Below, one piece after another: positions 1-32,336 of a DNA stretch of 32,336 nucleotides. The notes below the pieces were generated by a model. It did not search any database and was not told where the DNA came from. It worked only from the letters and a program-made list of their open reading frames with translations. How positions within the stretch are numbered: the stretch's first letter is position 1; every line of letters begins with the position of its first letter. Source of the stretch: Gallionellaceae bacterium. Its GTDB lineage: Bacteria; Pseudomonadota; Gammaproteobacteria; Burkholderiales; Gallionellaceae. The stretch covers positions 1-32,336 of the forward strand of contig WSYA01000025.1 of the NCBI GenBank assembly GCA_009773615.1, read 5' to 3'. Position numbers and translations under genes: made by a program.

Positions 1-1
1 A

Positions 2-82
2 CCGCTCGATCAACTGCTTAAAAACATGGAGCCGCAAATGGATACGCCGCAAGACAATAACCAAATGAATCTATTCAATTAA
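2..82 (+). CDS. C-terminal end of an unidentified protein (5' truncated by window edge)
   Basis: An open frame enters from the left edge and ends at TAA 80-82, giving 26 residues that finish in NNQMNLFN. The family cannot be named from so little. The ending QMNLF fits the loose QLxLF pattern by which many DNA replication and repair proteins bind the beta sliding clamp, so a clamp-binding protein is possible, but this is inference from five residues. It converges with the SulP gene on the other strand, 31 bases away. Confidence 0.4.
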   Translation, partial: PLDQLLKNMEPQMDTPQDNNQMNLFN

Positions 83-113
83 ATGTACGGACACCAATGA
101 TTTCGCATATCTT

Positions 114-1859
114 TTATGGCGTTGGAGTGGGGGCGGTGATGATGGGTTGTTTGCCCAGCTGAACTTTCGGGCGCTGCTCAAAGGCTTCAACCGCTTTCTT
201 TACCGACACAAAAAATTGTTGGCTGCCCAATGCATCGGAAAGCCCCACCTTGGCGAGTTCTTCGCGGAAGGGGCGGGGGGCATCGGCGATCTTGATCTGA
301 ACGCCTTGCTCCAATAGTTCGCGGTGCAACTCGGCGAAACGTTGTGCGGCAGTTACGTCCATGTCGGTGATCGCTTGGGCGTCGATGATCAGCCATTCTA
401 GATTTGAACCTGCATTGTTCACGAGCTGGTGGATGCGCTCCACAATGTAGCGCGCATTGGCGAAGATCAGCGGCGCGTAGAGGCGGTACACGATCACGCC
501 GGGCACGTCTTCCGCCTCGTCGTCCTCAAGGCAGTCGTGAAATTTTCCATCTTTGATGAGACGCCGCAGCACAGCGTCGCGCGGGCGCGAGATGTCTACC
601 AGCACGGCGATTAGCGACAGCAGGAGTCCGGCGATGATTCCCGTCACCACGCCGGCGATCAGTATCGCCAGCATCACGCCGATGGCGATGGCGAACTCGT
701 TGCGATCTATTTTGTACAATTTTTGCAACGATGCCATTTCCAGCATGCTCACCGCCGTCACGATGAGTATCGCGCCCAGCGCCACCTTGGGCAGCATGGC
801 GATCAGCCCGGTTAAAAACAGAAGGAACAGAAACAGTCCGCCCGCCACCACCACCTGTGCCATCTGCGAATGGCCTCCGGCTGCGTCCACTATCGAAGTG
901 CGCGACTGGCTGGCGGATACCGGAAAGCCTTGCCACATCGAGGCCAGAATATTGGCCGAGCCGAGAGCGACCAGTTCCTGGTGCGGGTTCACCTGATAGC
1001 CGTGTTTTTCGGCAAAGGTTTGTGCCAACAAAATGCCGTCGGAAAAAGTCAGGAAAGCAATCGCCACCGCCGCCGGAGCCAGTGCGGCGATGTCCGACCA
1101 CAGCGGCACGGGAATCGACAGATCGGGCATGCCCGTCGGCACCTCGCCCACCAGTGCGATGCCGTACTGGTTCAGGTCGAAAAAATAGACCCCGACGATC
1201 GCCACCCCCGATGCCGCAAGTGCGCCGGGTACGCGAGGCAACCAGCGCGCAAGGCCGACCAGCAACAAGATCAGTAGCACACCGAAAATAAACGTGGGCA
1301 AATGCATATTCGGCAACTCGTTAATAATGGTCGACAGCACGGGGAAAAATTCTTCGCCGTGAGTTTTGATGGCAAACATCTTGCCCAATTGCGTGGAAAT
1401 CAGCACCAACGATGCGCCGTTCAGATAGCCGATCAACACGGGGCGCGAAAGCAATTCTGCGATGACGCCGAGGCGCATGCGCGCCCCGATCAACAGCACC
1501 ACACCGGCAAACAGACTCAGCTCTGCCGCCAGAAAAGCCATGCGTGCCGGATCGTTAAGAGCCAGCGGCAGGATGGCCGAGCCCGCCAGCAAGCCGATGG
1601 CCGCATCCGGCCCCGCGATGACATGGCGTGAGCTGGCAAACAGCGCATAGCCGATGGAGGCGGCGAGGGCGGCATACAGTCCGGAAATGGGCGGCAGATG
1701 CACCAGCTCGGCATATGCGATGACCGCAGGGATCATCACGATGCAGGCGGAAAGTCCCGCGATCACATCGTTGCGAATCCAGCGCCGGTGATAATTGCGC
1801 AGGGTGTCGAGCAACGGCAGAAAAGATTTGGCGGGTTTTTGGTGAACAACAGTTTTCAT
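114..1859 (-). CDS. SulP family anion transporter with C-terminal STAS domain
   Basis: The predicted 581-residue inner-membrane protein has the SulP layout. Roughly residues 20-430 form a multi-helix membrane domain, including the early stretch AGLSACIVMIPAVIAYAEL typical of the family. A cytoplasmic STAS domain follows at roughly 455-555. SulP proteins carry sulfate, bicarbonate or other anions by symport or exchange, and the substrate cannot be read from the sequence. I chose the ATG at 1859; an in-frame TTG at 1895 would add 12 residues but has no ribosome-binding site and adds no conserved sequence. The gene sits alone at the end of a minus-strand run and converges with the partial gene at the left edge. 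No carbonic anhydrase gene is adjacent, so a carbon-uptake role is not supported by context. Confidence 0.9.
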   Translation of the reverse strand: MKTVVHQKPAKSFLPLLDTLRNYHRRWIRNDVIAGLSACIVMIPAVIAYAELVHLPPISGLYAALAASIGYALFASSRHVIAGPDAAIGLLAGSAILPLALNDPARMAFLAAELSLFAGVVLLIGARMRLGVIAELLSRPVLIGYLNGASLVLISTQLGKMFAIKTHGEEFFPVLSTIINELPNMHLPTFIFGVLLILLLVGLARWLPRVPGALAASGVAIVGVYFFDLNQYGIALVGEVPTGMPDLSIPVPLWSDIAALAPAAVAIAFLTFSDGILLAQTFAEKHGYQVNPHQELVALGSANILASMWQGFPVSASQSRTSIVDAAGGHSQMAQVVVAGGLFLFLLFLTGLIAMLPKVALGAILIVTAVSMLEMASLQKLYKIDRNEFAIAIGVMLAILIAGVVTGIIAGLLLSLIAVLVDISRPRDAVLRRLIKDGKFHDCLEDDEAEDVPGVIVYRLYAPLIFANARYIVERIHQLVNNAGSNLEWLIIDAQAITDMDVTAAQRFAELHRELLEQGVQIKIADAPRPFREELAKVGLSDALGSQQFFVSVKKAVEAFEQRPKVQLGKQPIITAPTPTP

Positions 1860-1928
1860 GGAATTCACTCGGTCGGGATGACACAGGAGCCTCAAGCGAG
1901 GGACTCGAATGTTTGCAATATTAAACCT

Positions 1929-1990
1929 AAAAAAATCGAAGTTGAGGGTTTGTGTAGGAACGGGGCATTTGGGAAATGCGTTGCACCCTC
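1929..1990 (-). terminator. Possible terminator after the lplT/CNNM/lipoprotein operon
   Basis: Read on the minus strand just after the lipoprotein stop, GAGGGT at 1985-1990 can pair with ACCCTC at 1944-1949. This encloses a perfect small hairpin, GCATTT-ccc-AAATGC, at 1965-1979. A run of seven T (minus strand) lies at about 1929-1935. The T run is separated from the outer stem by several bases, so this is a moderate rather than textbook intrinsic terminator. Confidence 0.4.
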
Positions 1991-2183
1991 ACTGCGTCTG
2001 TTTTTCAATCGCCTTGCGTTGCTCTTCATCCTGTTGTTGCTGCGCGGAGTTGACTGTTTTGGCTTTGTCGAGCGTATCGCGTTGTTCCTCGAACAGCTTG
2101 GGCGGCGGCGCTTTTGCATCGTTGCCCGGGCTGCATGCGCCTAGCAGCAGAAGTGCGCAGAAGGCGGCGGTGCGGTAGGTCAT
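1989..2183 (-). CDS. Small predicted lipoprotein, 64 residues
   Basis: The sequence begins MTYRTAAFCALLLLGAC, a short charged start, a hydrophobic stretch and the lipobox LLGAC, so Cys17 is the likely lipidated residue and the mature peptide is about 48 residues. The mature part is rich in Lys, Glu and Gln and probably helical (EEQRDTLDKAKTVNSAQQQQ). ATG 2183 has a good ribosome-binding site, GAGGA, on the minus strand. It lies 10 bases after the CNNM gene stop and is probably co-transcribed with it. Similar tiny Gln/Lys-rich lipoproteins occur widely in betaproteobacteria without known function. I do not recognise a specific family. Confidence 0.75.
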   Translation of the reverse strand: MTYRTAAFCALLLLGACSPGNDAKAPPPKLFEEQRDTLDKAKTVNSAQQQQDEEQRKAIEKQTQ

Positions 2184-2193
2184 GGCGTGTTCC

Positions 2194-3495
2194 TCAGTCG
2201 TTGGGGATGGGATGGATGTGCGGGCGGGCGAACACCTCATCGACGCGGTTCTTATCCATGTCCACCACCTCGAAACGCCAGTCGCCCCAGTCGAAGGTCT
2301 CGGCTTTTTTCGGGATGCGCCCCACTGTGGTGATGACGAAACCGCCGACGGTGTGATAGTTGCCGAGGTCTTCTTCGGGCAGCGTGGCAAGGCCGAGTTT
2401 TTCTTTCATCTCGTCGATGGGCAGCAGGCCGTCCAGCAGCCAAGAGCCATCTTCGCGCTGCACGGCTAGCGGCAACTCGTCCACCGATTTGGGCACATCG
2501 CCGACCACGGCGGCGAGCAGGTCGCTCATCGTGACCAGGCCTTCGACTTGCCCGAATTCGTTTACCACCAAGGCCAGATGTGTCTTCTGACGGCGGAAAA
2601 ACTCCAGCACGCCCATCAGCGATTGGGTGTTGGGAATGAAGTGGATGGCGTGGGTGGGCAGCTTGCCCATGTCGAGCGGCTCCCCCGCCATTAGGCGTTG
2701 CAGAAGTTCGCGGCTTTCGACATAACCCATTACCTGCGTTAAACCGCCCTTGCACACGAGGAAGCGCGAAACGCTCTGCGTCTGAATTTTTTTCAAATTG
2801 GCCTGGCTGGGCTCTTGTAGGTCGAGGTAGATGATATCGTTGGCGGGTGTCATGATGCCCGCCACTTTGCGGTCGTCGAGGCGGAACACGTTGCCGAGCA
2901 ATTCGCCCGCCGTTTCGTCCAGGCCGCCGTCGCGGCGTCCGGCGCTGATCATGGCGCGTATCTCATCCGAGGCGACGCGCGCTTCGCTTTCCTTGAACGG
3001 AAAAAAGGACAATAGTTTTTCGCTCGCCAGTGACAGCGCCCAGATGAACGGCTGCGTGAGCTTGGTGAACGTGGCCATAAAAGGTGCGAGCAGCGCGGCG
3101 ATGGTTTCGGGGCGCGCCAGCGCGATGCGTTTGGGGATGATTTCGCCGACCACGATGGTGGCGAAAGTGATGCTGCCGATCACAAGCATCAAAGCTAGCG
3201 GGTATTTGGCGAAGGCGAGCCAGAGAATATTGGTTTCGATAAAAGACTCGATGCGCGGCACCCACATGGCCTCGCCGAATACGCCGAGCAATGTGGCTAA
3301 TGCGGTAAGGCCGGTCTGCGTGGCGGCGAGCAGGCGCGATGGTTGTTCGCGCAGTGCGGCGGCGATACGCGCGCCATCGTTACCGTTTGCCGCCATCTGT
3401 TGCAGCAGCGCAGGGCGGCTTGCGCCGATGCTCATCTCAGACATGGCGAAGAAACCGCTGAGCAAGATTAAAAAAACGAGAATTCCGATTTCCAT
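2194..3495 (-). CDS. CNNM/CBS/CorC_HlyC-domain membrane protein (hemolysin family, PaeA/YfjD-like)
   Basis: The 433-residue protein starts with a DUF21/CNNM membrane domain of several helices over residues 1-180, including GFFAMSEMSIGASRPALLQQ. A pair of CBS domains follows at about 205-335 (IMTPANDIIYLD; LALVVNEFGQVEGLVT). The CorC_HlyC domain is at about 345-425 (DGLLPIDEMKEKLGL; YHTVGGFVITTVGRIPKKAE). Relatives act in magnesium/cobalt or polyamine efflux, and the CBS pair probably binds adenine nucleotides. The 'hemolysin' label is historical. ATG 3495 has a strong AAAGGAG site. It lies 22 bases after lplT on the same strand. Full length, with no obvious defects. Confidence 0.88.
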   Translation of the reverse strand: MEIGILVFLILLSGFFAMSEMSIGASRPALLQQMAANGNDGARIAAALREQPSRLLAATQTGLTALATLLGVFGEAMWVPRIESFIETNILWLAFAKYPLALMLVIGSITFATIVVGEIIPKRIALARPETIAALLAPFMATFTKLTQPFIWALSLASEKLLSFFPFKESEARVASDEIRAMISAGRRDGGLDETAGELLGNVFRLDDRKVAGIMTPANDIIYLDLQEPSQANLKKIQTQSVSRFLVCKGGLTQVMGYVESRELLQRLMAGEPLDMGKLPTHAIHFIPNTQSLMGVLEFFRRQKTHLALVVNEFGQVEGLVTMSDLLAAVVGDVPKSVDELPLAVQREDGSWLLDGLLPIDEMKEKLGLATLPEEDLGNYHTVGGFVITTVGRIPKKAETFDWGDWRFEVVDMDKNRVDEVFARPHIHPIPND

Positions 3496-3517
3496 TTTGC
3501 GCTCCTTTGGAGGGAGA

Positions 3518-4744
3518 TTAAATCTTCCCGCTATCCTGATCGTGACCGTGTTTTTTATACAGCAGGGTCATGATACCCGCCATCAGCAGGCCGAATACTA
3601 TGGTGATGGTATAGATGGAAAAACCGAGTTTTCCTAGCAACGCGTACAGCCCCAGCATGAGAAAGATGCTGATGTTCTCGTTGAAATTCTGCACTGCAAT
3701 AGAGCTGCCCGCGCCCATCAGCAAGTGTCCGCGATGTTGCAGCAGCGCGTTCATCGGTACCACGAAGAAGCCGCCCATCGCACCGATGCCGATCAGCAGC
3801 AGGGTTGCCAGCAGCGGGCTGGTGACCAGTGGCATCGCCAATACCAGCAAGCCCATGCCGATGCCAACCGGCAGCACCTTTACCGCGTGTTCCAATTTGA
3901 CGAAACGCGCCGCCAGAATCGAGCCGATGGCGATGCCGACGGCTACCCACGCGGTGAGCTTGGCGGCGCTGCTCATGTCGTAATTCAGCGCGATCGCCGC
4001 CCAGGTCAGCACCAGCAGGCGCAAGGTCGCGCCCGCGCCCCAGAATAAAGTGGTGACGGCGAGCGATACCTGGCCCAGAGGGTCTTTCCATAGCAGCTTG
4101 AAGCAGTGCGCGAATTCTTTGACCAGAAACACCGGGTCGCGGCTTAACGGCTTGTGGTCGATAGGCAGGCGCGGAATGTAAAGGTTGAAAGTCGCTGCCA
4201 CGGAATAAAGCAGGAGCACGATGCCAATGGCAAGATCGGGTGGGTTGTGGATGAACGGCACGCTCACATGCTGCAATATTGCGCCGGATACATTCGGGCT
4301 GAGCAGTACGCCGCCGACCACCGCGCCGAGAATGATGGCCAAGACCGTCAGGCCTTCCATCCAGCTGTTCGCCAGCACCAGTTTTTCCGGCGGCAGATAT
4401 TCGGTCAGGATGCCGTATTTGGCGGGCGAATAAGCCGCAGCGCCAAAGCCCGCAAGGGCATAGGCCAGCAGGGGATTGACGCCCATCAGCATGGCGGCGC
4501 AGCCGGTCATTTTGATCGCGTTGCTGATAAACATCACGCGTCCCTTGGGCAGCGAGTCGGCAAAAGCGCCCACGAACGGCGCGAGAATGATGAACGAAAT
4601 GATAAAGGATTGTTGCAGGATCGGCGTATGCCAATCCGGTGCGCTCATCAATTTCAGCAGGGCGATAGCGGCGAAAAGCAGGGCATTGTCAGCGAGCGCG
4701 GAAAAGAACTGTGCTGCGAGTATGGTGTAAAAGCCGCGTTTCAT
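3518..4744 (-). CDS. lplT: Lysophospholipid transporter LplT (MFS)
   Basis: The 408-residue protein has the 12-helix layout of the major facilitator superfamily. The LplT signature regions are visible: FFSALADNALLFAAIALL near the N-terminus, and FGAAAYSPAKYGILTEYLPP with ANSWMEGLTVLAIILGAVVG at about 100-150. LplT flips lysophospholipids, mainly lysophosphatidylethanolamine, across the inner membrane for reacylation. In enterobacteria it is paired with the acyltransferase Aas, but no acyltransferase lies next to it here. It appears to lead a minus-strand operon with the CNNM protein and the small lipoprotein, and it is divergent from alr over a 97-base gap. The ribosome-binding site before ATG 4744 is weak. 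Confidence 0.88.
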   Translation of the reverse strand: MKRGFYTILAAQFFSALADNALLFAAIALLKLMSAPDWHTPILQQSFIISFIILAPFVGAFADSLPKGRVMFISNAIKMTGCAAMLMGVNPLLAYALAGFGAAAYSPAKYGILTEYLPPEKLVLANSWMEGLTVLAIILGAVVGGVLLSPNVSGAILQHVSVPFIHNPPDLAIGIVLLLYSVAATFNLYIPRLPIDHKPLSRDPVFLVKEFAHCFKLLWKDPLGQVSLAVTTLFWGAGATLRLLVLTWAAIALNYDMSSAAKLTAWVAVGIAIGSILAARFVKLEHAVKVLPVGIGMGLLVLAMPLVTSPLLATLLLIGIGAMGGFFVVPMNALLQHRGHLLMGAGSSIAVQNFNENISIFLMLGLYALLGKLGFSIYTITIVFGLLMAGIMTLLYKKHGHDQDSGKI

Positions 4745-4841
4745 TTAGAGGAAGCTGTTTTCTGGAGGCCGTTTTATAACATGAAAAGGTGGGGGCTGCT
4801 ATCATTCGCCCAACTTTTATCCAGTCTGTAAGGCCGTATTC

Positions 4842-5903
4842 ATGCCGCGTCCCATTCAAGCCCACATCGATTTATCCGCGCTGAAAAACAATCTGCGCGC
4901 CGCGCGTCGCCACACCTCCAGCCGCATCATGGCCGTCATCAAAGCCAATGCCTACGGGCACGGACTGCCGCGCATCGCCAAGGCATTGGAAGAAGCCGAA
5001 GGTATCGCGCTGCTGGATATACAGGACGCCATTCAACTGCGCGACGCGGGCAACCGCCAAACCATCCTGCTGCTGGAAGGATTTTTTGCACCCGAGGATA
5101 TGCCCCTCATCGCCGAGTACGACCTCGCCACCGTCATCCACTGCACGCAGCAACTCGACTGGCTCGATGCTTATCCGCGCCGCAACGCCTTGCACGTGTG
5201 GCTCAAGATCAACAGCGGCATGAACCGTTTGGGTTTCATCCCGCAAGAAATACCCGCCGTGATGGAACGCCTCAAGTCGCACCGCGCTGTGCGCGAAGTT
5301 ACCCTGATGACGCATTTCTCCCATGCCGATGAAGCCGCAGGCGTTGCCGCTCAACTCGAAAAATTCAGCGGCATCACCGCCGCCTATCGCGTACCGCGCT
5401 CGATGGCCAACTCCGCCGCGCTGCTGCGCTACCCCGCCACGCACGGCGAATGGGTGCGTCCCGGCATCATGCTCTACGGCGCATCGCCGTTCGCCGACGT
5501 GAGCGCGCAACAACTCGGCCTGCAACCCGTGATGACGCTCACTAGCGAGATCATCTCCGTGCGCGAAATACGCTCCGGCGAATACATCGGCTACGCCGGA
5601 CTGTTCCGCGCCGACCGCAGCATGCGCATCGGCACCGTCGCCTGCGGCTACGCCGACGGCTATCCCCGCCAGGCGCCGACAGGCACACCCGTCCTCGTCA
5701 ACGGCCAGCGCACGCAAACACTAGGGCGCGTTTCGATGGATATGATCGGAGTGGATTTGAGCGATGTAAAAGATGCACGAGTCGGCAGCCGCGTCACGCT
5801 GTGGGGCGAAGGCATGCCCGTGGAAGAAGTGGCGCACGCCGCCGGAACCATCAGCTACGAATTGCTGTGTGCGCTGACGGCGCGGGTGCCGGTGAGGTAT
5901 TGA
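4842..5903 (+). CDS. alr: Alanine racemase
   Basis: This PLP enzyme interconverts L- and D-alanine and supplies D-alanine for peptidoglycan in the cytoplasm. The 353-residue length is normal. The cofactor-binding motif is clear near the N-terminus (AVIKANAYGHG), with Lys34 as the Schiff-base lysine. Other family landmarks are LKINSGMNRLGF, MTHFSHADE, VRPGIMLYGASPF and GTVACGYADGYPR. The second catalytic residue is probably the Tyr of IGYAGLF. A TAAGG ribosome-binding site precedes the ATG. The gene is divergent from lplT. In many betaproteobacteria radA follows alr, but here alr is followed by a 440-base gap with no clear gene. Confidence 0.95.
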   Translation: MPRPIQAHIDLSALKNNLRAARRHTSSRIMAVIKANAYGHGLPRIAKALEEAEGIALLDIQDAIQLRDAGNRQTILLLEGFFAPEDMPLIAEYDLATVIHCTQQLDWLDAYPRRNALHVWLKINSGMNRLGFIPQEIPAVMERLKSHRAVREVTLMTHFSHADEAAGVAAQLEKFSGITAAYRVPRSMANSAALLRYPATHGEWVRPGIMLYGASPFADVSAQQLGLQPVMTLTSEIISVREIRSGEYIGYAGLFRADRSMRIGTVACGYADGYPRQAPTGTPVLVNGQRTQTLGRVSMDMIGVDLSDVKDARVGSRVTLWGEGMPVEEVAHAAGTISYELLCALTARVPVRY

Positions 5904-6036
5904 GTTGCGTCGGCAGATATCGATAAAACTTGGCGCTGAGCAGAGTCAAGTTGGCTAATTTTCCTTTAGGGCTTCTCAAGTACTCCCCTCTAAATCCGCC
6001 ATTCAACAAATTGCATGCATCGCCCTCGTCATCAAA

Positions 6037-6168
6037 TTACCAAAGAGCAGAAGCTAGCAACTTTGCCCGCTTCGCTTCAACAAGCGTGCCTAATTCATTG
6101 ACAGAACCTAGCAGTTCTTTATGTTCGTTGGCGATTGAATACTTGAGATTATTAGGTTGTAGTTGTTC
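6037..6168 (-). pseudogene. Possible 3' remnant of an unknown gene
   Basis: The minus-strand frame from 6168 to the TAA at 6039-6037 reads 43 residues, beginning EQLQPNNLKY and ending KLLASALW. It is preceded in frame by TAG and has no ATG or GTG start. The amphipathic, Glu/Lys/Leu-rich composition resembles a real helical protein end more than random sequence. The gene of origin is unknown, and chance opening of a short frame is a fair alternative. Confidence 0.2.
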
Positions 6169-6274
6169 CTATAAATTTGTTGCCTGAAAACTGCCGCTGA
6201 CAAAAAAATAATTGCAATTCTTCGAAGCAGGCTTCCATTGGTGAGCAGCGCTGGGGCTGTGTTAGTTGAGCCAA

Positions 6275-6302
6275 CTTTGGGCGCAATTCAACATGTTATG
6301 AT
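6275..6302 (+). promoter_or_regulatory. Candidate sigma70 promoter for murJ
   Basis: TATGAT at 6297-6302 is one mismatch from the consensus -10 and lies 42 bases before the murJ ATG. A poor -35 match (CTTTGG, 6275-6280) is 16 bases upstream. Only the -10 is persuasive. Confidence 0.35.
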
Positions 6303-6343
6303 TCGCCGCGAAAATATATCGATCGCTTAACTTAATATTTCAC

Positions 6344-7882
6344 ATGAATCTTCTTAAAGCCCTTGCCGCCATCAGCAGCCTGACCTTGGTTTCCCGCATT
6401 TTGGCGTTTGTGCGCGACATATTGATCGCGCGGGTGTTCGGTGCGGGCATGGCGACCGACGCTTTTTTCGTCGCCTTCAAGTTGCCAAATTTGTTGCGCC
6501 GCATGTTCGCCGAGGGCGCGTTTTCGCAAGCCTTTGTGCCGATTTTCGGTGAATATAAGAACCGTCGCGGGCACGATGAAACCAAGCTGCTGGTAGATCA
6601 TGTGACGACGCTGCTGGCGATCATCCTGTTCATCGTCACGCTCATCGGTATTATCGCCGCGCCGATTCTGGTGTACATCAGCGCCCCCGGCTTCGTGAAA
6701 GATGCAGACAAGTTCGCGCTCACCGTGCAACTGCTGCGCATCACCTCGCCGTATATTTTCTTCATCTCTCTGGTCGCGGTGGCGGCGGGCATTCTCAACA
6801 CTTACAACAAATTCTGGGTTCCGGCTTTCGCGCCTATCCTGCTCAACATCTGTTTTATCGGCGGTGCGCTGTTTCTCGCACCCTATTGCGATCCGCCCAT
6901 CATGGCGCTGGGTTGGGCGGTGTTTTTGGCCGGTATCGTGCAGCTTGCTTTTCAAGTACCATTTTTGAAACAGATCGGCATGTTGCCGACTTGGCGCTTC
7001 AATCTCCACGATGCCGGGGTGTGGCGCGTCATCAAGCAGATGGGGCCGGCGATATTCGGGGTGTCCATCGCGCAGATCAGCCTCATCATCAACACCATCT
7101 TCGCTTCTTTCCTCGTGGCGGGCAGCGTGTCGTGGCTGTATTACGCGGACAGGCTGATGGAGTTCCCCTCGGGCGTATTGGGCGCGGCCATTGCCTCCAT
7201 CCTGCTGCCCTCGCTGTCCAAACATCATGCCGATAGCAACACGGTGGAGTATTCCAAGCTGCTGGACTGGGGTTTGCGTCTGACCTTTATGTTGACCCTG
7301 CCCGCCGCGCTGGCGCTGGGCATGATTGCGGTGCCGCTGCTGGCGACTTTCTTCCAGCACGGTGCGTTTTCCGCAAACGATGTGTTGATGACGCGCGGTG
7401 CATTGGTCGGCTACAGCGTCGGGCTGATCGGTATGCTCTCGGTGAAAGTATTGGCGCCGGGTTTCTATGCGCGCCAAGACATCAAGACGCCGGTTAAGAT
7501 CGGCATTATTACTTTGCTGTTCACGCAGGTGATGAACCTGCTATTCATCGGCTGGATACAACATGCAGGACTCGCTCTGGCGATAGGTCTTGGTTCTTGT
7601 TTTAATTCCGGCACACTGTTTTATTTGCTGCGCAAACGCGGCATTTACACCCCAGAACCCGGCTGGGGCAAATTCCTCGCCAAGCTCGGCTCGGCGCTGC
7701 TGGCGCTGGGGTTGGTGCTGTGGTTCGGTATGGGCAGCGAGCAACACTGGCTTACCACACACGGCTGGTCGCGCATCATCCATCTCACTTGGCTGGTGGT
7801 GGCGGGCGTGGTGGCGTATTTTGCCGTGCTGTGGGCGCTGGGATTTCGCTTGAAAGACTTTTCCAAGCGCGGCGCGAATTGA
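6344..7882 (+). CDS. murJ: Lipid II flippase MurJ
   Basis: The 512-residue, 14-helix membrane protein of the MOP superfamily moves lipid II across the inner membrane for peptidoglycan synthesis. The N-terminal half carries family landmarks: [22 protein letters not shown], then [26 protein letters not shown]. Further on come [22 protein letters not shown] and [20 protein letters not shown]. The first ATG gives exactly the usual N-terminus, although no strong ribosome-binding site precedes it. It is followed 17 bases later by a thioredoxin-like gene, probably in the same transcript. Confidence 0.95.
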
Positions 7883-7899
7883 TTTGTTGAGGTGAAATA

Positions 7900-8262
7900 A
7901 TGAGCGATTATTCTTACAACGTTGAAGAAGCAAATTTCGAGGAACTGGTGGTGGCGCGTTCGAATGACGTCCCGGTATTGATGGACATCAGCGCGGAATG
8001 GTGCGCACCGTGCAAGGTGCTGGCGCCGCTGCTGCACAAGATGGTGTTCGCTTATGATGGCAAATTTTTGTTGGGTATCGTCGATGCCGACGAGAACATG
8101 AGAATCGCCGGACGCCATAAGGTGCGGGGCTTTCCGACGGTGGTCGCCTACAGCCACGGGGTGGAGATCGACCGTTTTCACAGCGCGCAGACGGAAGGTT
8201 TTCTGCGTGACTTCATTGATCGTGTGATCGAGCGCCACCGCGCTGGCGTCAAGGCCGAGTGA
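7900..8262 (+). CDS. Thioredoxin-domain protein with CAPC active site
   Basis: This 120-residue single-domain protein has the thioredoxin fold. There is a beta strand (VPVLMDISAEWCAPCK), active-site cysteines Cys35 and Cys38, and a cis-proline loop (VRGFPTVVAY). No signal peptide is visible, so it is cytoplasmic. The active site is WCAPC rather than the canonical WCGPC of TrxA, a change expected to shift redox potential or partner choice. It is more likely a secondary thioredoxin than the housekeeping one. GAGGTG before ATG 7900 is a good ribosome-binding site. Tight spacing after murJ and a 51-base gap to zapE suggest one transcription unit. Confidence 0.88.
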   Translation: MSDYSYNVEEANFEELVVARSNDVPVLMDISAEWCAPCKVLAPLLHKMVFAYDGKFLLGIVDADENMRIAGRHKVRGFPTVVAYSHGVEIDRFHSAQTEGFLRDFIDRVIERHRAGVKAE

Positions 8263-8313
8263 GCTAAAAGGCGCGCGCACCTTAAAGCAGCGTGCGCTTC
8301 GCCAAAGCACTTC

Positions 8314-9468
8314 ATGTCGCAACACACCTTTTCTCCCCCCCAAGACGGCAGCATGAGCCCCAAGGCTTGGTATCAGGCCGTGCGTGCAAAGCCGGGTTTT
8401 ATCCACGATGTCGCGCAAGAGGCGGCGATTGAGGCGCTGGATGTGCTGTGGCATCAGTTGGTCGATTTCAAAGCCAAGCGCAATCATTTTCTCGGGCGCA
8501 GTTTGCTCAGCCCCGATGTGCCGAAAGGTCTGTATTTTTGGGGCGGCGTAGGGCGAGGCAAGAGTTTTTTGATGGATGTGTTCTATGACTGCCTGCCTTA
8601 TCGCCGCAAGCGCCGTATCCACTTCCACAATTTCATGGCGGAAGTGCATCACGAGATGAAGCTGCTGGCGGGAGAAAAAGACCCTCTGCTGGCGTTGGCC
8701 GATAACATCGCCAAGTCCACGCGCCTGCTGTGTTTCGACGAGTTTCATGTGAGCGATATTGCGGATGCCATGATTCTTCAGCGTTTGCTGGAAGCGATGT
8801 TCGAGCGCGGTGTGGTGCTGATGACCACGTCCAACTACCCGCCGGACGGTTTGTACCCCAACGGCTTGCAGCGCCAGAAATTTTTGCCCACCATCGCGCT
8901 GCTAAAACGCGAGCTGCGGGTGCTCAATGTGGACGGCGGAAACGACTATCGCTTGCGCGAGATGACGCGCGAGTCGTTGTTCATGGTGCCTTCAGATGCC
9001 GCGAGCGATGCGCGCATGGAGGCGATGTTCGAGCACTTGAGTCCGGTGGCGCAGTCGGATGAAAAACACATTGAGATCATGGGGCGCATGATTCCGGTGA
9101 GGAAGTTGTCGCACGGCGTGGTGTGGTTCGAGTTCGCAGATATCTGCGGCGGGCCGCGCGCGCAAATCGACTATCTGGAGATCGCGCATCAGTTTCACAC
9201 CGTGTTTGTGTCGCATATCCCCAGGATGAGCGCAGAGGACGCGGCCGCAGCGCAACGCTTCACCTGGCTGGTGGACGTGTTCTACGATAACCGCGTCAAA
9301 CTGGTGATTTCGGCTGCTGCTGCGTCGCAGGACATATATGCCGGTGCCGCGCAAAGCGGGGAATTTTCGCGCACCGTCAGCCGGTTGGTCGAGATGCAAT
9401 CGAATGCTTATTTAAGTTTGCCGCACCAATCGGAAGGTGTGACGCTGAACTTGCCGGAGGCGGGATAA
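8314..9468 (+). CDS. zapE: Cell division ATPase ZapE (AFG1 family)
   Basis: This AAA-type ATPase of 384 residues associates with FtsZ at the septum in E. coli, where it affects Z-ring stability. Walker A is GGVGRGKS at residues 77-84, and Walker B lies in LLCFDEFHVSDIADAMIL. Downstream landmarks include TTSNYPPDGLYPNGLQRQKFLP, the usual AFG1 sensor region. The family normally begins close to a YQ...PGF segment, which is present (WYQAVRAKPGFIHD). The ATG at 8353 (residue 14) is an alternative start, since neither start has a clear ribosome-binding site. The gene converges with the HDOD gene. Confidence 0.92.
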   Translation: MSQHTFSPPQDGSMSPKAWYQAVRAKPGFIHDVAQEAAIEALDVLWHQLVDFKAKRNHFLGRSLLSPDVPKGLYFWGGVGRGKSFLMDVFYDCLPYRRKRRIHFHNFMAEVHHEMKLLAGEKDPLLALADNIAKSTRLLCFDEFHVSDIADAMILQRLLEAMFERGVVLMTTSNYPPDGLYPNGLQRQKFLPTIALLKRELRVLNVDGGNDYRLREMTRESLFMVPSDAASDARMEAMFEHLSPVAQSDEKHIEIMGRMIPVRKLSHGVVWFEFADICGGPRAQIDYLEIAHQFHTVFVSHIPRMSAEDAAAAQRFTWLVDVFYDNRVKLVISAAAASQDIYAGAAQSGEFSRTVSRLVEMQSNAYLSLPHQSEGVTLNLPEAG

Positions 9469-9478
9469 GCGATCTGCA

Positions 9479-9499
9479 GGAGCGAGACATGCCCGCTCC
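9479..9499. terminator. Weak bidirectional hairpin between convergent genes
   Basis: GGAGCG at 9479-9484 pairs with CGCTCC at 9494-9499 in the 45-base gap between zapE and the HDOD gene. There is no T run on either side, so it is at best a weak terminator. Confidence 0.25.
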
Positions 9500-9513
9500 C
9501 GCGCAGTCAGCTA

Positions 9514-10362
9514 CTATTGCTGCTGGGTAAAAATTTCCAAAACGTCTTCCATAAATTCTATGGAACCTTCCTTGCCGACCCCGATTTCTTCCAGCACTTG
9601 TCCCCCGATGTCGAGCCATTCGGCATCTTTTTGGCGGTGAATTTTATTGTACAGATGTTGCGCCATTTGCAAAATTGAAACCAGCGTCAATGCGGCATGA
9701 TCCACGTTTAGCCGGTCGTGATGGAAACGCACCGCCTGACAAACGAATTCGGGTAAGTTCCAGTGTTTTGTCACCAGAAAGCCAACCACGGTGTGGTCGG
9801 TATTGAAGCGTTCATCCTCTTCATGGAAGTTGGGCCAATTGTCGCCTTGGTTTATGCGGAAAGCATGGCAGTACTCCGGGAAGCGTTGCATCAGAATAGG
9901 CACGCCACAATCATGAAATAACCCGGTCATATATGCTTGGTCTGGGGCGATATTGCAGGCCGAGATTTGTTTGCTGGCAATGATTCCGCAGAGGGTGGAG
10001 ATTTCTTCAGAGTGTTCCCAGAATTTTTCATAGGCCAACTCTTGCCCTCCTATCGCTTTGCGTAGCGACATTATTTTGATCAGGCTGGATAGTTGCGTAA
10101 TTCCCAGCACCGTGATCGCTTTTTGAATGCTGCTGATCGGGGTGCCGAAGTTATAGAACGACGAATTGACGAGTTTGAAGATGGCCGCAGTTAGGCCGAC
10201 ATCTTTGGTGATCAGGTTGCCGATCGCCGTGAGTTGACTGCTCGGTTTGTTGATCAACTTATCTATTTCCAGCAGGATGGCGGGCTGCGGCGGGATGTTG
10301 ATCTGGCTGCCGAGTATTTTGTTAAGCAATGCTTGCTCGTTGGGGGTTTCGGTTTTTTTCAT
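9514..10362 (-). CDS. HDOD-domain signalling protein
   Basis: The 282-residue protein is almost entirely an HDOD domain, a relative of the HD phosphohydrolases found in regulatory proteins. The typical opening is present (IPPQPAILLEIDKLI, then LITKDVGLTAAIFKLVNSSFY). An HD pair lies at His150-Asp151 in TGLFHDCGVPIL and a later HH lies in VRFHHDRLN. HDOD proteins mostly act as non-enzymatic regulators of motility, stress or cyclic-di-GMP networks, but here some HD-type residues survive. There is no signal or receiver domain. It has its own candidate promoter on the minus strand. Its partner is unknown. Confidence 0.85.
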   Translation of the reverse strand: MKKTETPNEQALLNKILGSQINIPPQPAILLEIDKLINKPSSQLTAIGNLITKDVGLTAAIFKLVNSSFYNFGTPISSIQKAITVLGITQLSSLIKIMSLRKAIGGQELAYEKFWEHSEEISTLCGIIASKQISACNIAPDQAYMTGLFHDCGVPILMQRFPEYCHAFRINQGDNWPNFHEEDERFNTDHTVVGFLVTKHWNLPEFVCQAVRFHHDRLNVDHAALTLVSILQMAQHLYNKIHRQKDAEWLDIGGQVLEEIGVGKEGSIEFMEDVLEIFTQQQ

Positions 10363-10415
10363 GGGGCTGGTCGGGTATGCAGTTGATGGGTCGTTTGAGT
10401 AAACGATTGCTGCGA

Positions 10416-10421
10416 ATTATA
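10416..10421 (-). promoter_or_regulatory. Candidate -10 element for the HDOD gene
   Basis: The minus strand reads TATAAT at 10421-10416, 53 bases before the HDOD start. The -35 region is poor. A 6-bp hairpin (TCGTTT-gagt-AAACGA, 10391-10406) lies in the leader. Confidence 0.35.
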
Positions 10422-10465
10422 TCTGCGAAATGTGAATTATTTTCTTCAAAAAAGAATTTTAAAAC

Positions 10466-11101
10466 TTACCATTTTAACAGGCGCTTGCCCAGCCACAAGC
10501 CGATGATTCCGATGGCGAGCATGGGCAGGTAGTGCCACGCAATGACATGCGCGATGGAGTCGGTCTCCTCGTGCAGTCGCAGCCACAATGCGCCGACGCT
10601 GAAAGCGGAGAGCAGGGCGACACTTCCCGCCAACCGATAGTGCGTACTGGCATATTTGCGCATGAAATAAAAAGTCCACACGGCCGGCAGCAGAGCCATT
10701 AGCGTGATGCCTAGGGTGCACTCGAAGCTGTGTGCAGGTAGCGGTACGGGAGGGTTGTCGGTGCGCGCGGCAAAATACAAGATCAGCAGAAAAATGGCGA
10801 ACATCCATGTCGGCGCCAACGCCAGCAGGCGTTTCTGATGCAGATCCGGGAATGCCAACAGTGCAGCACTGACAGAGGTGACGATGAAGATGCCTAACAG
10901 GGCCGCCAGCTCGGCGACGAACCACGGGCGGTGGAATGCTTCCAGAATATCCGGGCGCCAACCGGAAAGTGCAATCGATATAGAAAGATAGATCGCTGCG
11001 ATGCCCATCCATTGCAGGCTCAGCATGAACGGGTGCGGCGCAGGTTTTACGGCAGTCGTATCCTGCGCAAGTCTTGCAACGAGGTCGTCGATATTTTCCA
11101 T
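10466..11101 (-). CDS. nrsF: NrsF-type membrane anti-sigma factor (DUF1109)
   Basis: The 211-residue protein has a short cytoplasmic start (MENIDDLVARLAQD) and about six membrane helices, the arrangement of the DUF1109/NrsF family, which holds ECF sigma factors of the SigF group at the membrane. Typical features are the HSFECTLG segment between helices and the closing HVIAWHYLPM. It overlaps the sigma gene by one base (TAATG), implying translational coupling and near-equal synthesis. As I recall, Caulobacter NrsF depends on two conserved cysteines. Here only Cys128 is present, and the second position, before the final helix, reads HEETDS. The sensing chemistry may therefore differ. The family call is strong from position and architecture. 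Confidence 0.8.
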   Translation of the reverse strand: MENIDDLVARLAQDTTAVKPAPHPFMLSLQWMGIAAIYLSISIALSGWRPDILEAFHRPWFVAELAALLGIFIVTSVSAALLAFPDLHQKRLLALAPTWMFAIFLLILYFAARTDNPPVPLPAHSFECTLGITLMALLPAVWTFYFMRKYASTHYRLAGSVALLSAFSVGALWLRLHEETDSIAHVIAWHYLPMLAIGIIGLWLGKRLLKW

Positions 11102-11643
11102 TATCTTTCCAGCTTCTTTTTTAATACCTTGTAAGCACGATGCGCTGCGACTTTCACTGCTGACTCATTCATGCCCATTTTTTCTGCCACTTCTTTGGCT
11201 GTGTAACCATCCTGATGCATCAGTTGCAGAATGGTTGCCTGCTTCTGCGGAAGTTTTTGTACCTCCCCGCTGATAGATTCGTAACTAATCACCGGTTCGG
11301 TTACAGCTTCGTGTAAATTTTCTTCGAGTTCGTCGAAATCAATGGCATGGCGCAGCTGGTCGGCATAGTGCGCACGTAAGAAATCTTGCAGCCGGAATTT
11401 GGCGATGGCAAATGCCCACGGCTTGTAGGGGCGATTGCCATCATAGGTATGGCGGGCTTTATGGATGGAGATCAGGGTCTCCTGCATCAGGTCATCCACC
11501 TCGGTGGTGAAGCCCAGGCGCTTCGCCAGAAACGGGCGCAACAAGCGCGAGGTCTTTTGCAGCAAAGCGGCGTAGGCGCGCTGGTCTCCTGCCAGAGACC
11601 GTTGTATCAACGCTTCAAAATTGTCGTTTTGATCGGTCATCAA
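11101..11643 (-). CDS. ECF RNA polymerase sigma factor, SigF-like
   Basis: This 180-residue two-domain sigma factor has region 2 at about residues 8-85 (AGDQRAYAALLQ, then VDDLMQETLISIHKARHTY and PWAFAIAKFRLQDFLR). Region 4 is at about 125-178 (LPQKQATILQLMHQDGYTAKE with helix-turn-helix MGMNESAVKVAAHRAYKVLK). It directs RNA polymerase to a small stress regulon and is held inactive by the NrsF protein encoded immediately downstream. Proposed targets are the three GTAAC(C/T)-N16-CGAA promoters at 11674, 15930 and 20178. The gene diverges from msrB. No copy of that motif faces the sigma gene, so autoregulation through it is not evident. Confidence 0.9.
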   Translation of the reverse strand: MMTDQNDNFEALIQRSLAGDQRAYAALLQKTSRLLRPFLAKRLGFTTEVDDLMQETLISIHKARHTYDGNRPYKPWAFAIAKFRLQDFLRAHYADQLRHAIDFDELEENLHEAVTEPVISYESISGEVQKLPQKQATILQLMHQDGYTAKEVAEKMGMNESAVKVAAHRAYKVLKKKLER

Positions 11644-11673
11644 GACACCAAAATTTTTTGTAACTATTTATTT

Positions 11674-11699
11674 GTAACTATTTATCGGACAGCTTCGAA
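11674..11699 (+). promoter_or_regulatory. Candidate ECF-sigma promoter before msrB
   Basis: GTAACT at 11674-11679 and CGAA at 11696-11699 are separated by exactly 16 bases, the spacing seen at two other sites in this window. The predicted start lies roughly 70 bases before the msrB ATG. A second GTAACT at 11660-11665 is part of a 14-base direct repeat (TTTGTAACTATTTA) but lacks a matching -10. Confidence 0.65.
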
Positions 11700-11719
11700 T
11701 AGGCGTGCAGACAGAGTGG

Positions 11720-11749
11720 ATCATAGCGTGTTTAGCTGAACTATTTGAA
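11720..11749 (-). promoter_or_regulatory. Candidate sigma70 promoter for the sigma/nrsF operon
   Basis: On the minus strand TTCAAA (11749-11744) is followed after 18 bases by TATGAT (11725-11720), a reasonable housekeeping promoter about 75 bases before the sigma factor ATG. It would give basal synthesis independent of the ECF factor. It overlaps the untranslated leader of the divergent msrB transcript. Confidence 0.4.
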
Positions 11750-11775
11750 AAAACTCTTACGCAGGAGATTGGATC

Positions 11776-12318
11776 ATGCAACGCAGGCAATTTTTATTTG
11801 CTTTATCTGGAGTGGCTGTTTTTTTGGCATCACGTTCTTATGCAAGCAACACATCAGGAGGCGACAAGGTGACCATCATGCGATTCTCCGACAACGGAAA
11901 ACCGTTGGGGCGCACAGCCTTGGTCAAGGTGCGCAAGGATAAAGCCGAATGGCGCAAAGTGCTTTCACCCTTGGCCTACGAAGTAACCCGCGAACAGGGG
12001 ACCGAGCGGCCTTTCTCGCAGCCTGGCTACGATAGGCATGACCCCGGCCTATACCGCTGCGCCTGTTGCGACAACGCGTTGTTTGATGCATCAACAAAAT
12101 TCGATTCTGGAACGGGCTGGCCTAGTTTCTGGCAGCCGATAGCTGCCGAAAATGTGCATGAGATTGCCGACCACTTGTTCGGTATGAGCCGCACAGAGGT
12201 GCTGTGTGCGCTGTGCGATGCCCACTTGGGGCATGTGTTTAACGACGGTCCCCAGCCTACTGGTTTGCGCTATTGCATGAACACCGTGTCGTTGCATTTT
12301 GTACCGCGCCTCAAATAA
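11776..12318 (+). CDS. msrB: Exported peptide-methionine (R)-S-oxide reductase MsrB
   Basis: The enzyme reduces R-methionine sulfoxide in proteins. The 180-residue product starts MQRRQFLFALSGVAVFLAS, a twin-arginine style signal (RRQFL), so it is probably exported folded to the periplasm. The SelR/MsrB domain spans about 50-178. Two zinc CxxC pairs are visible (CACC and CALC). FDSGTGWPSFWQ and HLGHVFNDGP are family motifs, and the catalytic cysteine is in RYCMN. AGGAG lies eight bases before the ATG. It heads an apparent operon with dipZ (13 bases later) and msrA, behind a candidate ECF promoter. Confidence 0.94.
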   Translation: MQRRQFLFALSGVAVFLASRSYASNTSGGDKVTIMRFSDNGKPLGRTALVKVRKDKAEWRKVLSPLAYEVTREQGTERPFSQPGYDRHDPGLYRCACCDNALFDASTKFDSGTGWPSFWQPIAAENVHEIADHLFGMSRTEVLCALCDAHLGHVFNDGPQPTGLRYCMNTVSLHFVPRLK

Positions 12319-12331
12319 CCAGAATTTATTT

Positions 12332-14029
12332 ATGCTGATTTTCATACTCGCTTATATCGGTGGCGTCCTCACCATTTTCAGTCCGTGCGTATTGCCGGTA
12401 TTGCCGTTCATATTTGCACGTTCAGAACAGTCTTTTCGCGATGTCGGCTTGCCGATACTGCTAGGCATGGCCGCGACTTTTACGCTGTTGGCGAGTTTCG
12501 CTGCGGTAGGAGGGGCTTGGCTGGTTGAGTTGAACCAATATGGACGTTATGCGGCGATGGCGCTGCTGCTGCTGTTGGGCACGGCACTGATTTTTCCCGC
12601 TTTGTCGGGCCGTCTGATGCATCCGTTTGTTACGTTGGGCGGGCGCTTGCAACAACATGCTGATCGGCAAAACAGCCTGAAAGGTTCGCTGTTGCTCGGT
12701 GTGGCTGTCGGTTTTCTATGGGCGCCTTGTGCCGGGCCGATTCTGGGTCTGGTATTGGCGGGCGCGGCGTTAAATGGCGCAAATCTTTACAGCGCTTTGT
12801 TGCTGTTGGTGTTTGCCACCGGTGCAGCGACCTCGCTAGGTGTTGCGCTGCTGGCGGGTGGGCGTGTATTTAAACTGATGAAGCGCGGCTTGGGGGCGGA
12901 GGAGTGGGTGCGACGCGGCTTGGGCGTGGCGGTGGTGGCCGGAGTGGTGGTCATCGCGTTTGGCTGGGATACGCGCTTTCTGGCGCAGTTTTCTTTTTTA
13001 AGCACGGCCAGCACCGAGCAGCAATTGATCGAGAAGCTGGCGCAGCGCTCAGATGTGGCCGCATTGGCGAATACCCGCATGGCTCCGCCGCTGCCGGATG
13101 CGACGCAGTGGTTCAACTCGCCGCCGCTCAATGCGGAGAGTTTGCGCGGCAAAGTGGTACTGGTCGATTTCTGGACTTATTCCTGCATCAACTGTTTGCG
13201 CACCTTGCCCTATCTGAAGGCGTGGGATGAGAAATATCGCGCGCAGGGATTGGTCATCATCGGCGTGCATGCGCCCGAATTCGCCTTTGAAAAAGACCTG
13301 CGCAATGTCGGGCAGGCGGTGCGCGATCTGGGTATCCAATATCCGGTGGCGGTGGATAACCAATATGCGATTTGGAACGCTTATCAAAACCAATACTGGC
13401 CCGCGCATTATTTGATCGACGCACAGGGGCGCATACGTCACCAGCACTTCGGTGAAGGCGCATACCAGGATACCGAGCAGATGATCCAAAGCTTGCTCAA
13501 GGAAGCGCATCGTGATTTGGCGTTGAACGAAGACTTTGTTCAGGTCGCGGGAGCGGGCGTGACAGCGGCGGCAGCTGGTGCACAAAAATCGCCCGAAACC
13601 TATCTGGGATATGCGCGTCAGGAAAATCTGGCTTCACCCGAAGCGATCAAACAAGACATGCCCGCCCGCTACAGCGCTCCTCACAAACTCAAGCCGGATC
13701 AATGGGCGTTGTTCGGGGATTGGCAAATCGCCAAAGAAGCTGCGCTGCTGCAAGTCCCCGGCGGTGCCATCAGCTACCGCTTTCAGGGGCGCGACTTGCA
13801 TCTGGTGTTGGGCTCGCACAGCGGCAAGCCGGTGCGCTTCAAGGTTACGCTGGACGGAAAACAACCCGGTGCTGATCACGGTGTGGACATCGACGCGCAG
13901 GGCAATGGCGAGGTTCTCGGGCAGCGTTTATATCAGCTTATCCGCCAAAACGGCGCGACCAAAGATCGAATTTTTCGTATCGAGTTTTTAGATGCGGATG
14001 CCGAGGCGTTCGCTTTCACTTTCGGTTAA
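12332..14029 (+). CDS. dipZ: DipZ-type thiol:disulfide transporter (CcdA/DsbD membrane domain + thioredoxin domain)
   Basis: The 565-residue protein joins three parts. Residues 1-225 form a CcdA/DsbD-like membrane domain with two in-membrane cysteines, Cys19 (IFSPCVLPVLPF) and Cys133 (LWAPCAGPILG), the pair that passes electrons across the membrane. Residues 255-400 are a TlpA/redoxin-like thioredoxin domain with Cys285-Ile-Asn-Cys288 in FWTYSCINCLRTLPYLKAW. Residues 430-565 form a beta-rich C-terminal domain, as in mycobacterial DipZ. It probably takes electrons from cytoplasmic thioredoxin to the periplasm. Sitting between msrB and msrA, its likely job is to regenerate those exported enzymes. 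I chose ATG 12332; an upstream start would overlap msrB and hide the first helix. Confidence 0.88.
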   Translation: MLIFILAYIGGVLTIFSPCVLPVLPFIFARSEQSFRDVGLPILLGMAATFTLLASFAAVGGAWLVELNQYGRYAAMALLLLLGTALIFPALSGRLMHPFVTLGGRLQQHADRQNSLKGSLLLGVAVGFLWAPCAGPILGLVLAGAALNGANLYSALLLLVFATGAATSLGVALLAGGRVFKLMKRGLGAEEWVRRGLGVAVVAGVVVIAFGWDTRFLAQFSFLSTASTEQQLIEKLAQRSDVAALANTRMAPPLPDATQWFNSPPLNAESLRGKVVLVDFWTYSCINCLRTLPYLKAWDEKYRAQGLVIIGVHAPEFAFEKDLRNVGQAVRDLGIQYPVAVDNQYAIWNAYQNQYWPAHYLIDAQGRIRHQHFGEGAYQDTEQMIQSLLKEAHRDLALNEDFVQVAGAGVTAAAAGAQKSPETYLGYARQENLASPEAIKQDMPARYSAPHKLKPDQWALFGDWQIAKEAALLQVPGGAISYRFQGRDLHLVLGSHSGKPVRFKVTLDGKQPGADHGVDIDAQGNGEVLGQRLYQLIRQNGATKDRIFRIEFLDADAEAFAFTFG

Positions 14030-14045
14030 CCATAGGGAGCGCGCC

Positions 14046-14672
14046 ATGACGACTTACCGCCGTATCACACGTAATTTACTCGGCAGCCTGTGCTTCATAC
14101 TCAGCATGGGCGCGCTATCTAACGCCATGGCGGCTCCCGTCGGGCAAACAGCCGTATTCGCCGGAGGCTGTTTCTGGGGAGTGGATGCGGTGTTCAAACA
14201 TGTCAAAGGCGTGTCGGAAGTGGTTTCGGGGTATGCCGGAGGCAGTGCGGCCACGGCGCATTACGAGCAGGTGAGCGATGGCAACACCGGACATGCCGAA
14301 GCGGTACGCGTGCGCTTCAATCCGGCGCAGGTCTCCTATCATCAGTTGCTGCAAGTATTTTTCAGTGTGGCACACGACCCTACCCAACTCAACCGCCAAG
14401 GCCCGGATTCAGGCAGCCAATACCGCTCGGCGATCTTTTATACCAGCCCCGAGCAGCAGACGATTGCGCAAAGCACCATTCAGCAACTCGCTACCGCGCG
14501 CACTTTCTCCTCCGCCATCGTCACACAAATCGTGCCGCTGCAACAGTTTTATCCCGCCGAAGATTATCACCAGAATTATCTGGCACTGCATCCCAACCAG
14601 CCCTACATCATTTTCAACGACAAGCCCAAGGTGGAACAGTTGCGCAAGCAATTTCCAGCGCTGTACCGCTAA
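14046..14672 (+). CDS. msrA: Exported peptide-methionine (S)-S-oxide reductase MsrA
   Basis: This 208-residue enzyme reduces S-methionine sulfoxide. A signal peptide is visible (about residues 1-34, NLLGSLCFILSMGALSNAMA). The MsrA domain follows at once with the catalytic motif GGCFWGVDAVF. Other landmarks are VVSGYAGGSA, the VFFSVAHDPTQLNRQGPDSG segment and YRSAIFYTS. ATG 14046 has an AGGGAG ribosome-binding site 7 bases upstream; a longer frame would begin inside dipZ. It lies 16 bases after dipZ. Together with the exported MsrB it should repair both sulfoxide stereoisomers outside the cytoplasm. Confidence 0.94.
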   Translation: MTTYRRITRNLLGSLCFILSMGALSNAMAAPVGQTAVFAGGCFWGVDAVFKHVKGVSEVVSGYAGGSAATAHYEQVSDGNTGHAEAVRVRFNPAQVSYHQLLQVFFSVAHDPTQLNRQGPDSGSQYRSAIFYTSPEQQTIAQSTIQQLATARTFSSAIVTQIVPLQQFYPAEDYHQNYLALHPNQPYIIFNDKPKVEQLRKQFPALYR

Positions 14673-14783
14673 TTCGGCGAGACGCGCGCGCAGTCCTGCA
14701 CGGGCGAGTAACATGCTCGATTTAATGTGCCCATTAGGTTTATTATTTGCCTATCTGGCGACTCAATAGAGAGCGTGGCAATC

Positions 14784-15887
14784 ATGACCGACATCCAAAC
14801 ACTGACCTATCCGACAGTTCTGGATAGAGAGGCGCTGCACGAATTTTCTGACGCACTGACGGATCGCGCACATGACATCGAACGCGACATGGCTCGCCTG
14901 AGTACAGATCCGGGAAACCGGGTGCTGATCGCCGACATCTTCCGCGCACTGCACAATATCAAGGGCGATGCTGCGCTATGCAGCGTGCCGATGGCGGGGC
15001 TGGTCGCGCATCCGCTCGAATCGATTTTGACCCGTTTGCGCTCGGGCGATGTACACTATACGCAAATGCTCGGAGAGGTGATTCTGCTTGCGCTGGATCG
15101 GCTGGAGTTGGCCGTCGATGCGCTGGTGGCGAATAGGCCCGTGGTGCAACTCAAGCTGGCAGTGCTGGTGGAAGGACTGGAGAAAATGGGTCGGGCTCCC
15201 CAGAGCGATATCGATCTGGGGGCGGCGCAACTGATTAACACTATTACTGGATTCCGTCCGCAGACATTTCCGCTAGCTGTGGTGGGCAAACCTTCCAGTC
15301 AAGTTTCCTCCAAAGGCGGCGTGGCGAAAGACCTGCGGTTTTTTCGCTCTCTGGCCTTGCAGTTCGAAACGCGCTCTGCGCTGTTCGCCGGGCGCACTGA
15401 CCGCCTGCATCAATTGGCGCTGGACACCAACCGGATAGCCGGTTCTCCAGTGGACGAAGTGCAACTGGAAGCGGCGCTTTATCTGCATGATCTGGGTATG
15501 ATGTTTCTGCCGGAATCGGTATGGATCAAGCTCGAAAAGATGAGCAAGGTAGAGCGCGCAATTTTGCATGCGCATCCGGGCTTTGCTGCCGGATTGTTGG
15601 AGCGCATGGAAGGCTGGAAAGGTGCGGCAGAGATGGTGCAGCAACACCATGAAACATGGGACGGGAAAGGTTATCCGGCCAAGTTGGACGGTACGGAGAT
15701 TTGCTCGGGCGCCAAAATCATCGCCATCGTGGATGCCTTCGAGGCGGTCATGCTGAAGCATGGCGCGCGCAGTCATGGAAGCTCGGTTTTGCGTGCCATT
15801 GCCGAGATTAATGCCTGCGACAAGCAGTTTGCGCCGGAATGGATCGAGCCGTTCAACGCGGTTATCCGCACGATGCTCGAACACTAA
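14784..15887 (+). CDS. Hpt-like domain fused to HD-GYP cyclic-di-GMP phosphodiesterase
   Basis: The 367-residue cytoplasmic protein has two parts. Residues 12-130 resemble a histidine phosphotransfer (Hpt/CheA P1) domain, with His57 in the typical HxxKG motif (IFRALHNIKGDAALCS). Residues 185-360 form an HD-GYP-like domain: LHDLGM carries the HD pair, and HHETWDGKGYP is the signature HHExxDGxGYP of active cyclic-di-GMP phosphodiesterases. So it may hydrolyse cyclic-di-GMP under control of a phosphorelay. No kinase or receiver gene is adjacent. I chose ATG 14784 because the upstream extension has no conserved sequence. It follows msrA by 111 bases, and whether it belongs to that operon is unclear. 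Confidence 0.82.
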   Translation: MTDIQTLTYPTVLDREALHEFSDALTDRAHDIERDMARLSTDPGNRVLIADIFRALHNIKGDAALCSVPMAGLVAHPLESILTRLRSGDVHYTQMLGEVILLALDRLELAVDALVANRPVVQLKLAVLVEGLEKMGRAPQSDIDLGAAQLINTITGFRPQTFPLAVVGKPSSQVSSKGGVAKDLRFFRSLALQFETRSALFAGRTDRLHQLALDTNRIAGSPVDEVQLEAALYLHDLGMMFLPESVWIKLEKMSKVERAILHAHPGFAAGLLERMEGWKGAAEMVQQHHETWDGKGYPAKLDGTEICSGAKIIAIVDAFEAVMLKHGARSHGSSVLRAIAEINACDKQFAPEWIEPFNAVIRTMLEH

Positions 15888-15929
15888 TGATCGTTTTGTT
15901 TCCCCTGTGTCAGATCGTGAAAATTTTAT

Positions 15930-15955
15930 GTAACCTTTTTTTTGCCTATCCCGAA
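15930..15955 (+). promoter_or_regulatory. Candidate ECF-sigma promoter before the bufferin operon
   Basis: GTAACC at 15930-15935 and CGAA at 15952-15955 are separated by exactly 16 bases. The transcript would have an unusually long leader of about 140 bases before the precursor gene ATG at 16105. Confidence 0.7.
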
Positions 15956-16020
15956 TATGCGGGTGCGAGGGCGAAATGTCGCGAGACCATCACTCAGGTA
16001 AATGGATTAAGCGCTTTATT

Positions 16021-16083
16021 CCTCGTGTAAAGAAGCCGGAAATTTCCGGACGAGGATTTGGGGGTGACCCCCTTCAGTTTTTT
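16021..16083 (+). promoter_or_regulatory. Structured leader of the bufferin operon
   Basis: CCTCGT (16021-16026) pairs perfectly with ACGAGG (16050-16055). Inside lies the perfect palindrome CCGGAAATTTCCGG (16036-16049). Then GGGGG-TGA-CCCCC (16060-16072) forms a second hairpin, followed by a T-rich stretch ending in six T (16078-16083), just before the ribosome-binding site. This could be an attenuator or a translation/RNA stability element. No known riboswitch is recognised. Confidence 0.45.
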
Positions 16084-16104
16084 CAACCAAAGAGGAGTTT
16101 TAAA

Positions 16105-16395
16105 ATGGAAAAGCATCAAGTCTTGGCAGTTGCAATCGGTGGTTTGTTGGCGTTGGGACTTGCAGGCAATGCAAGCGCTGCCGATAAGAAAATGGAAATG
16201 GAAAAGTGTTACGGCGTGGCCAAGGCAGGCATGAACGACTGCGGCAGCAAAAAATCCGGCCACTCCTGTGCCGGGCAAGCCACTAAAAACAGCGACGTAA
16301 ATGATTTCGTTGCGTTGCCAAAGGGGACTTGCAACAAGATCGCAGGCGGCACTTTGTCCGACGGCGGCGACATGATGATGAAGAAGGCAATGTAA
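16105..16395 (+). CDS. bufA1: Bufferin-type precursor peptide (DUF2282), Met-rich
   Basis: The 96-residue product has a Sec signal (about residues 1-26, ending GNASAA) and a short mature domain with four cysteines, Cys35, Cys46, Cys55 and Cys76. These sit in the DUF2282 pattern EKCYG..KAG.NDC...HSCAG...PKGTC. Proteins of this family, bufferins, are made in the cytoplasm and modified by a DUF692 enzyme with a DUF2063 partner. As I recall, some cysteines become thiooxazole rings and the product, once exported, binds copper. Both mature ends are rich in Met (KKMEMEK; GDMMMKKAM). AGAGGAG gives a strong ribosome-binding site. It heads the operon with its modifying enzymes. DUF2282 membership is firm, while copper as the metal is inferred. 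Confidence 0.88.
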   Translation: MEKHQVLAVAIGGLLALGLAGNASAADKKMEMEKCYGVAKAGMNDCGSKKSGHSCAGQATKNSDVNDFVALPKGTCNKIAGGTLSDGGDMMMKKAM

Positions 16396-16400
16396 TAACC

Positions 16401-17228
16401 ATGCCCGCAAGCAATACATTGCCGTGTGTCGCAGGTATCGGTTTGCGGGCACCTCATTACAGCGAGGTGCTGGACACTTTGCCCAAGCTGGGCTGGGTAG
16501 AAGTACACAACGAGAATTTTTTTGGCGGCGGTGCGCCGCTGCGTACCTTGCTCAAGGTGCGCGAACATTATCCCGTCAGTCTGCATGGAGTGGGCATAGG
16601 CTTGGCATCGACCCTGCCGCTCGACCCTGAGCATTTGTCCGCGCTGCATCACTTGTGCGATACCGTACAGCCCGCCGTGGTGTCTGAGCACCTGTGCTGG
16701 AATGCGGCGGAGGGGATGGTGGTCAATGATCTATTGCCGTTCCCTTATACCAGCGAGGCGCTGGCTCATGTGGCGCGGCGCGTAGAGCAAGTGCAGGAAA
16801 AACTGGGATGCCAATTGCTGGTGGAAAATCTTTCCAGCTATCTGTCTTTCTCGCACAGCGAAATGACCGAGGGCGAATTTCTCGCCGAACTGACGCGGCG
16901 CACCGGCTGCGGCATTCTGTTCGATGTGGAGAACCTGTATGTGAACGTGCGCAATCTCGGCGTGGATGCCGAAGCGTTCATCAGAGCCATTCCCGCCGAA
17001 GCGGTGAAGGAATATCACCTGGCGGGTTTCAGCGTGCGCGACGGTTGTCTGGTGGATACGCATAATCATCCCGTCTACGCCGAGGTGTGGGAGTTATACG
17101 AATACGTATTGCGGCAGATCGGGCCGCGCCCCACGCTGATCGAATGGGATAGCGATATTCCTGCTTTGCCGGTGTTGATGGGCGAAGCGGCAAAGGCGCA
17201 GCAGCGCTTGGAAAGCTGCCATGCGTGA
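16401..17228 (+). CDS. bufB: DUF692 / MNIO peptide-modifying enzyme BufB
   Basis: The 275-residue TIM-barrel protein belongs to the multinuclear non-heme iron oxidative (MNIO, DUF692) family, which oxidises cysteines in peptide precursors. Likely metal-ligand regions are visible: LHGVGIGLAS (His62), SEHLCWN (His97), LLVENLSSY (Glu142), ILFDVENLYVN (Asp175), EYHLAGF (His206), DTHNHPV (Asp219, His221, His223) and IEWDSDIP (Glu248). ATG 16401 lies five bases after the precursor stop, and a longer frame would run back into the precursor gene. The next gene overlaps by eight bases. The substrate is expected to be the upstream precursor, and possibly the second precursor at 20584. Confidence 0.93.
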   Translation: MPASNTLPCVAGIGLRAPHYSEVLDTLPKLGWVEVHNENFFGGGAPLRTLLKVREHYPVSLHGVGIGLASTLPLDPEHLSALHHLCDTVQPAVVSEHLCWNAAEGMVVNDLLPFPYTSEALAHVARRVEQVQEKLGCQLLVENLSSYLSFSHSEMTEGEFLAELTRRTGCGILFDVENLYVNVRNLGVDAEAFIRAIPAEAVKEYHLAGFSVRDGCLVDTHNHPVYAEVWELYEYVLRQIGPRPTLIEWDSDIPALPVLMGEAAKAQQRLESCHA

Positions 17229-18003
17229 ACTGAACGATGAGTTGGCCAGTTTAGCGCGCGCCATCATTCGCGGCGAGGAGACTTCATCGCGGATCGACGC
17301 GAGCTACCCGAACTATTCCGGTGCAGTCGCAATCGAGGTTTACCGCAACAATTATCGCGGCAATTTGCATGATGCTCTGGCGGGCGCGTACCCAGTCGTC
17401 AAACAGCTGGTCGGCGACGATTTTTTCCGCTTCATGGCGCGCAAATTCATCGAACAATATCCTTCGCGCAGCGCGAACCTGCATCACTACGGCATCGAGC
17501 TGGCAGACTTCGTGGTGACTTTCACGCCTGCGCAAGAATTGGTTTATCTGGCGGATGTGGCGGCGTTGGAATGGGCTTATCACGTTGCGTATTTCGTGGC
17601 GGACGAGCCGCCACTAGCGCTCGACAGGCTGGCGCAGATACCGACCGAACAGTATTCAGATTTGATCTTGCGCACCCATCCGGCCTGTCGGATGGTGTAT
17701 TCGCGTTATCCCGTCGGCGTGATTTGGCAAGCGCATCAACCCGGTGCGGACAGCGACTTTCACATCGATCTCGATAGCGGGGCATCCATTGTGCTGGTGA
17801 GTCGCGCAGAGGATATCGTTCAGGTGACTGACTTGTCGGCGGATGCGGCCGATTGGCTGAAGCGCATACAGGCGGGGAACTCGCTGGGGTTGGCGAGCAG
17901 CGCCACGCTGGAGCGTTATCCCGATTTCGATTTGCAAGCCGCGCTGCTGAAATTGGTTGCGCAAAATGTCCTGACTGATTTTGAACCCGGAGCGACGCCA
18001 TGA
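17221..18003 (+). CDS. bufC: DUF2063 partner protein BufC
   Basis: The 260-residue protein has an N-terminal DUF2063 domain (about residues 5-100). Its hallmark residues are YRNNYRGNLHDALAGAYPVV, the GDDFFRFMARKFIEQYP helix and the HHYGIELADFV segment. The C-terminal part (about 110-260) is the second domain usually seen in this group. Family members accompany DUF692 enzymes and are thought to recognise and present the precursor peptide. The start overlaps the end of bufB by eight bases and the stop overlaps the DoxX gene (ATGA), so translation is probably coupled through the whole unit. The role is inferred from the family. Confidence 0.9.
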   Translation: MRELNDELASLARAIIRGEETSSRIDASYPNYSGAVAIEVYRNNYRGNLHDALAGAYPVVKQLVGDDFFRFMARKFIEQYPSRSANLHHYGIELADFVVTFTPAQELVYLADVAALEWAYHVAYFVADEPPLALDRLAQIPTEQYSDLILRTHPACRMVYSRYPVGVIWQAHQPGADSDFHIDLDSGASIVLVSRAEDIVQVTDLSADAADWLKRIQAGNSLGLASSATLERYPDFDLQAALLKLVAQNVLTDFEPGATP

Positions 18004-18458
18004 TTTTTTTGTCACGCTGGCTAAGGCATTACTACACGGCATCACACCTGCCCGAATATCTCGCTCCACTACTCGACCTTGGGTTGAGATTGTTTCTTGC
18101 CAATGTCTTTTTCAGATCCGGGCTGACCAAAACTCAAAACTGGGACAGCACGCTGTATTTGTTCAGCGATGTTTATCAGGTGCCGTTGCTCCCGTCCGAG
18201 GTGGCGGCCTATCTGGCTACAGGTGCCGAGCTGGGTTTGCCTGTGCTGCTGGTGCTGGGGCTGTTCGGACGCTTCGCGGCAGCCGGGCTGTTCATCCTTA
18301 ATCTGGTCGCGGTCTATTCTTATTATTCGGAATTGAGCGAGGCGGGGATCAATCAGCATCTGTACTGGGGGATGTTGCTGGCGGTGTTATTGATGGTGAG
18401 CCGCGAATCTTGGTCGATAGATGCGTGGCTGGAAAAGCGCGTGCAGCAAACGGAGTAG
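18000..18458 (+). CDS. DoxX-family membrane protein of the bufferin operon
   Basis: The 152-residue protein has four probable membrane helices, and the DoxX pattern is visible (LFLANVFFRSGLTKTQNW; EVAAYLATGAELGLPVLLVLG; FAAAGLFILNLVAVYSYY). DoxX-type proteins often close bufferin-like operons, where a role in redox or electron supply has been suggested but is not settled. The start overlaps the bufC stop (ATGA). A GGTCGG/CCGGCC hairpin lies right at its end (18458-18475) but has no T run. This is a membership call only; I do not assign a reaction. Confidence 0.85.
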   Translation: MIFLSRWLRHYYTASHLPEYLAPLLDLGLRLFLANVFFRSGLTKTQNWDSTLYLFSDVYQVPLLPSEVAAYLATGAELGLPVLLVLGLFGRFAAAGLFILNLVAVYSYYSELSEAGINQHLYWGMLLAVLLMVSRESWSIDAWLEKRVQQTE

Positions 18459-18521
18459 GTCGGTTTTATCCGGCCTGACTATATAGTTAGTCCCAATTCA
18501 TCGGAGCGTATTTAATTCCCA

Positions 18522-20159
18522 ATGTATATTTTGAACAAGCTGAATCAAGTGCGCATCGGCGTTCGGCTGGCGGCGGGTTTTGCCGTGGTTTTGCTGTTTC
18601 TTGTACTGGTTGTCATGCTTGCGGTGAATCGCCTCGATCAACTGACCAGCACTACGCGTGAAGTCATCGAAGGTGATGCGGCACGCGCAACGTTGGCGCA
18701 TGCGATCAATCTGCATGCCGAAAGCAGCGCGGGGCGCTTGGCATTGCTTTTTATCCTGCAAGAAAAAGAGCAGCGTGTAGCTGTCTATCGCGAGATGGAT
18801 GGGCATAATGCGGCCATAGACGAAACCATCAAGAGCATCGCCCCGTTGCTAAGCAATCCTGATGAAACGGCGGCGCTGTCCCGCATCACCGCTCTGCGTG
18901 AGATATACCGTGAAAAATTTCAGGCTGCCGTCGAGGCGCTCGAATTGAATGACCGCGCTGCAGCAGAAAAAATCATGACTACCTCCACCCGCATCGCCTT
19001 GCAAGAATTGCTGTCCGAGGTGTCGAAACTTGCGCAAGGCCAGCAGCTTTCCATGCTGGCAAGACAGAAAGAGGCTAGCGAGGATATGGCGCGCGCCAAG
19101 TTCATCGTGATAAGCCTCGGCGTGGTGGCATTGCTGGTGAGTTTGTTGCTGGCGGTGATGCTGACCAGAGGAATTGCGGATCCTCTAGGGGCGGCCGTGC
19201 GGGTTGCGGACGAGATTGCCGGCGGAAATCTGCGCACAGACATCCCCGTAAAAGGCAGCGACGAAGTCGCCCAGTTGATGGTGCGCATGGGGTTTATGCA
19301 AACGCGTCTGCGCGAATTAATCGTCGCTATCCATGACTCTGCAGGGCAGGTCGGTCATGCAGCCAGCAGTCTGGAGCAGCCCTCCAGCGTGGTGAGCTGC
19401 GGTTCCGCTGAACAGCGCGAACTGGCGGTGAGTATCGGGCAATCGGTGGGCCACTTGATCGAGGGTATTGCACGCGTTTCGGGCAATGCCGCTGCTACGC
19501 GAGCCCACGCCGAATCGTCACGCGATATGGCAAGCAGCAGCGCCGGATTGATCGTGACCGCTGCTAGAGAAATTGCCGAAATTGCTTCAGTCGTCTCGGC
19601 TTCGGCTCATTCGGTGGACGGTATGCGCCAACGTGTCGAGCAGGTCGCAGTCACAGTGGGCGTTATCAAGGAGATTGCGGACCAGACCAATTTGCTGGCG
19701 CTCAATGCCGCCATAGAAGCTGCCCGCGCGGGCGAGAGCGGACGCGGGTTTGCCGTCGTGGCGGATGAAGTGAGGAAGCTGGCCACCCGCACCGCCGAAG
19801 CGACATTGCAGATCGACAAAGAGATCATCGCCATAGACCAGCAGACACGGCTGGCCGTAAATAACATCAATGCCGGACGCACGGGAATGGATCGCGGCAT
19901 GTTGCTCATCGAAAACATGGTGTCTCCGTTAGGCGAACTGAAGGAGGGCGCGCAAGCGTCGCTGGACAATCTTGAGGTGCTGACGAAGATTGTGGCCGAT
20001 CAGGCGCGCGAGAGCGCGGCCATATCCAAAAACGTGCAGCGCATTATTGGCATGGCGGAGAACAATTACGATTCGGCCCAGTCCGTGGCGGCAATCACTG
20101 CCGAAATGGGCACGCTTTCAATAGAACTTCAGGCTACGGTAAAAAATTTTCGTTATTAG
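18522..20159 (+). CDS. Methyl-accepting chemotaxis protein
   Basis: The 545-residue receptor has a first membrane helix at about 13-35. A periplasmic four-helix-type sensing region follows at about 36-193, predicted mostly helical. The second membrane helix is at about 194-215, a HAMP linker at 216-268 and the signalling domain at about 300-545. The conserved hairpin tip is intact ([19 protein letters not shown], then [23 protein letters not shown]). There is no C-terminal CheR-binding pentapeptide. The ligand is unknown; the sensing region has few cysteines or histidines, so direct metal sensing is not evident. Its position between the bufferin operon and the second bufferin-like gene may be chance. 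No cheA or cheW is nearby. Confidence 0.92.
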
Positions 20160-20177
20160 TGTCAGAAAAATATCAAT

Positions 20178-20203
20178 GTAACCATTTTGCGTGCATTTAC
20201 GAA
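20178..20203 (+). promoter_or_regulatory. Candidate ECF-sigma promoter before the tiny lipoprotein
   Basis: GTAACC at 20178-20183 and CGAA at 20200-20203 are separated by exactly 16 bases, matching the sites at 11674 and 15930. The next start codon is 86 bases downstream (20289). Confidence 0.65.
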
Positions 20204-20288
20204 TCGGTTTATGCATGTGCGTCAATTTAATACGCGCAAGCAATCCGGGCTTTTACATCGTAAATTCAGAGTAACCAAGGGAGATAAA

Positions 20289-20417
20289 ATGAAATATCAG
20301 AAACTGCTTCTCATCGTATTTGCAGCGGCGTTGCTAGGAGCATGTTCGTCAAGCAAGATGGGCAAGATGAAAATGGCGTCGCAAGAAATTCAACAGTATG
20401 TTGTGGGGGCCGCATAA
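20289..20417 (+). CDS. Tiny predicted lipoprotein, 42 residues
   Basis: MKYQKLLLIVFAAALLGAC is a complete lipoprotein signal with lipobox LLGAC and Cys19 as the lipid site. The mature peptide is only 24 residues and contains three Met within seven residues (KMGKMKMAS). AAGGGAG lies seven bases before ATG 20289; the longer upstream frame has no such site. It follows a candidate ECF promoter and precedes the second bufferin-like precursor by 166 bases, possibly in one transcript. No function is known to me. A metal- or oxidant-related envelope role is inferred only from its promoter and neighbours. Confidence 0.65.
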   Translation: MKYQKLLLIVFAAALLGACSSSKMGKMKMASQEIQQYVVGAA

Positions 20418-20583
20418 GAGAGGGAGTGCTAACCTGCTTTCGGTTACACGTTTTCTGGTCCCGGAAATCTACTTGCTGACAATAAATAGTGTTGATGGTA
20501 ACGTGTGGCTGCTATTCGTTTGGATTTTTCCGCAACCGGATGCAATGCTCATCCCCAGCTTAACCTGATAGGAGATACAGAAT

Positions 20584-20871
20584 ATGAAAGATCAGCGCAC
20601 CCTCGTTTCTGCCGCCATCACGGGTCTTCTCGCCCTCGGCATCACCACCTCTGCCGGATCTGCTTACGCGGCTGAAACTGAAAAATGTTTCGGCATCGCC
20701 AAGGCCGGGCAGAACGCTTGCAACAGCAATGCTAATAAACACTCCTGCGCCGGACATTCGGTGATCGACAATGATCCCAACGACTACGCGCCGGTTCCGA
20801 AAGGAAGTTGTTTGAAGGTCGGCGGCAAGCTGGAACCGGCAATCAAACCCGCCGCATCAGAAAAACATTAA
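20584..20871 (+). CDS. Second, stand-alone bufferin-type precursor (DUF2282)
   Basis: The 95-residue product has a Sec signal (about residues 1-30, ending SAYAA) and four cysteines at 35, 46, 55 and 76, the same positions as in the precursor at 16105. The shared pattern is EKC(F/Y)G.AKAG.N.C...HSCAG...PKG(S/T)C. Unlike that protein its mature part contains no Met and ends in a Pro/Ala/Lys tail. No DUF692 or DUF2063 gene is next to it, so modification would depend on the bufB/bufC pair 3-4 kb upstream. AGGAG precedes the ATG, and a good terminator follows. No GTAACC-type promoter lies directly before it; the nearest is at 20178, upstream of the tiny lipoprotein. Confidence 0.85.
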
Positions 20872-20879
20872 GAAGGCAG

Positions 20880-20922
20880 AACCGGTTTGCCAGCTCTATG
20901 CGGAGCGTAAGCCGGTTTTTTT
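20880..20922 (+). terminator. Intrinsic terminator after second bufferin precursor
   Basis: AACCGG (20880-20885) pairs with CCGGTT (20912-20917), with further imperfect pairing inside, followed by a run of seven T (20916-20922). Confidence 0.75.
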
Positions 20923-20950
20923 GTAGCAGCTCGTTTTTTGAAAGTACACC

Positions 20951-22915
20951 ATGCTGCAGCGAAAGATATTTGCGGTTTTTATATTAGTGTTGGTGGTCGG
21001 CATTGCCGTGTTTGTCCAGATACTTGATCTGGGTAAATCGGTGCAAGCCGTGAATAATTCCTTTATCTCCGAAAGGCTCCCTTTGTCCCAGCGTATCGGT
21101 GAACTGCGCGGTGTCATCGCGGACGAAGAACGCCTGCTGTACGAATATTATTCATTCACCGCGACAAGTGATGTGTTCCTGACGCAGAGCGCCCAGAACA
21201 AAGCTCGTTTGGGCGAGATCGTCGCCAAACTCGAAGAGGATACAAGCTTGGGCGAGATCGTCGCCAAACTCGAAGATGATACAAGCTCGCGCACCGGAGT
21301 CGCAGAGTTGCGCACCCGATTGTCAGAGCTTGAAAAGTTGTCGGGTGAGCTATCCGGTACGCTCTCCCAAAGTTTGGTGGATTGGGATAAGGCTCGCGCG
21401 CTCCTGGCGCAGATCAAACCCAAAGTTCGGCAGATTGAAAAAGTGCTCGCCACCATCACCTCGGCCAACCAGCAGGCGGTGACCGCTCTGGGGCAAGACT
21501 CCCAGAGCGGTGTGTCAACGATGGTGCGTTGGGTCTTTGGATATTCCGGATTGATTTTCGTTGTCGCGTCTTTTGTCATCTACTATGTTTTTGAAATCAA
21601 GAAAGCGGAAAAGCGTCTTTCCTATCAGGCGTACTTCGATGCGTCGACCGGGCTGCCGAACCAGTACAGGTTGCGTGAAGAGCTGAGTCTGGCATTTGCG
21701 CAACAATGCGCCGGATCAGTGATGATGATTGTGGCTGACCGCGAACAAGAGATTCTGGAAAGTTTCGGGGCAGCCGAGACCGAGAATTGGCTGGTCAAGA
21801 TCGCGCAACGCTTGCGAGATACACTCAATAGCGAAGGTGAAAAGCTTTATCGCTTCGGTAGCAACGCGTTTGTGCTGGTGCGTTTGCCCTGTAATTTGAG
21901 CGCTGCCGAGCAGCGCGCCAGACAGCTATTGATCGAGGCGCAGCAACCGTTGCAGGTCGATGGACGTGAATTGTTTTCGACGCTGTCGATCGGGGCGGCA
22001 CTCATGCATTGCGACACCGGCAATGATACCGCCAGTATGGTGGAGGCGATGGTGCAACAGTCTGCTTCCGCCTGTAACCGGGTGCGTCGCGCGGGCGGCA
22101 ATGATTTCGCGGTCTACGATGAAGTTATGAGCCGCGCCGCTGCCAAAGTGTTGCACTTGGCGGCAGACCTGCATCACGCCGTGGAAAACAACGAACTGCG
22201 TCTGCAATACCAGCCCAAGGTGGACACAGCGACAGGACGCCTGCTCGGCATGGAAGCGCTGGTGCGCTGGATTCATCCCGTGCGCGGCATGATCTCGCCG
22301 GTTGAATTCATTCCCGTCGCCGAAGATACCGGCCTGATCGTTGCGATCGGTCGCTGGGTGTTGCGCGAAGCCTGCCGGCAAAACATGGAGTGGCAACGCT
22401 CCGGCATGCGCCCGCTGCGCGTGGCGGTCAACCTTTCCGCGCGCCAATTCCGTTCCGGCGAACTGCTGGACGAGATCGATGCCGCGCTTGCCGACACGGG
22501 GCTCCCCGTGGATTTGCTGGAGTTAGAGGTTACCGAAAGCATGGTGATGGAAGACCCGGAAAGCGTCATAAAATTGCTGGGCGCGATACATGACCGTGGC
22601 ATCCACATCTCGCTCGACGATTTCGGCACCGGGCATTCGTCGCTCGCTTATTTGAAACGCTTTCCGATAGATTGCCTGAAAGTTGACCGGGCTTTCATTA
22701 AGGACACGCCGGAGAACACGGACGACGCGGCGATTGCGCAGACCATCGTCGCCATGGCACAAGCGCTTGGCTTGTCCACCGTGGCCGAAGGCGTGGAAAC
22801 GGCGGAGCAGCTAGCACTGCTAAAGAGCATGGGTTGCGACCAGATACAAGGTTACTTCTTCAGTCGGCCCTTACCTGCGGACGACTTTCTTGCCTACTAT
22901 CGCACGCACCTCTGA
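20951..22915 (+). CDS. Membrane GGDEF(degenerate)-EAL cyclic-di-GMP phosphodiesterase
   Basis: The 654-residue protein has one helix at about 5-25, a periplasmic coiled sensor region at about 26-195, and a second helix at about 197-218. A GGDEF-like domain lies at about 225-395 and an EAL domain at about 405-650. The GGDEF signature is lost (FGSNAF at 302-307), so no cyclase activity is expected. The EAL domain looks active: Glu435-Ala-Leu in GMEALVRW, DDFGTG with Asp556-Asp557, KVDRAFI and VAEGVET. It should hydrolyse cyclic-di-GMP in response to an envelope signal. The sensor contains a nearly perfect 39-base tandem duplication. A terminator lies just before the gene, so it is transcribed separately. 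The ligand is unknown. Confidence 0.9.
   Translation: MLQRKIFAVFILVLVVGIAVFVQILDLGKSVQAVNNSFISERLPLSQRIGELRGVIADEERLLYEYYSFTATSDVFLTQSAQNKARLGEIVAKLEEDTSLGEIVAKLEDDTSSRTGVAELRTRLSELEKLSGELSGTLSQSLVDWDKARALLAQIKPKVRQIEKVLATITSANQQAVTALGQDSQSGVSTMVRWVFGYSGLIFVVASFVIYYVFEIKKAEKRLSYQAYFDASTGLPNQYRLREELSLAFAQQCAGSVMMIVADREQEILESFGAAETENWLVKIAQRLRDTLNSEGEKLYRFGSNAFVLVRLPCNLSAAEQRARQLLIEAQQPLQVDGRELFSTLSIGAALMHCDTGNDTASMVEAMVQQSASACNRVRRAGGNDFAVYDEVMSRAAAKVLHLAADLHHAVENNELRLQYQPKVDTATGRLLGMEALVRWIHPVRGMISPVEFIPVAEDTGLIVAIGRWVLREACRQNMEWQRSGMRPLRVAVNLSARQFRSGELLDEIDAALADTGLPVDLLELEVTESMVMEDPESVIKLLGAIHDRGIHISLDDFGTGHSSLAYLKRFPIDCLKVDRAFIKDTPENTDDAAIAQTIVAMAQALGLSTVAEGVETAEQLALLKSMGCDQIQGYFFSRPLPADDFLAYYRTHL
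21209..21286 (+). repeat. 39-base in-frame tandem duplication in sensor domain
   Basis: Two adjacent 39-base units (21209-21247 and 21248-21286) differ at a single base (GAGGAT versus GATGAT). Each encodes LGEIVAKLE(E/D)DTS, 13 residues. The near identity indicates a recent duplication in this lineage, or an assembly artefact. Confidence 0.9.
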
Positions 22916-22993
22916 GCGATAGTTTCAACTCAAGCCTATAAGCACAGCCATCCGTTCGTTCCGAGTAGTACGCGCAGCGGACGTATCGAGGGA

Positions 22994-23020
22994 TCAGTTG
23001 CTTTGCAACTGAGAAATTTT
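22994..23020 (+). terminator. Probable terminator after the EAL gene
   Basis: TCAGTTGC (22994-23001) pairs perfectly with GCAACTGA (23005-23012) around a TTT loop, followed by AAATTTT. The rest of the 204-base gap before acpS shows no gene. Confidence 0.5.
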
Positions 23021-23119
23021 GGTTAAAGTGAAGCGAGGTATTCTCGGCTTTTCGGACGATGTTCATGCGGGTACGATGTTATTATTCGCCATGAACTTTT
23101 TTTCGAATTCTATCCAAGC

Positions 23120-23518
23120 ATGATCTTCGGCATCGGCACTGACATTGTCGGCGTGGCGCGCATCGAAGCCGCAATTGAGCGGCATGGCGCAGCGTTCGCC
23201 GAACGCATCCTGAGTGCGCAAGAGCTTCCCGAATACACCGCACACCTCTATCCGGCAAGGTTTCTGAGCAAACGTTTCGCCGCCAAAGAAGCCCTCGCCA
23301 AGGCCGCCGGACAAGGATTGCGTCATCCTGTCAGCCTGCAACGCATCAGCGTCACCCACGACGAATTGGGTAAGCCCGCTTTTCGTTTTGACGAAATGTT
23401 GTTCGCTCACCTGAAACAACTAGGTGTAGCGCATCATCATTTGAGCATCAGCGACGAGCGCGATATGGTGGCGGCGTTTGTGGTGCTGGAGAGGGATTAC
23501 TCAATGCTGTTCACTTAA
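23120..23518 (+). CDS. acpS: Holo-[acyl-carrier-protein] synthase
   Basis: AcpS moves the 4'-phosphopantetheine arm of coenzyme A onto acyl carrier protein in the cytoplasm. The 132-residue length is normal to slightly long. The metal-binding Asp8 lies in FGIGTDIVGVARIE, and Glu57 lies in RFLSKRFAAKEALAKA. HHHLSISDERDMVAAFVVLE ends the standard fold. The last residues (RDYSMLFT) go beyond the usual end, and the final codons lie within the arm of an inverted-repeat structure. pdxJ, which usually precedes acpS, is missing: an EAL gene lies upstream. nagZ, which often follows it, is about 3 kb away. Confidence 0.95.
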   Translation: MIFGIGTDIVGVARIEAAIERHGAAFAERILSAQELPEYTAHLYPARFLSKRFAAKEALAKAAGQGLRHPVSLQRISVTHDELGKPAFRFDEMLFAHLKQLGVAHHHLSISDERDMVAAFVVLERDYSMLFT

Positions 23519-23607
23519 CCGTTCGCCCTGAGCTTGTCGAACCACCTGCTCCGCAACTAGAGTTCTTCGACAGGCTCAGGGCGAACGGAATTTTTCTAAA
23601 GTGAACA
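23508..23607. repeat. Long inverted repeat (REP/MITE-like) at the end of acpS
   Basis: The 23-base arms at 23519-23541 and 23566-23588 are inverted copies with one mismatch (core TTCGCCCTGAGCTTGTCGAA) around a 24-base loop, followed by a T5 run. Outside them, TGTTCACTT (23508-23516) and AAGTGAACA (23599-23607) are also inverted. The core resembles a repeat I know as common between genes in many proteobacteria. It probably also works as a terminator for acpS. Confidence 0.75.
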
Positions 23608-23861
23608 ACATTGTGGACTAATCCGACAGGTGTGTGCAAATGTCTCAGTTGTGCCGTTCCAGACGGTCACGCACACCTCGGGGAGTGCCCAGTTTTCGGC
23701 CGGGGAGACGCTGGCGATTTGCTTAAAGCTGCCTCGGTTGGGTCTGTTGGAAGGTCTGCTTCAATATTTTGAATTCACACTTACACCCTTGGTCGGCCAA
23801 TGACAACTCGTAATCCGTTGCCCTAAATTGGTCGGCCAGATTCTGTAAATTTGCGGGAGGC
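23608..23861. other. Non-coding stretch between acpS repeat and LysR gene
   Basis: No gene with a start is visible. A minus-strand frame at 23760-23596 is open for 54 codons with a protein-like segment (SPAENWALPEVCVTVWNG) but no start codon, so it may be a decayed fragment. The 11-base sequence TTGGTCGGCCA occurs twice (23789-23799 and 23828-23838), just after the LysR gene end. Confidence 0.35.
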
Positions 23862-24743
23862 TCACAATTTCCTCAGTAAAGCCACCGCTGTTTTAATTTC
23901 CGATTTGTGCCGATTCACTTTGCGCGTTGCAGCCCAAAGATCGTTCACTACTGGGGCATCCGGTTGCCACAGCACTTTGAACTGCTTCTCCTTCAGGGCG
24001 GTAGCGCACAAGTAACGCGGCAGCACGGTAACCCCCATTCCCAGTTCTACTGCCTTGCGCATTAACAGCAGGTTGGGAATGGTCATGCGGGGTTCGATGG
24101 CAGGCCGATGGCGGAATGCGACATGCCAGAAGCGGCGAATTATGGGTAACTCGGCGGCATAACTGATCCAGTTCTGTTTCAGCAGAAAATGTTCAAGTTC
24201 TCGACTTGCTACTTTGTGCAACTTGCGCGGAAGCTTAAGTTCCATCGGGGCAACAAGTACGAATTCCTCGCTGCCGATCTTCACATAATCCAGTTCCTTG
24301 TTACCAAGGTGCTGGCTGGCAATCACCAGATCGAGCCTGCCTTGCGAAAGCGCCTCGATGAGCGTATCGGTATTTCCCAGCTCGACTTGTAAGCCCAATG
24401 ACGCAGTACTCAAACGTTCCAGCGCAATTTCGCCGAAATATTCCTGCGGCGCGCCAATACGCAAGGTGGGAAAGGCCGTTGCAAGTGGTGGTCTCATGTG
24501 TTGCGACAAGTTCTCAAGCCCATCCACGGCGGGTGCAAGGCGGCTATATAACTGCTGGCCTGCTTCGGTGGGGATCATCTTGCGTGCCGTGCGCTGGAAA
24601 AGCGGTTGCTGCATCACCGCTTCCAGCGTGGCGATGTGCTGGCTGATGGCAGGCTGCGTCAGCGACCTGGCATCGGCGGCGGCGGTTACCGTGCCGCTGC
24701 GGTAAACGGCGATAAAACTGCGATACCACTCGAAATTAACCAT
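23862..24743 (-). CDS. LysR-family transcriptional regulator
   Basis: The 293-residue protein has an N-terminal winged helix-turn-helix (about residues 5-65). Its hallmarks are FIAVYRSGTVTAAADARSLT, then QPAISQHIATLEAVMQQPLF and RTARKMIPTEAG. An effector-binding domain follows at about 90-290 (RIGAPQEYFGEIALERL; GRLDLVIASQHLG; GMGVTVLPRYLC). It is transcribed away from the DJ-1/PEBP pair over a 126-base gap, the usual LysR arrangement, so those genes are the likely targets. The effector is unknown. No strong ribosome-binding site precedes ATG 24743. Confidence 0.92.
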   Translation of the reverse strand: MVNFEWYRSFIAVYRSGTVTAAADARSLTQPAISQHIATLEAVMQQPLFQRTARKMIPTEAGQQLYSRLAPAVDGLENLSQHMRPPLATAFPTLRIGAPQEYFGEIALERLSTASLGLQVELGNTDTLIEALSQGRLDLVIASQHLGNKELDYVKIGSEEFVLVAPMELKLPRKLHKVASRELEHFLLKQNWISYAAELPIIRRFWHVAFRHRPAIEPRMTIPNLLLMRKAVELGMGVTVLPRYLCATALKEKQFKVLWQPDAPVVNDLWAATRKVNRHKSEIKTAVALLRKL

Positions 24744-24770
24744 AAATAAATTTATCTAATCACAGAAAAT

Positions 24771-24788
24771 ATATAATTTTAATTATAT
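24771..24788. promoter_or_regulatory. Palindrome in the LysR / DJ-1 divergent region
   Basis: ATATAATT-tt-AATTATAT is a perfect 8-base inverted repeat with a two-base centre. Its position in the divergent gap, 28 bases before the lysR start, makes it a candidate LysR operator. Its AT-only composition could equally reflect a promoter -10 region. Confidence 0.35.
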
Positions 24789-24813
24789 TGCGAAACGGCC
24801 TATTGTGGCATCA

Positions 24814-24842
24814 GGAAGACGGGGGGAAATTTCCCGGCTTCC
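24814..24842 (+). promoter_or_regulatory. Hairpin in the DJ-1 gene leader
   Basis: GGAAG (24814-24818) pairs with CTTCC (24838-24842) and encloses the perfect palindrome GGGAAATTTCCC (24824-24835). It ends 27 bases before the start codon. The same GGAAATTTCC core, also within an outer stem, occurs in the bufferin leader. Confidence 0.35.
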
Positions 24843-24869
24843 GAAAATCCCAATTTCAAGGAGACATCA

Positions 24870-25541
24870 ATGAGCACAGCAAAAGCAATACTATTCATTA
24901 TCACCAGCTTCAGCGACATGGGCGCAGGCGACCAAACAGGCCTGTGGCTGGAGGAGTTCGCCATCCCATATTTGGAGTTCAAGAAGCATGGATACAGGAT
25001 CACCGTCGCCAGTATCAAGGGCGGACGGTCGCCGATCGATCCGCGCAGCGCAGCTGACGTTGCACAAAAACAAGAATGGCACGATGCACTCGCAGCGTTG
25101 GAGCACACCGTGCCAGTAACCTCGGTCGATGCTGCACAGTTCGATGCCGTATTCGTTCCGGGTGGCCACGGCACCATGTTTGACCTGCCTAACAACCCGG
25201 ATACGGGCAAGCTGCTGGCACGCTTTGCCTCATCAAACAAAGTGGTCGCTTCCGTGTGCCATGGTCCGGCCGTGTTCGTGGGCGTGAAACTCGACGACGG
25301 GTCGTACCTCGTAGCAGGCAAAAAACTGACCAGTTTCACCAATCAGGAAGAAGGCGCCGCTGGACTGCAAAGCAAAATGCCCTTTCTGCTGGAAACACGC
25401 TTGCGCGAACAAGGTGCGTCGTTCGTTGCACAACCCAACTGGGCGGATCATGTCGAGATTGATGGCAAGCTCATCACCGGACAAAATCCTCAGTCCAGCC
25501 GCAGTGCAGCGTTGGCAGTTATTCAGGCACTTAGCCATTAA
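24870..25541 (+). CDS. DJ-1/PfpI family protein (class I glutamine amidotransferase-like)
   Basis: The 223-residue protein has the DJ-1/PfpI fold with a likely nucleophile Cys130 in VASVCHGPAVF (nucleophile elbow), His131, and an acidic residue in GLWLEEF (Glu28 or Glu29). FVPGGHGTMFDLPNN is the other family motif. The pattern is closest to the Hsp31/glyoxalase III-like group, which detoxifies methylglyoxal or acts as a redox chaperone, but the exact reaction is not certain. AAGGAG precedes ATG 24870. It is divergent from the LysR gene and 15 bases before the PEBP gene, so likely the first gene of a LysR-controlled pair for reactive-carbonyl or oxidative stress. Confidence 0.88.
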   Translation: MSTAKAILFIITSFSDMGAGDQTGLWLEEFAIPYLEFKKHGYRITVASIKGGRSPIDPRSAADVAQKQEWHDALAALEHTVPVTSVDAAQFDAVFVPGGHGTMFDLPNNPDTGKLLARFASSNKVVASVCHGPAVFVGVKLDDGSYLVAGKKLTSFTNQEEGAAGLQSKMPFLLETRLREQGASFVAQPNWADHVEIDGKLITGQNPQSSRSAALAVIQALSH

Positions 25542-25556
25542 CCAAGGAGATACACC

Positions 25557-26069
25557 ATGAAGCAAGCCCTGATCGCAATTTTTACCCTCTTCGTTTCCAC
25601 AGCTCATGCCGAGGGGGCACTTCGTGCCAGTCTTGCCGATGCAGCCTGGGACGGCAACAAGATTCCTGCCGGACAACAATGTGCCCGTTTCGGTGGCAAA
25701 GGCGCAACTCCGGTCATCAAGGTCGAACAAATCCCGGTGGGCGCGAACGCACTGGTTATTGAATTCAGCGACCTGACCTACCAGCCCATGAACAATGGTG
25801 GTCACGGCAAAATTGCCTATCGTATTGCCAGTGGCAGCAAACAGACAACGATTCCCTCTGTCGCCGGACACAGCTTCGACTTGCCCTCTGGCTTTTTCCT
25901 GATTGAAGCGCAACGTGCCCCAAGCTGGGATAAGGCAGGAGCTTACCTCCCCCCTTGTTCTGGCGGAAAAGGTAATACCTACGTGGTTACCGTCAAAGCG
26001 GTGAAGGAAGTAGATGGCAAGATAAGTACCTCCTTGGCCGAGACGACTGTCAAAATTGGGCTGTATTGA
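25557..26069 (+). CDS. Exported YbhB/PEBP-family protein
   Basis: This 170-residue protein has a Sec signal (MKQALIAIFTLFVSTAHA, about residues 1-18) and a phosphatidylethanolamine-binding protein domain. The hallmark regions are LVIEFSDLTYQPMNNGGHGK and a C-terminal LPPCSGGKGNTYVVTVKAV that corresponds to the family GPxPPxGxHxYxF motif. Ligand and partner are unknown in bacteria. Two cysteines, at about residues 41 and 130, could form a disulfide in the periplasm. AAGGAG precedes the ATG. It is probably co-transcribed with the DJ-1 gene. Confidence 0.85.
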   Translation: MKQALIAIFTLFVSTAHAEGALRASLADAAWDGNKIPAGQQCARFGGKGATPVIKVEQIPVGANALVIEFSDLTYQPMNNGGHGKIAYRIASGSKQTTIPSVAGHSFDLPSGFFLIEAQRAPSWDKAGAYLPPCSGGKGNTYVVTVKAVKEVDGKISTSLAETTVKIGLY

Positions 26070-26091
26070 ATACGGTGGTGCAGAAACAGAA

Positions 26092-26126
26092 CAGGTCTGG
26101 CAGAAAAGCGCTTTCTGCCAGACCTG
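26092..26126. terminator. Long perfect-arm hairpin after the PEBP gene
   Basis: CAGGTCTGGCAGAAA (26092-26106) pairs with TTTCTGCCAGACCTG (26112-26126), a 15-bp stem. There is no T run on either strand, so it may act as an RNA 3' end stabiliser or be the end of an element rather than a simple intrinsic terminator. Confidence 0.5.
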
Positions 26127-26242
26127 CGTACTCCGGTAATTTTGATCAGTTAATCCTTCGATATGCGAACTCAGTCCTATCCTGCTTTGCAGTCGGCAGG
26201 TCACTGAGCACTACCCCGACAGAATGCCCCGTGGTATTTCTG

Positions 26243-26416
26243 CTAAAGACTAGGTGCCAAATCGCGCCCATCACCAGAAGCCAGCAGATTGCTTAACTGC
26301 ACGTCACTCTTAAGGTCTGTCGAACGACCGGTTTCGAGAAATTCGATAGAACGCTTCAGGTCGGTTTGAGACGTTCGCCACACATCCACGATAGCCACTT
26401 GCAAGACATTCGATTC
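26243..26416 (-). pseudogene. Possible small or decayed ORF of unknown identity
   Basis: A minus-strand frame is open from 26416 to a TAG at 26245-26243. A GTG at 26398 would give 51 residues beginning VAIVDVWRTSQTDLKR, with RSTDLKSDVQLSNLLASGD further on. Another frame on the same strand (26420 to 26310) also reads 36 residues from ATG. No ribosome-binding site and no family is recognised. It may be a repeat element whose translation only looks protein-like. Confidence 0.2.
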
Positions 26417-26526
26417 TCATCACCTAGGATTTATATCGGCAGCAAGTTTACGATTTGCAACGCCGTCTAATGCGACTAACCTCCTTTAGTGCCAACAAGC
26501 AAGCTCGGCTTTTCCGCCAAAAGCTT

Positions 26527-26532
26527 TATAAT
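26527..26532 (+). promoter_or_regulatory. Candidate -10 element for nagZ
   Basis: A consensus TATAAT lies 53 bases before the nagZ ATG. No convincing -35 hexamer is seen at normal spacing. Confidence 0.4.
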
Positions 26533-26585
26533 CCACCGCGTTGTTGTATCTCTATTTTTCAGATTAAACCAATCGTGGAGTGTTT

Positions 26586-27635
26586 ATGGGCATTGGGCCA
26601 GTGATGCTGGATGTGGTGGGCAAATCGCTTACCGCAGAGGATGAAAAACGTTTGCGTCACCCCCTTGTGGGTGGGGTGATTTTGTTTGCGCGCAATTACG
26701 AATCGCCGTGCCAACTGGCGGAGCTGACGGCGAGTATCCGTGCCGTGCGCACGCCGCCGTTACTGATCTCTGTGGATCATGAGGGCGGGCGGGTGCAGCG
26801 TTTCCGCGAGGGCTTTACCAAGATTCCGCCGATGCGCGAGCTGGGCACATTATGGGATGCGCATCCCAAAAAGGCGCGGCATCTGGCGGAACAGACTGGC
26901 TGGGTGCTGGCGGCGGAGTTGCGCGCGCAGGGGGTGGATTTCAGTTTTACTCCAGTGCTGGATGTGGACTACGGCGCTAGCTCTGTGATCGGCGACCGCG
27001 CTTTTCACGCCGAGCCGCAGGCCATTGCCGAACTGGCGCACAGCCTGATGGTGGGCATGAAGAGGGCGGGCATGGCGACGGTGGGCAAGCATTTTCCGGG
27101 ACACGGCTTCGTCAAAGCAGACTCGCATCTGGAGATTCCCGTGGACGAACGCGACTTCGCCGACATCGAGATGTGCGACTTGATCCCGTTCCGCCAGATG
27201 GTGGATTTCGGTCTGACGGCAGTGATGCCCGCGCATGTGATTTACCCCAAGGTTGATCCGCATCCGGCGGGCTTTTCCAAGGTGTGGTTGAAAGATATTC
27301 TGCGCGGCGAGCTGGGCTTCGAGGGCTGTATCTTCAGCGACGATCTGAGCATGGAAGGCGCGACGGTGGCGGGCGGCATCGTGCAGCGCGCCGAAGCTGC
27401 GCTGAATGCCGGTGTCGATATGGTGCTGGTGTGCAACAAGCCGGAGTCGGCGGACGAGCTATTGGAGGGTTTGGTGTGGGAGATGTCCGCTACCAGCAAG
27501 GCACGTCTGGCGCACATGCGCGGCCACGGACATCCCGATACGCTGGTGCAGCTGCACGAGAAGGCGGAATACGTGAAAGCGCTGCATGAGATTGCGGGCA
27601 TCGGCAGCAGTAGCGGCGAGTTGGCTCTAGTATAA
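26586..27635 (+). CDS. nagZ: Beta-N-acetylhexosaminidase NagZ
   Basis: This cytoplasmic glycoside hydrolase of family 3 removes N-acetylglucosamine from anhydromuropeptides in cell wall recycling. The 349-residue length is normal. The single-domain NagZ signature is clear: [14 protein letters not shown] from Lys168, and [10 protein letters not shown] with Asp252/Asp253, where the nucleophile Asp lies. [13 protein letters not shown] is the substrate loop. I chose ATG 26586 because GGAG lies five bases upstream; a GTG at 26580 would overlap that site. In many betaproteobacteria nagZ follows acpS directly, but here three genes lie between them. Confidence 0.95.
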
Positions 27636-27666
27636 TTCTGACCATTGATTCAATCGGTGTTTTGAC

Positions 27667-28737
27667 ATGAGTGAATTGCAAATCGGTTTGTTGGCCATCG
27701 GTATTGTTGTAGTAGCTGGTGTGTACGGTTACGGCTTTTGGCAGCAAAGGCTTTATCGGCGCAAGTTCGGTGCAACTTTTAACGATCAGCGCGAAGATGC
27801 GTTGTACTCATCCGTTTCTGCAGCCAAGGGGGCGGCAGATGTGTTGATCGAGGAAGAGGTCAGTGCGTTGGAGCATGGGGAGTCGCAACGGGTCAAGCCT
27901 GACGATGAGATTTGTAGTCTGCTCGATGCGACATCGGACTACATTGTTCCCGTCAAACTGCAAAGTCCGCTCAGCAGTCATGCGCTTGCGCCCTTGTGGG
28001 GGCGGCGTTTCGATTTCGGAAAAAGCGTCAATGCCTGCGGATTGAACGCGACTTCAGGCCGTTGGGAAAGGCTCATTCCGGAAAGCCTTCCGTCCTACAG
28101 CGAGTTCAAGATCGGTTTGCAGCTGGCTGACCGCACGGGTCAGGTGAGCGAAGCGCGGCTGACGGATTTTCACGAAGTATTGCGCGATATCGGCGAGCAG
28201 TTACAGGCGGAGGTCGTGTTTCCATCTATGGAGGATGCGCTCAAACAGGCGAGGCTGCTGGATGAGTTTTGTGCCGAAGTAGACCAGATGATCGGCCTCA
28301 ATATTCTGCCCGGCGGCGACCGTTTATTGTTTGGCAGCGAGATTGCACGGGTGGCGGAGCAGCACGGTATGACGTTGCAGACTGATGGTGCATTTCATCT
28401 GCTCGATGCGCACGGGCTGACCCTGTTCACTCTGAACAATATGGATATCAACATTCCTTTTCAGCATCACACGCTCACACAGATGCGCGTGCAAGGGCTG
28501 ACTTTGTTGCTGGACGTGCCGCGCGTGGAGCGCCCCTCGCACCGTTTTGATGAGATGGCCGTGTTGGCACGCGAACTGGCTTTGGATTTGCGCGCCGGAC
28601 TGGTGGACGACCATCGCGTTTCGTTGGGCGATGCGGCCATTGCCCAAATACGCGGGCAAGTCGTCGCGGTTGAAAACCGTATGCTGGCCGGCAAAATCGT
28701 TCCGGGTAGCGCCCAAGCCCTCCGACTGTTTTCTTAG
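27667..28737 (+). CDS. zipA: Cell division protein ZipA-like
   Basis: The 356-residue protein starts with one membrane helix (about residues 5-25, LQIGLLAIGIVVVAGVYGYG). A charged variable linker follows, and then a C-terminal FtsZ-binding domain at about 215-350 (LNILPGGDRLLFGSEIARVA; FTLNNMDINIPFQHHTLT; GLTLLLDVPRVERP). ZipA tethers FtsZ to the inner membrane. The linker is less Pro/Gln-rich than in E. coli, as is usual for beta-proteobacterial forms. It abuts ligA with no gap (stop 28735-28737, ligA ATG 28738), a conserved pairing that supports the call. Confidence 0.88.
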   Translation: MSELQIGLLAIGIVVVAGVYGYGFWQQRLYRRKFGATFNDQREDALYSSVSAAKGAADVLIEEEVSALEHGESQRVKPDDEICSLLDATSDYIVPVKLQSPLSSHALAPLWGRRFDFGKSVNACGLNATSGRWERLIPESLPSYSEFKIGLQLADRTGQVSEARLTDFHEVLRDIGEQLQAEVVFPSMEDALKQARLLDEFCAEVDQMIGLNILPGGDRLLFGSEIARVAEQHGMTLQTDGAFHLLDAHGLTLFTLNNMDINIPFQHHTLTQMRVQGLTLLLDVPRVERPSHRFDEMAVLARELALDLRAGLVDDHRVSLGDAAIAQIRGQVVAVENRMLAGKIVPGSAQALRLFS

Positions 28738-31621
<2,884 letters not shown>

Positions 31622-31625
<4 letters not shown>

Positions 31626-32167
31626 TTTCCAGTCTGGAAGCGCGCGATATTTTGAGCAATGCCGAACTGCTCTTTACAGGCGAGCAGGTGACTGCTGCCG
31701 TGCATCTTGTCGCCCGGGAGATCAATGCGACGTTGGCCGACGAACATCCCTTGGTGCTGTCGGTGATGGGAGGTGCTGTGGTGTTCACCGGACAACTGTT
31801 GCCCTTGCTCAACTTCCCGCTTGATTTCGATTATGTGCATGTCTCGCGCTATAGCAATGCCAAGCAGGGCGGCGAGATGAACTGGAAGGTGGCACCGCGT
31901 GAGAATGTGCGCGGCAAGGTGGTACTGGTGGTGGACGACATCCTCGACGAGGGAGAAACCATCGCCGCGATCAAGCAGCGCGTGATGGAATTGGGGGCGA
32001 TCCGTTTTTATAGCGCGGTGTTTGCGGACAAGGATAATGGCCGGGACAAACCTGTCCGTGCCGATTTTATCGGCATGACCGTGCCGGATCGTTTTGTGTT
32101 TGGGTACGGAATGGATATACACGGCGCATGGCGTAATTTGCCGGCGATTTATGCGGTAAGGGAATAA
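31622..32167 (+). CDS. hpt: Hypoxanthine-guanine phosphoribosyltransferase
   Basis: This 181-residue purine salvage enzyme has a type I phosphoribosyltransferase fold. The PRPP-binding signature is [14 protein letters not shown] with Asp105-Asp106. The N-terminal loop ([18 protein letters not shown]) and the C-terminal [17 protein letters not shown] fit HPRT. It is expected to convert hypoxanthine and/or guanine to the nucleotides; the exact base preference is not visible. It overlaps galU by four bases and is probably the last gene of the zipA-ligA-galU-hpt unit. Confidence 0.92.
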
Positions 32168-32242
32168 TGAAAAAACTGTCCACGAAAAATACGAAAGGCA
32201 CGAACAAATTCAAGAAATCTGCTCATTGTGATGCGGGCTTAA

Positions 32243-32336
32243 GGGCACCTCTAAAAATCACCCGAAATAAATGATCTGGCAAGTCATCGAAATAGTGCAG
32301 AGAAACGTTACTGAAGGATGCGATCACGAACATGGA
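32243..32336. mobile_element. Possible left end of an insertion sequence, truncated at window edge
   Basis: GGGCACCTCTAAAAATCA at 32243-32260 resembles the terminal inverted repeats of IS5/IS4-type elements (GGG-ACCTCT...). An ATG at 32333 could be the transposase start, about 90 bases inside the end, a usual distance. The other end is outside the window, so this is tentative. Between hpt and this point (32168-32242) lies a short AT-rich stretch with ACGAAA repeats and no firm gene. Confidence 0.4.

Follow-up and report, generated by a model that had tools for sequence, protein, structure and literature searches.

A SigF-type clade of ECF sigma factors with the Gallionellaceae at its centre appears to have moved its autoregulatory promoter into the sigF coding sequence, so that feedback would act through the inhibitor alone and the sigma linker would be shaped in part by the factor's own binding site, and to have exchanged the second cysteine of its anti-sigma factor NrsF for glutamate; we give this reading as a whole a probability of about 0.7. 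It starts from the features of the window (Table 1), the 32,336-nucleotide stretch of Gallionellaceae DNA that was analysed.

Table 1. Positions of genes and candidate promoter sequences in the window.
Feature	Position	Strand	Details
nrsF-like anti-sigma gene, 211 aa	10466..11101	-	PF06532 E 2.1e-43
ECF sigma gene, sigF-like, 179 aa	11101..11640	-	Pfam Sigma70_r2, Sigma70_r4_2; ATG at 11640; stop overlaps nrsF ATG
Intragenic site GTAACC-N17-CGAA	11278..11304	-	within the sigma gene, ~177 nt 5' of nrsF; would drive nrsF alone (predicted)
Promoter 1 (putative)	11674-11699	+	GTAACT-N16-CGAA, GTAACTATTTATCGGACAGCTTCGAA; 5' of msrB-dipZ-msrA
TATGAT, possible housekeeping -10 for sigma gene (tentative)	11720..11725	-	consensus scan
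msrB, methionine-R-sulfoxide reductase (predicted)	11776..12318	+	PF01641, TIGR00357; export inferred from N-terminus
dipZ-like DsbD/thioredoxin membrane protein (predicted)	12332..14029	+	PF02683, PF17991
msrA, methionine-S-sulfoxide reductase (predicted)	14046..14672	+	PF01625, TIGR00401; export inferred from N-terminus
Promoter 2 (putative)	15930-15955	+	GTAACC-N16-CGAA, GTAACCTTTTTTTTGCCTATCCCGAA; 5' of bufferin operon
bufA1, bufferin-type precursor, DUF2282	16105..16395	+	PF10048 E 1.3e-23
bufB, MNIO bufferin maturase	16401..17228	+	NF050167 361 bits, cut-off 310
bufC, DUF2063 partner	17221..18003	+	PF09836; NCBIfam HvfC 49.1 bits, below cut-off 142
DoxX-family membrane protein	18000..18458	+	PF07681
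Promoter 3 (putative)	20178-20203	+	GTAACC-N16-CGAA, GTAACCATTTTGCGTGCATTTACGAA; 5' of lipoprotein-bufA2 pair
Lipoprotein-like ORF, 42 aa	20289..20417	+	LLGAC, taken as lipobox
bufA2, second DUF2282 precursor	20584..20871	+	PF10048 E 5e-19

An earlier note on this DNA had described three candidate promoters of equal spacing in front of msrB-dipZ-msrA, the bufferin operon and a small lipoprotein gene with a second precursor downstream. The three sites are present exactly as it gave them, with 16 bases between GTAACY and CGAA and all on the forward strand, its gene names agree with Pfam and NCBIfam, and the sigma and nrsF genes adjoin as it had said, with fitting Pfam domains. The motif that it named for Caulobacter SigF is the published one (GTAACC-N16-CGAA; Kohler et al. 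2012, PMC3511200, cited, like the papers below, from part of its text), and the ECF16 consensus is quoted as tGTAACc-N16-CGAA in PMC3420878 and given also in PMC8315932. Two things had escaped it, a fourth site inside the sigma gene and the earlier descriptions of such modules. The genes behind the second site comprise a DUF2282 precursor, a BufB above its model cut-off and a DUF2063 partner, the make-up of a bufferin operon, and the DUF2282 products are predicted to be copper-binding peptides. The 42-aa ORF behind the third site contains LLGAC, which we take to be a lipobox motif; it matches nothing in Pfam, a permissive comparison with the 93 family loci brought up no relative (E 1.1 for the best other hit), and its placement in a lipoprotein family was rejected, the NCBIfam Ala-zipper score of 17.1 lying below the cut-off of 43.

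The number of such sites in the genome does not set them apart. The exact pattern occurs five times in the 2,365,552 bases of the organism's own genome and the reversed pattern also five times, a number not above chance, and the looser GTAAC-N12-22-CGAA gives 115 matches against 295 for the reversed control, all spacings pooled. The genome scan that the earlier note had proposed is random-like as a count. Three of the five matches cluster in the window, and the other two lie inside open frames of 601 and 525 codons, the first of which reaches the end of the sequence retrieved. What is unusual about the three sites is their clustering beside the sigma gene and their placement. Shuffled versions of the window contain on average 0.04 matches to GTAAC[C/T]-N16-CGAA, and 0 of 100 contained three. 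Across 93 family loci, GTAAC-Nk-CGAA is found 96 times at k=17, 60 times at k=18 and 0–9 times at each of the 21 remaining spacings between k=8 and k=30; the reversed pattern has no peak (6 at k=17, 14 at k=18, 4–22 elsewhere). Of 57 family loci, counting the window, 47 have a divergent k=17 site within 500 nt of the sigma gene and 10 have none there; in other families the figure is 12 of 17 loci. Among NrsF-bearing genomes, our own included, 26 of 32 have a site ahead of a DUF2282 gene, versus 2 of 11 without NrsF (Fisher p 3e-4); some upstream stretches stop early at a contig end (2 nt in L089, 337 nt in L104, neither genome having NrsF) and are scored as misses. The genes compared share ancestry, so neither these counts nor those below are independent. 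Gene by gene, the exact site is absent within 700 nt upstream of 18 of the 46 DUF2282 genes of NrsF-bearing genomes. That the three intergenic matches arose by chance, or belong to another sigma factor, would fit the equality of the genome-wide count with its control, but we regard it as extremely improbable: the three stand within 8.5 kb, and the association with NrsF-bearing genomes speaks against it, while chance in particular is ruled out by the shuffle expectation for the whole window together with the sharp spacing peak. Conservation of the sites across relatives supports regulation of the target operons and, with it, the candidate regulon of three sites under a SigF-like factor that the earlier note had suggested, with promoter 3 and the small lipoprotein as its weakest parts.

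The fourth site lies on the coding strand of the sigma gene, as do most sites of its spacing in the relatives (53 of the 61 k=18 sites, window counted, are inside the sigma gene and on the same strand). Among 56 distinct sigma genes (window included), only 5 of 120 conserved columns, those where 40 or more genes agree in the residue, are near-invariant, with one codon common to at least n-1 genes, and together they spell the -35 and -10 elements: V113 GTA (52/52; background 0.19), T114 ACC (52/53), E115 GAA (52/53), Y120 TAC (51/52) and E121 GAA (54/55). By the same criterion nrsF has 0 of 104 columns, and msrB (3/116), dipZ (4/359), msrA (2/134) and bufB (4/196) have a few at scattered positions. 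In a ranking by total codon bias V113 comes first, with S124, L173, R174 and L130, all outside the site, above the other four site codons; the argument for the intragenic site thus rests on near-invariance and not on bias. The word might nevertheless be kept for the protein, with V-T-E and S-Y-E-S required in the linker where it borders sigma4 and the intergenic sites making up a SigF regulon of the usual kind; V113, T114, Y120, E121 and S122 are highly conserved in the family. We accord this very little probability, since near-invariant codons fall on the promoter letters only, whereas the neighbouring conserved residues S119, S122, I123, L130 and P131 are encoded by several codons, T precedes GTAAC in 52 of 55 sigma genes irrespective of the residue, and in sigmas of other families residue 115 may be K, N, G or F with GTAAC and CGAAT unchanged; with the other genes as controls, the codon test largely refutes the protein-level explanation. 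What the codon conservation shows is selection on DNA or RNA rather than a promoter as such. Frozen codons do not name the reader of the site. It may instead cause pausing, act as a decoy that binds the sigma holoenzyme or serve another regulator, and its spacer exceeds by one base that of the operon promoters, whose T-rich run after GTAACC is absent from most intragenic copies. Such other selection is unlikely in our view, given that the half-sites and flanking bases match the ECF16 promoter, that the site points at nrsF and that it is found in the very sigma group devoid of an upstream site. We therefore think it likely that the fourth site is a sigma-dependent promoter driving nrsF only, the other three standing 5' of target operons, and we infer that the window's sigma factor recognizes these sites.

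Two groups of sigma factors carry the promoter sequence in opposite positions. In the clade containing the window's sigma, 74 of 78 sigmas have the intragenic site, namely 53 of 57 from the family (window included; the four without the exact site, two with one base changed and two in which it is lost, count as misses, and the truncated sigma of locus L102 is left out), all 17 from other families (identity 60% or more) and all 4 that were new among the 22 close sigmas taken from named records; a site upstream of the sigma gene is absent from all 78. Conversely, 53 of 67 distant sigmas, counted irrespective of checked partnership with a nearby NrsF, have an upstream site, none has an internal one and 14 have neither. 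The number of exact upstream sites predicted by shuffling is 0.3 in the set of 74 clade sigmas and 0.1 in that of 68 distant sigmas, the latter set including the unrelated ECF sigma of locus L120 (the single family row below 50% identity), which is not among the 67. The loci from outside the family set gave a usable sigma in 84 of 91 cases and no sigma fell at 50–59% identity; 8 of 30 loci at 23–29% identity were left out of site scoring, as was the partial NrsF match G024:C63. A search of the 74 clade sigmas for a decayed remnant of a promoter in front of the sigma gene found none, exact (0, 0.3 expected) and one-mismatch sites (3, 5.5 expected) being at shuffle level. On a tree of 144 sigmas with the linker columns excluded, the internal site requires five changes against a shuffled mean of 48, the number that one gain and four losses would give, on a quick tree with partial support and long branches in which L137, which has no site, joins the internal-site group on a long branch. 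The most probable course is a move of the autoregulatory promoter into sigF, after which feedback would reach the inhibitor only. The sigma gene itself is probably read from a housekeeping promoter: the TATGAT listed in Table 1 belongs to a site with 9 of 12 consensus matches (0.4 such sites in shuffles), and 20 of 59 loci, where 0.68 would be expected, have TATGAT no more than 50 nt from the divergent site, the other 39 lacking it. A sigma gene read in this way and devoid of an upstream sigma-type promoter would be subject to negative feedback only.

Among the NCBIfam hits listed for the sigma protein, only the general ECF model TIGR02937 exceeds its cut-off, and the window's NrsF scores 31.4 bits against the cut-off of 300 of the equivalog NF042994. 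Like ECF16 SigF/NrsF systems, the window has a sigma gene followed by a PF06532 gene and (T/C)GTAAC-N17-CGAA 5' of target operons; unlike them, it has no autoregulatory promoter upstream of the sigma gene, a trait shared by its whole clade, and only the first of two NrsF cysteines. In the alignment, Cys128 is kept and Glu178 replaces the second conserved cysteine, which is found in 0 of 78 clade members versus 54 of 64 proteins elsewhere, a denominator that retains some distant frames wrongly picked by the ORF rule (L143 and L174 were seen). Because of this replacement we file the system as a diverged sister subgroup and not as canonical SigF/NrsF.

In comparing the window with known systems, we take YedY to be of the MsrP type. 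The Caulobacter SigF regulon, in which NrsF is likewise a negative regulator, includes YedY and two operons that combine genes for DUF2282, DUF692 and DUF2063 (in one case with DoxX as well) and that we equate with bufferin operons; unlike the window, Caulobacter has msrA homologs that were unchanged, a SigF promoter upstream of sigF (although sigF is called not strongly auto-regulated) and an NrsF with two conserved cysteines that matter (PMC3511200). Bradyrhizobium EcfF/OsrA (ECF16) also combines an NrsF-family (DUF1109) anti-sigma factor with MetSO reductases and thioredoxin/DsbD-type partners, which are co-regulated there, but primer extension mapped a separate promoter upstream of ecfF-osrA, the motif there has N14-15 and a looser -10, and Cys179 of OsrA, a glutamate in the window's NrsF, is needed for the H2O2 response (PMC3420878). 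Brucella BcrS/AbcS (ECF16) shares (T/C)GTAAC-N17-CGAA, an NrsF-family anti-sigma factor and an adjoining methionine-repair operon, with MsrQP, a Met-rich peptide and two conserved anti-sigma cysteines as differences, and neither DUF2282 nor DUF692 is mentioned in the text of that paper (PMC8315932). Neisseria SigE, another ECF sigma over Msr (MsrA/B) and a DoxX-containing operon (NMB2140-2145), differs in its -35 (GTMAGBWTT), its spacer of 12–13 and its ZAS-type anti-sigma factor (PMC2893595). Regulons of the SigF type that include Msr enzymes or bufferin-type operons are already known, and the window's proposed regulon is a further one; a limited literature search found no SigF work on Gallionellaceae. 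The closest counterpart in wiring is Corynebacterium glutamicum SigH/RshA, where the sigma gene is read from housekeeping promoters and a SigH-dependent promoter within it was experimentally shown to drive the anti-sigma gene only; the window likewise has a sigma-type promoter sequence inside the sigma gene and towards the anti-sigma gene, although the promoter words are unrelated, and the part of that paper used here reports neither codon-level conservation nor relocation from upstream (PMC3489674).

In the proposed mechanism, NrsF would hold the sigma factor at the membrane until stress frees it; the freed factor would transcribe the methionine-sulfoxide repair and metal-binding peptide genes and, from within its own gene, the inhibitor nrsF, a negative-only feedback that would allow quick shut-off with no self-amplification. 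If this is true, one sigma family offers a natural before/after pair, joint autoregulation and inhibitor-only feedback, in which the wiring switch is visible as a promoter written into codons, and the relation of feedback wiring to the dynamics of the stress response becomes directly testable. Regulon scans of upstream DNA alone can miss a key regulatory site of this kind. The lost second cysteine raises the question of how the clade's NrsF senses stress; as that cysteine is the sensing one in Bradyrhizobium (PMC3420878), both wiring and sensing would have changed in the clade. For the Gallionellaceae, the proposed regulon would tie methionine repair in the envelope to metal-binding peptides.

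Three promoter-like sites in the window had been proposed in the earlier note to precede stress-type genes (promoters 1 to 3 in the table). All three are present exactly, with gene assignments that agree with our gene calls, and compare with 0.04 matches expected in the window, none of 100 shuffles containing three. Their motif is, as the note suggested, that of Caulobacter SigF (PMC3511200). By number alone, however, the motif looks random-like across the genome, since the exact pattern and its reversed form occur five times each. It is clustering and placement that favour it: three of the five matches stand ahead of genes in an 8.5-kb stretch next to sigma, the remaining two within open frames 601 and 525 codons long. 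A direct repeat just upstream of promoter 1 (GTAACTATTTAT, 11660-11685, 14 bp apart) yields a second GTAAC, without CGAA at the usual spacing.

Within the family, NrsF is present in 57 of 150 genomes and DUF2282 in 43 (own included). In 93 stretches (1.02 Mb) around 57 NrsF and 56 DUF2282 places of other family genomes, GTAAC-Nk-CGAA, with k the number of intervening bases (8 to 30), peaked at k=17 (96), the spacing of promoters 1 to 3, and k=18 (60), against 0 to 9 at the others; the reversed pattern had no spacing peak in these stretches. Taking the best tblastn match within 700 nt as target, the 99 k=17 sites (window's three included) precede msr-type (47) or buf-type (31) genes or have no query match (21), six of these last sitting before small exported Met-rich repeat peptides. 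DUF2282 genes have a site within 700 nt upstream in 26 of 32 NrsF-bearing genomes versus 2 of 11 without NrsF, one of these two with an assembly completeness of only 64%. In 47/57 family and 12/17 other-family loci, the sigma start has a divergent site no more than 500 nt away. Given this spacing peak, the msr and buf targets, the NrsF association and the divergent sites in relatives, predicted promoters 1 and 2 belong to conserved kinds. That part of the proposed local regulon is supported; for promoter 3 the evidence is the motif and bufA2.

At six family loci (L036, L044, L062, L079, L103 and L105) a k=17 site adjoining sigma stands before a small exported Met-rich repeat peptide, which we take to resemble the MrpX type, followed in some by an exported protein that has an RRR leader and by eye resembles MsrP. 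The window's bufA1 precursor (16105-16395) has Met-rich ends (KKMEMEK and DMMMKKAM) and could also act as an oxidant sink. The regulon operons are interspersed with signalling genes: HDOD (9514-10359), Hpt/HD (14784-15884), a chemoreceptor (18522-20156) and GGDEF-EAL (20951-22912).

Features of the sigma-nrsF region and its candidate promoters
Feature	Sequence or residue	Position	Strand	Remark
nrsF		10466-11101	minus	anti-sigma gene
NrsF second conserved cysteine position	Glu178	within 10466-11101	minus	Glu replaces Cys; alignment
sigma		11101-11640	minus	ECF SigF-like
Fourth site	GTAACCGAACCGGTGATTAGTTACGAA	11304-11278	minus	k=18, inside sigma gene
Promoter 1	GTAACT-N16-CGAA	11674	plus	msrB-dipZ-msrA
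Housekeeping-type element	TATGAT	11725-11720	minus	weak consensus match by itself
Promoter 2	GTAACC-N16-CGAA	15930	plus	bufferin operon
Promoter 3	GTAACC-N16-CGAA	20178	plus	42-aa lipoprotein-like ORF and bufA2

The k=18 sites are mostly intragenic: 53 of 61 (window included) lie inside the sigma gene on the same strand, in most loci about 177 nt upstream of nrsF. Since such a site is coding DNA, we tested codon conservation across 56 distinct sigma genes, whose proteins are 54 to 99% identical (median 73%), using the 120 columns with one residue kept in at least 40 genes and calling near-invariant those with one codon in at least n-1 of the n genes. Exactly five columns qualified (GTA, ACC, GAA, TAC and GAA), and they spell the -35 and -10 elements. 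T directly precedes GTAAC in 52/55 genes while the residue there varies (Asp, Pro, Asn, Ala, Tyr, His, Ser, Thr, Cys), and conserved codons neighbouring the site use several synonyms. The same criterion retained 0/104 columns in nrsF and only scattered ones in msrB (3/116), dipZ (4/359), msrA (2/134) and bufB (4/196). Near-invariance confined to promoter letters, with scattered columns in controls, indicates selection at the DNA or RNA level on the intragenic word, and not on the protein alone. Ranking by total codon bias is less clean, V113 coming first but S124, L173, R174 and L130, outside the site, standing above the other four site codons, so that the case for the site rests on near-invariance.

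In wider samples, NrsF occurs in 15/229 class, 50/300 order and 81/398 phylum genomes. Outside the family we read 71 loci among the matches listed (79 sites at k=17, 19 at k=16, 8 at k=18) and 20 more, 84 of the 91 having a usable sigma. Among sigmas with at least 60% identity to that of the window (the clade), the internal site is present in 53/57 from the family (window included) and 17/17 from other families, and 0/74 have a site ahead of the sigma start. By contrast, of 67 distant sigmas (under 50%, other families), 53 are preceded by a site (k=16 or 17), none has the internal one and 14 have neither. Allowing mismatches, clade upstream regions are shuffle-like (0 exact and 3 one-mismatch versus 0.3 and 5.5 expected), whereas exact sites precede 49/68 distant sigmas versus 0.1 expected. 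A genome-contig scan (30 loci) found the internal site in 22/22 close sigmas and the upstream one in 0/22; 18 of these repeat sequences already counted, and the four new ones come from a Nitrosomonas and from three records with the label Alphaproteobacteria. Residue 115 is Glu, Lys, Asn, Gly or Phe in the new and other-family sigmas, with GTAAC and CGAAT kept. From this distribution we infer that the promoter moved from outside the sigma gene to inside. On a quick tree of 144 sigmas (linker columns removed; partial support, long branches) the internal site requires five changes, a number compatible with one gain and four losses.

Several elements have published precedents: DUF2282-DUF692-DUF2063 operons and YedY paired with SigF in Caulobacter (PMC3511200), MetSO reductases paired with DsbD-type partners in Bradyrhizobium (PMC3420878), MsrQP with a Met-rich peptide in Brucella (PMC8315932), another ECF factor controlling Msr as well as a DoxX-containing operon in Neisseria (PMC2893595), and sigma and NrsF genes adjoining Buf1 clusters (PMC12452194). 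For C. glutamicum SigH/RshA, a promoter that lies in the sigma gene and serves the anti-sigma gene alone has been published (PMC3489674); at the level of titles and opening lines of abstracts, we found no report of an intragenic anti-sigma site in an nrsF system. The clade's NrsF is itself distinctive. Its first conserved cysteine is kept (73/78 proteins; 57/63 distant), but the second position is Cys in 0/78 and Glu in 73/78, versus Cys in 54/64 distant proteins. Bradyrhizobium has there C179, described as required for the H2O2 response (PMC3420878), and replacing either cysteine in Caulobacter reportedly raises expression without stress (PMC3511200).

In the scheme that we consider most likely, NrsF would hold the sigma factor in unstressed cells; stress would release it to transcribe msrB-dipZ-msrA, the bufferin-type operon and the lipoprotein-bufA2 pair, and also nrsF, from inside its own gene. 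The sequences and their conservation are observed; that this sigma factor recognises the sites, that transcription starts there and what effect it has are inferred. TATGAT recurs no more than 50 nt from the divergent site in 20/59 loci versus 0.68 expected (at 25-27 nt in 17 of them), which suggests that, at least in that third of loci, the sigma gene is read from a housekeeping promoter. With sigma read in this way and nrsF from the intragenic site, feedback would reach the inhibitor only. In the window, TATGAT and the divergent msr -10 are 26 nt apart. Should both act as promoters, the first bases of the msr and sigma transcripts would overlap, and transcribing msr could interfere with transcription of sigma.
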